From contig JAQCJL010000002.1 in assembly GCA_027593125.1 (NCBI GenBank), positions 1 to 64,000 of the forward strand: a DNA stretch of 64,000 bases. Direction: 5' to 3'. Below are positions 1-64,000 of this stretch, piece by piece; position 1 is the first letter of the stretch; each line of letters opens with the position of its first letter. Position numbers and translations under genes: made by a program. The notes beneath the pieces are model-generated. The model saw only the letters and a list, made by a program, of their open reading frames with translations, searched no databases and was not told the origin of the DNA. This DNA comes from Pseudomonadota bacterium (lineage in GTDB: Bacteria; Pseudomonadota; Alphaproteobacteria; Puniceispirillales; UBA1172).

Positions 1-967
1 GGTATCCGCATCGTCCGGTGCGGTCTATTCCTGCGCGCGCCAGAGATTCTGTCAGGGCATTGGCAATATCACATGCGCGATGGCCTGCTACCGCTTGTTC
101 AAGTCCTTTTTCCAGACCTTCGGTCAGGGCTTTGGCTGCATCTAAAATATTTTGTGGGGCAGGGCCAAGATGCACCGTCCGGCATAATGGGACATGATAC
201 CGCCGATAGCATCCAGACAATTCAAAAAAGGTGACTTCCCCTTTTTTCATAGGCTCCCCATTCCAAGTCAAATGCGCGGCGCTGGCATCTTTGCCAGATG
301 GCAACATAGGCACAATCGCAGGATAATCCCCCCAGATATCATCAACGCCGCTAATCATGCCTTGATAAATCTCACTGACCAGTTGATTTTTCGGCAATCC
401 GGGTTCGGCACGCTCTAGGGCAAGCGACACTATTTTTTCAGATAGTTTTGCCGCTTTATGCATAAAGGCAATTTCCTCATCAGATTTGACACCTCTTTGC
501 CAATTCACCAGACCAGTAGCATCCACAATTTTTGCTTGCCCTAATGCCGCCACCAACACCTGATGCGCGCGAGCCGAATAGTAATAATTTTCCATTTCAA
601 CGCCAATTCTTGCCTTGGCGTGACCAAGTTCCGTTAGCAATTGGGCAAGATCATCCATCGCGTGCTGACTTGTCGACATGACATAATCATCAGAATAGGA
701 ATGGACGTGGTCGTTATCCATCCATACGGTGCGATAGGCACCATTCCCATCCATCCGCCGACCCCACCAACGCGGATCATCATCATGGGTAATAATGACC
801 GCTTGATGCACATAGAAAGACCAGCCATCATACCCTGTCAGCCATGCCTGATTGGACGGGTCGGTGGCAATGACGACATCCAGTCCTTTTTCTTCCATCG
901 CTTTGCGGGTTTTTACTAAACGGCGCTGATATTCTTTTTGGCTAAAAGGGGCGTGTTCAATGGCCAT
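1..967 (-). CDS. doeA: Ectoine hydrolase-like M24 family protein, 3' end beyond the window
   Basis: Read on the minus strand from ATG at 967, the frame stays open for 322 codons and runs off the left edge, so the C-terminus is missing. A good ribosome site (AAGGAG, 8 bases before the ATG) sets the start. The N-terminal motif TDPSNQAWLTGYDGWSFYVH (about residues 36-55) is the hallmark I know from EutD/DoeA, which opens the ectoine ring to N-acetyl-diaminobutyrate. Metal ligands of ordinary M24 peptidases are not conserved. A Glu at residue 249 (motif FFELSG) lies where EutD is reported to carry its covalent catalytic glutamate (near residue 255). It could instead be another creatinase-like hydrolase. 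The partner deacetylase (doeB/eutE) is not in the window. Confidence 0.72.
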   Translation of the reverse strand, partial: MAIEHAPFSQKEYQRRLVKTRKAMEEKGLDVVIATDPSNQAWLTGYDGWSFYVHQAVIITHDDDPRWWGRRMDGNGAYRTVWMDNDHVHSYSDDYVMSTSQHAMDDLAQLLTELGHAKARIGVEMENYYYSARAHQVLVAALGQAKIVDATGLVNWQRGVKSDEEIAFMHKAAKLSEKIVSLALERAEPGLPKNQLVSEIYQGMISGVDDIWGDYPAIVPMLPSGKDASAAHLTWNGEPMKKGEVTFFELSGCYRRYHVPLCRTVHLGPAPQNILDAAKALTEGLEKGLEQAVAGHRACDIANALTESLARAGIDRTGRCGY

Positions 968-1081
968 ATGTAAGGCTCCTTATTTCACATCTTAACGACT
1001 GATAGCATGATCAGGATTGCATTTCCAACAACAGATACTAAGGTTATAGGCATCAACAAAAATAGTATTAGAGCAAATGTG

Positions 1082-2077
1082 ATGACTAGTGACCTTAACC
1101 TTCACGCAATCAACAATGCCCGTCAAGTCATTCGGGATTACCTTATTGAAACACCAGTCCTGCCCTTGAAAAGTAGCAAAATTGCCCCGTTCCTGCCCAA
1201 GGAAGCAGAGTTTTTTCTTAAGCTGGAATTGTTTCAACACACAGGGAGTTTTAAGGCGCGCGGAGCATTTCTCGGGGTATCATCACTTGATGAGGATAGC
1301 GCTCGTCGCGGTGTGGTGACGGTAAGTGGCGGAAATCACGCTCTAGCCTTATCTTGGGCGGCCAAGGCGCGTGGTGTTCCGGTTAAAGTTGTGATGAAAG
1401 AAAGCGCAGACCCTATGCGCATCCAAGGATGCCGGGATTTGGGGGCTGAGGTTGTTTTAGAAAAAGATATGATTGCCTGTTTTGATGCGGTAGCTCGGAT
1501 CCGCGAAGAAGAAGGCCGGCGTTATTTGCACCCCTTTAATGATCCGACCATGATCCTTGGCTCTGCCACTTGTGGGGCGGAATTTGTAGGGCAAGCTGAA
1601 CATCTTGATGTGGTGGTTTTGCCTATTGGCGGTGGCGGGCTGATTTCTGGCATGGCATCAGCCATAAAGCTGATCAATCCTGAGACCCTGGTCATAGGTG
1701 TTGAACCTGAGGGATGCGATAACATGAGCAGAGGATTAGCAGCAGGCCATGCTATTGTCATGGACCGTATTGATACCATTGCAGATAGCCTAGGTGCCCC
1801 TGAAACTTTGGAATACAGCCTTAATATTGTGCGCCAAATGGTGGATGAGGTGATCACCATTCCTGATGCGGCACTCGCCGCTATGATGCTGCGTATTCGG
1901 GACAGTTTGTCAATGATGGTGGAACCCGCTTGCGCCACTTCACTTGCAGCAGCATTGGGGCCTTTGCGTGATCGCCTCAGGGGGAAGCGTGTCGGCGTGC
2001 TGGCTTGTGGGTCAAACACAAGTGCCGATCGCTGGCATGAAAACACTCATGGGTATCAGCCGTTTTCTATATCGTAA
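1082..2077 (+). CDS. PLP-dependent threonine/serine dehydratase family protein (EutB-like?)
   Basis: A 331-residue fold-type II PLP enzyme. The PLP lysine is Lys58 in GSFKARG, the substrate loop is SGGNHA (82-87), and the phosphate-binding glycine loop is PIGGGGLISG (181-190). These are typical of threonine ammonia-lyase, serine racemase and serine dehydratase. No C-terminal ACT domain is present, so it is the short catabolic type. I chose ATG 1082 because the family begins there; an upstream ATG at 1007 would add 25 unlike residues. The gene is divergent from the ectoine-hydrolase-like gene with 114 bases between starts. Ectoine clusters often carry eutB, a hydroxyectoine-utilisation dehydratase of this family, so that role is plausible but is inferred only from context. 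Confidence 0.8.
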   Translation: MTSDLNLHAINNARQVIRDYLIETPVLPLKSSKIAPFLPKEAEFFLKLELFQHTGSFKARGAFLGVSSLDEDSARRGVVTVSGGNHALALSWAAKARGVPVKVVMKESADPMRIQGCRDLGAEVVLEKDMIACFDAVARIREEEGRRYLHPFNDPTMILGSATCGAEFVGQAEHLDVVVLPIGGGGLISGMASAIKLINPETLVIGVEPEGCDNMSRGLAAGHAIVMDRIDTIADSLGAPETLEYSLNIVRQMVDEVITIPDAALAAMMLRIRDSLSMMVEPACATSLAAALGPLRDRLRGKRVGVLACGSNTSADRWHENTHGYQPFSIS

Positions 2078-2095
2078 TCCAAGCGATAAAACACT

Positions 2096-3022
2096 TTATC
2101 GCAACTGATCCAGCCAATAAGGGTTAGACCAAGCGGTTTGCCCATTTTTCCCAATCACGGTAATGCGGAAATAAGGCGAAGCAAAGCTGCTGAGATCAAA
2201 ATCAGCATAGGTCATGTTTTGACCTTGTGCAGAAAGCGCGGCATATCCTATCCCTGACACTATGATATGATTAGCTGGACTACACGAAACATGAAGCGCG
2301 TCTCCTTCCATCAACAGGGCATGAATTTCTGCGCCTGTTGAGGAATAATGACGACCATCTTTGATGGCATCAACTAGCGAGGACGAGGTGAGGTCATCTG
2401 ATCCAACCATAATCCATCCGCCACCTGCATCTTGGCTGCGAAAATGGGCATCATCCGTGGCGGTAAAGGAAATACGCTTGCCTTCATGAAGCAGAATATC
2501 TGCTGTTCCTATGCCAAGCCCCCGTCCACTCTCAATGGTCGCAGAATAATTGAAGACTTCAACCGCGTGGGCTGATGATGCCATTATCGCCTCATCCGTG
2601 GTCATAGCATACCATTCTGGATGTGCAATCGACACATAGGCACCAGCCTCACGCGCGCGCGAAATCATTTGGGTGACCGTTTCGTCACGGTTGGCCATTT
2701 TGAAATCCAAGGGCAGGCCATTAGCAACAAGATGCCATAACCCGTCTTGGTCATAACGCTTGCCCAGACAATGCAATTCTGCCGAAGGAATGGTCACGAA
2801 ATCGTCACGGTCAAGGTCACGCGTATCATTAATTGTAGTAGACGCAAAACTGACATCATCCCATAAATGATCGGATAGGGCGATGAAATCATACCCTAGA
2901 TCCTGATAGAAATTCATGACCTCCATGCTGGTTTTTTCGCCATCTGAATGCACGGTATGACCATGCAGATTGCCGCGGAAAAGGGGGGTATCTTGGTCAA
3001 AGGGGGGTAGAAGCATTGGCAT
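2096..3022 (-). CDS. PHP-domain metal-dependent phosphoesterase family protein
   Basis: A 308-residue protein with the polymerase-and-histidinol-phosphatase fold. Metal-binding motifs are visible: NLHGHTVHSDG (residues 18-28), LSDH (49-52), a later IAHPEWY histidine and a C-terminal TDDAHF motif. Members hydrolyse phosphoesters in nucleotides or small molecules; the substrate here cannot be read from sequence. It ends 18 bases from the convergent PLP dehydratase. Start at 3022 is uncertain because no clear ribosome site precedes it; ATG 3016 is a close alternative. No signal peptide is seen, so it is probably cytoplasmic. Confidence 0.75.
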   Translation of the reverse strand: MPMLLPPFDQDTPLFRGNLHGHTVHSDGEKTSMEVMNFYQDLGYDFIALSDHLWDDVSFASTTINDTRDLDRDDFVTIPSAELHCLGKRYDQDGLWHLVANGLPLDFKMANRDETVTQMISRAREAGAYVSIAHPEWYAMTTDEAIMASSAHAVEVFNYSATIESGRGLGIGTADILLHEGKRISFTATDDAHFRSQDAGGGWIMVGSDDLTSSSLVDAIKDGRHYSSTGAEIHALLMEGDALHVSCSPANHIIVSGIGYAALSAQGQNMTYADFDLSSFASPYFRITVIGKNGQTAWSNPYWLDQLR

Positions 3023-3148
3023 CAGTTTTGACTCGCGCTGGTTATCGTTTGATTATCTTATCATAATCTCGCACTCTTAAAATGAGTAGCTTTGTTGAAA
3101 TCTTTTTGCAATGGTTTTTCAGGAATAGATCAGGGGATTACTGAGAAG

Positions 3149-4153
3149 ATGACGATAACAAAACGCCGGCTTGGGCAAAATGGACCAGAGGTTTTCCCTA
3201 TTGGAATTGGGGCCATGTCTTTTAGTAATTTTTATGGTGAGGCCACGCGTGAGCATGCGCTGGCGTTACTTCAGACAGCAATGGATAACGGCGTTAACCA
3301 TATCGACACGGCTGATATTTACGGCATGGGGGTATCTGAGCTTGCCATAGGCGCCTTTCTGGCAAAGCAAGGAAAACAGGCTCAGGATTTTTTTCATATC
3401 GCCACCAAGGCTGGAATTGATCGAAATGATGAGGCAAGCGGCTTTAACAATCAGCATAGTTATCTCAAGAATTGTTTACTGGCATCACTTAAACGCCTTG
3501 GCGTAGATTATGTTGATCTGTTCTATGTGCATCGTCTCCAGCAAGGCATCCCTATCGAAGAGGTCACTGAAACTCTAGCCGGGTTTGTGAAAGACGGTTT
3601 AATTGGTGCCTTTGGTTTTTCTGAAATTGCCCCTACCACTTTGCGGCGTGCGGTGGCGGTTCATCCTGTGGCGGCGGTTCAGTCAGAATATTCCCTTCAA
3701 ACGCGAGGTCCTGAATTAGGATTGGTTCAAGCAACGCGCGATTTAGAGGCGGCTATGGTTGCCTTTTCGCCCGTAGGTCGTGGGTTGCTGACAGATCAGC
3801 CTCATACAGCAGAACAGGTTGCTCACATGCCGTTTCTTTCTGTTAACCCTCGCTTTATGGGTGCTAACCTAGAGCGCAATATCGCTGCCACATCAGCTTT
3901 TCGGGATTTGGCAAAAGATATGGGCATGGCGGCTTCAACACTCGCAATTGCTTGGTTATTGCATCAAGAGGATCACATTATTCCTATCCCCGGCACGAGA
4001 TCAGTGAAACATTTTGCTGAACTGATTGCCGCTGCTGAGGTACGATTGCTTGACGAGGATAAGGCAAGAATTAATGCGGTTTTGCCCCCCGGTTGGTGTC
4101 ATGGCGACAGATATTCAGATAACCAGTGGCGAGCCATTGAGCGATATTGTTAG
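3149..4153 (+). CDS. Aldo/keto reductase
   Basis: A 334-residue AKR barrel enzyme, expected to reduce aldehydes or ketones with NADPH. The catalytic tetrad is readable as Asp53, Tyr58 (DTADIYGMG), Lys87 (ATKAGI) and His128 (FYVHRL). The C-terminal IPIPGTRSVKH motif binds the cofactor phosphate. It resembles the YajO/Tas-like group of soluble reductases; the substrate is unknown. ATG 3149 fits the family N-terminus (MTITKRRLG). An upstream in-frame start at 3092 would add 19 residues of no family character. It is followed after about 16-19 bases by the acyl-CoA synthetase gene, so the two are probably co-transcribed. Confidence 0.85.
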   Translation: MTITKRRLGQNGPEVFPIGIGAMSFSNFYGEATREHALALLQTAMDNGVNHIDTADIYGMGVSELAIGAFLAKQGKQAQDFFHIATKAGIDRNDEASGFNNQHSYLKNCLLASLKRLGVDYVDLFYVHRLQQGIPIEEVTETLAGFVKDGLIGAFGFSEIAPTTLRRAVAVHPVAAVQSEYSLQTRGPELGLVQATRDLEAAMVAFSPVGRGLLTDQPHTAEQVAHMPFLSVNPRFMGANLERNIAATSAFRDLAKDMGMAASTLAIAWLLHQEDHIIPIPGTRSVKHFAELIAAAEVRLLDEDKARINAVLPPGWCHGDRYSDNQWRAIERYC

Positions 4154-4172
4154 TTTAGAAATGGAGTAGGTG

Positions 4173-5918
4173 GTGAACTTGTCAGATACAGATGTTCTTA
4201 GTGATCAGTTTTTTGAAGTTGCGTCGAATTATCCAAAAAATCCCTGTCTTTATGAAAAATCCAATGGCATTTGGCATGGTTTGACGTATGAGGAAGCAGC
4301 GCATCAAGTGTTGCTTGCTGCTAATTTTCTAAAATCACAAGGCGTTAACAAAGGGGATCGGGTGGTCATAGCCTCGGAAAACCGCATAGATTGGGCAATT
4401 GCGGATCTGGCTATTATGACGCTTGGCGCATTAGTTGTGCCATCCTACAGCACCAATACCAGCGAAGATCATCATCATGTCCTTACTGATTCTGGCGCGG
4501 TGCTTGCCATCACTTCATCAGGAGAGTTGTCGGAAAGTCTTGCGGCGGCGGCAGAGAGATCGCCAGCTTGCCAGACACTCGTTTTGTTTGATCGTTATGA
4601 CATTCAAACACAGAAAAAACGTCTTAAACTGGTGAACTGGCATGATGGATTGGCGGCGGCTAAAGATATCGCTGAAATAGAGGATGTTCGCGCCAAATTG
4701 GATCCCAATGATCTGGCTTGCTTGATCTATACCTCTGGCACTGGTGGACTGCCAAAGGGGGTGATGCTATCCCACGGTTCAATCAGCGCAAATGTCAAAG
4801 GCGTAAAACATATGCTAAGCGAGGTTAATCTTGATTATCAGCAACGCTTCTTATCTCTATTGCCGCTATCACATTCTTATGAACATACTGGCGGACTTCA
4901 TCTGCCAATCCGGATGGCGTCAGAGATTTGGTATTGTGAGAGTGTTGATCAGGTATCAACCAACCTGCAAGAAGCAAAACCGACCTTGATGATTGCGGTT
5001 CCCCGACTTTATGAAGTGTTGCATGATCGCATTGAAAACGGCCTCAAGGCTAAGGGCGGTCTTAGCGAAAAGCTGTTTCGCAAAGCGGTGGCATTAGGCC
5101 TTAAAAAGCTTGAAGGGGAAAAGCTATCCTTTTCTGAAGCCATATGGGATCGTGTGCTGGAACGTCTTGTACGGGCAAAGGTTCGGCGGCGTTTAGGGGG
5201 AAGGTTGCAATATTTCTGTTCAGGTGGCGCGCCCTTAAACCCAGAGATTGGAAAGTTTTTCTTGGCGATAGGTGTTGGCATTTTGCAAGGCTATGGCCAG
5301 ACAGAAGCATCACCAGTGATTTCTCTTAATCCACCAAAGGATATCCGCATTTCCAGTGTTGGTAAGGCAGTGCCTGGGGTTGAGTTAAAAATTGATCCAG
5401 AAGGAGAGATTCTGGTTCGCGGCGACTTGATGATGCAAGGCTATTGGAACAATCCTGCAGCAACAGATGAGGCAATCCGTGACGGTTGGCTTCATACTGG
5501 CGATTTGGGGCATTTAAGTGATGATGGATTTTTAAGCATCACAGGCCGCAAAAAGGAAATTATTGTCAATTCTGGCGGTGATAATATTGCCCCTGCCAGG
5601 ATTGAGGCGATGCTGACGATGCAAGGCAATATTGATCAAGCGATGATATCTGGGGATAAACGCCCTTGGCTGGCGGCTGTTGTCGTGCCATCCCAAGAGG
5701 TGCGAAAACTGCCAAGGCCAGAGCAGGAAAAGTTTATCAAGGTTGCCTTGGAGAAGGTTAATGAAAATCTGTCAATGCTGGAAAAGGTTCGGCGATTTGT
5801 GCTTGCTGATGAACCTTTTAGCATTGAAAACAGTGAAATGACCCCAACCCTGAAGATACGCAGGCATATCGTATTGGCGCGATATCAAGATGAACTAGAT
5901 AAGCTTTATTCGCGCTAA
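4173..5918 (+). CDS. AMP-dependent long-chain acyl-CoA synthetase
   Basis: An ANL-superfamily ligase of about 581 residues that activates a carboxylic acid, probably a fatty acid, to its CoA thioester through an acyl-AMP. The phosphate-binding motif YTSGTGGLPKG lies near residue 187. Further on are GYGQTEASP (acyl-adenylate motif), HTGDLG, and a GRKKEIIV hinge followed by the C-terminal lid domain. The long insertion and overall length match the FAA1/FadD15-type family. The start is a GTG; 4170 and 4173 are tandem GTG codons, and GGAG at 4163-4166 is better placed for 4173. It sits just downstream of the aldo/keto reductase gene. Confidence 0.88.
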   Translation: MNLSDTDVLSDQFFEVASNYPKNPCLYEKSNGIWHGLTYEEAAHQVLLAANFLKSQGVNKGDRVVIASENRIDWAIADLAIMTLGALVVPSYSTNTSEDHHHVLTDSGAVLAITSSGELSESLAAAAERSPACQTLVLFDRYDIQTQKKRLKLVNWHDGLAAAKDIAEIEDVRAKLDPNDLACLIYTSGTGGLPKGVMLSHGSISANVKGVKHMLSEVNLDYQQRFLSLLPLSHSYEHTGGLHLPIRMASEIWYCESVDQVSTNLQEAKPTLMIAVPRLYEVLHDRIENGLKAKGGLSEKLFRKAVALGLKKLEGEKLSFSEAIWDRVLERLVRAKVRRRLGGRLQYFCSGGAPLNPEIGKFFLAIGVGILQGYGQTEASPVISLNPPKDIRISSVGKAVPGVELKIDPEGEILVRGDLMMQGYWNNPAATDEAIRDGWLHTGDLGHLSDDGFLSITGRKKEIIVNSGGDNIAPARIEAMLTMQGNIDQAMISGDKRPWLAAVVVPSQEVRKLPRPEQEKFIKVALEKVNENLSMLEKVRRFVLADEPFSIENSEMTPTLKIRRHIVLARYQDELDKLYSR

Positions 5919-5943
5919 CATGGGCCGATGATCAGGATTTTGG

Positions 5944-6702
5944 TTAGGCTGGGATTATCTGTCCGTCCCAAGCAATGACACTTCCGCTGTGATAAGGCTC
6001 AACCCCATCAATCACACCTAGCAAGTGCCCTGCGGCCACGTTTGGGGGGAAAAGTGTGTGCCGAAGGCTGGATTGAAAAGGCGCGGATAAGCCGGTATCG
6101 GTGGTGCCGGGATGAAGCCCAATGATAACACTGTCAGGATTGTTACGTTTCATCTCAAGGGCAAACCCTTTGATCATCATATTCAGCGCTGCTTTTGCTG
6201 CTCTGTAACTGTGCCAGCCGCCCAGTTGATTATCGCTGATACTGCCAACCCTAGCAGAGATCGCGGCAAAGACTGTTTTGCTATTCTTGGCAAGGAGAGG
6301 CAAAGTATATTTCCCAATAAGCGCAGGGCCGATCGTGTTGACAAGAAAGGCTGTGCTCATGCCCTCATGGGTCAGCTGCTTCAGCGATTTCTCAGGATGG
6401 ATCTGTTGATCTTGGTCATGCAACATTCCCGTAGCGACAATGACCAGATGCAACGGGTCTTGTTGGGCTAAGGCTTCGCCGATATGAGCTAAGCTGGCTT
6501 CATCGCGGAAATCAAACCGCCGTGTGGGATCAGGGTGCCTGCGTGAAAAGCTCTCAACCGTTTTCACCTTTGGATGGGCAGACAGGCGTTCCATTACCGC
6601 CTCGCCAATGCCGCCATTGGTGCCAAAAATGGCCACTCGCATAGCATCAGGCAAACTGTTCAACTGATCCATGCCTTTGATGATTTGGGTGACTTCACTC
6701 AT
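5944..6702 (-). CDS. SDR family oxidoreductase (CsgA/C-factor-like)
   Basis: A short-chain dehydrogenase of up to 252 residues. The nucleotide motif GTNGGIG is at residues 27-33 and the catalytic Tyr-x3-Lys is YRAAK (166-170), preceded by AISARVGSISD. The dinucleotide motif lies about 20 residues deeper than usual, so ATG 6642 (Met21) may be the real start; neither start has a clear ribosome site. Sequence style recalls C-signal-like SDRs, which have no fixed substrate. It is convergent with the acyl-CoA synthetase gene, 25 bases between ends. Confidence 0.82.
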   Translation of the reverse strand: MSEVTQIIKGMDQLNSLPDAMRVAIFGTNGGIGEAVMERLSAHPKVKTVESFSRRHPDPTRRFDFRDEASLAHIGEALAQQDPLHLVIVATGMLHDQDQQIHPEKSLKQLTHEGMSTAFLVNTIGPALIGKYTLPLLAKNSKTVFAAISARVGSISDNQLGGWHSYRAAKAALNMMIKGFALEMKRNNPDSVIIGLHPGTTDTGLSAPFQSSLRHTLFPPNVAAGHLLGVIDGVEPYHSGSVIAWDGQIIPA

Positions 6703-6741
6703 GCTTATGATTTAGGGCGCAGCATAAAAATAACCAGCTAT

Positions 6742-8352
6742 CTATCGGTCTATCCATGTCATTAGTTGATCTAAATCATCAGCATCTTCTGCCAATTTAT
6801 CCCAGCGGATACGCAGAAACCTTGGGAAACGCATGGCAACGCCGGATTTATGGCGGCTAGATGTGCTAATGGCATCAAACGCCACTTCTGCCACTAGTGT
6901 TTTTGCCAACTCGCGCACAGGGCCAAAACGCTGAACTGTGTTTGCGCGAACAAAAGCATCAAGTTTTTTTAGCTCCTCATCTGTGAACCCGGAATAAGCT
7001 TTGCCAACCGGAACCAGTACCCTGCCATCATTGCTGTCCATCCATGCGGCAAAGGTATAATCAGAAAAAAACGAAGAGCGCTTTCCATGCCCACGTTGAG
7101 CATAAATCAGGACGACATCAGCTGTTAAGGGGTCACGTTTCCATTTGTACCACTTGCCTTTGACCCGACCTTGGGAATAGGTGCTGCCTTTGGCTTTGAT
7201 CATTAACCCTTCGATCAGGCCGCCATCTCGGCATTGTTGCCGCCAATCATCAAGCTGTTGAGGTGAGGTAAAATCCAATTGAGGCGACAGATCCATCACA
7301 TCAGAGTTTAGCGTGCCTATCGTTGCCTCAAGCCGATCTCGCCGCACTTCAATTGGCTCATGGCGAAGATCTGTTTTGCCATCAAAAAGAATATCATAAA
7401 GCCTCAGAAAGGCAGGTGTTTTCGCCAGCATGGCAGAGCTTGGTTTTTTCCGGTTAAGCCGTTGCTGAAGCATTTGAAATGGCGCGATGTTATCAGGCCG
7501 CCCAGCAAGCAATTCCCCATCCAGCGTGCCTTGCCATTGCATGTCTTTCACCAGTTCGGGAAAGCCAGAAGATATATCATCCCCAGAACGTGAAAAAAGG
7601 CGCACCCCATCATCACCTGATGCCAGTTGCACCCGGGCACCATCCCATTTCCATTCCACCATCCAATCGTCGGGTGAAATGGTATTAATATCACTGTCTT
7701 TTAGAGGATGTGCCAGCATGAGGGGGCGGAACACCGCTTTGCCCTCGGCATTGGGGCGAGGAGCATTATCATTTAGCCAGTCAAAAAGAGCATGATAAGG
7801 GGGTGATAACAGAGGCCAAATTTCTTCGATATCTTCAACAGGTTTATCATATGCCTTGGCCAATGCTAGGCGCACTAAGCGTGCCGATGCCCCAACCCTT
7901 AATCCCCCTGTGATCAATTTAAGCAGCCCCCAGCGTGTCGTGGCATCAGAGGTATCGAGCCAGTTTGCAATAAGGGTTTTTGTCGCCTCTCTTCCCGATT
8001 GATTTGCCGTAGTTGCTAAATCCTCAGCAATATCTGATAAGCGTGGTGGCTGAGAGTGAGCTGATTTTTCACTTATGGTCTCTTTAGGCCAGATCAGGGC
8101 TACGGTCTCTGCCATATCCCCTACAAAATCATAGGACAGGGCAAAAAGCTCAGCATCAACGCGGCTTTCTACCAGTTGACGGATCAATGCTGGTTTTGCC
8201 CTGTGGCTGTCAAACTCACCCACGAGCGCAGCCAGCCCCCAGCCTAGATCAGGCATAGGGGTTGTATGAAACCAATTGACCAGATGTTCAATCTTGGTGT
8301 TGCGCCCCGGGGCATAAAGCAGGTTTTCTAGCAAAGCAGCAAAGCGGATCAT
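6742..8352 (-). CDS. Ligase-associated repair ATP-dependent DNA ligase
   Basis: A 536-residue ATP-dependent DNA ligase. The N-terminal half is the DNA-binding domain of bacterial LigB/LigC-type and archaeal-like ligases. The nucleotidyl lysine is Lys235 in EWKWDGAR (motif I); later come LDGELL (motif III), IEGLMIK (motif IV) and WYKWKR (motif V). It closes nicks by an adenylated intermediate. It is the last gene of a minus-strand operon and overlaps the exonuclease gene by 4 bases (ATGA), with the helicase and metallophosphoesterase divergent nearby. That four-gene set is the known ligase-associated DNA damage response cluster; the ligase form is annotated elsewhere as a cisplatin-damage response ligase. 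Confidence 0.92.
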   Translation of the reverse strand: MIRFAALLENLLYAPGRNTKIEHLVNWFHTTPMPDLGWGLAALVGEFDSHRAKPALIRQLVESRVDAELFALSYDFVGDMAETVALIWPKETISEKSAHSQPPRLSDIAEDLATTANQSGREATKTLIANWLDTSDATTRWGLLKLITGGLRVGASARLVRLALAKAYDKPVEDIEEIWPLLSPPYHALFDWLNDNAPRPNAEGKAVFRPLMLAHPLKDSDINTISPDDWMVEWKWDGARVQLASGDDGVRLFSRSGDDISSGFPELVKDMQWQGTLDGELLAGRPDNIAPFQMLQQRLNRKKPSSAMLAKTPAFLRLYDILFDGKTDLRHEPIEVRRDRLEATIGTLNSDVMDLSPQLDFTSPQQLDDWRQQCRDGGLIEGLMIKAKGSTYSQGRVKGKWYKWKRDPLTADVVLIYAQRGHGKRSSFFSDYTFAAWMDSNDGRVLVPVGKAYSGFTDEELKKLDAFVRANTVQRFGPVRELAKTLVAEVAFDAISTSSRHKSGVAMRFPRFLRIRWDKLAEDADDLDQLMTWIDR

Positions 8353-9386
8353 TCGGCATCATCCTCATAGCCAATCAGATGCAGCGCTTTGCCAGTGATG
8401 CCTTTCATCGCCAATGCCCTTATGAGAGCGTCTTCCCGGCCATGAGTTACCCAAACTTCTTTTGGGGATACCTCATCAATCGTGGCAAGCAAGTCCCCCC
8501 AATCGGCGTGATCTGATAATACAAGCGGAAGTTCAACACCGGATTGTTTTGCTCTCTGCCGCACCTGCATCCATCCAGAAGCCATAATGATCAAGGGGTC
8601 TGGCAGGCGTTTTGCCCATGGCCCTGATAATGCGGATGGCGGGGCAATAACAATTTGCCCGGCCAGATTGTCTTGTGGTTGCCCTTTTTTCCCTGCGGTG
8701 GCGGCTTGAAGGGAGCCTAAGGCGATGCCATGGTCTTGATAGAGTTGGCAAAGTTTGGTTAATGCCCCGTGAATATAAATTGGTGGTGTATATCCGGCCT
8801 GCCGCAACAGCGCTATCACGCGCTGAGCTTTACCAAGGGAATAGGCACCAATCACATGGGCGCGATGTGGAAAGAGGGTTAATGAGGCCAAAAGGCGATC
8901 AATTTCTGTCTTTGGATCAGGATGATGAAAAACAGGCAGGGCAAATGTAGCCTCAGTAATAAACACATCACATTTTACCGGCTCAAATGCCGCACAAGTG
9001 GGGTCGTTTTTGCGTTTATAATCCCCAGATACCACCACACGGCTTCCTTGGTGATCCAGAACAATCTGGGCACTGCCAAGCACATGACCTGCGGGTTTAA
9101 GGCAAACATCAATTTCGCCTATCCGCATGCGTTCATGATAAGGCAGTGGCGTTGTTTTTTCGGCAAATTGATCACCATAGCGTGCCGCCATGATGGCGAG
9201 CGTTTCTGGTGTGGCAATAACATGTTTATGCCCTGGCCTGGCATGATCTGCGTGACCATGGGTTACCACTACCGTGGTTGATGCTCGGGTAGCGTCAATA
9301 TGGAAAACAGGCTCTCCATCCCTGCCAATGATACCAAGTCCGTGTTGAAGCGGCCTGATCCATTGGGAAGGATGGATCGCTGGCAT
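8349..9386 (-). CDS. Ligase-associated DNA exonuclease, metallo-beta-lactamase/beta-CASP fold
   Basis: A 345-residue nuclease related to SNM1/CPSF-type enzymes. The zinc motif HGHADH is at residues 43-48, followed by the LKPAGHVLGSAQ and SGDYKRKNDP motifs, and a C-terminal SDHADW and THGRED that complete the site. In the repair cluster this protein is expected to trim DNA ends before ligation. It overlaps the ligase start by 4 bases and its own ATG shares one base with the stop of the upstream glutathione transferase (TGATG), so all three are likely translated from one mRNA. Confidence 0.9.
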   Translation of the reverse strand: MPAIHPSQWIRPLQHGLGIIGRDGEPVFHIDATRASTTVVVTHGHADHARPGHKHVIATPETLAIMAARYGDQFAEKTTPLPYHERMRIGEIDVCLKPAGHVLGSAQIVLDHQGSRVVVSGDYKRKNDPTCAAFEPVKCDVFITEATFALPVFHHPDPKTEIDRLLASLTLFPHRAHVIGAYSLGKAQRVIALLRQAGYTPPIYIHGALTKLCQLYQDHGIALGSLQAATAGKKGQPQDNLAGQIVIAPPSALSGPWAKRLPDPLIIMASGWMQVRQRAKQSGVELPLVLSDHADWGDLLATIDEVSPKEVWVTHGREDALIRALAMKGITGKALHLIGYEDDAE

Positions 9387-10078
9387 CAGGATGCCTTAGG
9401 TGTGACCCCGAACAGCTTTTCCCATTCGGACGGTGTTAGATTGGCTAAATCTTCTCGCATTTCTGACCCTGCCAACATCCCTTTTTTCACCGCAGGACGC
9501 GCAATGATGTCTTTGCGCCAGCGCGCGACATTTGGATAGGCATTAATATCAACATTCTGACGTTCATAGGTGCGTGTCCATGGGAAAATTGCCATATCCG
9601 CGATGCTATAATCATCGGCAACAAAGGCACGGTCAGCAAGTCGGCGATCTAGCACACCATATAATCGGTTGGCTTCAGCGCTGTATCGATCCATAGCGTA
9701 GGGCAGTTTTTCTGGCGCATAGTAATTGAAATGATGCGCTTGCCCCAACATTGGGCCAAAGCCGCCCATCTGCCACATCAGCCATTCTATGGTTATGATC
9801 CGTTTGCGAGGGTCTGTTGATAAAAACTGACCAGTTTTTTCAGCCAGATAAAGCAAAATAGCACCAGATTCAAAGACTGTTTGCGGTTTGCCATCGGCGG
9901 TGTCATGATCAATGATAGCTGGCATCCGGTTATTAGGACTGAAGGCTAGAAATTCAGGCTTAAACTGATCACCTTTGCCGATATTTACGGACTTGATGTT
10001 GTAATCCAGGCCCATTTCCTCAAGCGCTATACTAATTTTATGACCATTTGGCGTAGGCCAGTAATAGAGTTCAATCAT
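9386..10078 (-). CDS. Glutathione S-transferase family protein (Nu-class/YfcG-like)
   Basis: A 230-residue GST. The N-terminal thioredoxin-like domain begins MIELYYWPTPNGHKISIALEE and carries the cis-proline region NNRMPAII and the ESGAI glutathione-binding motif. The C-terminal helical domain includes the DYSIADMAIFPW motif conserved in GSTs. It resembles the YfcG/YghU disulfide-reductase type, where Thr/Asn of TPNG contact glutathione. It is the first gene of the GST-exonuclease-ligase operon, coupled by TGATG to the exonuclease gene. A role in redox protection alongside repair is an inference from this linkage. Confidence 0.9.
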   Translation of the reverse strand: MIELYYWPTPNGHKISIALEEMGLDYNIKSVNIGKGDQFKPEFLAFSPNNRMPAIIDHDTADGKPQTVFESGAILLYLAEKTGQFLSTDPRKRIITIEWLMWQMGGFGPMLGQAHHFNYYAPEKLPYAMDRYSAEANRLYGVLDRRLADRAFVADDYSIADMAIFPWTRTYERQNVDINAYPNVARWRKDIIARPAVKKGMLAGSEMREDLANLTPSEWEKLFGVTPKAS

Positions 10079-10172
10079 TTATGAAACTTCCTGTTTATTG
10101 TTGTTAGGACTTACCAAAAGTGGTTTTAGGCATACATCACGAATAGCAATAGAACTAATCATAGATATAAGG

Positions 10173-12638
10173 ATGAGTGGGTATCAATTTCAACCCCGGC
10201 CCTTGCCGGAAAGATTTGCGAAGTGGTTTTCTGATCGCGGTTGGCAATTGCATCAGCATCAACAGGCGATGCTTGATGCGGCTGCGTGGCAAAACACCTG
10301 CCTTTTGCTTGCGCCGACGGGTGGCGGAAAAACCTTGGCTGGTTTTCTGCCAAGCTTGATTGCCCTTCATGATCATAATGATCAGGGGCTTCATACCCTT
10401 TATCTCTCTCCATTAAAGGCGCTGGCAACTGATATTGAACGCAATCTCATGTTGCCGATAACAGAAATGGATTTGCCTATCAGGGCGGAGGTGCGCACTG
10501 GTGATACCAGCCCTGCTGACCGGCAACGGCAAAAAGATCACCCACCCCAACTGCTGATGACAACGCCAGAATCTCTAGCTCTCATGCTGGCTTGGGATGA
10601 GGCTGGGTCAGTTTTTGGCACGCTTCAAACGGTAATCATTGATGAGCTTCATGCCTTTATTGGTACCAAGAGAGGCGATCAGCTTGCCTTAGCGTTAGCG
10701 CGCTTGCGCCGCTTTCAGCCGACCTTGCGTGTCGTTGGCCTATCAGCGACGGTTGCTGATCCTTTGCGGCTTTGCGGATGGTTAGACCCATCACCTGATC
10801 AAGTGCAGGTGATCCATGCTAACCCGGGCCCGAAATCAGAAATTACGCTTTATGATAAACCGGATGCGATCCCGTGGGCAGGCCATTCCGTTGTTTATGC
10901 TGTTAGTGATATTTATCAGATGATTTGCGAAAACAATAATACCTTGATCTTTGTTAATACCAGAGCGCAGGCAGAAATGTTGTTCCAGCACATCTGGCGC
11001 ATCAATGATGACAATCTGGCTATTGGTCTTCATCATGGCTCATTATCGAAAGAGCAACGCCAACGCATAGAAGATCATATGGCAAGGGGCGCTTTGCGTG
11101 CGGTTATTGCCACCTCATCCCTTGATTTAGGCATCGACTGGGCTGATGTTGATCTGGTGATTCAAGTTGGGGCACCTAAGGGCACTTCGCGCCTGGTTCA
11201 GCGCATTGGCCGATCAGGCCATCGTTATGATCAGGTTAGCCGCGCAGTTCTTATTCCTAGCAACCGATTTGAGGTGCTGGAATGTCTTGCGGTCATGCAT
11301 GATATTGATGCGGGGTTACTGGATGATGCGCCTGATCATGATGGGGGATTAGATGTCTTGGCGCAACATTTGGTTGGCCTTGCTATCCATGCCCCTTTTG
11401 ATGCGGATGATATTTTTAATGAAGTCAGACAAGCATGGCCCTATCGGAATTTATCGCGTGAGGATTTTGACGATACGTTGGTGTTCTTAACCACAGGGGG
11501 CTATGCATTAAGAGCATATGAGAAGTTTCATAAGCTTAAACCTGGCAAAGATGGGCGTTACCGAATTGCCAGCCGTCAGGTAGCCTTACAATGGCGGCTG
11601 AATGCGGGAACGATAGTGGAAACACAGACCCTAAAAGTCGATTTGCGCGGTGTTGGCAGACTTGGTGAGATAGAGGAATATTTTATTAATGCCCTTACCC
11701 TCGGGGATAGTTTTATGTTTGCTGGCCGGATTTTACGGTTTCAGGGCATAAAGCGCGGCGGAAGTGTTGATGTTATCACGGCAAGTGATCCAGAACCAAA
11801 AGTCCCTGCTTATGCAGGAGGGCGTCTGCCCCTGACGAGCAATCTGGCTGATCGTATTCGCACCATGCTTGGGGATGATAAGATTTGGGCGGGGTTTCCT
11901 GGCAATTTGCAGCAATGGGTGGAAATGCAGCGCCGCAAGTCTATCGTGCCTGATGCTGACACCCTTTTGGTAGAAACCTTTCCGCGTGGCGGCCGATATT
12001 ATCTAGTGATTTATGGGTTTGAGGGACGAAATGCCCATCAGACGCTGGGGATGCTTTTGACGCGGCGGATGGAACGTCATCAGCTAAAGCCCATTGGATT
12101 TGTTGCAACGGATTATGCGATTGCGATCTGGTCACTCAAACGGGTTGATGATCCTGATATGCTATTATCGCCAGATATTATGGGCGATGATTTAGAGGAA
12201 TGGATGCTGGAAAGCACTATGCTAAAACGAGCGTTTCGGGTAGTGGCAACCATTGCCGGAGTTCTGGAAAAACGCTTGCCTGGGCTTAAGAAAACAGGCC
12301 GCCAGATGACGATTAATTCTGATCTGATTTATGATGTTTTGTTGCGCCATCAGCCAGACCATATTTTAATCAGGGCCACACGCCAAGAAGCGGCAAGAGG
12401 CTTGACGGATATTCGGCGATTATCAGACCTGCTGACGCGGTTTTCAGGTTTGTTAAATATCAAACATTTAACACGCGTATCCCCCCTTGCGCTGCCATTA
12501 ATGCTTGAGGTTGGGCGCGAGGCTGTGACCTCAAGCGCAGTTGAAGACGCGTTGGCTGAACTTGAACAGGAGCTATTGTCCGAAGTCATGCAAGATGATA
12601 GCGATACCCAATCCCTGCAACCACATTTGTTGTTCTAA
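10173..12638 (+). CDS. lhr: Lhr-type DEXH helicase, ligase-associated DNA damage response
   Basis: An 821-residue superfamily 2 helicase equal in length to the Lhr-Core form. Walker A is APTGGGKT (residues 47-54), the Walker B box is DELH (157-160), then SATVADP (motif III), a second RecA domain with TSSLDLGIDW and QRIGRSGHR (motifs V and VI). The C-terminal winged-helix and DEAD/H-associated domains follow. It unwinds RNA:DNA or DNA duplexes 3' to 5' in studied homologues. ATG 10173 fits the family; the frame extends upstream only by weak TTG codons. The gene is divergent from the GST operon and followed after 2 bases by the metallophosphoesterase gene. Confidence 0.92.
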   Translation: MSGYQFQPRPLPERFAKWFSDRGWQLHQHQQAMLDAAAWQNTCLLLAPTGGGKTLAGFLPSLIALHDHNDQGLHTLYLSPLKALATDIERNLMLPITEMDLPIRAEVRTGDTSPADRQRQKDHPPQLLMTTPESLALMLAWDEAGSVFGTLQTVIIDELHAFIGTKRGDQLALALARLRRFQPTLRVVGLSATVADPLRLCGWLDPSPDQVQVIHANPGPKSEITLYDKPDAIPWAGHSVVYAVSDIYQMICENNNTLIFVNTRAQAEMLFQHIWRINDDNLAIGLHHGSLSKEQRQRIEDHMARGALRAVIATSSLDLGIDWADVDLVIQVGAPKGTSRLVQRIGRSGHRYDQVSRAVLIPSNRFEVLECLAVMHDIDAGLLDDAPDHDGGLDVLAQHLVGLAIHAPFDADDIFNEVRQAWPYRNLSREDFDDTLVFLTTGGYALRAYEKFHKLKPGKDGRYRIASRQVALQWRLNAGTIVETQTLKVDLRGVGRLGEIEEYFINALTLGDSFMFAGRILRFQGIKRGGSVDVITASDPEPKVPAYAGGRLPLTSNLADRIRTMLGDDKIWAGFPGNLQQWVEMQRRKSIVPDADTLLVETFPRGGRYYLVIYGFEGRNAHQTLGMLLTRRMERHQLKPIGFVATDYAIAIWSLKRVDDPDMLLSPDIMGDDLEEWMLESTMLKRAFRVVATIAGVLEKRLPGLKKTGRQMTINSDLIYDVLLRHQPDHILIRATRQEAARGLTDIRRLSDLLTRFSGLLNIKHLTRVSPLALPLMLEVGREAVTSSAVEDALAELEQELLSEVMQDDSDTQSLQPHLLF

Positions 12639-12640
12639 CG

Positions 12641-13321
12641 ATGACTGATAAGCACCAATTTTCTCGAGGCGGGGTAAGTTTTACAGCCTATGCTGATGGC
12701 TCGCTTTTGGTCAATCATGAACAATTGCTGGTGTTTTCAGATTTGCACCTAGAAAAGGGGAGGGCCATGGCTGGAACTGCGCCCCTGCCAGAAATGGATA
12801 CAGACACAACGCTTAAAAATATGACGGCAGCGATTGAGCGTGATCACCCGGGGGCAGTCCTGTTTCTGGGCGATAGTTTTCATCGAAGCCAGATGGCAAA
12901 CACTTTGCCAGATCGTCATCGCGATGCTCTTAATGCGGCGCTTGCTGGACGACAGGTGATCTGGATCACCGGAAACCATGATCCGGATTTACCAGATTTT
13001 TTGACGGGAAGCGCCAGAGAAGAACTTACCCTCGGCAAATTGGTCTTTCGTCATGAAGCAGGCCGCTTGCCGCGTGGCGGCATGGAGATATCAGGCCACT
13101 ATCATCCTAAAATCCGATTGGTCACTCGAGCCAGACGCATCACTGGGCGGTGTTTTCTGGTAACAGAGCGGCGCATGATTATGCCAGCCTTTGGGGCTTA
13201 CGCCGGTGGGTTATCAGTTCATGACCCTGTTTTGAAGCGATTTCATGATCCAGAAACAGAAATATTATTCTGTCATGCTTGTCGGATCTATCGTTACCCC
13301 TATTCTCAATTACAAGAGTAA
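12641..13321 (+). CDS. pdeM: Ligase-associated endonuclease, binuclear metallophosphoesterase (PdeM/MPE)
   Basis: A 226-residue calcineurin-like metallophosphoesterase. The metal motifs are DLHLEKG (residues 34-40), GDSFH (77-81), GNHD (111-114) and GHYHPK (152-157). The homologue in Pseudomonas putida is described as a manganese-dependent DNA endonuclease encoded with Lhr, a ligase and an exonuclease, matching the arrangement here. The start is 2 bases after the helicase stop, so co-translation is likely. The next gene is a photolyase, 16 bases on, which extends the repair theme. Confidence 0.9.
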   Translation: MTDKHQFSRGGVSFTAYADGSLLVNHEQLLVFSDLHLEKGRAMAGTAPLPEMDTDTTLKNMTAAIERDHPGAVLFLGDSFHRSQMANTLPDRHRDALNAALAGRQVIWITGNHDPDLPDFLTGSAREELTLGKLVFRHEAGRLPRGGMEISGHYHPKIRLVTRARRITGRCFLVTERRMIMPAFGAYAGGLSVHDPVLKRFHDPETEILFCHACRIYRYPYSQLQE

Positions 13322-13337
13322 TATTGAGGAGTTAACA

Positions 13338-14774
13338 ATGGCAGCGGTTCTTTGCTGGTTTCATCAGGATTTCAGGCTTGCGGATCATCCGGCCTTAACG
13401 GCGGCGATTGCGACTGGACACCCCGTCATCCCCCTTTATGTCTATGATCAAGACTCAGCTGGCGAATGGGCACCTGGCGGGGCAAGCCGCTGGTGGCTGG
13501 ATCATTCTTTGCGTGCCCTTGATGCTGATCTGCAGCGCCTAGGCTCAAGGCTAGTGATCGCTAATGGACGGGCTGATGCTGTGATTTCTGAGATGGTAGC
13601 AAAGCATCACATCGTTTCTGTGTATTGTCATGATCATCATGAACCATGGGCGCGGGATCGTCAAAAAAGACTTCAGCATCAGTTGTCTGCCGCAGATGTA
13701 GATTTTCACAAGAGCGAAGGGGTTTTGTTATGGCCTCCGGGGTCTTCCCTTTCAAAAACAGGGGGAAGAATGCGGGTGTTCACGCCGTTTAAGAAAAATC
13801 TCTATGCCATGGGTCGGTATCGCGATATCTGTCCGCGCCCCGAAGCTGTGCCCGCCCCTATGAGTTGGCCTGAGAGTTTAACAGTGGATGAATTAGGGCT
13901 AATTGATCACCGTATTGGTTGGCACAAGACCCTTGAGCCGCATTGGCAACCGGGTGAGGCTGATGCCATGGTAATGTTGGATGATTTCTTGGATGAGCAT
14001 CTTGATGACTATAAAACCTTGCGTGATTTTCCATCATTAAAGGCGACTTCACGGCTGTCGCCATATCTGCATTTTGGTGAAATATCGCCCCTACAGATAC
14101 TCGATGCCGTAGAACGGCGCTGTGTTCTGGAATCCAATAAAGGGGCAGAGCATTTCATCTCAGAAGTCGTATGGCGCGAGTTTTCATATGAATTGCTGGA
14201 TCAGTTGCCTGATATGCCTCAGGTGCCCTTGCGTGAAAACTTTGCTGCTTTTCCATGGATTGATAATTATGATGACTTGCTTTCAGCATGGCAGAAAGGC
14301 CAAACAGGATATCCCTTGGTGGATGCTGGCATGCGTGAGCTTTACGCCACAGGATGGATGCATAACCGTATCCGTATGGTAACAGCTTCCTTTCTGACTA
14401 AGCATCTGATGATCCCATGGCAAGAAGGGGAAGCATGGTTTTTTGATACGCTGGTAGATGCTGATTTGGCATCTAATAGCGCAGGCTGGCAATGGGTGGC
14501 AGGTTGCGGCGCTGATGCGTCCCCTTATTTCCGCATCTTTAATCCGATCACACAAGGCAATAAGTTTGATGCTGGTGCCTATGTCCGGCATTGGGTTCCA
14601 GAACTTTCCGGGCTAAGTGATGATATGCTATTTGACCCCAGTTCCGCCCCACCTGCGTTGCTTGCTGCCGCGGGGGTAAAGCTTGGAGAAAATTACCCTT
14701 GGCGACTTGTTGATCATCCTATTGCCAGGCAAAGGGCGCTTGATGCTTATGAGCAAATTAAACAAGTCGTCTGA
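13338..14774 (+). CDS. phr: Deoxyribodipyrimidine photolyase, class I type
   Basis: A 478-residue cryptochrome/photolyase protein that repairs UV-induced pyrimidine dimers using blue light. The N-terminal alpha/beta antenna domain starts AAVLCWFHQDFRLADHPAL. The C-terminal FAD domain has TSRLSPYLHFGEISP, WREFSYELL, then GYPLVDAGMREL, WMHNRIRM and the DADLASNSAGWQWVAGCGAD stretch that binds FAD. ATG 13338 is set by TTGAGGAG 6 bases upstream; it follows pdeM by 16 bases. FAD and lesion-contact residues look intact, so photolyase is favoured over a cryptochrome. Confidence 0.93.
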   Translation: MAAVLCWFHQDFRLADHPALTAAIATGHPVIPLYVYDQDSAGEWAPGGASRWWLDHSLRALDADLQRLGSRLVIANGRADAVISEMVAKHHIVSVYCHDHHEPWARDRQKRLQHQLSAADVDFHKSEGVLLWPPGSSLSKTGGRMRVFTPFKKNLYAMGRYRDICPRPEAVPAPMSWPESLTVDELGLIDHRIGWHKTLEPHWQPGEADAMVMLDDFLDEHLDDYKTLRDFPSLKATSRLSPYLHFGEISPLQILDAVERRCVLESNKGAEHFISEVVWREFSYELLDQLPDMPQVPLRENFAAFPWIDNYDDLLSAWQKGQTGYPLVDAGMRELYATGWMHNRIRMVTASFLTKHLMIPWQEGEAWFFDTLVDADLASNSAGWQWVAGCGADASPYFRIFNPITQGNKFDAGAYVRHWVPELSGLSDDMLFDPSSAPPALLAAAGVKLGENYPWRLVDHPIARQRALDAYEQIKQVV

Positions 14775-14829
14775 CATTGATATCATGATGAATGATCTAT
14801 CTTAAGTAGGCGAAGGGAATAAGAATAGA

Positions 14830-16155
14830 ATGAGAATTGCAATCATCGGGACGGGTATATCCGGTCTTTCCTCAGCGCTTCTTCTTGATAGATATGTTGA
14901 TATTGATGTCTATGAAAAAGCAACCCGTATCGGCGGTCATAGCAACACTGTTGATGTTGAAACCTCTGTTGGGACAATACCGGTTGATACGGGCTTTATT
15001 GTCTTTAATCCAAAACGGTATCCCAATTTGGTGGGAATGCTGGATTATCTTAATGTTGCCACCGAAGAAAGCGATATGTCATTCGCCCTGTCTCTTAACG
15101 GCGGCAAAATGGAATATGAAGGCTCACTCCCTGGACTTTTAGGGCAGCCATCAAATCTGTTGTCGCCATCTTATTGGCGCATGATCACCCATCTGATCAA
15201 ATTTTATCGCTCAGGTATGGCGGCGGTTCATGCTGGCAAAGAGGACGAAACCTTAGGCGAGTTTATCTCTCGCATGGGCTATGCCAAAGCGTTTGTTGAT
15301 CATCATCTTTTGCCACTTGGGGCAGCGATTTGGTCATGCCCGGCAGAGGCGATGTTACGCTTTCCCGCACGATCATTTATGGCTTTTATGGAAAACCACC
15401 AGTTAATGGATTTTACTGGTCGGCCACGTTGGCGAACAGTGAGTGGTGGGTCACGCCAATATGTTCAGCAAATCATCAGCCGCTTGAAAAAGCCTATTAG
15501 AAACCAAACGCATATTAAGGGGTTGCGGCGGGTTAATGGCGGGGTCATGCTGTCAGTTGCAGGCCAAGGTGAGATTTGGTATGACAGGGTGATTATGGCG
15601 GCTCATGCTGACCAATCGCTAGGTCTGATCCATGATGCATCACCGCAAGAAAAAGATATTTTGGGCGCATTTGATTTTCAGCCAAATATTGCCGTGCTTC
15701 ATAGTGATCCCCGGCATATGCCGCGCCGCCGCCGCTTATGGGCATCTTGGAATTATCAGACGTCGGGTCAGCCTGATCCCCATCAGGACAACCAATTGCA
15801 GGTAACATATTGGATGAACAGATTGCAGAACATCAGAACAGATCAGCCGCTATTTGTGACTCTAAATCCTGTAGAATCTGTAGCAGAAGATCAATTCCAC
15901 GCCCAGTTTTCCTATGATCATCCCGTGTTTGATCAAAAGGCCCTAGCAGCGCAATCGCGCCTTCATCAGATCCAAGGCCAGAACGGGCTTTATTTCTGTG
16001 GGGCATGGACTGGCTATGGTTTTCATGAAGATGGGCTGGTTTCAGCTGTGCGGACAACGCGTGCGCTTGGCTATGATGTGCCGTGGTTTAGCCCAACCAG
16101 AGCTGATTTCACTGACAGAGATTTGGACCGTCTCAAAGAGGTGCCAGCCCAATGA
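14830..16155 (+). CDS. FAD-dependent amine-oxidase-like oxidoreductase of the cfa cluster
   Basis: A 441-residue flavoprotein. The Rossmann FAD motif IIGTGISGLSSALLL is at residues 5-19, followed by the YEKATRIGGHSNTV stretch (second GG motif). The C-terminal FCGAWTGYGFHEDGLVSA motif contacts the flavin. This family is found next to DUF1365 and cyclopropane-fatty-acid-synthase-like genes in many proteobacteria and is thought to act on lipid acyl chains, though its reaction is not settled. It starts 55 bases after the photolyase stop and overlaps the next gene by 4 bases (ATGA). Confidence 0.87.
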   Translation: MRIAIIGTGISGLSSALLLDRYVDIDVYEKATRIGGHSNTVDVETSVGTIPVDTGFIVFNPKRYPNLVGMLDYLNVATEESDMSFALSLNGGKMEYEGSLPGLLGQPSNLLSPSYWRMITHLIKFYRSGMAAVHAGKEDETLGEFISRMGYAKAFVDHHLLPLGAAIWSCPAEAMLRFPARSFMAFMENHQLMDFTGRPRWRTVSGGSRQYVQQIISRLKKPIRNQTHIKGLRRVNGGVMLSVAGQGEIWYDRVIMAAHADQSLGLIHDASPQEKDILGAFDFQPNIAVLHSDPRHMPRRRRLWASWNYQTSGQPDPHQDNQLQVTYWMNRLQNIRTDQPLFVTLNPVESVAEDQFHAQFSYDHPVFDQKALAAQSRLHQIQGQNGLYFCGAWTGYGFHEDGLVSAVRTTRALGYDVPWFSPTRADFTDRDLDRLKEVPAQ

Positions 16156-16955
16156 CAGCGGCCGTCAAGCTGTTACCCTCATGGATTTCCCATATGCGTT
16201 ATGGCAAGCCATCTCATTTCCTAAAACGCAGAGGGTTGTCGATTTGGATTGATTTAGACCGGCTTGACGAAGCCAATAAGCAAAGCCGTCTTTTTTCAGT
16301 TGGGCGTTTTAACCTCTTGTCGTTTCATGAAAAGGATTATGGCGCCAATTTTCACAATGGCCGATTTGTCATGCCCCTTAATGCCTATGTTCGCGCATTA
16401 GCGGCAGATGTCTTGCCCGAGACACCAATATCAGGAATTCGAATGCTAACCTTTCCGCGCATCTGTGGTGCGGCATTTAATCCGCTATCGGTTTATGAGG
16501 CCAGTGACGCCAATGATAAGGTGGTTATGACCGTCTATGAAGTCAGTAATACCTTTGGTCAGAAACACAGTTATGTTGCTACTCATGATGGCAATGTTCA
16601 CCCTGTTCATCAGGTGGAAAAACGCTTTTATGTATCCCCCTTTTTCCCCGTAAAAGGAGAATACCAGTTGTTAACGAGGTGTCATGATCAAGATATGAAG
16701 GTCATGATAGGTTACAAAATTGATGGTAAGCCAGCCTTGCTGGCGACATTGCGCGGGGCATTAACGCCAATGACCAGTGGCAATATCATGAAATGCCTAT
16801 TGGCAACGGCGCAGTGGCCTATGCGCCCCTTGTTTTCCATTCATATCGAAGCCTTGAAACTTTATTTCAAGCGTGCCAAGTTTCACTCAAGACCAGAGGC
16901 GCCAGAGACCTTATGGTCAAAAACACGACAAAGAATCCGTCAAGAGTTTCGGTAG
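16152..16955 (+). CDS. DUF1365 family protein
   Basis: A 267-residue protein of the DUF1365 family. Family features are WIDLDRLDE near the N-terminus, FNPLSVYE (an aromatic-rich motif), the VYEVSNTFGQKHSY segment and EKRFYVSPFFPVKGEY. The function is unknown, but the constant company of an FAD oxidoreductase and a fatty-acid methyltransferase indicates modification of membrane acyl chains. It overlaps the oxidoreductase stop by 4 bases. A 67-base AT-rich gap separates it from the methyltransferase gene. Confidence 0.88.
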   Translation: MTAAVKLLPSWISHMRYGKPSHFLKRRGLSIWIDLDRLDEANKQSRLFSVGRFNLLSFHEKDYGANFHNGRFVMPLNAYVRALAADVLPETPISGIRMLTFPRICGAAFNPLSVYEASDANDKVVMTVYEVSNTFGQKHSYVATHDGNVHPVHQVEKRFYVSPFFPVKGEYQLLTRCHDQDMKVMIGYKIDGKPALLATLRGALTPMTSGNIMKCLLATAQWPMRPLFSIHIEALKLYFKRAKFHSRPEAPETLWSKTRQRIRQEFR

Positions 16956-17022
16956 TGTTAAGACAGATTTCGTTATTTCAAATGGTGATATATTATATTT
17001 ATATAATTTACGGACGACTAAT

Positions 17023-18201
17023 ATGATAACAAAGATAAGAAATCACCTTTTCCTAGCGTTATGCCGCCGGCTTCGTGCCGGGTCTCTTAAGCTTGTGATG
17101 CCAGACGGCAGTGGTCATCATTTCAAAGGGGCATTGCCTGGCCCTGATGCTGAACTGGTTTTGCATGACCACCGCGCGATTGGCATGATTTTGCGTCATG
17201 CGCAGATGGGGTTCTGTGAGGCCTTCATGCTGGAATATCTGTCTAGTCCCGATATTGTTCAGGTGATTGAACTGGCTAGCCTTCAGCAGGATGTGATTGA
17301 AAAAGGCTCAGGGTTTAGCTGGATGCGTAAAGTCATGCTCAAAGTACAGCATCGCAGGAACAGAAACAGCCGCGAGGGATCACGGCGGAATATCGCCCAT
17401 CACTATGATCTTGGTAACGCTTTTTATAGCAAATGGCTTGATCCTTCCATGACCTATTCATCAGCACTTTTTAACAACGTTAGTGATGATCTTGAAACAG
17501 CCCAACGCAACAAATATGCGCGCGTTGCCGCCTTGGCAGATATTCAGACAGGAAGCCGTGTCCTTGAAATTGGATGTGGTTGGGGTGGTTTTGCGGAATA
17601 CGCCGCCAAAGAACATGGCGCAGAAGTGACCGCCATTACCATTTCAAAAGAACAATATGATTACGCCAAACACCGCATCTCTGCCGCTGGGCTTTCCAAT
17701 CAGGTTGACATTCAGCTCTTAGATTATCGCGATCTTGATGGGCGTTATGACAGTGTGGTTTCCATTGAAATGATCGAAGCCGTTGGTGAAGAATATTGGC
17801 CATCTTATTTTGATCAAGTTGCTCATTGCCTTAAATCTGGTGGCAAGGCAGTGATCCAGATGATCACCATGAATGACCAATCGTATGATTATTATCGGTC
17901 TGGCCCTGATTTTATTCAACGCTATATTTTCCCGGGTGGAATGTTACCAGCGATGAAAGTCTTAACCCCTACCATCGAAAACGCGGGCCTTCACCTGATG
18001 CAGGCAGAAGGTTTTGGCATGGATTATGCGCGGACACTAGAGATGTGGCGGCAACGGTTTCTGCATGCTTGGCCGCGTCTATTCGAAATGGGGTTTGATC
18101 AGCATTTCAAAAAGATGTGGGAACTATATCTCGCCTATTGTGAAGGCGGATTTCGCACCAATTATATCGACGTCAAACATATTGTTTTGGGCGCAAAATG
18201 A
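17023..18201 (+). CDS. cfa: Cyclopropane-fatty-acyl-phospholipid synthase family methyltransferase
   Basis: A 392-residue SAM-dependent enzyme. RRNIAHHYDLGNAFYSKWLD (residues 121-140) with TYSSALF is a signature of cyclopropane synthases. The SAM site is LEIGCGWGGF (181-190), followed by SIEMIEAVGEEYW and the C-terminal FRTNYIDVKH. It adds a methyl or methylene group to unsaturated phospholipid acyl chains. A related Rhodobacter enzyme takes part in the singlet oxygen response and furan fatty acid synthesis, so the product may not be a simple cyclopropane. ATG 17023 fits the family N-terminus; the next gene overlaps by 4 bases (ATGA). Confidence 0.9.
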   Translation: MITKIRNHLFLALCRRLRAGSLKLVMPDGSGHHFKGALPGPDAELVLHDHRAIGMILRHAQMGFCEAFMLEYLSSPDIVQVIELASLQQDVIEKGSGFSWMRKVMLKVQHRRNRNSREGSRRNIAHHYDLGNAFYSKWLDPSMTYSSALFNNVSDDLETAQRNKYARVAALADIQTGSRVLEIGCGWGGFAEYAAKEHGAEVTAITISKEQYDYAKHRISAAGLSNQVDIQLLDYRDLDGRYDSVVSIEMIEAVGEEYWPSYFDQVAHCLKSGGKAVIQMITMNDQSYDYYRSGPDFIQRYIFPGGMLPAMKVLTPTIENAGLHLMQAEGFGMDYARTLEMWRQRFLHAWPRLFEMGFDQHFKKMWELYLAYCEGGFRTNYIDVKHIVLGAK

Positions 18202-18656
18202 TAACTTCTTATCCTGCAAAGGACAAATTCAGTGCATATTTTAATGGCCGGTTTCAGGCGAAAGGTGTTTTCCTTGACCGCAAAGGGGTGATCCGCCGCC
18301 GTTTTGATGTTGCGATTACCGCGACCCCATCTGCTGATGGATTTGTTCTGGATGAAGATTTTCTTTATGACGATGGCGAAGTGGAACAACGGCAATGGGT
18401 TGTCACCCGACTAGCTGATGGCCAATACCAAGGCAAGGCTGATGGTGTGATTGGCGTTGCAAAAGGACGGGTTGAGGATAACGCATTATTTTGGCAATAC
18501 CGTTTTGCCCTGCCCGTCGGCAAAAGAAAAATAGCCATTCGGTTTGATGATGTCATGATATTGCAACCTGACGGTGTTCTGATCAATCGGGCAAGATTAA
18601 CAAAATGGGGCATTTGGGTTGGTGATGTTTTAATCAGTTTTCACGCGTTGCCCTGA
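18198..18656 (+). CDS. DUF3833 family protein
   Basis: A 152-residue protein recognised as DUF3833 from its FSAYFNGRFQAKGVFLDRKG start, the DFLYDDGEVEQRQW middle and the IRFDDVMILQPDGVLINRA end. The family is lipocalin-like in its run of beta strands. Proteobacterial members often follow the cfa gene, so a role in the same lipid pathway is inferred. Many members have a lipoprotein signal; this one has none from the chosen ATG. It is the last gene of the plus-strand cluster and converges on the SnoaL-like gene 28 bases away. Confidence 0.83.
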   Translation: MITSYPAKDKFSAYFNGRFQAKGVFLDRKGVIRRRFDVAITATPSADGFVLDEDFLYDDGEVEQRQWVVTRLADGQYQGKADGVIGVAKGRVEDNALFWQYRFALPVGKRKIAIRFDDVMILQPDGVLINRARLTKWGIWVGDVLISFHALP

Positions 18657-18684
18657 AACTTCCCTTAACACCCGATAAATCCGC

Positions 18685-19119
18685 TTAACTTAACCGAAAC
18701 AGCCCAAGGATGCGGCGCGTGATCCAGCCGATATAGGGTAGGTCGGATAACAACTGGCTAGCGCTATCCCAATGGTCAATATGCTTAATAATTTGCCCTT
18801 TGGCGTTAACATGAACCTCAGACATACCTATTAGGGAAAACGCCTTGCCGCGCTTGCCTTTAAAGCGTCCGGTCATCTGCCATCTCAGATATCCTGCCTT
18901 ATCCCCAATGGCTAAGTCAGTTACAACAAAACGTGGCTCATCACAGGTGGCGAACATATGGGCAAAGATGCGGCGAAACTGATCGCGTCCTGTAACGTGG
19001 TTAAAAGGATCGCTAAAAATCACATTCTCAGCAACCAATTGCGTCAGATGATCCAACGTATCAGGGGTTAATTCTTCAAAGGCTTTGCGATACTGCTCTA
19101 GGGGTTTTGATATTGTCAT
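18685..19119 (-). CDS. SnoaL/NTF2-like domain protein
   Basis: A 144-residue protein with a cone-shaped NTF2-like fold, judged from FSDPFNHVTGRDQFRRIFAHMF, the RWQMTGRFKG strand and the closing IKHIDHWDSASQL motif. Members bind small hydrophobic ligands or isomerise them; this exact subgroup travels with an SDR and the cfa cluster in alphaproteobacteria. ATG 19119 is chosen because it overlaps the SDR stop by 4 bases (ATGA); a longer frame upstream merely reads through the SDR gene out of frame. Confidence 0.8.
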   Translation of the reverse strand: MTISKPLEQYRKAFEELTPDTLDHLTQLVAENVIFSDPFNHVTGRDQFRRIFAHMFATCDEPRFVVTDLAIGDKAGYLRWQMTGRFKGKRGKAFSLIGMSEVHVNAKGQIIKHIDHWDSASQLLSDLPYIGWITRRILGLFRLS

Positions 19120-19886
19120 TGCCGATATCCTGTCATTCGGCCTGTCAGCCAGAAATACCATCGATAGGGCATGAGGCGAAGGAGTTTCATCATCAATTGA
19201 AAGCGGAAAGGAAAGCTGATCAAAAACCGCTGGCTTTGCATCCCTTTGATAAGGGCTTTTGCCGCGTCTTGCGCGGTCATAAGCATCGGCATCGCAAAGG
19301 TGTTTTTTGCGGTAGCCTCTGTTTTCACAAAACCGGGGCAGGCAACCTGCATTTTGATGCCTTTTTGATGGCAAAAAAACCGCAGCGATTCTGCAAGTGC
19401 AATACTTGCGGCTTTGGTAGGAGCATATGAGGCGGCAAGCGGAAGCCCTCGCCATCCGGCCACTGATGCCATAATCACAATATGCCCGTGATGCCGCTGT
19501 TCCATCCCTGGCAAAAGCGCTGCTAGGGCATGGACCTGACCCATATAATTAATATCCATCTGTTGACGAAAAATGGCCGGATCAATATTTAAATCAACTT
19601 GCTGTTCATAGACTCCAGCGTTGAGAATTGCCTGATCCACAGGGCCAAAGCGCGTCTCTGCTGTTTTGACTGCGGATGCCATGGCCTCTGCATCGGTAAT
19701 ATCCGCAGAAATACCAAGGAAATCAGGCCAGTGTTTTTCCATCTCTTTAAGAAGATGCCGTCGCCGAGCGACGCCAGAAACCTTATGCCCAGCCGTAAGC
19801 AAAGCCTCAGCCAACGCACGACCAATGCCAGAAGAAACGCCAGTGATAAAAACATGAACAGATAGTGACGGATTTATGGTTGTCAT
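19116..19886 (-). CDS. SDR family oxidoreductase of the cfa neighbourhood
   Basis: A 256-residue short-chain dehydrogenase. The cofactor motif TGVSSGIG is near residue 15; the NAG motif appears as LNAGVYE, and catalytic residues as SVAG and YAPTKAA (Tyr-x3-Lys). ATG 19886 gives the standard N-terminus; the frame is open upstream to 19970 but those residues lack family character. It is co-transcribed with the SnoaL-like gene and convergent with the methyltransferase cluster. Substrate unknown; an acyl or aldehyde compound from lipid modification is a guess from location. Confidence 0.85.
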   Translation of the reverse strand: MTTINPSLSVHVFITGVSSGIGRALAEALLTAGHKVSGVARRRHLLKEMEKHWPDFLGISADITDAEAMASAVKTAETRFGPVDQAILNAGVYEQQVDLNIDPAIFRQQMDINYMGQVHALAALLPGMEQRHHGHIVIMASVAGWRGLPLAASYAPTKAASIALAESLRFFCHQKGIKMQVACPGFVKTEATAKNTFAMPMLMTAQDAAKALIKGMQSQRFLISFPFRFQLMMKLLRLMPYRWYFWLTGRMTGYRQ

Positions 19887-20085
19887 GACAACTGATATAT
19901 ACCATAGATATGGATATTCCAGATGGTATAGTTGCATGTTAATCAAATATCTGAGTTTGGTGGTATGCATAGACTTGAGGAATAAGATGCTGTGCCCAGC
20001 GCATCATCATTTTTAAGATTTTTCAACGCAAGGCATGTTATGTCTGTTTAAACCTTTAATTGTCCTGTTTGTTAAGGAGCGATCC

Positions 20086-21864
20086 ATGAAAATGACCACA
20101 GAAGAAGCCTTTGTAAAAGTTCTGCAAATGCACGGAATTGAACACGCTTTTGGTATTATCGGTTCTGCCTTTATGCCGATTTCTGATTTGTTTCCAAAGG
20201 CTGGTATCACTTTCTGGGATGTTGCGCATGAAAGCAATGGCGGCATCATGGCCGATGGTTACACCCGTGCGACTGGCAAAATGTCGATGTGTATTGCCCA
20301 AAATGGTCCCGGTATCACCAATTTCGTCACTGCGATTAAGACAGCCTATTGGAATCATACGCCGCTATTGCTGGTGACACCGCAAGCCGCCAATAAAACC
20401 ATTGGACAGGGTGGCTTTCAAGAAGTTGAACAGATGGCGTTGTTCAAAGATATGGTTTGCTATCAGGAAGAAGTCCGTGATGCTTCCCGCGTGGCAGAAG
20501 TGCTGAACCGGGTCATTGAAAAAGCCCATCGTTCTAGCGCTCCGGCACAAATCAACATGCCGAGAGATTACTGGACACAGGTGATTGATATTGACTTACC
20601 CCCAATCGTGCGTTTTGAACGCCCATCAGGTGGGGATGAAGCTATTGCTAAGGCTGCTGAACTTCTTTCCAGCGCCGCTTTCCCGGTGATCTTGTCAGGC
20701 GCTGGGGTAGTCATTGGCGGGGCTATCGCTGAAACCGTAAAGCTAGCGGAACATCTGGACGCTCCTGTGGCATCTGGATACCAGCATAATGACAGTTTCC
20801 CTGGCAATCATGAGTTGGGGGTTGGGCCTCTTGGTTATAACGGGTCACGCGCGGCGATGGAATTGATTGCTAAGGCTGATGTTGTTTTGGCTTTGGGCAC
20901 ACGGCTAAATCCGTTTTCAACTTTGCCAGGTTATGGCATCGATTATTGGCCGAAAGATGCCAAGATCATCCAGGTTGATATCAACCCTGATCGCATTGGT
21001 CTGACCAAAAAGGTATCGGTGGGGATTTGCGGTGATGCAAAAATCGTAGCAAAAAAGCTGCTTAATGCCTTGTCAAGTCAGGCTGGGGATAACGGCCGTG
21101 CAGAACGTAAGGCCGCTATCCATATGGCCAAATCCTCTTGGCTTCAAACCCTTAGCTCACTTGATCATGAAGATGATGATCCGGGGACAAGTTGGAACGC
21201 TGATGCGCGTAAGACCGAACCTGAGCGGATGTCACCACGCATGGCATGGAGAGCTATTCAGGCAGGATTGCCGCGTGAGGCAATCATTTCCTCAGACATT
21301 GGTAACAACTGTGCCATTGGTAATGCCTATCCTAGCTTTGATGAAGGCAGAAAATATCTTGCTCCGGGGCTGTTTGGGCCTTGCGGTTATGGGTTCCCTG
21401 CGGTGCTGGGCGCAAAAATTGGTTGTCCGGATGTTCCTGTTGTTGGCTTTGCTGGTGATGGTGCGTTTGGTATCTCAATGAACGAAATGACAGCCTGTGG
21501 ACGTGATGATTGGCCTGCTATTACCATGGTGATCTTCCGCAATTATCAATGGGGTGCTGAAAAGCGGAATACAACCCTTTGGTATGATAACAATTTCGTT
21601 GGAACGGAACTTGATCCGCATTTGAGCTATGCCAAAGTGGCAGAGGGTTGCGGCCTCAAAGGCGTAAGTGTCACCACGATGGAAGAATTGACTGAGGCTT
21701 TGAAAACCGCAGTTGATGAGCAAATGTCTTCTAAAACCACCACCTTTATTGAGGTTATTCTCAATCAAGAATTGGGCGAACCTTTCCGCCGTGATGCAAT
21801 GAAAAAACCAGTTGCGGTAGCAGGGATTGACCCAGCAGATATGCGGCCTCAGCAAACTGCATGA
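20086..21864 (+). CDS. xsc: Sulfoacetaldehyde acetyltransferase
   Basis: A 592-residue thiamine-diphosphate enzyme that converts sulfoacetaldehyde and phosphate to sulfite and acetyl phosphate in taurine and other C2-sulfonate degradation. The N-terminus [20 protein letters not shown] and the [20 protein letters not shown] and [20 protein letters not shown] segments match marine Xsc closely. The TPP-binding GDGAFG motif lies near residue 462. AAGGAG six bases before ATG 20086 fixes the start. No pta or taurine transaminase gene is in the window. The stop overlaps pyrC by 4 bases, an unusual coupling. Confidence 0.93.
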
Positions 21865-22919
21865 CGGATCGGTTGACGATAAGACGGCCAGATGACTGGC
21901 ATCTGCATTTAAGGGACGGGGCGATGCTATCAGCGGTTGCCCCGCATACCGCCAGAGATTTTGGTCGTGCTCTTATTATGCCAAATTTGGTGCCGCCCGT
22001 CACGGATATGACGGCGGCTCTGGCTTATCGTCAACGGATACAGAACGCAACCAAGGGGTTTGATTTTACCCCTTACATGGCGCTTTACCTTACTGAGGAT
22101 ACTTCGCCAGAGACTATTCGCGCCGCGGCCGCCGATGATGCGGTGATTGCGGTTAAGCTTTATCCAGCTGGTGCGACAACTAATTCTGCTTCAGGGGTTC
22201 GCCACATTGATAGCGTGATGCCAGCGCTTGAGGCTATGGCAGAAACCGGATTACCATTGGCCATACACGGCGAAGTCACCACAGATTCAGTTGATATTTT
22301 TGACCGGGAAAAGCATTTCATTGATGAAGTGCTAGATCCGCTACGTCAACGCCTGCCCCAACTAAGGGTGGTGATGGAACATATTACCACCGAAGACGCT
22401 GCACATTATGTATCCAGTTCAGATACCGGACTTGCTGCTACTATCACAGTGCATCATCTTATGATTACCCGAAATCATATTTTAGCAGGTGGGATCAGGC
22501 CGCATTATTATTGTTTGCCTGTGGCTAAGCGTAGTCGTCACCGCGATGCTCTTATTGCCGCAGCAGTATCAGGTGATCCGCGTTATTTCATGGGAACAGA
22601 CAGTGCTCCTCATACGGATCACGCAAAATTAAGCCCTTGCGGCTGTGCTGGGATGTTTACCGCACCTGTGGCGATGGCGTGTCTGGCAGAGGTCTTTTCT
22701 GGCCAAGGCCATCTGGACCGACTTGAAGGTTTTGCCAGTGTGTTTGGGGCAAATTTTTATGGCTTTTCACCAAGCGAGCAAACGATTACCCTAAGGCGAC
22801 ATGATACCCCGGTGCCTGTAACACCAATCATTGAGGCTGATGGTGATCAAGTGACGGTTTTTGATCCGATGACTCCGGTGCATTGGTCGGTTGAAGTTGA
22901 GGCCGAGAAGAAAGCCTAG
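21861..22919 (+). CDS. pyrC: Dihydroorotase, class II (PyrC)
   Basis: A 352-residue amidohydrolase that cyclises N-carbamoyl-aspartate to dihydroorotate in pyrimidine synthesis. The metal ligands [10 protein letters not shown] are at residues 11-20; the carbamylated-lysine motif VKLYPAG follows near 96, then AIHGEV, EHITT, and the catalytic aspartate in GTDSAPH. Length and motifs match the E. coli type. Its ATG overlaps the xsc stop (ATGA), and pyrE follows, so pyrimidine genes share an mRNA with the sulfonate gene. Confidence 0.95.
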
Positions 22920-22936
22920 ATGTAAGGATAATGCCT

Positions 22937-23620
22937 ATGTTTGCTAATAGTTTCCCTGACAAATCATTTATTGCCAAACAGACGGCGAGTATGTTGCTAG
23001 AAATTGAGGCGGTGCATCTTAGACCGGATGAACCTTTTACCCTGACCTCTGGGGCAAAAAGCCCTGTTTATATTGATTGCCGTAAACTAATTTCCTTTCC
23101 GCGTATCCGTTCAGCGCTAATGGATTTTGGCTGTGCTACGGTGATGCGTGATGCGGGATTTGAGGCTTTTGATTCCGTTGCTGGCGGTGAGACTGCTGGT
23201 ATTCCTTTTGCGGCGTGGTTTGCTGAACGGCTGGGTTTGCCCATGCAATATGTGCGAAAAAAACCAAAAGGGTTTGGTCGTGACGCCCGTATCGAAGGGC
23301 TTCTTAACCCTGGTGACCAGGTGTTGCTAGTCGAAGATTTGGCCACAGATGGCGGCAGTAAAGTGAGTTTTATTGATGCCATTCGGGAAGCTGAAGCCAA
23401 AATTGAACATTGTTTTGTGATTTTCTTTTATGACATTTTTCCTGTCGCAAGACAGATCATGGCTGATGCAGGTGTAACCTTGCATTACTTGACCACTTGG
23501 CGTGATGTGTTGGCGGTTGCGGCTGAACAAGGCCGTTTAACCAAGGCACAAATCACCACAATTGAAGCGTTTTTGAATGATCCAGCGGCATGGTCAGCTA
23601 AACACGGCGGAAAAGAATAA
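22937..23620 (+). CDS. pyrE: Orotate phosphoribosyltransferase
   Basis: A 227-residue type I PRTase that makes orotidine monophosphate from orotate and PRPP. The PRPP-binding motif [14 protein letters not shown] is around residue 133; [10 protein letters not shown] carries the conserved catalytic-loop lysines. AAGGA at 22924-22928 is 8 bases before ATG 22937 but only 2 before ATG 22931, so I prefer 22937. It is 17 bases after pyrC and shares the operon. Its stop directly abuts the convergent TPR gene with no spacer. Confidence 0.94.
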
Positions 23621-24223
23621 CTAAAGCGCTGTTCCTTTTAGGGCTTTTTTAATTTCTGGGATAAGTTTGACAGCATCCGGGCTGTAAGGATGGATGGTTA
23701 ACACTTCCTCATAGATCAGAAGCGCAGTCGGCAAATCGCCTTCATAAAGTTTGATCATGCCAAGTCCCGATAAAGCCCCAAAATGTTTGGGCTCACGTGA
23801 TAAAACCTCAGCGATATCAGCTTCAGATCCTTGCCAATTCTGGCGCATAAACCGAACCGTAGCGCGCTTATTCCATGCTTCGGCATAATCAGGATCATCG
23901 GTGATGATCTTGGTAAAAATTTCTTCAGCTAATGGCAAATGGCCAATTTGCATAAAATAAGTACCGCGTTCCATCATTTCGTTAATGGCAGTATCGCCGC
24001 TGGTACTCATCCAACGGTTCCAAATCTGGCTGGTCACCAGATCAGCGGTATTTGAATCAGGGGCATTTTCCAATTGGTTAAAGAGCTGTTGCAGCTCCTG
24101 ATCATTCTGACTGGAAATACCCTCAGCCTTAGCAGGTGTTGCGGCTACTATAAAAACAATAGCCAAAAGGGCAAATGCCGCTATCAATCGCTGAGTATAA
24201 AAAACAAAATTTCTGTCCATCAT
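23621..24223 (-). CDS. Secreted/periplasmic TPR repeat protein
   Basis: A 200-residue protein with a signal peptide (hydrophobic residues 12-28, likely cleavage after AKA at 33). At least three tetratricopeptide repeats follow; recognisable segments are LAEEIFTKIITDDPDYAEAWNKRATVRF, SEADIAEVLSREPKHFGALSGLGMI and ALLIYEEVLTIHPYSPDAVKLI, given here as landmarks only. TPR proteins are scaffolds; no partner can be named. Two ATG codons (24223, 24220) are possible. It is divergent from the CoA-transferase gene. Confidence 0.8.
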   Translation of the reverse strand: MMDRNFVFYTQRLIAAFALLAIVFIVAATPAKAEGISSQNDQELQQLFNQLENAPDSNTADLVTSQIWNRWMSTSGDTAINEMMERGTYFMQIGHLPLAEEIFTKIITDDPDYAEAWNKRATVRFMRQNWQGSEADIAEVLSREPKHFGALSGLGMIKLYEGDLPTALLIYEEVLTIHPYSPDAVKLIPEIKKALKGTAL

Positions 24224-24368
24224 GATTTAATTTTAGGCCAAAGTTGCCTTTGGGCAAGAGGAAATTATCAGCTTTTCCTCTGCTGTGATCTTGCGATGTG
24301 CGTTTGTCCTTGTCATAGTGGTGATCTATGGACAAGCATTATCAATCCAACACCCCAAAGGATTAGGC

Positions 24369-25553
24369 ATGAGTAATGGTGCACTTGATGGTATTCGTGT
24401 TCTTGATTTAACAAGAATTCTAGCAGGGCCAAGCGCAACCCAGATGCTTGGTGATATGGGGGCAGACGTGATTAAGGTGGAACGCCCTCATGGGGGGGAT
24501 GACACTCGCAGTTGGGGCCCACCTTATGTAAAAGATGAACAAGGAGAAGATTCCACCGAAAGTGGGTATTACCTTTGTGCTAACCGAAATAAGCGTTCGG
24601 TCGCTATTGATTTCACCACTGATAAAGGCGCTGATACCGTCAAAAAACTTGCGGCCAAGGCTGATATTTTTATTGAAAACTTTAAGGTCGGGGGCTTGGC
24701 AAAATATGGCCTTGATTACGACAGCTTACGCAAAATTAATCCAAGCCTAATTTATTGTTCAATTACAGGTTTTGGTCAGACAGGCCCAAACGCTAAACGT
24801 GCTGGATATGACGCTATGATACAAGGCTATTCTGGCATTATGTCGCTAACAGGACCGCCAGAGGGTGAGCCCTATAAGGTTGGCGTGGCGATTGTGGATG
24901 TGATGTGCGGAATGCACGCCACCACAGGAATATTAGCAGCATTGCATCACCGTCATGCCACAGGCAAAGGTCAGCATATTGATGTTGCGCTAGCCGATAG
25001 CCAGGTGTCATGGCTGGTTAATCAAGGGGCAAATTACTTGCTTAATGGCAAAGTGCCATCACGCTTTGGCAATGCACATCCCAATATTGTGCCCTATCAG
25101 GTGTTTCCGACAAGGGATGGGCATATTATCGTATCAGTTGGAAATGATGAGCAATTTCGCCGTTTTGTTACGATCCTTGGCTGTTCAGAACTGGCCGAAG
25201 ATGAACGGTTTTCAAAAAACCCTGGGCGGGTAAAGCATCGCGAGATCCTGATCCCATTGTTAGAAAACGCTGTGGCAGGGTTTAGCAAAGCTGAATTGCT
25301 GGCAGAAATGGAACGTGAAAGCGTACCTAGCGGGCCTGTAAATACCCTTGATGAAGTCTTTGCCTCCGACCAAGTTGCTGCTCGTGATATGATTGTTCGG
25401 ATGCCTTATGATTTGGCGCAAGATGGTGAGGTTCGCTTAATCGGCAATCCGATCAAGTTTTCAGAAACCCCTGTGACATATCGCCAGGCACCGCCACTTT
25501 GTGGTGAACATACCGATGCGGTGATGCGTGATTGGTTGGGTGAGGACGTTTAG
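24369..25553 (+). CDS. CaiB/BaiF family III CoA-transferase
   Basis: A 394-residue family III CoA-transferase, which moves CoA between carboxylic acids via an aspartyl thioester. The N-terminus GALDGIRVLDLTRILAGP and KVERPHGGDDTRSWGPP are typical, and the candidate catalytic aspartate is in RAGYDAMIQGYSG. The substrate pair is unknown; formyl-, succinyl- and glutaryl-type members look similar. ATG 24369 with AAAGGA upstream fits the family start. The stop overlaps that of the convergent deacetylase gene by 4 bases. Confidence 0.9.
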   Translation: MSNGALDGIRVLDLTRILAGPSATQMLGDMGADVIKVERPHGGDDTRSWGPPYVKDEQGEDSTESGYYLCANRNKRSVAIDFTTDKGADTVKKLAAKADIFIENFKVGGLAKYGLDYDSLRKINPSLIYCSITGFGQTGPNAKRAGYDAMIQGYSGIMSLTGPPEGEPYKVGVAIVDVMCGMHATTGILAALHHRHATGKGQHIDVALADSQVSWLVNQGANYLLNGKVPSRFGNAHPNIVPYQVFPTRDGHIIVSVGNDEQFRRFVTILGCSELAEDERFSKNPGRVKHREILIPLLENAVAGFSKAELLAEMERESVPSGPVNTLDEVFASDQVAARDMIVRMPYDLAQDGEVRLIGNPIKFSETPVTYRQAPPLCGEHTDAVMRDWLGEDV

Positions 25554-26470
25554 CGTAAGACCTCTAGATGTGCTGCTGCCGAATCCCTTAATCCGTCTAG
25601 ATCATAACCGCCCTCAAGGATGGAAACGATCCGCCCATGGGCTAGGTCTTCGGCCTGATTTCGAATCATTCGGGTGATATTGGCAAAATCTTCAGCTTCC
25701 ATGTTCAGCCCCCCTAGGGGATCAAGGCGATGAGCATCAAACCCAGCAGAAATAATGATTAATTCAGGGGCCATGGCGGCAACTTTCGGCAGTAAGTAAT
25801 CTTGCCAGATGCGGGTAATGGTGTCGCCATCTGTTCCGGCTGCAATAGGGGCATTGAAAATATTGCCAACCCCGGTTTCATCCTTTGCCCCAGTGCCTGG
25901 ATAAAGTGGCATTTGATGGCTTGATGCGAAAATCGTATGGCTATCTGACCAGAACGCTGCTTGGGTGCCGTTGCCGTGATGCACATCAAAATCTACTACT
26001 GCCACCCGATCCAAACCATGGATGGCGATAGCATATTTCGCCGCGATCGCAGCATTAGAAAAAAGGCAGAAACCCATAGCTTGTGCAGGTTCAGCATGAT
26101 GTCCTGGGGGGCGTGAGGCAACAAAAACGCGGCCAGCCTCACCAGTGAGGACTTGCCGTGTGGCTTCAACGGCGCCGCCAGCGCCTGCTAGTGCCGCCGC
26201 TAGACTGTGCGGAGACATCACGGTGTCTCCATCAAGATTAACCAAGCCTTCTTCAGGGGCGGATTGAAAAATAGCATCAACATAGGAAGATTCATGAACA
26301 AGCCGCAGGTGATCAGGATCAGCCGCAGGGGGTTCGCCCTGGTCGCAGTCTGAAAACTGACTTTCAAGCATGGCATTAATAGTGCGAATACGGTCAGGGC
26401 GTTCTGGGTGACCAATCGGGACGATATGATCAGCAAAACAGGGATGGCGCAGGATTTTCAAATCGGTCAT
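25550..26470 (-). CDS. HDAC/acetylpolyamine amidohydrolase family deacetylase
   Basis: A 306-residue arginase-fold zinc deacetylase. The active-site motifs are RPPGHHA (paired histidines), VVDFDVHHGNGTQ (metal-binding Asp and His), SAGFDAH (second metal Asp) and EGGYDL near the end. Bacterial members deacetylate acetylpolyamines or small acetylated amines. The divergent neighbours are an aminoaldehyde-type dehydrogenase and an agmatinase-like gene, which favours a polyamine substrate, but this is inference. The start at 26470 is 61 bases from the dehydrogenase start. Confidence 0.88.
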   Translation of the reverse strand: MTDLKILRHPCFADHIVPIGHPERPDRIRTINAMLESQFSDCDQGEPPAADPDHLRLVHESSYVDAIFQSAPEEGLVNLDGDTVMSPHSLAAALAGAGGAVEATRQVLTGEAGRVFVASRPPGHHAEPAQAMGFCLFSNAAIAAKYAIAIHGLDRVAVVDFDVHHGNGTQAAFWSDSHTIFASSHQMPLYPGTGAKDETGVGNIFNAPIAAGTDGDTITRIWQDYLLPKVAAMAPELIIISAGFDAHRLDPLGGLNMEAEDFANITRMIRNQAEDLAHGRIVSILEGGYDLDGLRDSAAAHLEVLR

Positions 26471-26531
26471 GTTGTCTCTTTCCTCAATGCGTTTTTATGC
26501 TATCGTGATTGAAACCAAAGGATCAAGTAGA

Positions 26532-27971
26532 ATGACAGAAATAGTTCGAAGCCATATTGGCGGTACGCTAGTTGAAAGTGATGGCAGTTTTATTGATAAG
26601 CATTACCCAGCAACAGGTGAGGTGATTGCCAAAGTTGAGATTGCCAATGATGTCATGCTGGATGAGGCTGTAGCCAAAGCAAGCGAAGCGCAACGCGAAT
26701 GGGCCAAAACCTCTGTCCAGGAAAGAGGCCAAATCCTCATTAGGGCAGCTCATGCCCTGCGTGAAGCGAATGCTGAATTGTCACGACTTGAAGTTATGGA
26801 TGTTGGTAAAGTGTATTCTGAGGCTGCTAGTGCGGATGTGCCATCGGGGCCTGATGCGCTGGAGTTTTTTGGCGCCGCCATTATGACTTATACGGGGGTT
26901 CAGCACCAATGGCCGGGTGCGGTGGGGTATTCTCGCCGGGTACCGATTGGGGTGTGCGCTGGCATTGGGGCATGGAATTATCCAGCTCAGATTGCTTTGT
27001 GGAAATCCGCCCCAGCCCTAGCCATGGGCAATGCCTTCATTTTGAAACCTAGTGAAATGACCCCACTGGTTTCCATGCGTATTGTCGCCATTATGGAAGA
27101 GGCAGGCTTGCCAAAGGGCTTGATGAATATCATCAATGGTGATTACCGCATTGGCAGTGCAATTTGTCAGCATCCCGGGATTGCAAAGGTTTCTTTGACG
27201 GGTGGGGTTGATACTGGCAAGCTGATCATGAAGCAATCTGCCGATAGCCTAAAGCGTGTAACCCTTGAGCTTGGGGGCAAAGCACCGCTGATTATTTGTG
27301 ATGATGCGGACCTCAATAAAGCGGCTGATATCGCCATGTCTGCCAATTTTTATACCGCAGGGGAAGTATGTTCAAACGCAACACGGGTTTTTGTCCATCG
27401 GTCCGTCGCTGACGAGTTGATTGCCATGATGGTGGATCGCACCTCGCGGCTAAAAGTGGGTGATCCCATGGCTGATGATGTAGATATCGGTGCAGTGATT
27501 TCTGAAAAGCATCTGCAGAAAATCACGGGCATGATCGCAAAAGGTATTGATGAGGGCGCATCCCTTGCCGTTGGCGGTAACCGCGTTCATCCACAAGGCT
27601 TTGAAGGTGGCTATTTCATTGAACCTACAATCCTCACCTCATGTCAGGATGATATGACGGTGGTAAGGGATGAAATCTTTGGTCCAGTGATGAGCGTTCT
27701 GATCTTTGACGATGATGATGAAGCCATCCGCCGTGCCAATGCCACCCATTATGGGCTTGGGGCAGGGCTGATCACCCGAGATTTAGCACGGGCGCACCGC
27801 ATGGGTGATCAACTTGAGGCGGGAAATGTCTGGATCAATACCTATAACATAATTCCCCCTGACTTGCCTTTTGGCGGGGTAAAGCAATCCGGATTTGGGA
27901 GAGAATCTTCGCTATTTGCCTTTGAGGCCTATAGCGATGTCAAAGCAACTTATATTGCGATAGATGAGTGA
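26532..27971 (+). CDS. betB: Betaine-aldehyde / aminoaldehyde dehydrogenase
   Basis: A 479-residue NAD-dependent aldehyde dehydrogenase close to BetB. GAWNYPAQIALWKSAPALA is the family marker, ELGGKAPLI holds the general-base glutamate and GEVCSN the catalytic cysteine. It would oxidise betaine aldehyde to glycine betaine, or a related aminoaldehyde such as 4-aminobutyraldehyde. No choline dehydrogenase (betA) or betI regulator is in the window. ATG 26532 gives the normal start; the frame is open upstream to 26469. The agmatinase-like gene follows immediately. Confidence 0.82.
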   Translation: MTEIVRSHIGGTLVESDGSFIDKHYPATGEVIAKVEIANDVMLDEAVAKASEAQREWAKTSVQERGQILIRAAHALREANAELSRLEVMDVGKVYSEAASADVPSGPDALEFFGAAIMTYTGVQHQWPGAVGYSRRVPIGVCAGIGAWNYPAQIALWKSAPALAMGNAFILKPSEMTPLVSMRIVAIMEEAGLPKGLMNIINGDYRIGSAICQHPGIAKVSLTGGVDTGKLIMKQSADSLKRVTLELGGKAPLIICDDADLNKAADIAMSANFYTAGEVCSNATRVFVHRSVADELIAMMVDRTSRLKVGDPMADDVDIGAVISEKHLQKITGMIAKGIDEGASLAVGGNRVHPQGFEGGYFIEPTILTSCQDDMTVVRDEIFGPVMSVLIFDDDDEAIRRANATHYGLGAGLITRDLARAHRMGDQLEAGNVWINTYNIIPPDLPFGGVKQSGFGRESSLFAFEAYSDVKATYIAIDE

Positions 27972-27978
27972 GGAAAAC

Positions 27979-28950
27979 ATGAAGAACGATCCTTTTTTTG
28001 AACCAGTTTCAGGGGCTATTCTGCCACGCTTTGCAGGGGTGCCTAGTTTTATGCGTCTTCCAGTGGTTGATGCAGGGCATGCGCGTCTGGATGATGTTGA
28101 TATCGGCCTCATTGGCGTACCATGGGATGGCGGCACAACGAACCGTCCTGGGGCGCGTCACGGCCCACGCCAATTGCGCGACCTTTCCACCATGATCAGA
28201 GCCACCCATCCGGTGTCTTTTATCTCTCCTTTTAAGCTGGTGAATTGTGCTGATCTTGGGGACTGCCCCATTAATCCGGCGGATTTAGATGACACCATGA
28301 CGCGTGTTACTAGTTTCTATGCTGATGTGAAATCACGCGGCATTGTGCCAATGACAGCAGGGGGCGATCATCTGGTCTCATTGCCTGTGTTGCGTGGGCT
28401 TGCTAGTGATGGGCCTGTTGGGATGATCCATTTTGATGCACATACGGATCTGTTTGATACTTATTTTGATGGGTTTCGTTATACTCATGGCACCCCATTC
28501 CGTCGAGCAATCGAAGAAGGTCTGTTAGACCCTAAGCGTGTGGTTCAAATCGGAATACGCGGCACCATGTATGATGGTGAAGATATTGAATGGGGCCGCG
28601 CTAATGGCGTGACAATCATCACAATGGATGAGTTTGCGGACCGCAGTATTGCTGATGTGATGGCTGAGGCGCGTGGTATTGTTGGTGATCAATCCACCTA
28701 TGTTAGCTTTGACATTGATTGCATTGATCCTGCCTTTGCCCCGGGAACAGGGACACCAGAAATTGGTGGTTTTACCACCCGTGAGGCTCAACTTTTGGTG
28801 CGTCAGTTAAAAGGTCTTAATTTGATTGGTGCAGATATGGTTGAGGTATCTCCTCCCTTTGATAATAGCGGCAACACGGCTTGGGTAGGTGTTTCGATGA
28901 TGTTTGAATTGCTGTGTATGCTGGCGGTAGCGGTGGATCAACGCAGCTGA
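27979..28950 (+). CDS. speB: Agmatinase/ureohydrolase family protein
   Basis: A 323-residue arginase-superfamily enzyme with a binuclear manganese site. GGDHL, HFDAHTD and SFDIDCIDPAFAPGTGTPE are the metal-binding motifs. The family removes urea from agmatine or other guanidino compounds; guanidinobutyrase and guanidinopropionase look alike, so the substrate is open. GAGGA just before ATG 27979 favours this start; ATG 27964, inside betB, is an alternative. Co-transcribed with the aldehyde dehydrogenase, which could act on an aldehyde downstream of putrescine. Confidence 0.82.
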   Translation: MKNDPFFEPVSGAILPRFAGVPSFMRLPVVDAGHARLDDVDIGLIGVPWDGGTTNRPGARHGPRQLRDLSTMIRATHPVSFISPFKLVNCADLGDCPINPADLDDTMTRVTSFYADVKSRGIVPMTAGGDHLVSLPVLRGLASDGPVGMIHFDAHTDLFDTYFDGFRYTHGTPFRRAIEEGLLDPKRVVQIGIRGTMYDGEDIEWGRANGVTIITMDEFADRSIADVMAEARGIVGDQSTYVSFDIDCIDPAFAPGTGTPEIGGFTTREAQLLVRQLKGLNLIGADMVEVSPPFDNSGNTAWVGVSMMFELLCMLAVAVDQRS

Positions 28951-28957
28951 TGACGGC

Positions 28958-29482
28958 ATGACAGAAACAGATGTAACCCCTTCGGATATCAACACCAAAG
29001 CAACCCGTCATGTTCGTGCTTGCCTAACAGCAGCTGGACTTGACGGGCAAATTATGACCTTAACCGAAACCTCACGCAGTGCTGAAGAGGCGGCGGCGGC
29101 GATTGGTGTCCCCGTAGGGGCAATTGTGAAAACCCTAGTCTTCACGATAACAGAACATGACACAGGTAAGATTTGGCCTGTTGCAGCCTTAGTCAGTGGC
29201 GACCGCCAATGCCATATGAAAGCCTTGCCAGACTTGGCCGCGATTGATGGCAAGCCTGGACGCCCTGACGCGGCAACGGTTAAGAAAATTACCGGCTATT
29301 CCATTGGGGCGGTATCCCCCATCGGCCTTGATGAGGATATTACAATCCTAATTGACAGCGCATTATGCCGGTTTGACCGGGTATGGGCATCAGCAGGCCA
29401 TACGCACTTGGTTGTAGGGCTAAGCTTTCAGGAACTCACCTTATTGACATCAGGGCGAGTTACCCCAGATTTGGCGCATTAA
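28958..29482 (+). CDS. YbaK/aminoacyl-tRNA deacylase family protein
   Basis: A 174-residue protein of the YbaK/ProX editing family. The conserved lysine lies in GAIVKTLVF, and the IGAVSPIGL and SAGHTHLVVGLS segments are family motifs. Relatives hydrolyse mis-charged aminoacyl-tRNA, such as Cys-tRNA(Pro), in trans. The exact tRNA is not readable here. It follows the agmatinase-like gene by 7 bases and is likely in the same mRNA, but its role is probably unrelated to polyamines. Convergent with pckA, 11 bases between ends. Confidence 0.85.
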   Translation: MTETDVTPSDINTKATRHVRACLTAAGLDGQIMTLTETSRSAEEAAAAIGVPVGAIVKTLVFTITEHDTGKIWPVAALVSGDRQCHMKALPDLAAIDGKPGRPDAATVKKITGYSIGAVSPIGLDEDITILIDSALCRFDRVWASAGHTHLVVGLSFQELTLLTSGRVTPDLAH

Positions 29483-29493
29483 TAGCCGATGGA

Positions 29494-31101
29494 TTAGCTT
29501 ATCTTTGGGCCTGCCTCGACCAAGGCCTTACCAGCAGAGGTATTGGTGAACTTAACAAAATTATCAATGAAAAGCCCTGCCAAATGGTTGGCCTTAGCCG
29601 ACCAATCTTCTTGTTTATCATAGCTGTTGCGCGGATCAAGAATTGCGGTATCTACCCCCGGGATATGTTGAGGAACAGCAAGATTAAAGATGGGTAAGGT
29701 AATCGTTGGCTCATCATCCAACGCACCTTCTAGCACAGCCTTAATGATAGCACGGGTATCGCGAAGCGAAATCCGCTCTGATCGGCCATTCCACCCGGTA
29801 TTAATCAGATATGCCCGGGCGCCAGCGTCATGCATGCGTTTGTTCAATACTTCGGCATAAACCGTAGGGTGCAGGCTCAAGAAAGCGGCACCAAAGCATG
29901 CAGAAAAGGTCGGAATGGATTCATTAATGCCGCGTTCGGTTCCTGCCATTTTGGCGGTAAAACCAGATAGAAAATGATATTGCATCTGGGCATTGCTAAG
30001 CACGCTAACCGGCGGAAATACCCCTGACGCATCAGCGGTCAAAAAAATCACTCGCTTGGGGTGACCGCCTTTTGATACTGGCTTAACCCGATTATCAATA
30101 TGCTCAATTGGGTAAGACACCCGACCATTTGACGTCAGGCTATCATCATCAAAATCAATTTTGCCATCATCAGTGACCATGACATTTTCTAGTAAAGCAT
30201 CGCGTTTAACCGCGGCATAGATATCCGGCTCTTTTTCAGGATCAAGGTTGATGGTCTTAGCATAACAGCCTCCCTCAAAATTGAAGATGCCACTATCATC
30301 CCAGCCATGTTCATCATCACCGATAAGCAAACGATCTGGGTCTGCGGAAAGCGTTGTTTTTCCAGTGCCAGAAAGTCCAAAAAATAGCGCCGTATCCCCA
30401 TTATGCCCCATATTGGCAGAACAGTGCATAGAGGCAATGCCGCGCCGCGGCAACAGGTAATTCATCAGCGAGAACATACCCTTTTTCATCTCACCGCCAT
30501 ACCAAGACCCACCGATAATCTGCATATTTTCAGTCAGGTTAAAAGCGATAAAAGTTTCAGAATTAAGGCCATGTGCGGCGTAATCTGCAAATCCAGTTTT
30601 GGATGCATTAACGACAACAAAATCAGGGGTGAAATCCACCAGCTCGTCAGCGCTTGGCCGGATGAACATATTCTTCACAAAATGTGCCTGCCAAGCGACT
30701 TCCATAACAAACCGCACTTTAAGTCGTGTGTCTGGGCTAGCCCCGCAATACGCATCGATCACAAAAAGCCGTTTTCCCGTCAGCTGTTTGGTGGCGGTCT
30801 GTTTTAACTTATCCCACACTTCGGGGGTAATCGGTTTGTTGTCGTTCTTGATTTCCCCATTCCACCATAAACTGTCGCGTGTGCTGTCATCCATGGTGAT
30901 ATACTTATCTTTGGGTGAACGTCCCGTATATTCCCCTGTCAGCACATTTACGGCGCCAAGTTCAGTCACCACGCCGCGATCAAAACCGGTAAGGCCTGGT
31001 GCGGTTTCCTCCGCGTAAAGGGTATCATAATCCGGATTATGGAGAACTTCGATAGGATCAGTGATGCCGATAGAGGCAAGATAAGTGTGTATGACAGTCA
31101 T
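29494..31101 (-). CDS. pckA: Phosphoenolpyruvate carboxykinase (ATP)
   Basis: A 535-residue ATP-type PEPCK converting oxaloacetate to phosphoenolpyruvate, the entry step of gluconeogenesis. GRSPKDKY is the substrate motif near the N-terminus; [13 protein letters not shown], the P-loop [11 protein letters not shown] near residue 240 and [10 protein letters not shown] form the nucleotide and metal site. ATG 31101 is preferred over an upstream in-frame TTG at 31110. The gene is alone on the minus strand, divergent from an HD-domain gene, and faces the fbp-tkt-gap set. Confidence 0.96.
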
Positions 31102-31254
31102 AAGAATCAATTCTAAAAGTGAAGGAATGGTTAATATAAATAACCATTCATGAAAATGTAAAGTCGTTTAGATGTTGCCATAAAAAAATCTACAGATTAC
31201 CGTAAGCAGTGAACAGTTTCCTACACCCAAAAACAACGATTTGGAGGCATCCGA

Positions 31255-31869
31255 ATGATCAAATCTCAACAGGTTTCCTTTGTAAGAATGGATGAAGGCA
31301 GTTTTGAAGATTACAAGCTTCTTCATGATTATGAGCTTGATTATCAAAAAGAAACCCCTCGCCGTATCCTTGAACAACTAGCCTTGCAAGGGAAAGAATC
31401 GCTTTCTGGTTATCAGATTAATCGCCTAGAACATGGCCTGCAATCTGCCAGTCGCGCTGAAAAAGATGGCGCTGATCTGGATTGGATTGTTGCCGCGTTG
31501 ATTCACGATATTGGGGATGGGCTATCACCACAGAATCACGATCGGATGGCGGCAGAGATCATTCGCCCCTTTGTCCGCGAAGAAGTCGCTTGGGTGGTGG
31601 AAAAACACGGCATTTTCCAAATGAAATATTATGCCCATCATTATGATTGGGATCCTGATAAACGCGATGAGTTCCGTGATCACCCCTATTGGCAGAGTTG
31701 TGCTGATTTCTGTGAGCGATGGGATCAGATGTCTTTTGATCCCAATTATCCTATGAAAGACCTTGATCACTTTGCGCCAATGGTTCATGAAGTCTTCAAC
31801 CGCAAGGCATGGGATGATCAGGTGATCAAGGCTGGGGTTGTTGTGGGATTGCCTGCTAATCGCCATTAA
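31255..31869 (+). CDS. HD-domain protein, possible diiron oxygenase
   Basis: A 204-residue HD protein. Candidate metal ligands are His60, His84, Asp85, His95, His118 and Asp157. The segment YQINRLEHGLQSASRAEK (53-70) followed by AALIHDIGD recalls the Y..H..Q pattern of the PhnZ/TmpB/inositol-oxygenase group of HD proteins that use a mixed-valence diiron site, rather than phosphohydrolases. The 24-residue step between the first two ligands equals that of PhnZ as I recall it. No phosphonate genes are nearby. Substrate unknown. Confidence 0.7.
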   Translation: MIKSQQVSFVRMDEGSFEDYKLLHDYELDYQKETPRRILEQLALQGKESLSGYQINRLEHGLQSASRAEKDGADLDWIVAALIHDIGDGLSPQNHDRMAAEIIRPFVREEVAWVVEKHGIFQMKYYAHHYDWDPDKRDEFRDHPYWQSCADFCERWDQMSFDPNYPMKDLDHFAPMVHEVFNRKAWDDQVIKAGVVVGLPANRH

Positions 31870-31901
31870 CTCTAGTGATGACTTAAAACAGGTTTAGATG
31901 A

Positions 31902-31928
31902 CAAAGGTCTGATCACTATCAGCCTTTG
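31902..31928 (+). other. Imperfect inverted repeat upstream of fbp
   Basis: CAAAGGTCTGAT and ATCAGCCTTTG can pair as 11 base pairs with a single bulged T around a CACT loop. There is no T-run after it, so it is not a standard terminator. It lies 20 bases before the fbp ATG and may end the HD-gene transcript by another route or affect fbp mRNA. Confidence 0.45.
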
Positions 31929-31948
31929 GTGATAATGATGGGGATATA

Positions 31949-32947
31949 ATGCGGCTTGATGATTACCTAACCAATCGATGCGATGATGGCCGTATCTCTC
32001 TTACTGAAGCCACAGTGATGCGTAAGTTGGCGGCATCCGCAATCTCCATCTCTCGTCTTATTCGGGTCAGTGGGATAGAGGCGGATTTAGCGGCCGAAAC
32101 AGGCGGCGCAAATTCCGATGGCGATGATCAGAAAGCATTAGATGTGCTGGCTGAAGAAATGATCATTGATCATCTTAAGCATACGGCGACCGCCTATGTT
32201 CTTTCTGAAGAACAGGACGCCCCGATTGCCCTGTCTTCTGGTGAGGGGTCTGAAACCACGGCGTCACAAAATGATCAAATAATGGTTGCTATTGATCCCT
32301 TGGATGGGTCTTCAAATATTGCTGTTAATGTAACGGTGGGAACTATTTTTTCTATTATGCCATGTGATAATGGCCCCATTCCTTGTCGGGGCCGTGATCA
32401 ACTGGCGGCAGGCTTTTTTACTTACGGCCCACAAACAACCCTTATTCTGGCTTTTGCTAAAGATGCCGCGCCGCAATGTTTCGTTCTTGATGAAGGCGAT
32501 GAGCATTTTGTTGCCATGGGGGATCCTGTTCGTATTCCTGATCATAGCAACGAATATGCCATTAACGCCGCCTATGCAGAGCATTGGTTTTTGCCAGTGA
32601 AATCTTGGATGGCGGAGGTGCTGGCAGGCAAAGACGGCGCATATGGCAAGGATTTTAGGATGCGCTGGGTCGGATCAATGGTTGCAGATGCATGGCGTAT
32701 TTTCAGAAGGGGCGGTACTTTTCTCTATCCTGGAGACAATCGGAAAGGGTATGAGCATGGCCGACTGCGTCTCGTATATGAAGCGAATCCCATTAGCTTT
32801 TTAACTGAAAAGGCAGGTGGCCAAGCTGTCAATGGATCAGAGCGTATTCTTGATCTGTTACCAAAGGATTTGCATCAGCGGACGCCGCTGGTCTTTGGAT
32901 CAGCTGCAGAGGTTGATCATCTGATTGCCCATCACCGTGACGAATAG
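31949..32947 (+). CDS. fbp: Fructose-1,6-bisphosphatase, class I
   Basis: A 332-residue class I FBPase that removes the 1-phosphate from fructose-1,6-bisphosphate. The metal and substrate motif is AIDPLDGSSNIAVNVTVGT, with the SEEQDA acidic site before it; the C-terminal YEANPISFLTEKAGG is the other signature. It belongs to the gluconeogenic set with pckA, tkt, gap and pgk. No phosphoribulokinase or Rubisco gene is visible, so a Calvin cycle role is not supported. About 82 bases separate it from tkt. Confidence 0.94.
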   Translation: MRLDDYLTNRCDDGRISLTEATVMRKLAASAISISRLIRVSGIEADLAAETGGANSDGDDQKALDVLAEEMIIDHLKHTATAYVLSEEQDAPIALSSGEGSETTASQNDQIMVAIDPLDGSSNIAVNVTVGTIFSIMPCDNGPIPCRGRDQLAAGFFTYGPQTTLILAFAKDAAPQCFVLDEGDEHFVAMGDPVRIPDHSNEYAINAAYAEHWFLPVKSWMAEVLAGKDGAYGKDFRMRWVGSMVADAWRIFRRGGTFLYPGDNRKGYEHGRLRLVYEANPISFLTEKAGGQAVNGSERILDLLPKDLHQRTPLVFGSAAEVDHLIAHHRDE

Positions 32948-33029
32948 CACATAACCCTGTTGAAGCATTCGCAAGGAGTTGCTAGAACAAGATCAACCCT
33001 ACTGCCCATATCTGACCAGAGAAACCATT

Positions 33030-35021
33030 ATGTCTGAAACATCTATCTCTCGTGACCTTCATAACGACATGGCCAATGCGATACGCTTTCTTGCTATCGA
33101 TGCGGTTCAGGCAGCAAACTCTGGGCATCCGGGTATGCCAATGGGGATGGCCGATGTGGCAACGGTACTTTTTGCCCGTCATATAAAAATTAATCCTTCT
33201 GATCCCGCATGGCCTGACCGTGATCGTTTTGTGTTGTCTGCGGGACATGGCTCAATGCTTCATTATGCGCTGAACCATCTGCTTGGATATGCGGATATGA
33301 CCATGGATCAGTTGCGCCGCTTTCGTCAGATGGGGGCGATTACCGCTGGTCATCCCGAATATGGCATGGCAAGTGGTATTGAAACAACAACCGGCCCATT
33401 AGGGCAGGGGTTGGCGTCCGCCGTTGGAATGGCATTAGCTGAACGCATGATGGCGGCGCGCTTTGGCGCACCTCTTGTGGATCATCGGACTTGGGTAATT
33501 GCTGGTGATGGGTGCTTGCAAGAAGGCATCAGCCATGAGGCCATTGACCTTGCCGGTCATTTGCGGCTTGATCGTCTGACAGTGCTTTGGGATGACAACA
33601 GCATTTCAATTGATGGCGGCACAGAATTATCAACCTCCACCAATCAGCTTAGCCGTTTTCGCGCCGCTGGATGGCATGTTCAAACCGTAGATGGTCATGA
33701 CCCTGAGGCGATTGATAAAGCAATTTCCACTGCTGTGAAAGCGCCGCGCCCATCCTTAATCGCTTGCAAAACCACTATCGGCTATGGGTCGCCTAATCTG
33801 GCAGGAACGGCGAAAACTCACGGTGCTCCTCTTGGCGCGGATGAAGTCGCCGCCACGCGGGCGGCTCTTGGCTGGACTCATGACCCGTTTGTGATCCCTG
33901 AACATATCGCCAAGGCATGGAACACCGCAGGTCAGCGCAGTCTCAATGCCTATGCAGATTGGCAATCTCGCCATGGGGCTTCGCGCAAGATGAAACAGTT
34001 TGATGCCGCCTTAGGGGGGGTGCATCCGCAGAGGCTATGGCGTGATTTGAAAACCTTGCGGCAACAATTTAAGGCTGAACAGCCAAAACTGGCGACCAGA
34101 CAATCTTCGCAGCAAACCCTTGAGGTGATCAATGGCGCGACTGCTCTTACCATTGGTGGGTCTGCAGATTTGACGGGATCAAACCTGACACGCACATCAC
34201 AGATGGAGTCTGTTTCTGCCCGTAAATTCAAGGGCCGTTATATCTATTTTGGGGTTCGTGAACATGGTATGGCGGCGGCGATGAATGGCATGGCGCTGCA
34301 TGGGGGAATGGTGCCTTATGGCGGCACCTTCTTGGTGTTTTCGGATTATGCCAGAGGGGCTATGCGGCTATCTGCCCTAATGGGTCAGCAAGTCATTTAT
34401 GTCATGACGCACGATTCCATTGGCCTTGGTGAAGATGGACCAACGCATCAGCCTGTTGAACATTTAGCAATGTTAAGAGCAACGCCTAATCTCTATGTTT
34501 TTCGTCCGGGTGATGCGGTTGAGGTTGCAGAATCATGGGAAGCTGCGCTGACCATTACCAATGCCCCATCGGTGCTGTCCCTGTCGCGTCAGGCTACCCC
34601 GACTTTGCGGAGAGAGAACTCTACCCTTAACCAGTCGCTAAAAGGCGGATATGTGCTTATCGAACCTGGGGCAAAGCGCGATGTCACCATTATTGCCACT
34701 GGAACGGAACTAGCTTTGGCGGTTGAAGCCGCTGAAAAGCTGAAAGCTGATCATGGCATTCATGCGGCGGTGGTTTCGATGCCGTGTCAGGAGCTATTTG
34801 AGCAACAAGATCTGACTTATCAGGAAATCGTATTGGGATTTGGCCCTAGGATAGCGGTAGAGGCTGCTTCTGGATTTGGCTGGGAGCGCTATACATCAGG
34901 CTTTGGTGCGTTTGTTGGCATGAACAGTTTTGGCGAATCCGCCCCGGCAAGTGATCTTTATCAGCATTTTGGTATCACGGTCGAAGCCGTCGTAGCCAAA
35001 GCAATAGATGTGAGCAATTAA
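33030..35021 (+). CDS. tkt: Transketolase
   Basis: A 663-residue TPP-dependent transketolase that moves two-carbon units in the pentose phosphate pathway. [14 protein letters not shown] near residue 30, GHPEYG, the TPP motif [13 protein letters not shown] with DDNSISIDG, and [13 protein letters not shown] are all classic. ATG 33030 fits the family; a longer frame from 32979 has no support. It lies between fbp and gap in the same orientation, typical of cbb-like gluconeogenic clusters. Confidence 0.96.
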
Positions 35022-35051
35022 ACCGCAAGATTTTAACTAAGAGGATAAGAA

Positions 35052-36059
35052 ATGGCGCTTCGTTTGGCGATCAATGGATTTGGCCGTATTGGCCGTAATG
35101 TGATGCGTGCCGTGATTGAACAAAACCGCACTGATGTTGAGGTGGTGGCGATCAACATTTCTGGCAGTCTTGAAACAAATGCTCATCTTTTGCGGTATGA
35201 CAGTGTGCATGGTCGCCTAAATAGCCCTGTTTCGATTGACGGAAATACCATGGATGTTGGCTTTGGCCCCATCCGCATCACTTCTAGTAGAAATATTGAA
35301 GATTTGGATTGGGCCTCGGTTGGGGCGGATATCGTGCTTGAATGCACGGGTGCGTTTAACAACTATGATGCCGCGATTAAGCATACTGCCGTGGGGGCAA
35401 AGAAGGTGCTCATCTCAGCCCCAGCAAAAGCCGCAGATATGACGGTGGTCTATGGGGTGAACGAAACCGCACTGACTAAGGATCACATTGTTGTATCAAA
35501 CGCGTCCTGCACAACTAATTGCCTTGCCCCAGTGGCGTCTGTTCTGCATCAGAACATTGGCATTGAACAGGGGTTCATGACCACCATTCATAGTTATACT
35601 GGTGATCAGCGTATCCTTGATAACAACCACAAAGATCCTTACCGTGGGCGTGCGGCGGCGTTAAGTATGGTGCCAACGACCACAGGGGCAGCAAAGGCCG
35701 TTGGCTTGGTTTTACCGGAACTTGATGGTCGCCTTGATGGGGTTGCGATGCGTGTGCCAACGCCAAATGTATCAGCTGTTGATTTTAAGTTTATGGCCTC
35801 ACGCGATACCAGTGTGGATGAAATTAACGCCGCCTTTGCCTCTGCTTCCGTAGGAAAGCTTAGCGGTGTCTTAGGGGTGACAGAGGAACCGCTTGTTTCC
35901 ATGGACCTCAATCATGATCCTCATTCTGCTGTGGTACCTCTGGATCAGACAAAAGTCATGGGACAACGGTTTTGCCGGGTTCTGGCATGGTATGATAACG
36001 AATGGGGTTTCTCGGTGCGGATGCTGGATACAGCGGCGGTTATGGGAAAATCCCTTTAG
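35052..36059 (+). CDS. gap: Glyceraldehyde-3-phosphate dehydrogenase
   Basis: A 335-residue GAPDH interconverting glyceraldehyde-3-phosphate and 1,3-bisphosphoglycerate. NGFGRIGRNVMRAV binds the cofactor, SNASCTTNCLAP holds the catalytic cysteine, and WYDNEWGFSVRM closes the protein. The residue after the second strand (INISGS) does not have the Asp of strictly NAD-dependent enzymes, so NADP use is possible. AGAGGATAAGAA precedes the ATG. It is 30 bases after tkt. Pgk lies about 1.2 kb on, behind the azlCD pair on the opposite strand. Confidence 0.96.
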   Translation: MALRLAINGFGRIGRNVMRAVIEQNRTDVEVVAINISGSLETNAHLLRYDSVHGRLNSPVSIDGNTMDVGFGPIRITSSRNIEDLDWASVGADIVLECTGAFNNYDAAIKHTAVGAKKVLISAPAKAADMTVVYGVNETALTKDHIVVSNASCTTNCLAPVASVLHQNIGIEQGFMTTIHSYTGDQRILDNNHKDPYRGRAAALSMVPTTTGAAKAVGLVLPELDGRLDGVAMRVPTPNVSAVDFKFMASRDTSVDEINAAFASASVGKLSGVLGVTEEPLVSMDLNHDPHSAVVPLDQTKVMGQRFCRVLAWYDNEWGFSVRMLDTAAVMGKSL

Positions 36060-36085
36060 GTGGTGTGGAAAAGGGTAATTAAGAC

Positions 36086-36394
36086 CTAAAAATAGGTGTT
36101 AAGGCCCCATAGCGTCACAAGACCAATACTAATGGTAATCATGACATTGCGGAACAGCAATGCCGCTATTCCAGCAAGGATCAGGGCAGGAATTTTGGGA
36201 TTGTCATTAATGCTAACCACCGTATCTACAATCAGAACATCAGAAACAATGATGGCGGTAAGAACCGCTGTGCTGACATAGCTTAGCATAGAACGGATAG
36301 GCGGCGGAATCTGCCGATGCGCAAGACTGCCAATAAAAGCAAAGCGCATCATAAAGGTCAGTATCCCGGATATGAAAATGGCAACCCAGATCAT
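36086..36394 (-). CDS. azlD: AzlD-like branched-chain amino acid exporter small subunit
   Basis: A 102-residue membrane protein with about four hydrophobic segments. It begins MIWVAIFISGILTFMMRFAF and ends LVTLWGLNTYF, the pattern of AzlD. With AzlC it exports branched-chain amino acids or analogues. The ATG at 36394 overlaps the azlC stop by 4 bases (ATGA), so a longer open frame upstream to 36670 is disregarded. Confidence 0.87.
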   Translation of the reverse strand: MIWVAIFISGILTFMMRFAFIGSLAHRQIPPPIRSMLSYVSTAVLTAIIVSDVLIVDTVVSINDNPKIPALILAGIAALLFRNVMITISIGLVTLWGLNTYF

Positions 36395-37110
36395 GATCTG
36401 ACCGCCTTTGTTTTGAATTGTTCTGCCAGATATCCTGCCAGCATTCCTGCCACAGATGCGATAATCAAATTCAATTTCCATGGCAAATGTGAGGTCAAAA
36501 TAGCCACTGTGCCAGAGGTAAGAATTGCTACTAAATACGGCGCTTGCGTAATATGCGGAATGATAATGGTCATAAAGGTTAGCGGAATGGCAAAGCCAAG
36601 CCCCAGACTTGGCGGTATCGCCGCCCCAAGTAAAAGACCGAGCAAGGTCATCAACTGCCATGAGACCCATAATAGCCCCCCTGATCCAAGCAGATGGTAA
36701 TGCATCAAAGGATTGGCGGGTTGGGTTTCGTAGCGTCGCATGGTGACGGCAAAAGCCTCATCAGTGAGCAGATAGGATAACAGCAATTTCCACCGCAATG
36801 ACAAATGCCGAAAATACATAGCAATGCTGGCTGAATAGAGGGTATGACGCAAATTAATCACGCTGACCGTGCCACTTACCAAAAGGGGGTTAGCCCCGGT
36901 GGCGTATAATTGCAGAAAAATAACCTGACTTGCCCCGCCAAAAATAATGATCGACATGGCCATGATCTGAACAGGTGTCAAACCAGCCTCTGTTCCTAAG
37001 GCCCCAAAAATAAGCCCAAATGGCATTACCCCCACCATTAACGGGGCTTCATCACGAAGACCAAGAAAAAATTCATCTCTGCCGCGTAAAGTGAACTTTG
37101 CTTCTGCCAT
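36391..37110 (-). CDS. azlC: AzlC-like branched-chain amino acid exporter large subunit
   Basis: A 239-residue inner-membrane protein with multiple hydrophobic segments. APLMVGVMPFGLIFGALGTEAGL and FGGASQVIFLQLYATGA near the N-terminus, plus the VINLRHTLYSAS motif, are AzlC hallmarks. It forms the exporter with AzlD. The pair interrupts the run gap-pgk on the opposite strand. Its start is 118 bases from the pgk ATG, so the two promoters share that spacer. Confidence 0.92.
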   Translation of the reverse strand: MAEAKFTLRGRDEFFLGLRDEAPLMVGVMPFGLIFGALGTEAGLTPVQIMAMSIIIFGGASQVIFLQLYATGANPLLVSGTVSVINLRHTLYSASIAMYFRHLSLRWKLLLSYLLTDEAFAVTMRRYETQPANPLMHYHLLGSGGLLWVSWQLMTLLGLLLGAAIPPSLGLGFAIPLTFMTIIIPHITQAPYLVAILTSGTVAILTSHLPWKLNLIIASVAGMLAGYLAEQFKTKAVRS

Positions 37111-37228
37111 TGATTTTTGCCGGGTAAGATGTCAGATCTGGTTGAATATTTATGCTAACCTGTTTAGCAAGGGACAAGTCTTTATGCTATGCCAGATCAT
37201 CAATCTGGATGTTCAAAGTAGAGGTATC

Positions 37229-38440
37229 ATGTCACAGCTTCCTAACCCTGTAAAGTTTACTGAAATGCGAAACAAGACAGTCATTTTTCGGGTAGATTTG
37301 AATGCCCCGATGAAGGATGGAAAGGTTTCTGATTTGACACGCATTAAGCGGCCAGCCGCCGGTATCCTTGCTTTGGCGGAACAAGGGGCTAAGGTTGTGG
37401 TTGCTTCTCATTTTGGACGGCCAAAAGGAAAACCATCTCCAGAATTAAGCCTTGCCCCTGTGGCAGAGGCACTAAGCCAATGTCTGCATCTTCCGGTTCG
37501 GTTTGTTCGGGATATTGTTGGTGATACCGCGGCGGCCGCGATCAAAGACATGCAAAATGGTGAAGTCATTTTACTTGAAAACTTGCGCTTTGATCCTCGT
37601 GAAGAGGCTAATGATGCCACTTTTGCTGAGCAACTTATGGCAGGGATTGATATTTACATTAATGATGCGTTTTCCTGTAGTCACCGTGCCCATGCCTCCA
37701 TAAGTGCCGCGGCAAAGTTGCGTCCGGCCTTTGCCGGACCGTTGATGATGGCAGAATTAGAGGCGCTGGATCAGGTGCTTGGCGGCAATCCTAAGCGGCC
37801 TTTAGCGGCGGTAGTTGGCGGAGCTAAAGTATCCAGCAAACTGGATTTGCTTAGCAATTTGGTTAATCAAGTGGATGTGCTGATTGTTGGCGGCGGTATG
37901 GCAAATACCTTTTTGCTAGCTGATGGGATTGATATTGGTGCGTCTCTGGCAGAGGCGGATTTAGTGGAAACGGCCAAAAAAATTAAGTCAGCGGCCAAGG
38001 CCAGTGGCTGTCAGCTAATTTTGCCAACTGATGGTGTGGTTGCAACCGCTTTTTCCGCTCATGCGCCACATCGGACGGTGCGTTTTGCGAATAGCGCTAT
38101 TGCCAGTGATGAGATGATTTTGGACGCAGGCCCAGATGCGATTGCTGCCGCGATGGCGGCGATTACGCCTTGTCATACGCTGATCTGGAATGGCCCTATG
38201 GGGGCGTTTGAATTGCCCCCATTTGATGTTGCCACGTCCGAATTAGCGCGGCATGTCGCAAGCTTGAGCCAAAAAGGCAGTATGATTTCTGTTGCTGGTG
38301 GCGGTGATACCATCGCGGCGCTTAATCATGCTAAGGTGATGGATCAGTTTTCTTATGTCAGCACAGCTGGCGGAGCATTTCTAGAATGGCTAGAAGGTAA
38401 GCCTTTGCCCGGGGTTGCTGTGTTGCTAGAAACGGCATAA
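37229..38440 (+). CDS. pgk: Phosphoglycerate kinase
   Basis: A 403-residue PGK that phosphorylates ADP from 1,3-bisphosphoglycerate. VIFRVDLNAPMKDGK near the N-terminus, ASHFGRPKG, the VGGAKVSSKLDLL nucleotide site and the C-terminal SVAGGGDTIAALNH are signature motifs. ATG 37229 is supported by AGAGG 5 bases upstream; the frame extends upstream to 37091 without family character. Upstream are azlCD on the other strand, so it has its own promoter. Confidence 0.96.
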   Translation: MSQLPNPVKFTEMRNKTVIFRVDLNAPMKDGKVSDLTRIKRPAAGILALAEQGAKVVVASHFGRPKGKPSPELSLAPVAEALSQCLHLPVRFVRDIVGDTAAAAIKDMQNGEVILLENLRFDPREEANDATFAEQLMAGIDIYINDAFSCSHRAHASISAAAKLRPAFAGPLMMAELEALDQVLGGNPKRPLAAVVGGAKVSSKLDLLSNLVNQVDVLIVGGGMANTFLLADGIDIGASLAEADLVETAKKIKSAAKASGCQLILPTDGVVATAFSAHAPHRTVRFANSAIASDEMILDAGPDAIAAAMAAITPCHTLIWNGPMGAFELPPFDVATSELARHVASLSQKGSMISVAGGGDTIAALNHAKVMDQFSYVSTAGGAFLEWLEGKPLPGVAVLLETA

Positions 38441-38549
38441 ATCAAGATCGTTTGTATTTTGCTGAGTTTTGCAAAGGCTTCGGTATCTTGTCATCATCTT
38501 TTGTTATCCCCATATTATTAAGGTAACTTTGCTAATATGGAGCCTGATG

Positions 38550-39185
38550 ATGTTCGGATCACTGTTTTCCAAACCAATGACAATCCCCTCAGTGGACGAG
38601 GCCTTACCTGGCCGGGATTTCCCCTTGCTTAATCCGCAACCTCATGCGGTGCATGGTCGCCCTATTGTTGGGCCATTTCCTGATGGGATGGAAACGCTAT
38701 TGGTTGGCATGGGATGTTTCTGGGGTGCTGAGAGAATGTTCTGGGGGTTAAACGGGGTGTGGACAACATCTGTTGGTTATGCTGGTGGTGCGACCCCAAA
38801 CGCCAGTTATGATGAAGTTTGCTCAGGCCTAACAGGGCATACCGAAGTGGTGGAAATTGTCTATGACCCCAAGATCATAGAGCTAGAAGATATTTTACGG
38901 CTATTCTGGCAAGAGCATAATCCCACCCAAGGCATGCGCCAAGGAAACGACAGAGGCACGCAATACCGTTCTGCTATTTTTTGTTCAAACGAAGAGCAAC
39001 TGGCTATCGCAAAAGACAGCAAAGCACGCTATGCCCAAAAATTACTGGCGGCAGGGCATCCGGCCATCACGACAGAGGTCGGCTTGCGTGATGCGTATTA
39101 TCTGGCAGAAGATTACCATCAGCAATATCTACATAAGAATCCAAACGGATATTGTGGCTTAGCTGGATGCGGCGTTAGTTTTTAA
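38550..39185 (+). CDS. msrA: Peptide methionine (S)-sulfoxide reductase
   Basis: A 211-residue MsrA repairing oxidised methionine. The catalytic cysteine is in GCFWGAERMFW; YAGG, GHTEVVEIVYDP and GTQYRSAIF follow, and the C-terminal GYCGLAGCGV carries the recycling cysteines. It has a longer N-terminus than the minimal domain, like E. coli MsrA. GGAG at 38539-38542 is 7 bases before ATG 38550; ATG 38547 is adjacent. An upstream frame to 38469 is hydrophobic but not family-like, so I leave it out. Confidence 0.93.
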   Translation: MFGSLFSKPMTIPSVDEALPGRDFPLLNPQPHAVHGRPIVGPFPDGMETLLVGMGCFWGAERMFWGLNGVWTTSVGYAGGATPNASYDEVCSGLTGHTEVVEIVYDPKIIELEDILRLFWQEHNPTQGMRQGNDRGTQYRSAIFCSNEEQLAIAKDSKARYAQKLLAAGHPAITTEVGLRDAYYLAEDYHQQYLHKNPNGYCGLAGCGVSF

Positions 39186-39296
39186 TGGCTGAGAAGGCTG
39201 TTTTGCTGATAAATCCCATTTTTGAGCCCTTTTCAGCTTGACCTTATGCTATTGAAACGCTAATTACACCTGACTGAATAAAGAAAGGCTAGGGCG

Positions 39297-39422
39297 ATGA
39301 AGGTTGTCAGCTCACTGAAAACACTAAAATCACGCGACCGCAACTGTCAGGTTGTGCGCCGTCGCGGCCGGTTATATGTGATCAATAAGAAAAACCCACG
39401 CTTTAAGGCGCGCCAAGGTTAA
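39297..39422 (+). CDS. rpmJ: Ribosomal protein L36 (zinc-free type)
   Basis: A 41-residue basic protein, [18 protein letters not shown] to the C-terminus NPRFKARQG, matching alphaproteobacterial L36 along its whole length. Only one cysteine is present, so the four-ligand zinc ribbon of the classic L36 is missing and this is the zinc-independent form. AAGAAAGG lies upstream. It stands alone rather than in a ribosomal protein operon, as usual for this form, and is followed by a hairpin terminator. Confidence 0.95.
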
Positions 39423-39504
39423 TTTTTTTTTAGCCCTATGGCTGATGGGAAATCCATTATTAGCCAAAGGTTTTAATGGTCAGATATCAACACTTACTTG
39501 CATA

Positions 39505-39536
39505 AAGCCCGACATTGTCGGGCTTAAGCTTTTTCT
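39505..39536 (+). terminator. Rho-independent terminator after rpmJ
   Basis: AAGCCCGAC and GTCGGGCTT form a perfect 9-bp stem with an ATT loop, followed by AAGCTTTTTCT. The T-rich tail faces the plus strand, so it ends the rpmJ transcript. On the minus strand it could also stop fumarase readthrough, but the tail is poor in that direction. Confidence 0.85.
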
Positions 39537-39551
39537 AGGGCTATTCGATCC

Positions 39552-41156
39552 TTATCCCAGATTAAAGAAATCATTGCCTTTATCATCAATAATGATGAAG
39601 GCAGGGAAATTTTCTACCTCAATGCGCCATACCGCTTCCATCCCAAGTTCTGGATACTCTAGCACCTCAACCTTACGGATAGCATCCAGGGCAAGTTTTG
39701 CCGCAGCACCGCCGATTGAACCCAAATAGAACCCGCCATATTGTTTGCAGGCATCACGAACCTCACGCCCACGATTGCCCTTAGCAAGCATCACCATTGA
39801 TCCCCCTGCCGACTGCATTTGCCGCACATAACTATCCATGCGTCCAGCGGTGGTAGGACCAAAGCTGCCTGATGCCATTCCTTCTGGTGTTTTTGCAGGA
39901 CCAGCATAATAAACCGGATGATTCTTAAAGTAATCTGGCAAACTGCCCTCATTCTCTAGCCGTTCTAGCAATTTCGCATGGGCGCTATCACGGGCAACAA
40001 TCAGCGTTCCTGTTAGTTTAAGCCGCGTTTTTACGGGATATTGTGTCAGGAGCGCGAGTATCTGATCCATTGGCTGATTCAAATCAACAGCAACGGCTTC
40101 ATCTTCTGCCATCTCAACCTCAGGCAAGAAGCGTGAAGGGTCGTGTTCTAGTTTTTCTAAGAAAAGCCCATCAGGGGTAATCTTTGCCATCGCTTGCCGA
40201 TCTGCCGAACAGGACACGCCAACGCCGATAGGGCAAGATGCGCCATGACGAGGCAAGCGAATCACCCGCACGTCATGGCAGAAATATTTGCCACCAAATT
40301 GTGCCCCAATGCCCAATTCCCGGGTGATCCCAAGAATAATCTCTTCCCATTCGCGGTCACGATATGCGGCGCCAAGCCCATCGCCTTTTTCTGGCAAATG
40401 ATCAAGGCCGCGTGTAGAGGCTGCCTTTACGGTTTTTAAATTGGCTTCTGCCGATGTGCCGCCAATGACAATGGCAAGGTGATAAGGTGGACAGGCTGCT
40501 GTGCCAAGTGTACGCAAGGTTTCGTCAATAAATTGAGTCAGGCTTTCTGGGTTGAGAACGGCCTTGGTCTTTTGAAACAAAAAGGTTTTGTTCGCTGATC
40601 CGCCACCCTTTTGAATAAAATCAAAATGATATTCCATGCCCTTGCCAGCATAGAGATCAATCTGTGCTGGAAGATTAGTTGCTGTATTGACCTCATCAAA
40701 CATGGTTAGCGGTGCGACTTGTGAATACCGCAGATTGCTAGTCTGATAAACTTCCCATACGCCGCGTGCCAACGCCTCGCCATCGTCACCTTCCACCAAA
40801 ACGCGGTCTCCTCTGACGCCGCTAATGATGGCAGTTCCCGTATCCTGACACATGGGCAGAACCTGATCAGCGGAAACCACTGCATTTTTCAGCATTTCAA
40901 GAGCGACAAAATGATCATTATGTGACGCCTCAGAATCATCAAGAATAGCGCGAAGTTGTCCAAGATGTGAGGCGCGCAGAAAGTGAGAGATTTCCTTAAA
41001 GGCACGTTCAGACAATAAGCTTAAGGCTTCGGCTTCAACCTTAAGGAATTGTTCTCCGTCCAAAGAAACGACTTTGACATGATCAGAGGTCAGATGCACC
41101 CATTCACAATCAGGACGGGTTTTAGGCAAAATTGGGCTATATTTGAAATCTGTCAT
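39552..41156 (-). CDS. fumA: Fumarate hydratase, class I (iron-sulfur)
   Basis: A 534-residue class I fumarase interconverting fumarate and malate. Cysteines in PMCQDTGT and in [18 protein letters not shown] are the likely 4Fe-4S ligands. The C-terminal domain includes [16 protein letters not shown]. It is the oxygen-sensitive two-domain single-chain form. ATG 41156 lies 23 bases beyond the sspB stop in the same direction, so sspB and fumA may share a transcript. The rpmJ terminator faces it from the other side. Confidence 0.94.
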
Positions 41157-41179
41157 GAGTATTGATCTCTGGCTTAGGC

Positions 41180-41668
41180 TTAATTCTTTTTTCTAAAGGT
41201 ATCTAATGATACCACATCGGCACTGACCTTTGGCATTGGTTCATCCGCGTTGTCCGCATCCTCATCAAACGCATCGCCATCGCCATCATCGTTGTCATCT
41301 AATAAGGAAAACTGCAGGCCAAAGCCGACAGAAGGATCATTAAACTCTGTGATCGCCATAAATGGTATGATCAAATGTTCTTTCTGGCCGCCAAAAGACA
41401 GCGTGATTTCAAAATGTTCTTTATCAACCAGCAAATCCCAGAACTGATGCTGTATAATGATAGTCATTTTTTCAGGATGACTTTCACGCAAGCGATCAGG
41501 AATGGACACCCCTTCATGATCAGTTAAAAAAGTGATAAAAAAATGGCATTCGCCAGGCAAACCGCTTTTTTGAGCTATAGCCAGTGCTGATCTGACCACA
41601 TCTTTGAGCGCGTTTTCAACCAATTGCTCATAATTTATCTGTGGCTTAATGCCGTCAGACCCGTTCAT
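41180..41668 (-). CDS. sspB: SspB, ClpXP adaptor for ssrA-tagged proteins
   Basis: A 162-residue alphaproteobacterial-type SspB. The peptide-binding domain includes [16 protein letters not shown] and [23 protein letters not shown] disordered acidic stretch ([19 protein letters not shown]) then leads to a C-terminal [15 protein letters not shown], the tail that docks to ClpX. It delivers tmRNA-tagged proteins to ClpXP. GGGGGAAG upstream of ATG 41668 favours this start over ATG 41683. The tmRNA gene lies just upstream on the same strand. Confidence 0.88.
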
Positions 41669-41734
41669 TCGCTTCCCCCCCATTAATTCAATTTAGCCAA
41701 GCTGAAACGCACAGCCTGATTAAATTGAGATCTC

Positions 41735-41764
41735 ATTATAATCTTAAGTCGTGCCGATGTTCAA
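41735..41764 (-). promoter_or_regulatory. Candidate sigma-70 promoter of sspB
   Basis: Read on the minus strand, TTGAAC (41764-41759) and a perfect TATAAT (41740-41735) are 18 bases apart. This predicts a start near 41728 and a leader of about 60 bases before the sspB ATG at 41668. Confidence 0.65.
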
Positions 41765-41824
41765 ATAAGGATTTTGAATTACGGTGGGCTAAAGGCTAAA
41801 AAAATGAAAAGAAAGATAAAAAGA

Positions 41825-41854
41825 TAATAAAACGGCAGGGGAAAACCCCTGCCG
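41825..41854 (-). terminator. Rho-independent terminator of ssrA
   Basis: CGGCAGGGG and CCCCTGCCG form a 9-bp GC-rich stem with a TTTT loop (41854-41833 on the minus strand), followed by TTTTATTA. It directly follows the coding-piece hairpin of the tmRNA. Confidence 0.9.
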
Positions 41855-42175
41855 CTGGCTTATTCTGTTGCCAGGTCAAACCAAACCCCGCCGCCAGGGC
41901 TCAACCTAACGGACTTTTAAGCGTGGTTTTTGTAACTGCTAAGCAGCAACAGCAACCGGAGCATAGTTGTCGTTTGCAACTACTGTTTTGGCCCGATATC
42001 GGTGGTACCATGCCGAGCGAAGACTTTGCCTTTACTACATGCGTCGATCCTGGCTCGCCCCCATAAACCGAAATCGTTTAAGATATTCTGGTAAGTATGG
42101 TGGAGGCGCCGGGCACTGCCCCCGGGTCCGCTCTGCCTATTTCGCAACGCGTTTATCGCTATAGCTGTTGCCAGC
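41855..42175 (-). ncRNA. ssrA: Permuted two-piece tmRNA
   Basis: The gene is permuted as in alphaproteobacteria. The acceptor piece comes first and ends in CGCCTCCACCA (42108-42098). An intervening segment (42097-42063) follows, then the coding piece starts GGGGGCGAGCC at 42062. The two ends pair as a 7-bp acceptor stem (GGGGGCG with CGCCTCC, one G-T). The tag frame at 41977-41939 reads ANDNYAPVAVAA and stops with TAG; the ends AND and AVAA are typical. The exact mature ends are estimated. The RNA rescues stalled ribosomes and tags proteins for ClpXP; its adaptor gene sspB is next door. Confidence 0.95.
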
Positions 42176-42181
42176 TCTTTA

Positions 42182-42210
42182 TATATAATCGCTTTCAAGC
42201 GGATTGCCAA
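42182..42210 (-). promoter_or_regulatory. Sigma-70-like promoter of ssrA
   Basis: On the minus strand TTGGCA (42210-42205) and TATATA (42187-42182) are 17 bases apart, the ideal spacing. It predicts a start near 42175, just before the acceptor piece. Confidence 0.7.
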
Positions 42211-42292
42211 GAAGCCTGTCACGCCCTAACATAGTTTTGGGTATTTTCTGTTATGCGTTTCTGACAACAAAACGATTGGTATGGGGGCTGAT

Positions 42293-43087
42293 ATGCAGGC
42301 CTATTTGGATTTATTACGTCATGTCATGGCGCATGGGAATCGCAAAGATGATCGGACCGGGACAGGCACGATGTCTGTTTTTGGCTGGCAAAGTCGGTAT
42401 CGGCTTGATGATGGCTTTCCTTTGATTACGACCAAGAAACTTCACCTGAAATCTATTATTCACGAACTGATTTGGTTTATTCGCGGCGAAACAAATATTC
42501 GCTATCTCAAGGAAAATGGTGTCAGCATCTGGGATGAATGGGCGGATGAAAATGGTGATCTTGGGCCAGTTTATGGGCGCCAGTGGCGGCATTGGCAAAC
42601 CCCTGATGGCGGCACCATTGATCAGCTGTCTGATGTTGTTGATCTCATCAAAACCAATCCAGATTCGCGGCGGATGTTAGTGACAGCATGGAACCCGGCC
42701 GATATTGGTCAGATGGCGTTGCCGCCATGCCATTCGCTGTTTCAATTCTATGTTGCTGATGGGCGGCTGTCTTGCCAGCTTTATCAGCGAAGCGCAGATA
42801 TTTTTCTTGGGGTGCCTTTTAATATTGCTAGCTACGCGCTTTTAACCCATATGGTTGCCCATGTTACGGGATTAGGCGTTGGGGATTTTGTTCATACCAT
42901 GGGGGATGCTCATCTTTATCTCAATCACCTTGATAAAGCAGAAGAACAATTAGCGAGATCCCCTCGGCCTTTGCCGCAGCTTAGTTTGATTAATCCGCCA
43001 GACTTGCTTGAAGATTTCACGGCTGATCACATTGCTATTGAAGGCTATGATCCGCATCCACATATCGCCGCAAAGGTGGCGGTATGA
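42293..43087 (+). CDS. thyA: Thymidylate synthase
   Basis: A 264-residue ThyA, exactly the length of the E. coli enzyme, when started at ATG 42293 ([11 protein letters not shown]); the upstream GGGGG favours this over ATG 42281. It methylates dUMP to dTMP with methylene-tetrahydrofolate. [12 protein letters not shown] binds phosphate, the catalytic cysteine is in [12 protein letters not shown], and [19 protein letters not shown] is the folate and nucleotide region. It overlaps folA by 4 bases, so dihydrofolate made by ThyA is recycled by the next product. Confidence 0.96.
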
Positions 43088-43611
43088 CGGCCTTATCCTC
43101 GCGTTATCCTTTGGTGGCTGTTGTCGCCATGGCAAAAAATAGGGTGATTGGTGATGGACAACAATTGCTCTGGCATATTCCCGGGGACTTGCCACGGGTT
43201 AAGGCGTTCACCATGGGGCGGCCTCTTGTCATGGGGCGCCGAACCTATCAGTCGATTGGACGTCCTTTACCAGGGCGTGCAAATATTGTGCTTACTCGGC
43301 AAAAGGACTGGCAGGCAGATGGGGTGATCACGGTGCACAGCATGGAGGACGCGATTTTGGCGGCTGAGGACTGGATTGATGCCGATGCGGACAGAACCAA
43401 AGAAATCATCATTTTTGGCGGCGGTGATATTTATGCGGCCTTTCTAACAAGCCTTCATGCCATTGATCTGACAGAGGTAGATCTAGCCCCAGAAGGCGAT
43501 GCAACGTTCCCAGCCCTTAATCCAGATGAATGGACAGAAGTCCGCCGGCAACATCATGCCGCCACCGATGGCGGCATCAGTTTTGATCTGGTTCGCCTAG
43601 AACGGTCATAA
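43084..43611 (+). CDS. folA: Dihydrofolate reductase
   Basis: A 175-residue DHFR reducing dihydrofolate with [17 protein letters not shown] starts the fold, [16 protein letters not shown] holds the catalytic acidic residue (Asp), and [17 protein letters not shown] is the NADPH-binding signature; [12 protein letters not shown] follows. Its ATG overlaps the thyA stop (ATGA). It ends 53 bases from the convergent mrp gene. Confidence 0.95.
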
Positions 43612-43664
43612 GGCAACGCGGGCAAATCATTGCCCTGATTGATCGCATTTGTGGTTGTTGCGAT

Positions 43665-44774
43665 TTAGCTTATGGTGATTTTTGGGGCAGGGCGGGATTG
43701 TTCTGGCAGCGTATCTAACAGATTTTTGGCAATATCCAGATAAGCTTTGCTAAGGGGGCCGTCAGGATCCGAAACCAAGACAGGTTTTCCGGCGTCTGCC
43801 CCTTCACGAATCGATATCTCTAGGGGAATGGCACCAAGAAATGGCAGGCCAAGGCGTTTTGCCTCATCCTCGGCACCTCCTCGGCTAAAGATATCATGTT
43901 GGCTATGGCAATCAGGGCAAACAAAATAACTCATATTCTCAATGATCCCTAAAACCGGCACATGAACCTTTCGAAACATATTTAGGCCTTTACGTGCATC
44001 AATCAGTGCCAAATCCTGCGGTGTTGAGACAATGATTGCCCCAGCCAGTTTTGCCCGTTGCGACAGCGTTAGTTGGGCATCTCCTGTGCCGGGCGGCATA
44101 TCAATGATCAGAATATCTGGCTCACCCCATTCGACATCACGCAACATTTGTTCTAACGCGGACATGACCATAGGCCCACGCCAAATGGTTGGGGCATCTT
44201 CGTCCATTAGAAACCCAATTGACATAGCGGTTAGGCCATGCGCCTTAATAGGCATCAGTTTGTTATTCTCAGCAACGGGACGCTGGCTTGTTCCTAATAA
44301 TCGGGGCAAGGATGGGCCATAAATATCAGCATCAAGAATAGCGACGCTTTGCCCCAGATGTTGAAAGGCGAGCGCCAGATTGATCGCGGTGGTGGATTTA
44401 CCAACGCCGCCTTTGCCTGAAGCAACCGCAATAACATAGGTAGCTGGTTGATAGACACGAGATTGTTGATCATCTGCTGAATTGGCAGCAGGGGCGTTGG
44501 ATTTTTCAGCCGGGCTTGATGGGCGATGGGCAGTCAGCATAGCAGTTGCTGACAACACCCCTGGTAAAGCTCGAACAGCCTCTTCTGCGGCATTTTTTAT
44601 GGGGTTGATCGCTTCGGGATGATTAGGATCAGCTTGAAGTGAAAATCCAACATGACCGTTTTTTACCACAACACCAGATATTTGACCGCTTGTGATCAAA
44701 TCTTGAGGCTTGCCATCAACCATGATGGCACTTAGGGTATCAAGAACCTGCTCTTCGGTGATGGGTGAGGTCAT
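43665..44774 (-). CDS. mrp: Mrp/ApbC family iron-sulfur cluster carrier
   Basis: A 369-residue Mrp/NBP35-like P-loop ATPase that carries Fe-S clusters to target proteins. The N-terminal MIP18-like domain (residues 1-85) is joined by a low-complexity linker to the ATPase. The deviant Walker motif SGKGGVGKS is at 119-127, and the CPDC cysteine pair (YFVCPDCHSQ) near residue 285 can bridge a cluster between subunits. The start ATG at 44774 is a single clear choice. It is divergent from hflK across 262 bases. Confidence 0.93.
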   Translation of the reverse strand: MTSPITEEQVLDTLSAIMVDGKPQDLITSGQISGVVVKNGHVGFSLQADPNHPEAINPIKNAAEEAVRALPGVLSATAMLTAHRPSSPAEKSNAPAANSADDQQSRVYQPATYVIAVASGKGGVGKSTTAINLALAFQHLGQSVAILDADIYGPSLPRLLGTSQRPVAENNKLMPIKAHGLTAMSIGFLMDEDAPTIWRGPMVMSALEQMLRDVEWGEPDILIIDMPPGTGDAQLTLSQRAKLAGAIIVSTPQDLALIDARKGLNMFRKVHVPVLGIIENMSYFVCPDCHSQHDIFSRGGAEDEAKRLGLPFLGAIPLEISIREGADAGKPVLVSDPDGPLSKAYLDIAKNLLDTLPEQSRPAPKITIS

Positions 44775-44887
44775 GCCGCTCTCGCTTTCTTATGATTGAA
44801 GGCTGATCGTTTTATAATTTTGCTGAATGTCATGTTATTCTTCTTCTCTTTATTTAGTGATTTTGCCAAGAGATTAAAGATCGTTTC

Positions 44888-44918
44888 TTGAAAAGATGAC
44901 ATGGAAAACAAATATATA
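44888..44918 (+). promoter_or_regulatory. Weak candidate promoter upstream of hflK
   Basis: TTGAAA at 44888-44893 is followed about 17-19 bases later by AATATATA. This is the best match in the 262-base spacer between mrp and hflK, and the rest of that spacer holds no gene I can support. Confidence 0.3.
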
Positions 44919-45036
44919 GATAGAAGGTTTAATGCGGATGATAGATGGACAAGGTAAAACGAGGCCATCTTCACCGAAATAAGGCTTGCTTTGAGCAGGC
45001 AAAACGCAACAAAAGACAGCCAAAGCGGAGAAAAAT

Positions 45037-46137
45037 ATGCCGTGGAATAATCAGGGTAACGGAAACAACAATCAGGGCGGATCCGGTGGCCCGTGGGGTG
45101 GCGGCGGTGGTCAAGGCCCAGGCTCGCGTGGCCCGAAACCAGATTTTGACAGTTTCATTCGCAAAGGCAAAGATAATATGGGCCAGTTCTTGCCTAATTT
45201 CTTTCGTGGGCCACATGCGATTACCATCTTGTTGGTTTTGGCCTTGTTCGGGTGGTTGGCGTCAGGGTTTTACCGCGTTAACACCCAACAAGAAGGCGTT
45301 GTCTTACGTTTTGGTAAATGGGTAGAATCCACACCGCCGGGACTGCATTACCATTTGCCTTATCCAATTGAAACGGTGCTGACCCCAGAAGTCACGCGTG
45401 ATAACCGTATTAATGTCGGTTTCCGTAGCATTAGCGATGGCGGCAATGCCAATCGCCGTGATATTCCTTTTGAAAGTGAAATGATCACAGGCGATGAGAA
45501 TATCGTAGATATTGATTTTGTTGTGTTCTGGCGCATTGGTGATGCTGGCAACTACCTGTTTAATCTGACTGACCCTGAAGAAACCACCAAAGTAGCGGCT
45601 GAGGCTGTGATGCGTGAGATTGTCGGCAGGGTTGATATTCAGTTTGCCTTAACCGATGGCCGTGAGCAAATTCAGTTCCAAGCCAAGCAACAGCTTCAAG
45701 ACTTGCTTAATGAATATCAGGCAGGGGTCATCATTCGTGAAGTGCAACTGTTGGCGGTTGATCCCCCATTGGATGTGATTGATGCCTTTAACGAGGTGCA
45801 GAGAGCCAGGCAGGATAAAGACAGGCTAAAGAATGAGGCGCAAGCCTATAGCAATGATATTATCCCGCGTGCGCGAGGCGAATCTGCAATGATCATTGCA
45901 GAAGCCGAAGCCTACGCTGCCCAGATTGTCAATCAAGCTGAGGGTGATGCTTCACGCTTTACCCAGATTTATGAAGCCTATCTGGTCAATAAAGATGTCA
46001 CCAAAGAACGCATATATATTGAAACAATAGAAGAAATCATGAGCAATGTTGACAAAATTATCATTGATGAAGGTGCAAGCGGTAGCGGAGTTGTCCCCTA
46101 CCTGCCTCTATCCGAAATCAGTAAATCTAAGCCATAA
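45037..46137 (+). CDS. hflK: HflK, FtsH-associated membrane regulator
   Basis: A 366-residue stomatin/prohibitin (SPFH) protein. A Gly/Asn-rich N-terminus (residues 1-35) is followed by one membrane helix (about 61-78) and a periplasmic SPFH domain beginning NTQQEGVVLRFGKWVES. Long coiled-coil residues (AQAYSNDIIPRARGESAMII) follow. With HflC it forms a cage around the FtsH protease and modulates it. GGAGAAAAAT precedes the ATG. The operon continues with hflC and a Do-type protease. Confidence 0.95.
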   Translation: MPWNNQGNGNNNQGGSGGPWGGGGGQGPGSRGPKPDFDSFIRKGKDNMGQFLPNFFRGPHAITILLVLALFGWLASGFYRVNTQQEGVVLRFGKWVESTPPGLHYHLPYPIETVLTPEVTRDNRINVGFRSISDGGNANRRDIPFESEMITGDENIVDIDFVVFWRIGDAGNYLFNLTDPEETTKVAAEAVMREIVGRVDIQFALTDGREQIQFQAKQQLQDLLNEYQAGVIIREVQLLAVDPPLDVIDAFNEVQRARQDKDRLKNEAQAYSNDIIPRARGESAMIIAEAEAYAAQIVNQAEGDASRFTQIYEAYLVNKDVTKERIYIETIEEIMSNVDKIIIDEGASGSGVVPYLPLSEISKSKP

Positions 46138-46163
46138 ACAAGAGCAGAGAGGATAATAAAACC

Positions 46164-47048
46164 ATGCGTCTTCAAACATATATTCTGATCGCTCTTGGGT
46201 TACTGGCCTTTATTAGCTACAACACCCTTTACGTCGTTCAGCAGACCCAGCAAGCGATCGTTCTCCAGTTTGGTGAGCCAAAGCGAACTGTCCAAACCCC
46301 AGGCTTGAATTGGAAAATTCCATTCATCCAGAACGTCATTTTTTACGAAAACCGCGTCTTGTCTATGGTCTCACAAGGATCCGAACAGGTTATCTTGTCT
46401 GACCAAAAGCGACTGGAAGTTGATACCTATGCGCGGTATTCCATTGTTGATCCGCTGAAATTCTATCAAACCGTTCGCACCATTCGGATTGCACAAGAGC
46501 GGCTTGAGGCCATGGTGGATTCATCCACTCGCCGAGTTCTAGGTAATCATTCTTTGGTAGATATCTTATCAGAAAAGCGAAATGATATTATTAGCACCAT
46601 CCGCAATGAGGTGAACGCCTCTTCGGAAGCGCTTGGGATTAGCATTTTGGATGTGCGCATCAGGCGCGCGGATTATCCTGATGCCACGTCACAGAACATC
46701 TTTAACCGGATGAAATCTGAACGTGAGCGTGAAGCTAAGGAGTTTCGTGCCACAGGTGAGGAAGAGGCCCAGAAAATTAGGGCAACAGCGAATAAAGAGC
46801 GTACCGTTTTGATTGCTGAAGCTCGCCGATCTGCTGAAATCATTCGGGGTAGTGGGGACAGCAAGTCCATCGCTATTTACGCAGAAGCCTTTGGTGTGGA
46901 TGAAGATTTCTATTCTTTCTATCGCTCAATGCAAGCATACCGAAAATCGTTTAGCGAAAATACTACCTCGATGTTGCTATCACCGGATAGTGAGTTCTTC
47001 CGCTATTTTGGAAGCAAAACCGGTGAGATGCAAAACGAAGCCAAGTAA
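46164..47048 (+). CDS. hflC: HflC, partner of HflK
   Basis: A 294-residue SPFH protein with an N-terminal membrane helix (ILIALGLLAFISYNTLYVV, residues 7-25), then QQTQQAIVLQFGEPKRTVQTPG. The ERLEAMVDSSTRRVLGNHSL and EREREAKEFRATGEEEAQKI coiled-coil regions are HflC features. It lies 26 bases after hflK and has no other paralogue here. A 104-base gap leads to degP. Confidence 0.95.
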   Translation: MRLQTYILIALGLLAFISYNTLYVVQQTQQAIVLQFGEPKRTVQTPGLNWKIPFIQNVIFYENRVLSMVSQGSEQVILSDQKRLEVDTYARYSIVDPLKFYQTVRTIRIAQERLEAMVDSSTRRVLGNHSLVDILSEKRNDIISTIRNEVNASSEALGISILDVRIRRADYPDATSQNIFNRMKSEREREAKEFRATGEEEAQKIRATANKERTVLIAEARRSAEIIRGSGDSKSIAIYAEAFGVDEDFYSFYRSMQAYRKSFSENTTSMLLSPDSEFFRYFGSKTGEMQNEAK

Positions 47049-47152
47049 CGCTTTTTGGATACCTCAATGCCGCAAAGTGGCCTGATAATAGCCATATTAT
47101 CAGGCCATAGTTTGTAAATATTTCAAAATTGAATTTGTAATCGGAGATGACG

Positions 47153-48676
47153 ATGCCCTTTGATGGACAAGCTACCGCAATAACAAAAACAAAAGTTCAG
47201 GTGTTGGAACAGGATCATTCTTGGCAACAGGAACAGACAGAATCCTCACGCTATTTTGGCTTTCATGTGTTACTGGCAGGCGCGCTGTTATTGACGATGA
47301 TGGTTATGCCTGCTTTTGCCAATGATCGGCCACAAAGCTTTGCTGATTTGGCGGAGGCGTTATCCCCTTCAGTGGTAAATATCTCAACCACAACAGTGGT
47401 TGGTAAAGATAATGATGAAGATTTGCAATTTCCTCCCGGATCACCATTTGAAGATTTTTTTGAAGAGTTCCGAGATCGCGATAACCGCCGGACAGCGCAA
47501 GCATTAGGGTCAGGGTTTATTGTATCGGCAGAGGGCTTTGTCGTTACCAATAACCATGTCATTGATGGGGCTGACGCTATTCGTGTCACGCTTTATAATG
47601 ATCGCAGTTTTGATGCCACTCTTATAGGCCGTGATCCTAAAACTGATATTGCCGTTCTTAAAATTGACCCGGGTGAAGAGATTTTAAACCCTGTATCTTT
47701 TGGCGATAGTGATGCCATGCGTGTTGGTGATTGGGTGCTGGCCATAGGCAATCCCTTTGGCTTAGGCGGAAGCGTAACCGCAGGGATAGTTTCTGCGCGT
47801 GGGCGTGATATTGGCAGCGGCCCTTATGATGATTTTATTCAAACTGACGCAGCGATTAATCGCGGCAATTCTGGCGGCCCTCTCTTTAATCTTGATGGCG
47901 AAGTGATCGGCATTAACACAGCGATTTTCTCTCAATCTGGCGGGTCAGTCGGGATTGGTTTTGCCATTGCCTCTAATCTGGCAGAAAATGTTGTTCTACA
48001 GCTTCAGGAATATGGTCAGACCAGACGCGGTTGGCTGGGTGTCTTTATTCAGGAAATCACCCCAGAGATTGCAGAGAACTTTGATCTTGATAATGAAAAT
48101 GGGGCTTTGATCTCATCTGTGCATAGTGGCGGCCCTGCTGAAGAGGCCGGAATTCAAGCAGGTGATGTGGTGATTGCTTTTAATGGTAAACCCATTGAAG
48201 AGATGCGAAGCCTACCGCGTATTGTTGCAGAATCTGCTATTGGTAAACCGCTTGATATCACCATTATGCGTGAAGGCAAAAAGATCAATCTAAAGGTTAC
48301 GCTTGGTGTTCTAGAAGATGCTGAGGAAGCGGGCCTCTTTGCCGGTACGCCCAATGACAGTGATCCAAACGGCCCACTGGAATTAGCAGAACTAGGCATG
48401 ACGCTTGATCATCTCAATCCAGAATTGCGCCAGGAGTTTTCCATTGGTGATGATGTTGAGGGTGTTGTCATTACTGAGGTAAAGCCAAATGCGCCAGCGG
48501 ATGAAAGCGGGATTATGGCTGGGGATGTGATCCGCCGTGTCGGCAAGGTTCAGGTGGAAAATCTGGATGAGGCACGTAAAGCCATTAAGGCAGAAATCGA
48601 TGCAGAAAAAACAAGCATTCTGCTGCTGATTAACCGCCAAGGGCGTGATCGTTTCACTGCGGTGACAATCAAATAG
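47153..48676 (+). CDS. degP: Do-type periplasmic serine protease (DegP/MucD-like)
   Basis: A 507-residue protease-chaperone. Cytoplasmic residues 1-33 precede a hydrophobic segment (35-56) ending MPAFAND, a likely signal cleavage site. The triad is His135 (NNHVID), Asp165 (KTDIAVL) and Ser240 (NRGNSGGPL). Two PDZ domains fill the C-terminus (about 290-380 and 415-500). The long hydrophilic N-terminal lead is unusual. GGAG 6 bases before ATG 47153 favours it over ATG 47147. It clears misfolded envelope proteins, next to FtsH regulators. Confidence 0.94.
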   Translation: MPFDGQATAITKTKVQVLEQDHSWQQEQTESSRYFGFHVLLAGALLLTMMVMPAFANDRPQSFADLAEALSPSVVNISTTTVVGKDNDEDLQFPPGSPFEDFFEEFRDRDNRRTAQALGSGFIVSAEGFVVTNNHVIDGADAIRVTLYNDRSFDATLIGRDPKTDIAVLKIDPGEEILNPVSFGDSDAMRVGDWVLAIGNPFGLGGSVTAGIVSARGRDIGSGPYDDFIQTDAAINRGNSGGPLFNLDGEVIGINTAIFSQSGGSVGIGFAIASNLAENVVLQLQEYGQTRRGWLGVFIQEITPEIAENFDLDNENGALISSVHSGGPAEEAGIQAGDVVIAFNGKPIEEMRSLPRIVAESAIGKPLDITIMREGKKINLKVTLGVLEDAEEAGLFAGTPNDSDPNGPLELAELGMTLDHLNPELRQEFSIGDDVEGVVITEVKPNAPADESGIMAGDVIRRVGKVQVENLDEARKAIKAEIDAEKTSILLLINRQGRDRFTAVTIK

Positions 48677-48713
48677 CCTGATCATGTAAACACCGTTCCA
48701 TGAATGATGGATA

Positions 48714-48750
48714 AGCCGCCGCAGGGATTTCATCTTGCGGCGGTTTTCTT
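48714..48750 (+). terminator. Rho-independent terminator after degP
   Basis: AGCCGCCGCA and TGCGGCGGTT pair as 8 GC-rich base pairs plus a G-T and an A-T, with a 12-base loop, followed by TTTTCTTT. It separates the hflKC-degP operon from miaA. Confidence 0.85.
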
Positions 48751-48798
48751 TGTCGGATCATGGACAAGCCTTAAAACTTCGCGTATCTCGGTTAGACC

Positions 48799-49764
48799 AT
48801 GACTGAAACCGCTTCACATGATTATACCTATGATATGGTCTTTATTGCTGGGCCAACCGCTAGTGGAAAATCAGCGTTGGCACTAAAACTAGCTGAGATG
48901 ACCACCGGTGCTGTGATCAATACGGATTCCATGCAAGTTTATGACGGTATGCCTATCCTCACCGCTGCGCCTGATGCCCAGGATTATCAAACGGTGCCGC
49001 ATTATCTGTTTGAATATGTGGATCCCCAAGAGCGCTATTCACAGGCGCGGTGGCTTGCTGATGCCACAAAGGTGGTAGGCAAATTAAAAGCACGGGGAGA
49101 ATTACCAATTTTTGTTGGTGGCTCAGGGCTTTATTTCAAAGCCGCAGAAAAAGGCATTACGCCGATGCCAGATATTCCCAATGAGGTGCAGCAAAAAGCA
49201 GAAGCCATGCTGGCAACCATGGGGGTAGCAGGGCTTCATGAATATTTGGCGCAGGTTGATCCCGACTTAGCGGATCGATTAGAGCAAGGGGATAGCCAGC
49301 GCGCGATGCGAGGGGTTGAGGTTTGGCTAGCTTCAGAAAAACCAATGAGTATGTGGCAGAAACAGCCTAGGCAAGGTGGCCTAGAGGGAAAGATCTTAAA
49401 AATCTATCTGCGGCCACCAAGGGATGATCTTTATGCCCGAATAGATCATCGCTTTGCTGTGATGATGGAAAAAGGGGCCGAGGCAGAGGTCAGGGCAATG
49501 GTTGAAACACGCCAACTGGATCCCAGCCTGCCAGCGATGAAAGCGCTAGGGGTGGAGACACTATCAGAGGCGATTAGGGGGAAAATCACTAGGGATGAGG
49601 CTATTAGATTAAGCCAACGGGATAGCCGTCGCTACGCAAAGCGGCAATTTACATGGTTTGATCATCAATATGATGCTGATATGGTGGTGACAGATCTAAT
49701 GGATGATCAGATCACTTCTGAGACTGTTTTAGCCATTATGGATCAGCTGAAAAACAAAGATTGA
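48799..49764 (+). CDS. miaA: tRNA dimethylallyltransferase
   Basis: A 321-residue MiaA that adds a dimethylallyl group to A37 of tRNAs reading UNN codons. The P-loop GPTASGKSALALKLAE is at about residues 18-33; NTDSMQVYDGMPILTAAP is the catalytic and substrate strand. GSGLYFKAAEKGI and the later RDSRRYAKRQFTWF tRNA-binding helix are signatures. It stands between the degP terminator and the ilv leader, apparently as a single gene. Confidence 0.95.
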   Translation: MTETASHDYTYDMVFIAGPTASGKSALALKLAEMTTGAVINTDSMQVYDGMPILTAAPDAQDYQTVPHYLFEYVDPQERYSQARWLADATKVVGKLKARGELPIFVGGSGLYFKAAEKGITPMPDIPNEVQQKAEAMLATMGVAGLHEYLAQVDPDLADRLEQGDSQRAMRGVEVWLASEKPMSMWQKQPRQGGLEGKILKIYLRPPRDDLYARIDHRFAVMMEKGAEAEVRAMVETRQLDPSLPAMKALGVETLSEAIRGKITRDEAIRLSQRDSRRYAKRQFTWFDHQYDADMVVTDLMDDQITSETVLAIMDQLKNKD

Positions 49765-49854
49765 GCAATTTTCAAAAAGACTTTGGCCGAAAAACTTGTC
49801 GAAAATTATATTTTCTTCTTGACCTCACTTGCTGAATATGGAAATTATGCCATT

Positions 49855-49950
49855 ATGCTACGCAATGTTGTAGCAGATAAAAAATACAGCATTCATGCAG
49901 GGTACGGATGACTTCTTAAGCAAGAAGTAGCTGTACCCATGACTTTTTTT
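49855..49950 (+). promoter_or_regulatory. Attenuator-like leader of the ilv operon
   Basis: TGCTAC (49856-49861) and GTAGCA (49870-49875) form a first hairpin. Downstream, GGGTAC with GTACCC (49900-49905, 49933-49938) and ACTTCTT with AAGAAGT (49911-49917, 49922-49928) form a longer one, followed by ATGAC and seven Ts. A possible leader peptide (49855-49911, MLRNVVADKKYSIHAGYG) overlaps the first hairpin and stops inside the second. This order of pause hairpin, leader peptide and terminator just before ilvB suggests transcription attenuation. The peptide has only four Leu/Val/Ile codons and no clear ribosome site, so translation control is unproven. Confidence 0.55.
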
Positions 49951-49966
49951 GAGAAAAGGCCGAACC

Positions 49967-51784
49967 ATGACTAAGACAAGCCAGCCTAAAAGCAACGCTA
50001 GCGAAACTGAGAACAGTAACGATCTTACTGTGACTGGTGCAGATGCCGTTCTTCGTGTTCTGGAAGACTTAAACGTTGAGGTGATCTTCGGCTATCCTGG
50101 CGGTGCGGTTCTGCCAATTTATGATGCTTTGTTTAAGCGCAATTCCATACGCCATATTTTGGTTCGCCATGAGCAGGCGGCAGTTCATGCCGCTGAGGGC
50201 TATGCCCGTTCTACTGGAAAAGTAGGGGTGGTTCTGGTGACTTCGGGGCCTGGTGCTACGAATGCCGTGACGGGTCTTACCGATGCGTTGATGGACTCAA
50301 TTCCTATTTTATGTATAACAGGTCAGGTGCCGACGCACTTGATTGGTAATGATGCTTTTCAAGAGGCGGATACGGTTGGTATAACGCGGCCATGTACTAA
50401 GCATAATTATCTCGTCAAGCATGCTGAAAACCTTGTCCCTGTGCTTTATGAAGCTTTTCATGTCGCATCATCTGGTCGCCCGGGGCCAGTGGTTGTTGAT
50501 TTGCCCAAGGATATCCAATTTGCGCCTATTGATATGGGTCAGGTTGAACCAGCCAAATCCAAAGCCGTGGTCCGTTATCGTCCTGTGATGATACCGGATG
50601 CTGACGCTATTAGTCAGGCCGCAGATATGATCGTCTCTGCCAGCCGTCCGATCATCTATGGTGGCGGCGGTATTATTAATTCAGGTGATGAGGCATCGGA
50701 ACATCTTCGTGAACTGGTTGCGTTGACAGGATTTCCAACAACCCTAACCTTAATGGGATTAGGCGTGTTGCCATCTGAAGATAAGCATTTCCTCGGTATG
50801 CTGGGAATGCACGGCACTTATGAAGCCAATATGTCTATGTACCATTGTGATGTGATGCTGAATGTTGGTGCGCGATTTGATGACCGTGTTACTGGTTTAA
50901 CCTCAGGATTTTCACCGAATTCTCAGAAAATTCATATTGATATTGATAAATCCTCTATCAATAAGAATATTCGCGTTGATCTGGGTATTGTTGGTGATGC
51001 TGGCATTGCTTTGAAAATGCTGGTGGATGAAGTCAAAAAACGCAAAGCGGCGATCAAAAAAGATGCTCTGTCCGAATGGTGGAAGAAAATCGAAGAATGG
51101 CGGGCTGTGCGCTGTCTTGATTACAACCAAAAGGGCGACATTATTAAACCGCAATACGCCATTCATCGGTTGTGGCAGAAATGTAAAGGCGATGATGTCT
51201 ATGTTACGACCGAAGTAGGCCAGCATCAGATGTGGGCGGCACAGTATTTTGGCTTTAATGCCCCCAAGCGTTGGATGACTTCAGGTGGCTTAGGCACGAT
51301 GGGTTATGGTCTGCCTGCCGCCATGGGTGTTCAGATTGGTAACCCTGGTAAAACGGTCATTGATATCGCTGGCGAAGCGTCGTTTATGATGAATATGCAA
51401 GAGCTGTCCACCATTGCGCAATATCAGTTGCCAGTTAAGATTTACATCATCAATAACGAATGGATGGGAATGGTTCGGCAATGGCAAGAATTGATCCATG
51501 GTGGCCGCTATTCAGAGAGCTATTCAGCGTCTTTGCCCGATTTTCAAAAACTGGCAGATTGTTTTGGAATGAAGGGTTTAGTGGCTAAAGTCACAGATGA
51601 TCTTGACCCTGTGATTGATGAGATGCTGGGGACTGATGGACCTGTTTTGGTGGATGTCAGAGTGGCAAAAGAAGAAAATTGCTTTCCCATGATCCCATCA
51701 GGGGCAACCCATAATCAAATGCTGCTTGGGCCTAATGATAAGGCAGCTAAACCTGTATCCGAAGAAGGCATGGTGCTGGTCTAG
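49967..51784 (+). CDS. ilvB: Acetolactate synthase, large subunit
   Basis: A 605-residue TPP-dependent enzyme forming acetolactate or acetohydroxybutyrate, the first common step to valine, leucine and isoleucine. GADAVLRVLEDLNVEVIFGYPGGAVLP starts the TPP domain, HEQAAVHAAEGYA carries the catalytic glutamate; FMMNMQELSTIAQY and MGMVRQWQE belong to the C-terminal site. ATG 49967 has AAGG 7 bases upstream. The small subunit and ilvC follow, and the leader hairpin precedes it. Confidence 0.96.
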   Translation: MTKTSQPKSNASETENSNDLTVTGADAVLRVLEDLNVEVIFGYPGGAVLPIYDALFKRNSIRHILVRHEQAAVHAAEGYARSTGKVGVVLVTSGPGATNAVTGLTDALMDSIPILCITGQVPTHLIGNDAFQEADTVGITRPCTKHNYLVKHAENLVPVLYEAFHVASSGRPGPVVVDLPKDIQFAPIDMGQVEPAKSKAVVRYRPVMIPDADAISQAADMIVSASRPIIYGGGGIINSGDEASEHLRELVALTGFPTTLTLMGLGVLPSEDKHFLGMLGMHGTYEANMSMYHCDVMLNVGARFDDRVTGLTSGFSPNSQKIHIDIDKSSINKNIRVDLGIVGDAGIALKMLVDEVKKRKAAIKKDALSEWWKKIEEWRAVRCLDYNQKGDIIKPQYAIHRLWQKCKGDDVYVTTEVGQHQMWAAQYFGFNAPKRWMTSGGLGTMGYGLPAAMGVQIGNPGKTVIDIAGEASFMMNMQELSTIAQYQLPVKIYIINNEWMGMVRQWQELIHGGRYSESYSASLPDFQKLADCFGMKGLVAKVTDDLDPVIDEMLGTDGPVLVDVRVAKEENCFPMIPSGATHNQMLLGPNDKAAKPVSEEGMVLV

Positions 51785-51806
51785 GCCAGCATCAGAGGCA
51801 ACGATA

Positions 51807-52358
51807 ATGTCACAACATTTAAACAGCGACGAAGTTCGTCATACCCTATCTATTCTTGTCGATAACGAGCCAGGGGTTCTGGCACGGGTCATTGGTTTGT
51901 TTTCAGGCCGTGGCTACAATATTGAAAGCCTTACGGTGGCTGGCGTTGATGAGGCGAATAACCTGTCTCGAATTTCTATTGTCACGCGTGGTTCCCCCAT
52001 GGTGATTGAACAGGTCAAAGCCCAGCTGGATCGAATAGTTCCGGTGCATATGGTGCGCGATTTGACCCAGCAAGGATTGCATATCGAAAGAGAGCTAGCA
52101 TTAATCAAAGTGGTCAATAAGGGTGAGTCTCGGATAGAAGCTTTGCGGATAGCCGACACTTTTCGCGCTAATACACTAGACAGCACACTAGAATCTTTTG
52201 TATTTGAGGTTACAGGAAGCAGCTCAAAAATATCAGCATTTGTTGAATTGATGCGGTCTCTTGGTCATGTTGAAGTTTCTCGGACTGGCGTGTCTGCTAT
52301 TTCCAGAGGGCTCAATGTTGATATGCCCATTCGCACGCAAAACGAAACACAAGAATAA
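51807..52358 (+). CDS. ilvH: Acetolactate synthase, small regulatory subunit
   Basis: A 183-residue small subunit with an N-terminal ACT domain (HTLSILVDNEPGVLARVIGLF, about residues 12-32) that binds valine for feedback control, and a second C-terminal domain. SGRGYNIESLTVAGVD and RDLTQQGLHIERELALIKV are conserved. It activates the large subunit. AGAGG precedes ATG 51807; the frame is open farther upstream inside ilvB without meaning. It is 22 bases after ilvB. Confidence 0.95.
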   Translation: MSQHLNSDEVRHTLSILVDNEPGVLARVIGLFSGRGYNIESLTVAGVDEANNLSRISIVTRGSPMVIEQVKAQLDRIVPVHMVRDLTQQGLHIERELALIKVVNKGESRIEALRIADTFRANTLDSTLESFVFEVTGSSSKISAFVELMRSLGHVEVSRTGVSAISRGLNVDMPIRTQNETQE

Positions 52359-52364
52359 GTTTAA

Positions 52365-53399
<1,035 letters not shown>

Positions 53400-53443
53400 T
53401 CTCGCTTCTGGCTGGATTTAGCCACATTTCTGTATTAAAACAT

Positions 53444-54604
<1,161 letters not shown>

Positions 54605-54615
54605 GGGAAATCGCA

Positions 54616-55566
54616 TTGCCCAACATTGCGACGGAGCGAAAGAAAGGACGTCGGTCCGGTGGTCTGCTCACGCATCTGATTATTTTTATTGTCTGCGTGG
54701 TCTTAATGATGGCAGGCAAGGCCGATATTTCGGCGATGAACTCCTTGCGCAGTATGGTGGCAGGATTTTTTACCCCTTTGGCTGAGGCGGTTAGCGTCCC
54801 TTTTCGAGCCCTAGGCATTATGATTGACGGCATTGAAAATGTTGCCCAACTGCGCGAAGAAAACAATACCCTCAAAGAAGAAGTCCAAAACCTCCGCCGC
54901 TGGGAAAACGAAGTGGCGGTGTTGCTAGCTGAAAATCGCCAATTGCGCGCTTTAAGCAAATTTCCTGTGCCTGAAGGTATGAATGCTGTTTCTGCGCGTG
55001 TTATCGCCATTAATGCGGATAGTTTTGCCCATGCTGTCATGATTGATGTTGGGGCAAAAGACGGCATTAACAAAGGGGATACGGTTACGACCATGGATGG
55101 TCTGGTTGGGCTGGTCGTTGAGGTGGGTGAGTTTTACGCCCAAGTTCTGCTGATCACAGATCTTAATGCGATGATCCCTGTTATTCTTTCAGGCACATCA
55201 TGGCCTGCGGTGACCGCAGGGGTTAATGCCAGTCTGCTTGATCTACGATTTGTTCCCGGTCAGGCGGAAATTAAACAAGGTGAGCTTGTTCAGACGTCTG
55301 GGCATGGCGGGTTGATCCCTGCTGGCCTACCTGTTGGCAAAGTGATTCAGATTACAGATCAGCGTATTCGCGTTAAACCGGTTGTGGATTTAGAGCGCCT
55401 TAGTTTTGTTACTGTGCTGAGCTGGCCAAAAGAAAACGATATGCCTAGGGACGATGTGTTTAATCAAAGCTATTCGCCTTTGCCTGATGATACCAATAGC
55501 TTTAGTCTTGAAGGGATAAACGCGTTTGGTCAAAAGGTAGGTGATGCCGCAGAAGAGGAGCAATAG
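54616..55566 (+). CDS. mreC: Rod shape-determining protein MreC
   Basis: A 316-residue bitopic protein. A cytoplasmic basic N-terminus (ATERKKGRRSGG) precedes a membrane helix (LLTHLIIFIVCVVLMMAG, about residues 17-34). A coiled coil (LREENNTLKEEVQNLR) and the periplasmic beta domain follow. It links MreB to the cell-wall enzymes. The start is TTG, supported by AGGGGAAA 6 bases upstream. It is 11 bases after mreB and 2 before mreD. Confidence 0.94.
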   Translation: MPNIATERKKGRRSGGLLTHLIIFIVCVVLMMAGKADISAMNSLRSMVAGFFTPLAEAVSVPFRALGIMIDGIENVAQLREENNTLKEEVQNLRRWENEVAVLLAENRQLRALSKFPVPEGMNAVSARVIAINADSFAHAVMIDVGAKDGINKGDTVTTMDGLVGLVVEVGEFYAQVLLITDLNAMIPVILSGTSWPAVTAGVNASLLDLRFVPGQAEIKQGELVQTSGHGGLIPAGLPVGKVIQITDQRIRVKPVVDLERLSFVTVLSWPKENDMPRDDVFNQSYSPLPDDTNSFSLEGINAFGQKVGDAAEEEQ

Positions 55567-55568
55567 GC

Positions 55569-56093
55569 ATGCCAATTAGCTCTATTGCATCCCCACCTAC
55601 GCTGCAGCATCAATGCGTTAACTTTGCCCTGATGTTTATTGTTGCCTTTGCTGAAATCGCGCTGGCATATTTTCCTTTATTTTTTGGGGTTTCCCCTAAG
55701 CTATTGATTACTATCGTATTTTTAATAGCGATCTACGATGAAGAACAGAATCATTTCATCAACCTTATTGGCGTTGGTTTGATTTATGACATGATGCAAT
55801 CAGCGCCTCTTGGTTATACCTCTGGGGCAATGATTTTGGTTAATCTCTTTGGCATCCTATCGCGGCATCGGCTTAAAAATGTCCAGCAATCTTTGATATG
55901 GCTAGAATACGCAGCGCTTATGGTTACCGTGATGCTCTATACTTGGATTTGCATTGTTTTGATTAATCAGGGCTTTCCTGCAGTCATGCCACTGGTGTTT
56001 CAGTATAGCGTAACGGTTTTGCTGTTTCCAATTATGATTGGAATTTATAAATTAGAATTGTCCTTAATGGAATTGATACGCAGGTTGAAATGA
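55569..56093 (+). CDS. mreD: Rod shape-determining protein MreD
   Basis: A 174-residue hydrophobic inner-membrane protein with about five predicted helices, such as FALMFIVAFAEIALAYFPLF and LLITIVFLIAIY. Its sequence is weakly conserved, as MreD always is, but size, topology and place between mreC and mrdA identify it. It overlaps mrdA by 4 bases (ATGA). Confidence 0.9.
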   Translation: MPISSIASPPTLQHQCVNFALMFIVAFAEIALAYFPLFFGVSPKLLITIVFLIAIYDEEQNHFINLIGVGLIYDMMQSAPLGYTSGAMILVNLFGILSRHRLKNVQQSLIWLEYAALMVTVMLYTWICIVLINQGFPAVMPLVFQYSVTVLLFPIMIGIYKLELSLMELIRRLK

Positions 56094-58033
56094 TCACTCG
56101 TAAGGCAAAGCAGTTTGAGCATACCTTGTCGCGGCGATCCTTATTGCTAGCTGGTGGGCAGGTGGCATTGACTTCTGCCTTGGTAGGACGATTGTTCTAT
56201 TTACAGATCATGGAATCAAGCCGTTATGAGGCATTATCAAATCGGAACCGGTTTGATTATAAAATGTTGCCGCCCTCGCGTGGACGCATTTTTGATAGCA
56301 AAGGCCGTCTTCTTGCTGGAAATGCAGAGGCCTATGCCCTGAATATTGTGCCAAGCTATACAAAAGACCTTTATCAGTCTTTACGCGCCTTATCTGAACT
56401 GATCAAATTAGATCATCTTTACATCGACGAATTAATGGAAAAGGCAGAAAAGCAACCATCTTATCTGCCGCTTATTATTCGTGATGATTTGACCCAGCGT
56501 GAGGTCGCAAGGGTCGTGGTAAGAGGCCCTGAATTACCGGGTGTGAGTTTTGACCGCATTGAAAAGCGCATCTATCCGCAAGGCTTGCTGACAGGGCATT
56601 TGACAGGCTATGTGGGGCGGGTAAGCGAGGATGATATCACCTCTGGCCGTGTATTGCCCAACATGGTGAATATGCAAAATGGCAAATCTGGTGTTGAGCG
56701 TGCCCTTGAGGAAGAACTAAGGGGGCTGCCGGGGCAAGAAAGGGTGTTGGTAAATGCCCTTGGCCGACCAATTAAAAAATCCATAGAAGAAGCGGCAACC
56801 CCTGGCACGGATATCAAACTTACAATTGATATTAATCTGCAATCCTATGCGACCAGTATTCTTCGCAGGGGTCGTAACAAACCAATTTCTTACAGTGATC
56901 CCAAGGTGCAGCGTGCTTTGGCGGCAGACCCTGAACTGGCAAGTGCGGTGTCAGAAACAGAAGGCTTTGTTTTTGAAGACAGCCTTGGGCGTGTTGTGCC
57001 ACCAGAAACAGGATCGATTGTTGTCATAGATATTGAAACAGGGGCACTTAAGACCATTGTTTCAACCCCTACATTTGATCCAAACATTCTGTCCCGCCGG
57101 ATCAGCAACGCGGACTGGGGCACACTGGTTAATCACCCGCGCATTCCCTTATTAGACCGAAGCATTAAAGGGCAATATGCCCCTGGATCAACCTTTAAGA
57201 TGATCGTTGCGCTAGCGGCTTTAGAGGCTGGCATTATCAATGAAAAGACACGCTTCTTTTGCTCAGGTCATAAAGATGTGGGTAATGCCCGGTTTCATTG
57301 CTGGTTCAAATATGGGCATGGCAATGTCAATGTGATTAATGCGCTTGAACAGTCTTGTGATGTGTTTTTCTATGAATTGGCACTGAAAACAGGAATACAG
57401 CGCATCGCCAGTATGGCAAAGATATTCGGGATCGGACTGCCGACAGATGTTTTGATACCGGGGGAAAAACCCGGGCTAATGCCTGATAAAAAATGGAAAG
57501 AACAAAACATTGGTCAGGTTTGGACCCCCGGAGAAACAGTGGTGGCCTCAATCGGTCAGGGTTATGTGTTAACAACCCCCATTCAGTTAGCTGTGATGAT
57601 GGCTCGTCTTGCTAATGGAAAGTTTCAGATCAGCCCACAACTAAAGCAAGGGACGCCAGCCCCTGATGCCCCTGAGATTGGGGTTTCAGAAGCTTCCCTG
57701 TCTATAATCAGGCGTGGTATGGAGGCTGTGCTAGACGGCAAGAAAGGAACCGCACGAAATTATCAGCTGGACCTCGACGGGGTTAAAATGGCTGGCAAAA
57801 CCGGCACCGTTCAGGTTAAACGGATCACCAAAGCTGAACGTGATCGCGGCATTGTAGATAACATGGATAGGCCTTGGAAACTCAGGGATCATGCCCTTTT
57901 TGTTGGTTACGCGCCAATGGATAAGCCAAAATATGCTATCGCTGTTGTTGTAGAGCATGGCGGTTCGGGGTCATCCGCTGCCGCGCCAGTGGCAAGAGAT
58001 ATCATGACCTATTTGTTTGAGCAGAACTTATGA
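56090..58033 (+). CDS. mrdA: Penicillin-binding protein 2
   Basis: A 647-residue class B PBP, the transpeptidase of side-wall elongation. A short cytoplasmic start and a membrane segment (SLLLAGGQVALTSALVGRLF, residues 17-36) precede the dimerisation domain (PPSRGRIFDSKGRLLAGN). Catalytic motifs are STFK (serine after YAPG, near residue 370), the SxN region in EQSCDVFFYEL, and KTGTVQ. It overlaps mreD and rodA by 4 bases each, so translation is coupled. Confidence 0.96.
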   Translation: MITRKAKQFEHTLSRRSLLLAGGQVALTSALVGRLFYLQIMESSRYEALSNRNRFDYKMLPPSRGRIFDSKGRLLAGNAEAYALNIVPSYTKDLYQSLRALSELIKLDHLYIDELMEKAEKQPSYLPLIIRDDLTQREVARVVVRGPELPGVSFDRIEKRIYPQGLLTGHLTGYVGRVSEDDITSGRVLPNMVNMQNGKSGVERALEEELRGLPGQERVLVNALGRPIKKSIEEAATPGTDIKLTIDINLQSYATSILRRGRNKPISYSDPKVQRALAADPELASAVSETEGFVFEDSLGRVVPPETGSIVVIDIETGALKTIVSTPTFDPNILSRRISNADWGTLVNHPRIPLLDRSIKGQYAPGSTFKMIVALAALEAGIINEKTRFFCSGHKDVGNARFHCWFKYGHGNVNVINALEQSCDVFFYELALKTGIQRIASMAKIFGIGLPTDVLIPGEKPGLMPDKKWKEQNIGQVWTPGETVVASIGQGYVLTTPIQLAVMMARLANGKFQISPQLKQGTPAPDAPEIGVSEASLSIIRRGMEAVLDGKKGTARNYQLDLDGVKMAGKTGTVQVKRITKAERDRGIVDNMDRPWKLRDHALFVGYAPMDKPKYAIAVVVEHGGSGSSAAAPVARDIMTYLFEQNL

Positions 58034-59187
58034 AAAAACTGATCAGTCCACGGCATGTTCCTACTTTTTCCACGCCGTTGCACAGCAATACTGGTGCGAC
58101 CACAGGATGGTTTCGGGCTATCCCATGGCTAATGATTTTTGTGCTGATGATGATTGGCATGGTTGGGGTTTTGTCCCTTTACTCTGCTGCACATGGGGCT
58201 TGGCGCCCTTGGGCTTCCATGCACGCTATTCGGTTGGGGCTTGGCTTTACCTTAATGATGGTGGTTGCCATGATCCCCATTCATTTTATTCGCCGCTACG
58301 CCATCTTATGGTGGGTATTGGCGATCATGCTCTTAGCGGTGCTAGAGGTTATCGGAACAGGCAAAGGGGGGGTGCAACGTTGGGTTTCTATTGCCGGATT
58401 TAATTTACAGCCGTCCGAGCCAGCGAAACTGGCTGTCATCGTTATGCTAGCAGCCTATTTTCATGGGCTTTATCCCGATATGCTTAGATATATCCGAACT
58501 TATATTCCGGCAATTTTGATTATCATGATCCCATTTACTCAAGTGCTCTTACAGCCGGATCTGGGCACGTCGCTAATGTTGTTGCTAGCCGCTTCGGTGG
58601 TAATCTTTGCTGCTGGGATACCGCGCTGGATGGTGATGACGGTATTTGGTTTGGTGCTTGCGGCGATACCAATTGGATGGTCGATGCTTTACCCTTATCA
58701 GAAAAGCCGAATTATGGTGTTTCTTAATCCTGATCTTGATGCGCTTGGCGCTGGTTATCAGATCACGCAATCCAAAATTGCCTTGGGCAGTGGCGGTGTT
58801 GTTGGCAAAGGCTATCTACAAGGCAGTCAAAGCCATCTGGATTTTCTGCCTGAACGCCAGACGGATTTCATCTTTACCATGATTGGTGAGGAGTTTGGAT
58901 TTTTTGGCTGCATTTATGTCATTGGACTTTATACAGCGTTGATCTTTCTTCTGATCCGATACAGTTTTGCCATGAAGATTAATTTTTCTAGATTGCTGGT
59001 CATAGGTGTCGCTGCGATGATCAGTTTTTATGTGACTGTCAATATTGCTATGGTATCTGGAATGTTGCCGGTGGTAGGCGCGCCATTGCCCTTAATTTCT
59101 TATGGCGGTACAGCCATGATGACTGTTTTTCTTGGCCTTGGTCTGGTGATTAGTGCCATGCTGAATGAAAAGGATGTTCATGACTGA
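58030..59187 (+). CDS. mrdB: Peptidoglycan glycosyltransferase RodA
   Basis: A 385-residue SEDS-family polytopic membrane protein, the glycan polymerase paired with PBP2. GGVQRWVSIAGFNLQPSEPAKLAVI, PDLGTSLMLLLAA and DFIFTMIGEEFGFFG are SEDS signatures; PLPLISYGGTAMMT closes the protein. About ten hydrophobic segments are visible. Its stop shares one base with the start of the sigma-54-like gene (TGATG). Confidence 0.95.
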   Translation: MKKLISPRHVPTFSTPLHSNTGATTGWFRAIPWLMIFVLMMIGMVGVLSLYSAAHGAWRPWASMHAIRLGLGFTLMMVVAMIPIHFIRRYAILWWVLAIMLLAVLEVIGTGKGGVQRWVSIAGFNLQPSEPAKLAVIVMLAAYFHGLYPDMLRYIRTYIPAILIIMIPFTQVLLQPDLGTSLMLLLAASVVIFAAGIPRWMVMTVFGLVLAAIPIGWSMLYPYQKSRIMVFLNPDLDALGAGYQITQSKIALGSGGVVGKGYLQGSQSHLDFLPERQTDFIFTMIGEEFGFFGCIYVIGLYTALIFLLIRYSFAMKINFSRLLVIGVAAMISFYVTVNIAMVSGMLPVVGAPLPLISYGGTAMMTVFLGLGLVISAMLNEKDVHD

Positions 59188-60500
59188 TGGTCAGACCGCC
59201 TGCTAAGCCTAATCATCAGCGCCAAAACCTTGTGGCCAAACCCTCACAGCGTCTTGCTCTTACTCCTGCCATGCGGCAATCCTTAAGGCTTATGTCATGG
59301 CGCAATCATCAGATCACCCGATTTGTTCGGGATTTGGCAGCCAATAACCCTTTTATTGAAGTTGACTACCCCGCCTCTGTTATCCGCAAGCCTGATGATC
59401 CTAGGTTGGAAACTGCCTTTTCTGCTGCAATGGCGATAGACCGTGTGGAAATATCCTTAACCGCGCATCTCATAAATGAGATTTCTTTATTGCTTCCTTC
59501 TGGTCGTGATCGGGCGGTAGCCATGGCATTGGTGGAACATATTACCCCTGCTGGTTGGTTAGAACTCGCGGCAAAGGAAACCGCCGCAAGTCTAGGCGTA
59601 ACTGGCGACGAATATGAACACCTCATCACGCGACTGCAACATATGGAACCGGTGGGGTTATTTGCCCGAAATCTCTCAGAATGTTTGGCGCTTCAGCTTA
59701 AAGATCGCGGTGATTATGACAGCGTAATGGAACGCTTGTTGCCGCATTTATCCCTTTTGCTTGAGGGAGGGCAGGATGCTTTGGTTAAAGCCACAGGATT
59801 ACCCCTTGATCAGGTGCAATCAGGTCTCTCTCGCTTGCGTCAGCTAGACCCCAAGCCAGGGGCTAGATTTCAGCATGATGACGGAGATATTTTTAGGCCT
59901 GATGTGATAATTTCTAAGCAAGATGATGGTTATGACATTGCCCTTAATAAAGCTAATTTGCCAAGTGTTCGTGTGGCAGAGGATATGTTTGATGATGCAG
60001 ATTTAAAACCGATTCTGCAAAAAGCCAGAGCAGAAGTTAGCGTCCTTAACGCGGCTTTATCTTCACGTGCAAATATGCTTTTGGCTTTGACTAGATTTGT
60101 TGTCACCAAGCAAGCTGGGTATCTAAAAGAAGGGGATGTGGCGCTTCTGCCTCTCACCATGAAAACGGCTGCTCAACATCTTGATTGTCATGCCAGTACG
60201 ATTACGCGTCTGGTTAAAGATAAACTGATCCTAACGCCCCGCGGCATGGTGCCTCTGGCTGATTTTTTCAGCTCATCCGTTGTGAATGCAATAGGCAAAG
60301 AAATTGCCAGCCGTGCCATTTCCGCAAGCATTGTTTCAGCCATTGAAGGAGAAGAAAAGGCCCATCCGCTATCTGATCCTGATCTCGTGGTGATGATCAA
60401 ACACAGCTTTGGATTGACCCTCACGCCAAGGGCTATTGCCAAGCACCGCGCAAGGCTTCATATTGCTAAAGCGTCGGAACGTCGCTTACCCTATATGTAA
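59187..60500 (+). CDS. rpoN: Divergent RNA polymerase sigma-54 factor
   Basis: A 437-residue RpoN homologue. Region I (residues 20-60) keeps QRLALTPAMRQSLRLM and NNPFIEVD. The core-binding domain shows GLFARNLSECLALQ (157-170) and LDPKPG (220-225). A helix-turn-helix (325-361) includes HASTITRLVKDK and LTPRGMVPLADFFSS. The RpoN box, normally ARRTVAKYRE, is TPRAIAKHRA here (413-422), so the first arginine is lost. It is 40-60 residues shorter than most RpoN. The start shares one base with the rodA stop (TGATG), which puts it in the cell-shape operon; no enhancer-binding protein or RpoN promoter was found here. Confidence 0.85.
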   Translation: MVRPPAKPNHQRQNLVAKPSQRLALTPAMRQSLRLMSWRNHQITRFVRDLAANNPFIEVDYPASVIRKPDDPRLETAFSAAMAIDRVEISLTAHLINEISLLLPSGRDRAVAMALVEHITPAGWLELAAKETAASLGVTGDEYEHLITRLQHMEPVGLFARNLSECLALQLKDRGDYDSVMERLLPHLSLLLEGGQDALVKATGLPLDQVQSGLSRLRQLDPKPGARFQHDDGDIFRPDVIISKQDDGYDIALNKANLPSVRVAEDMFDDADLKPILQKARAEVSVLNAALSSRANMLLALTRFVVTKQAGYLKEGDVALLPLTMKTAAQHLDCHASTITRLVKDKLILTPRGMVPLADFFSSSVVNAIGKEIASRAISASIVSAIEGEEKAHPLSDPDLVVMIKHSFGLTLTPRAIAKHRARLHIAKASERRLPYM

Positions 60501-60584
60501 TGGTCATATGGCTTCAACATATAACCATTAAAGTCCGGTTTGGACGAAACGCGATATGTATTTAGGTAGCTTTAGGTATTTGCC

Positions 60585-62066
60585 ATGATCTTTTCCTTTT
60601 TTCCTCGGCCAAAACAGTTTTTTCTGTCGTTGTTGTTCTGGATTATTTGCGCCACCTTATTTTGGAATATCAGCGTCAGTGATTTTTTGACCTTGCTGTT
60701 TGGTCAGACACCAGATGATGGTGGGGAAGCGGTGCTTGCTACCTCAACTCGCCTAGTGGCTCTGGTTCTGTATCTTGGGGTGATGGCGGCGGCATTTTTA
60801 GGGTTTTGGTCGCTTGATCGTGACTGCTGGCAAGGCCGTCCTGTGTTGGTTCTGACAACTGGCATCATTTGGTTGGCTTTGACCTATCTGATTTGGTCAA
60901 CCACCTTTGGCGGTATCATGGCGGCTTTAGGCATGCCAATCATTTCCCCAGAAGAACCCGTGATTGGGCTTGGATTTTTTGTTACCTCGGACTTTCTGAT
61001 TTTCTATGTCTATTTTGCCTTACTAACAGGGCTATTTTATTTATTCTGGCAAATCTATGCGCCCCATAAATGGGGGAAATGGTCGATCCTTGGTTCAGCG
61101 TTTATTCTTTTTAACACCTATTTTGGGGTTCAAGTATCAGTTGCGATTAACCATTGGCGCAGGCCATTTTTTGATATGTTGCAATCCACTTTGCAAACCC
61201 CTGGCACCTACACGCAATGGGATTTTTATAGTGGCCTGCTGACCTTCACCAATATCGCGATGGTGGCAGTGTTTATCTTTACCCTGACGCGATTTTTTGT
61301 CAGCCATTATATCTTTCGTTGGCGGACAGCGATGAATGATTACTACCTCAGCCATTGGACAAAGCTTCGCCAAGTAGAAGGGGCATCTCAGCGTATTCAA
61401 GAGGATACCATGCGTTTTGCGACCATCATGGAAGACCTTGGGGTCAGTGTGATTGATGCTCTTATGACATTATTTGCGTTCTTGCCAATCTTGCTTAGCC
61501 TGTCGGTTTATGTTGATGAATTACCCATTTTGGGGGCTATTCCTAATCCATTGGTGTGGTCATCTATTGTTTGGGCTGTTTTTGGCACAATCCTATTGGC
61601 GGTGGTTGGCATTAAATTGCCAGGACTGCAATTCCGCAATCAGCGTGTGGAAGCGGCGTTCAGAAAAGAGTTGGTTTATGGTGAGGATGATGACACGCGC
61701 GCACAACCGCCTACGGTGCATCAGTTGTTCAATAATGTCAGACGAAATTATTTTCGCATTTATTTTCATTATGTGTATTTCAACGCGACCCGTAATTTGT
61801 ATTTTCAGGCGGATAACATTTTTCCCTTTGTTATTCTTGTGCCAACCTTTGTCATGGGCAAGATCACGTGGGGGATTTTTCAACAAATCCTAACCGCCTT
61901 TGGGCAAGTGGCTAATTCTTTTCAGCTCGTGGTTGCGGCATGGCCAACGATTGTTGAGTTGCTTTCTATCTTTAAGCGTCTGAAAGGCTTTGAGGCAGTT
62001 TTATACGATAAACCCCTGCCAGATCTGGATCAGGAGTTTTTGGCCGGAACTGATACGGATGCCTAA
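60585..62066 (+). CDS. sbmA: SbmA/BacA family peptide transporter
   Basis: A 493-residue inner-membrane transporter that takes up proline-rich and other antimicrobial peptides in relatives. FFVSHYIFRWRTAMNDYYLS, QRIQEDTMRFATIMEDLGVS, the LPGLQFRNQRVEAAFRKELVY stretch and FNATRNLYFQADNIFPF are family landmarks. E. coli SbmA has 406 residues; here an extra segment at about 45-125 with two hydrophobic stretches sits between the first helix and FFVTSDFLIFYVYF. It starts 84 bases after the sigma-54 gene and overlaps hldE tail-to-tail by 4 bases. Confidence 0.92.
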   Translation: MIFSFFPRPKQFFLSLLFWIICATLFWNISVSDFLTLLFGQTPDDGGEAVLATSTRLVALVLYLGVMAAAFLGFWSLDRDCWQGRPVLVLTTGIIWLALTYLIWSTTFGGIMAALGMPIISPEEPVIGLGFFVTSDFLIFYVYFALLTGLFYLFWQIYAPHKWGKWSILGSAFILFNTYFGVQVSVAINHWRRPFFDMLQSTLQTPGTYTQWDFYSGLLTFTNIAMVAVFIFTLTRFFVSHYIFRWRTAMNDYYLSHWTKLRQVEGASQRIQEDTMRFATIMEDLGVSVIDALMTLFAFLPILLSLSVYVDELPILGAIPNPLVWSSIVWAVFGTILLAVVGIKLPGLQFRNQRVEAAFRKELVYGEDDDTRAQPPTVHQLFNNVRRNYFRIYFHYVYFNATRNLYFQADNIFPFVILVPTFVMGKITWGIFQQILTAFGQVANSFQLVVAAWPTIVELLSIFKRLKGFEAVLYDKPLPDLDQEFLAGTDTDA

Positions 62067-63526
62067 TTGCCGTTAAGCCGTGTGGTGGAAAACCCTGTGC
62101 GAGTAGGAATAATTTCTACTTTGCCCCCTGTTTTGATCACATGGTCACCGCCAACAACTGCCTCTGGTTTATAATCGCCGCCCTTGATAAGAACATCTGG
62201 ATTAAGGGCGGTGATGAGATCATATGGCGTGTCCGTGTCAAAAATGACCACGGCATCTACCTCAGGCAAAGCAGCAAGGGCACTGGCGCGATCCCCTTCA
62301 TTTTGGATGGGCCGATTTGCCCCTTTAAGACGCCGAGTTGAAGCGTCGCTGTTAAGCCCAACGATGAGGCGATCACCAGCTTTTCTTGCCTCACCCAACA
62401 GCCAAATATGCCCAGGGTGAAGGCAATCAAAACAGCCATTAGTAAAGACAACGGTCTCTCCAGCCTCTTTCCATTCTTTGGTTTTAGTTACGGTCATATC
62501 TAAACTAGGGGGCATGTGGTGATGCGCCCATGCTAATATTTCACCTGGGGTTGTTGTGGCTGTTCCTGTTTTCCCAACTACAACCCCTGCGGCGACATTG
62601 GCTAGATACGCGGCCTCAATCAGATCAGCACCAGCACTAATAGCGGCGCCAAGGCTTGCGATCACGGTATCACCAGCGCCGGAGACATCATAAACAGACC
62701 TTGCAATGCTAACCGCATGAAAGGGTTCTGCCCCCATCCGGCAGACCATTATGCCATTGGCACTTAAAGTGATCATTAAGGCGCCGATACCTGTCGTGGT
62801 GAGAATGCGTTGTGCGGCGGCATCCAGCGCGTTAATATCCATGGCGTTTGGTGGTGCAATATCCCACTGCCGACAGAATGCATGAAACTCAGATATATTG
62901 GGGGTGAGAATATCAACACCATGATAAAGATTGGCGTCACTTTTTTTGGGGTCCATCAAAACCTGAAACTGATCGCGCCGCTTATGCCCTAACACCATGT
63001 CAATCAGAGGTTTTTCAATCATGCCTTTGTTATAATCCGAAAGAATGACTGTATTAGCACCATCAAGCGCATCAGCAATTTGCTTTTGTATTTTGCTCTG
63101 CATAGATGATGAAAAGGACTGGGTGTCTTCGAGATCTACTCTTAACAATTGTTGCCCATTTGCCGTAAAGCGCGTTTTTGTGGTGGTTGGCCTGGTATTT
63201 TCCCGCAAAAGCTTTGCTGTAATGCTAGGTTCCTCAGATAGACATGTTTTCAATTTATCGGCGTCATCATCATCCCCAGTCATCCCAATAAGGGTAACCC
63301 GTGACCCTAAATGCGCCAAGTTACGAGCAACATTTGCTGCGCCGCCGGGCATATCCCTGACCACAGTCTGATTAAGGACAGGGATAGGAGCCTCAGGGGA
63401 GATACGGTTTACTTCACCACTGACAAAGCGATCCAGCATCACATCACCAATGACTACGATATTTTGATCCTGAATGGCAGAAATAATACTGCCTGATCGG
63501 CTAGCTAAAACATGATGCTCTGTCAT
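62063..63526 (-). CDS. hldE: Bifunctional heptose-7-phosphate kinase / ADP-heptose adenylyltransferase
   Basis: A 487-residue two-domain enzyme for ADP-heptose, the precursor of LPS core. The N-terminal PfkB-type kinase includes [32 protein letters not shown] and the catalytic DVSGAGDTV. The C-terminal cytidylyltransferase-like domain has [14 protein letters not shown] and [13 protein letters not shown], with KGGDYK. Its presence implies a heptose-containing LPS core. It overlaps the glmU stop by 4 bases (ATGA). Confidence 0.95.
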
Positions 63527-64000
63527 GTCTTCCCCTTTTCGCGTTTGCGGTATGCAGCGGCTCCATGTTCCAGGGTTTGTGCGGTTGCCCGAACAATGAC
63601 CAGATCATCATCAGCCACATTATCGGTGATGGTGCTTCCTGCGCCAATCATGGCGCCATTGCCAATTTCCACCGGTGCAACAAGGGCGGTATTTGATCCA
63701 ATAAAGGCATCTGCCCCAATACGCGTCATCGCCTTTTGGAAACCGTTATAGTTACAAGTGATGGTGCCAGCGCCAATATTTGCCCCTGTGCCAATTTCTG
63801 CATCGCCCAGATAAGTCAGATGGTTCGCTTTTGCCATTGCCCCCATGGTGACATTCTTGGTTTCAACAAAATTACCAATCTTGACGCCTTCTTCTAAAAC
63901 CGTTCCGGGACGAAGGCGCGCATAAGGGCCAATGACCGCGCATGCGCCAATCACAGCGCCTTCGATATGACTAAAGGATTTGATTTCTGCCCCATTACCA
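63523..64000 (-). CDS. glmU: GlmU, C-terminal acetyltransferase part (5' end beyond the window)
   Basis: The last 158 or so codons of a gene entering from the right edge. The left-handed beta-helix repeats ([27 protein letters not shown] is the landmark region) and the catalytic [21 protein letters not shown] match the GlmU acetyltransferase domain. GlmU makes UDP-N-acetylglucosamine for peptidoglycan and LPS. The N-terminal uridylyltransferase is outside. It is coupled to hldE by ATGA. Confidence 0.9.

What the first reader, a model, noticed from the sequence alone, without database searches (positions are those of the whole stretch)
59187..60500. Divergent sigma-54 factor translationally coupled to rodA in the mre operon
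Seen: the rpoN-like ATG shares a base with the rodA stop (TGATG), and the five upstream genes are all coupled or closely spaced (mreB-C-D-mrdA-rodA). The RpoN box reads TPRAIAKHRA instead of ARRTVAKYRE, and the protein is short. Known: rpoN normally sits by lptB, hpf and ptsN, and the RpoN box recognises the -24 element. Inference: this may be a specialised sigma-54 with altered -24 recognition, co-produced with the elongation machinery.
Basis: partly seen in the sequence, partly recalled or inferred. Interest (0 to 1): 0.62.

Follow-up and report, generated by a model that had tools for sequence, protein, structure and literature searches.

The report
Sigma-54 with rewritten promoter code
A marine SAR116 bacterium carries a second sigma-54 transcription factor, in its cell-shape operon, that has lost a promoter-reading residue described as invariant, and the one nitrogen promoter it probably serves has changed in the matching place, which looks like a natural lock-and-key rewrite of sigma-54 specificity.

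Summary
A 437-aa sigma-54 with all three domains starts on the last base of the rodA stop codon, in mreBCD-mrdA-rodA-rpoN. The genome has a second, canonical rpoN (RRTVAKYRE), so this one is a paralogue, "RpoN2". The locus is conserved in the SAR116 family and was not seen in the rest of the order.
The altered RpoN box is confined to one genus (7/7 genomes); other genera keep ARRT[IV]AKYR in the same operon. The change removes E. coli R455, called invariant and a -24 reader; the -12 readers are kept.
RpoN1 goes with flagella (near motAB, lost with FliF, TGGCA sites in flagellar promoters). RpoN2 goes with NtrC. In genomes with only a canonical-box RpoN2, the clear sigma-54 promoter is glnB-glnA, below an NtrC-like box, with TGG at -24. 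In the altered-box genus the same promoter reads AGAACC at the same spacing in 5/5 genomes, with -12 TTGC kept.
Best reading: a nitrogen-dedicated sigma-54 whose -24 specificity coevolved with its one operon. The mre operon supplies expression, not targets. Caveats: one orthologous promoter, one evolutionary event, no expression data.

The parts
53564..54604 (+). mreB (host operon)
   Evidence: ORF and conserved synteny; gene name from own knowledge of the sequence
54616..55566 (+). mreC (host operon)
   Evidence: ORF and conserved synteny
55569..56093 (+). mreD (host operon)
   Evidence: ORF and conserved synteny
56090..58033 (+). mrdA, penicillin-binding protein 2
   Evidence: TIGR03423 above cut-off
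58030..59187 (+). rodA; its TGA shares its last base with the rpoN2 start codon
   Evidence: TIGR02210 above cut-off; sequence
59187..60500 (+). rpoN2, divergent sigma-54, 437 aa
   Evidence: three Pfam sigma-54 domains, TIGR02395 above cut-off
59238..59363 (+). Region I, activator-interacting domain (residues 18-59)
   Evidence: PF00309, 33.2 bits against a cut-off of 23.8
60159..60215 (+). -12-reading helix-turn-helix (residues 325-343), with H335, S337 and R341 matching E. coli H377, S379 and R383
   Evidence: alignments, helices in the model, residue roles from PMC9770992
60423..60452 (+). altered RpoN box TPRAIAKHRA (residues 413-422); P414 stands at E. coli R455, R415 at R456
   Evidence: alignments
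60585..62066 (+). SbmA/BacA-type peptide transporter gene following rpoN2
   Evidence: PF05992 and NF008306 above cut-off

Best explanation
RpoN2 is a functional sigma-54 that serves the NtrC activator and, in practice, mainly one operon, glnB-glnA, while RpoN1 serves the flagellum. In one SAR116 genus the -24-reading RpoN box of RpoN2 changed (ARRTVAKYR to T[PA]RA[IV]AK[HR]R, losing R455), and the glnB -24 element changed with it, from TGG(C/A)A to AGAACC in the same register, while the -12 element and its helix-turn-helix stayed canonical. The result is a sigma-54/promoter pair that is probably insulated from RpoN1. A regulon of about one promoter would make such a joint change feasible. The place behind rodA gives steady, growth-linked expression and does not imply cell-shape targets. 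Shown by sequence: paralogy, synteny, box change, co-occurrences, promoter change and its conservation. Inferred: that RpoN2 binds AGAACC, that RpoN1 does not, and that NtrC is the partner.
For: Canonical rpoN elsewhere in the genome. RpoN2 in 11 of 12 family genomes and not seen outside the family in the order, with conserved synteny. Box altered in 7/7 genomes of the genus and canonical in the four other-genus RpoN2 proteins. R455 and R456 read CTGGC at -24; H377, S379 and R383 read -12 (PMC9770992), and only R455 of these is lost. RpoN1 and FliF are jointly present or jointly absent in all nine family genomes at least 90% complete; canonical sites in flagellar promoters. NtrC keeps GAFTGA; NtrX shows none where read in full. 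glnB promoter TGG in four canonical-box or RpoN1-only genomes, AGAACC in 5/5 altered-box genomes; 13 of 16 element positions invariant against 3 of 44 flanking. Only the glnB copies of GAACC-N4-TTGCT are correctly placed. NtrC-like box upstream of glnB and at the start of dusB-ntrB-ntrC. Fold kept.
Against: Only one orthologous promoter supports the new element. The box change and the promoter change are each a single event on the same branch, so they are not independent replicates. G008 and G010 are close relatives. One -24 change (C to A) is already present in G001, whose box is canonical. No binding or expression data. ntrC of the window's own genome is cut by a contig end, and glnB is missing from the G006 and G009 assemblies.
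Confidence: 0.64

Rival explanations
1. RpoN2 is a nitrogen-dedicated sigma-54, but its -24 contact is merely relaxed. The box degenerated because NtrC and the -12 contact carry the promoter, and AGAACC is tolerated drift or is compensated elsewhere, rather than a new specificity.
For: RpoN2 evolves faster than RpoN1 (40% against 69% identity between G000 and G001). With few targets, selection on -24 reading may be weak. R455A or R456A abolishes -24 binding in the laboratory protein (PMC7175178).
Against: AGAACC is invariant in 5 genomes while its flanks diverge, and the altered box is itself conserved in the genus, with R456, K460 and R462 kept. Drift would not hold either constant.
Confidence: 0.2
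2. The glnB promoter of the genus left sigma-54 control. AGAACC-N3-A-TTGCTT is the site of another regulator or sigma factor, and RpoN2 acts on promoters not found here.
For: No direct evidence links RpoN2 to this site, and GG is lost.
Against: The position, register and -12 TTGC match the sigma-54 promoters of relatives. The ribosome-binding site and start codon lie too close for a sigma-70 -10 element if TTGCTT were a -35. The NtrC-like box is still upstream. G011 keeps a sole sigma-54 and NtrC, which need some target.
Confidence: 0.1
3. RpoN2 controls cell-envelope or elongation genes, co-produced with MreBCD, PBP2 and RodA.
For: Conserved operon membership and stop/start overlap or near-overlap.
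Against: No convincing sigma-54 sites upstream of the mre genes. The only GAFTGA activators found are NtrC and the two flagellar ones.
Confidence: 0.04
4. RpoN2 is a decaying paralogue without function.
For: Fast evolution and loss of an invariant residue.
Against: Open frame wherever found and all domains conserved. It is the only sigma-54 in G011, G002 and G003 while NtrC remains. Confident sigma-54 fold.
Confidence: 0.02

Closest known systems
Specialised RpoN paralogues of Rhodobacter (Cereibacter) sphaeroides (RpoN1-4)
   Same: Alphaproteobacterial sigma-54 paralogues with separate regulons, one of them devoted to flagella (PMC7277832)
   Different: Their reported promoter difference is at -11 (PMC3162934); here the change is in the -24 element and the RpoN box, and the gene sits in the mre operon
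Two RpoNs of Bradyrhizobium japonicum, Rhizobium etli and Xanthomonas
   Same: Two sigma-54 genes in one genome with divided roles (PMC3162934, PMC7280030)
   Different: The B. japonicum promoter difference is at -12; no RpoN-box rewrite was found in the passages read
Laboratory R455/R456 mutants of E. coli-type sigma-54
   Same: Change at the same -24-reading arginines
   Different: The alanine mutants lose -24 binding (PMC7175178); here the loss of R455 is natural, stable across a genus, and matched by a changed promoter
Canonical NtrC/RpoN control of glnB-glnA
   Same: NtrC-like box upstream and a -24/-12 promoter before glnB
   Different: The -24 is AGAACC in this genus, and the sigma is a dedicated paralogue

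Membership tests
Sigma-54 (RpoN) family | Region I, activator-interacting domain | tested here: met
   PF00309, 33.2 bits against a cut-off of 23.8
Sigma-54 (RpoN) family | Core-binding domain | tested here: met
   PF04963, 140.1 bits
Sigma-54 (RpoN) family | C-terminal DNA-binding domain with -12 helix-turn-helix and RpoN domain | tested here: met
   PF04552, 122.8 bits; the RpoN domain of the model superposes on 2O8K at 1.9 A
Sigma-54 (RpoN) family | Activator-dependent transcription with RNA polymerase | not testable with these tools
   needs biochemistry; only a GAFTGA-bearing NtrC and an upstream box were seen
Canonical-specificity sigma-54 (reads TGGCAY-N5-TTGCW) | RpoN box with both R455 and R456 | tested here: not met
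   R455 replaced by P or A in 7/7 genomes of the genus; R456 kept
Canonical-specificity sigma-54 (reads TGGCAY-N5-TTGCW) | -12-reading residues H377, S379, R383 | tested here: met
   H335, S337, R341 of RpoN2
Canonical-specificity sigma-54 (reads TGGCAY-N5-TTGCW) | GG at -25/-24 in the target promoter | tested here: not met
   AG in 5/5 glnB promoters of the genus, with no GG near; the assignment of this target to RpoN2 is inferred
R. sphaeroides-type specialised RpoN paralogues | Second sigma-54 with a separate regulon from a flagellar one | tested here: inconclusive
   RpoN1 tracks flagella and RpoN2 does not; the regulon split is inferred from promoters
R. sphaeroides-type specialised RpoN paralogues | Shared ancestry with those paralogues | tested here: inconclusive
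   RpoN2 is one clade (100/99) apart from 5 plasmid RpoNs, but branches are long, and the sphaeroides RpoN1-4 themselves were not included

The most novel reading that the evidence does not exclude
A naturally orthogonal sigma-54: in one cell RpoN1 reads TGGCA-type -24 elements (flagella) and RpoN2 reads only AGAACC (glnB-glnA). This specificity switch would have been made possible by a sigma factor whose whole regulon is about one operon.
Probability: 0.5. Interest if true: 0.76.

Novelty: new variant of a known kind. Interest (0 to 1): 0.66.

Why it matters
Sigma-54 promoter recognition is regarded as nearly fixed, with R455 and R456 called invariant, and the paralogue promoters reported in the paper read differ only at -11 or -12. 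A natural -24 rewrite with a matching promoter would show how sigma-54 specificity can evolve, help identify which arginine sets which base, and offer a ready-made orthogonal sigma-54/promoter pair. It also warns that standard -24/-12 motif scans miss the nitrogen promoter in this genus.

Tried and rejected
Canonical motif scan of the mre and ntr loci: no convincing sites there. TGGCAY-N5-TTGCW in RpoN2-only genomes: most hits lie inside genes, but this exposed glnB in G002 and G003. amtB/glnK promoters as nitrogen targets: no consistent -24/-12 site. AGAACC-N4-TTGCW genome-wide: only a modest excess in the genus (22 in 7 genomes against 7 in 5); apart from glnB the hits are mostly inside genes, and the intergenic ones in G011 (by an integrase-like gene) and G006 look like chance. 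NtrC-like box before uvrC in G001 and G009: no sigma-54 site seen. The library gave no paper on rpoN in SAR116 or on natural RpoN-box variants.

Full report
CHECK OF THE OBSERVATION. The ORF at 59187-60500 is real. It encodes a 437-aa sigma-54 with activator-interacting, core-binding and DNA-binding domains and passes NCBI's rpoN model. Its ATG takes the last base of the rodA stop (TGATG). It follows mreB-mreC-mreD-mrdA-rodA and precedes an SbmA/BacA-type transporter gene. The box TPRAIAKHRA is as stated.

A SECOND, CANONICAL rpoN. The genome (1.99 Mb, 97% complete) has a second rpoN with RRTVAKYRE. The named closest contigs include a SAR116 cluster bacterium. I call the canonical gene RpoN1 and the mre-linked gene RpoN2. 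In the family of 12 genomes, RpoN2 is in all but the 76%-complete G005. It was not seen in the other 124 genomes of the order: their sigma-54 hits are high-scoring canonical-type ones, bar fragments and one 182-bit hit in G062 that was not read. The order ilvC-mreBCD-mrdA-rodA-rpoN2-(sbmA) recurs wherever the contig is long enough, with the stop and start overlapping or nearly so. RpoN2 forms one clade (support 100/99) on a long branch; its origin relative to RpoN1 is not resolved. It evolves faster than RpoN1 (40% against 69% identity between G000 and G001).

THE BOX CHANGE IS GENUS-WIDE AND DERIVED. All 7 genomes of the window's genus read T[PA]RA[IV]AK[HR]RA. The four RpoN2 proteins of other genera read ARRT[IV]AKYR, as do the RpoN1 proteins read, E. 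coli, and four of five plasmid copies. On the E. coli scale (R455 located), R455 is lost, R456, K460 and R462 are kept, and Y461 is changed. PMC9770992 calls R455 and R456 invariant and has them recognise CTGGC around -25/-24, with H377, S379 and R383 reading -12. PMC7175178 reports that alanine mutants of either arginine cannot bind the -24 region. RpoN2 keeps all three -12 readers. An AlphaFold model (mean pLDDT 84.6) keeps the recognition helix at 414-423, starting at the substituted residue, and the RpoN domain superposes on the -24-bound domain 2O8K at 1.9 A. So -24 reading is predicted to be altered and -12 reading intact.

WHO USES WHICH SIGMA. RpoN1 tracks flagella. Among the nine family genomes at least 90% complete, RpoN1 and FliF are both present in six and both absent in three (G002, G003, G011). 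rpoN1 lies near motA/motB-like genes in G001 and G005 (names from own knowledge). The flagellar cluster carries two activators with GAFTGA (GSFTGA in one G007 copy) and TGGCA-type -24/-12 sites. The remaining activator with GAFTGA is NtrC. NtrX shows no GAFTGA motif where read in full. G011, a single-contig genome 99% complete, has RpoN2 as its only sigma-54, with NtrC and NtrX and no flagellar activators.

THE TARGET PROMOTER. In the RpoN2-only genomes G002 and G003, whose RpoN2 box is canonical, the clear canonical site in promoter position is upstream of glnB-glnA. Orthologous promoters compared: G002 TTGGCATGAAAGTTGCA, G003 TTGGCATGAATGTTGCA, G001 CTGGAACAAAAGTTGCT, G005 CTGGCTTGAAAGTTGCA. 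In the altered-box genus: G000 and G007 AAAGAACCGATATTGCT, G008 and G010 TAAGAACCTTTATTGCT, G011 ACAGAACCAAAATTGCT. The register to TTGC is the same. The first G of the GG pair is A in 5/5, and there is no GG at or near -24. Anchored on TTGC, 13 of 16 positions of the element are invariant, against 3 of 44 flanking positions (Fisher 5e-8). TTGC lies 28-44 bp before the start codon throughout. In four genomes of the genus, GAACC-N4-TTGCT occurs 20 times, and only the four glnB copies are correctly placed promoters (an overlapping antisense ORF at the G011 site is taken as spurious). The natural comparison is G011 against G002 and G003: each has a single sigma-54, and box and -24 differ together.

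THE ACTIVATOR SITE. A palindrome of the type TGCCTAAAATTTAGGCA (TGC-N11-GCA, the spacing of NtrC sites by own knowledge) lies 106-226 bp upstream of the predicted glnB start and at the start of dusB-ntrB-ntrC in most genomes. The reversed-pattern control gives 0 hits in 10 of the 12 genomes and two in each of the other two. This supports NtrC control of glnB in both groups.

MECHANISM AND HOW SURE. Most likely RpoN2 holoenzyme binds AGAACC-N4-TTGC at glnB, is remodelled by NtrC bound at the upstream box, and is insulated from the flagellar RpoN1 system. With about one target promoter, sigma and promoter could change together. Sequence shows the paralogy, the box change, the promoter change and its conservation. 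Binding, insulation and partner choice are inferred. The main weaknesses are one promoter, one evolutionary event, and a C to A change already present in G001.

KNOWN CONTEXT. Specialised RpoN paralogues are known. In R. sphaeroides one is devoted to flagella (PMC7277832). Reported promoter differences between paralogues are at -11 (R. sphaeroides) or -12 (B. japonicum) (PMC3162934). I found no report of a natural -24 change in the library searched, which lacks most subscription papers.

Noticed in passing
L097:3927-4200 (G000 C80); L094:6878-7162 (G001); L093:5350-5640 (G005); similar sites in L010, L033, L043, L045, L049-L051, L053: A sigma-54-like site (TGGCAC-N5-ATGC) precedes a small ORF of about 70-80 aa that points at the 3' end of rpoN1. 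The small protein (MNEDIANRFITTDD... in G000) is alike in G000 and G001; a possible flagellar or RpoN1-linked small protein.
   Followed up: partly
L012 (G004 C86): The rpoN1 reading frame has its Region I replaced by repeats of the DGDGDGV type (calcium-binding-like); probably a chimaeric assembly.
   Followed up: no
L192:1501-1517 (G001) and L218:1501-1517 (G009): An NtrC-like box lies in the gap between uvrB-like and uvrC-like genes, with no sigma-54 site seen.
   Followed up: partly
window 60585-62066; L087, L088, L089, L091: The sbmA/bacA gene after rpoN2 is a same-strand close relative in G009, G011 and G001-G004, but in G006, G007, G008 and G010 the match is only about 42% identical and on the opposite strand.
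   Followed up: no
L223:559-1857 (Neorhizobium petrolearium plasmid): A plasmid sigma-54 between a GTP-binding protein gene and a CoA-transferase gene has the box SRRTVANRRR, keeping R455 and R456 but altered further along.
   Followed up: no
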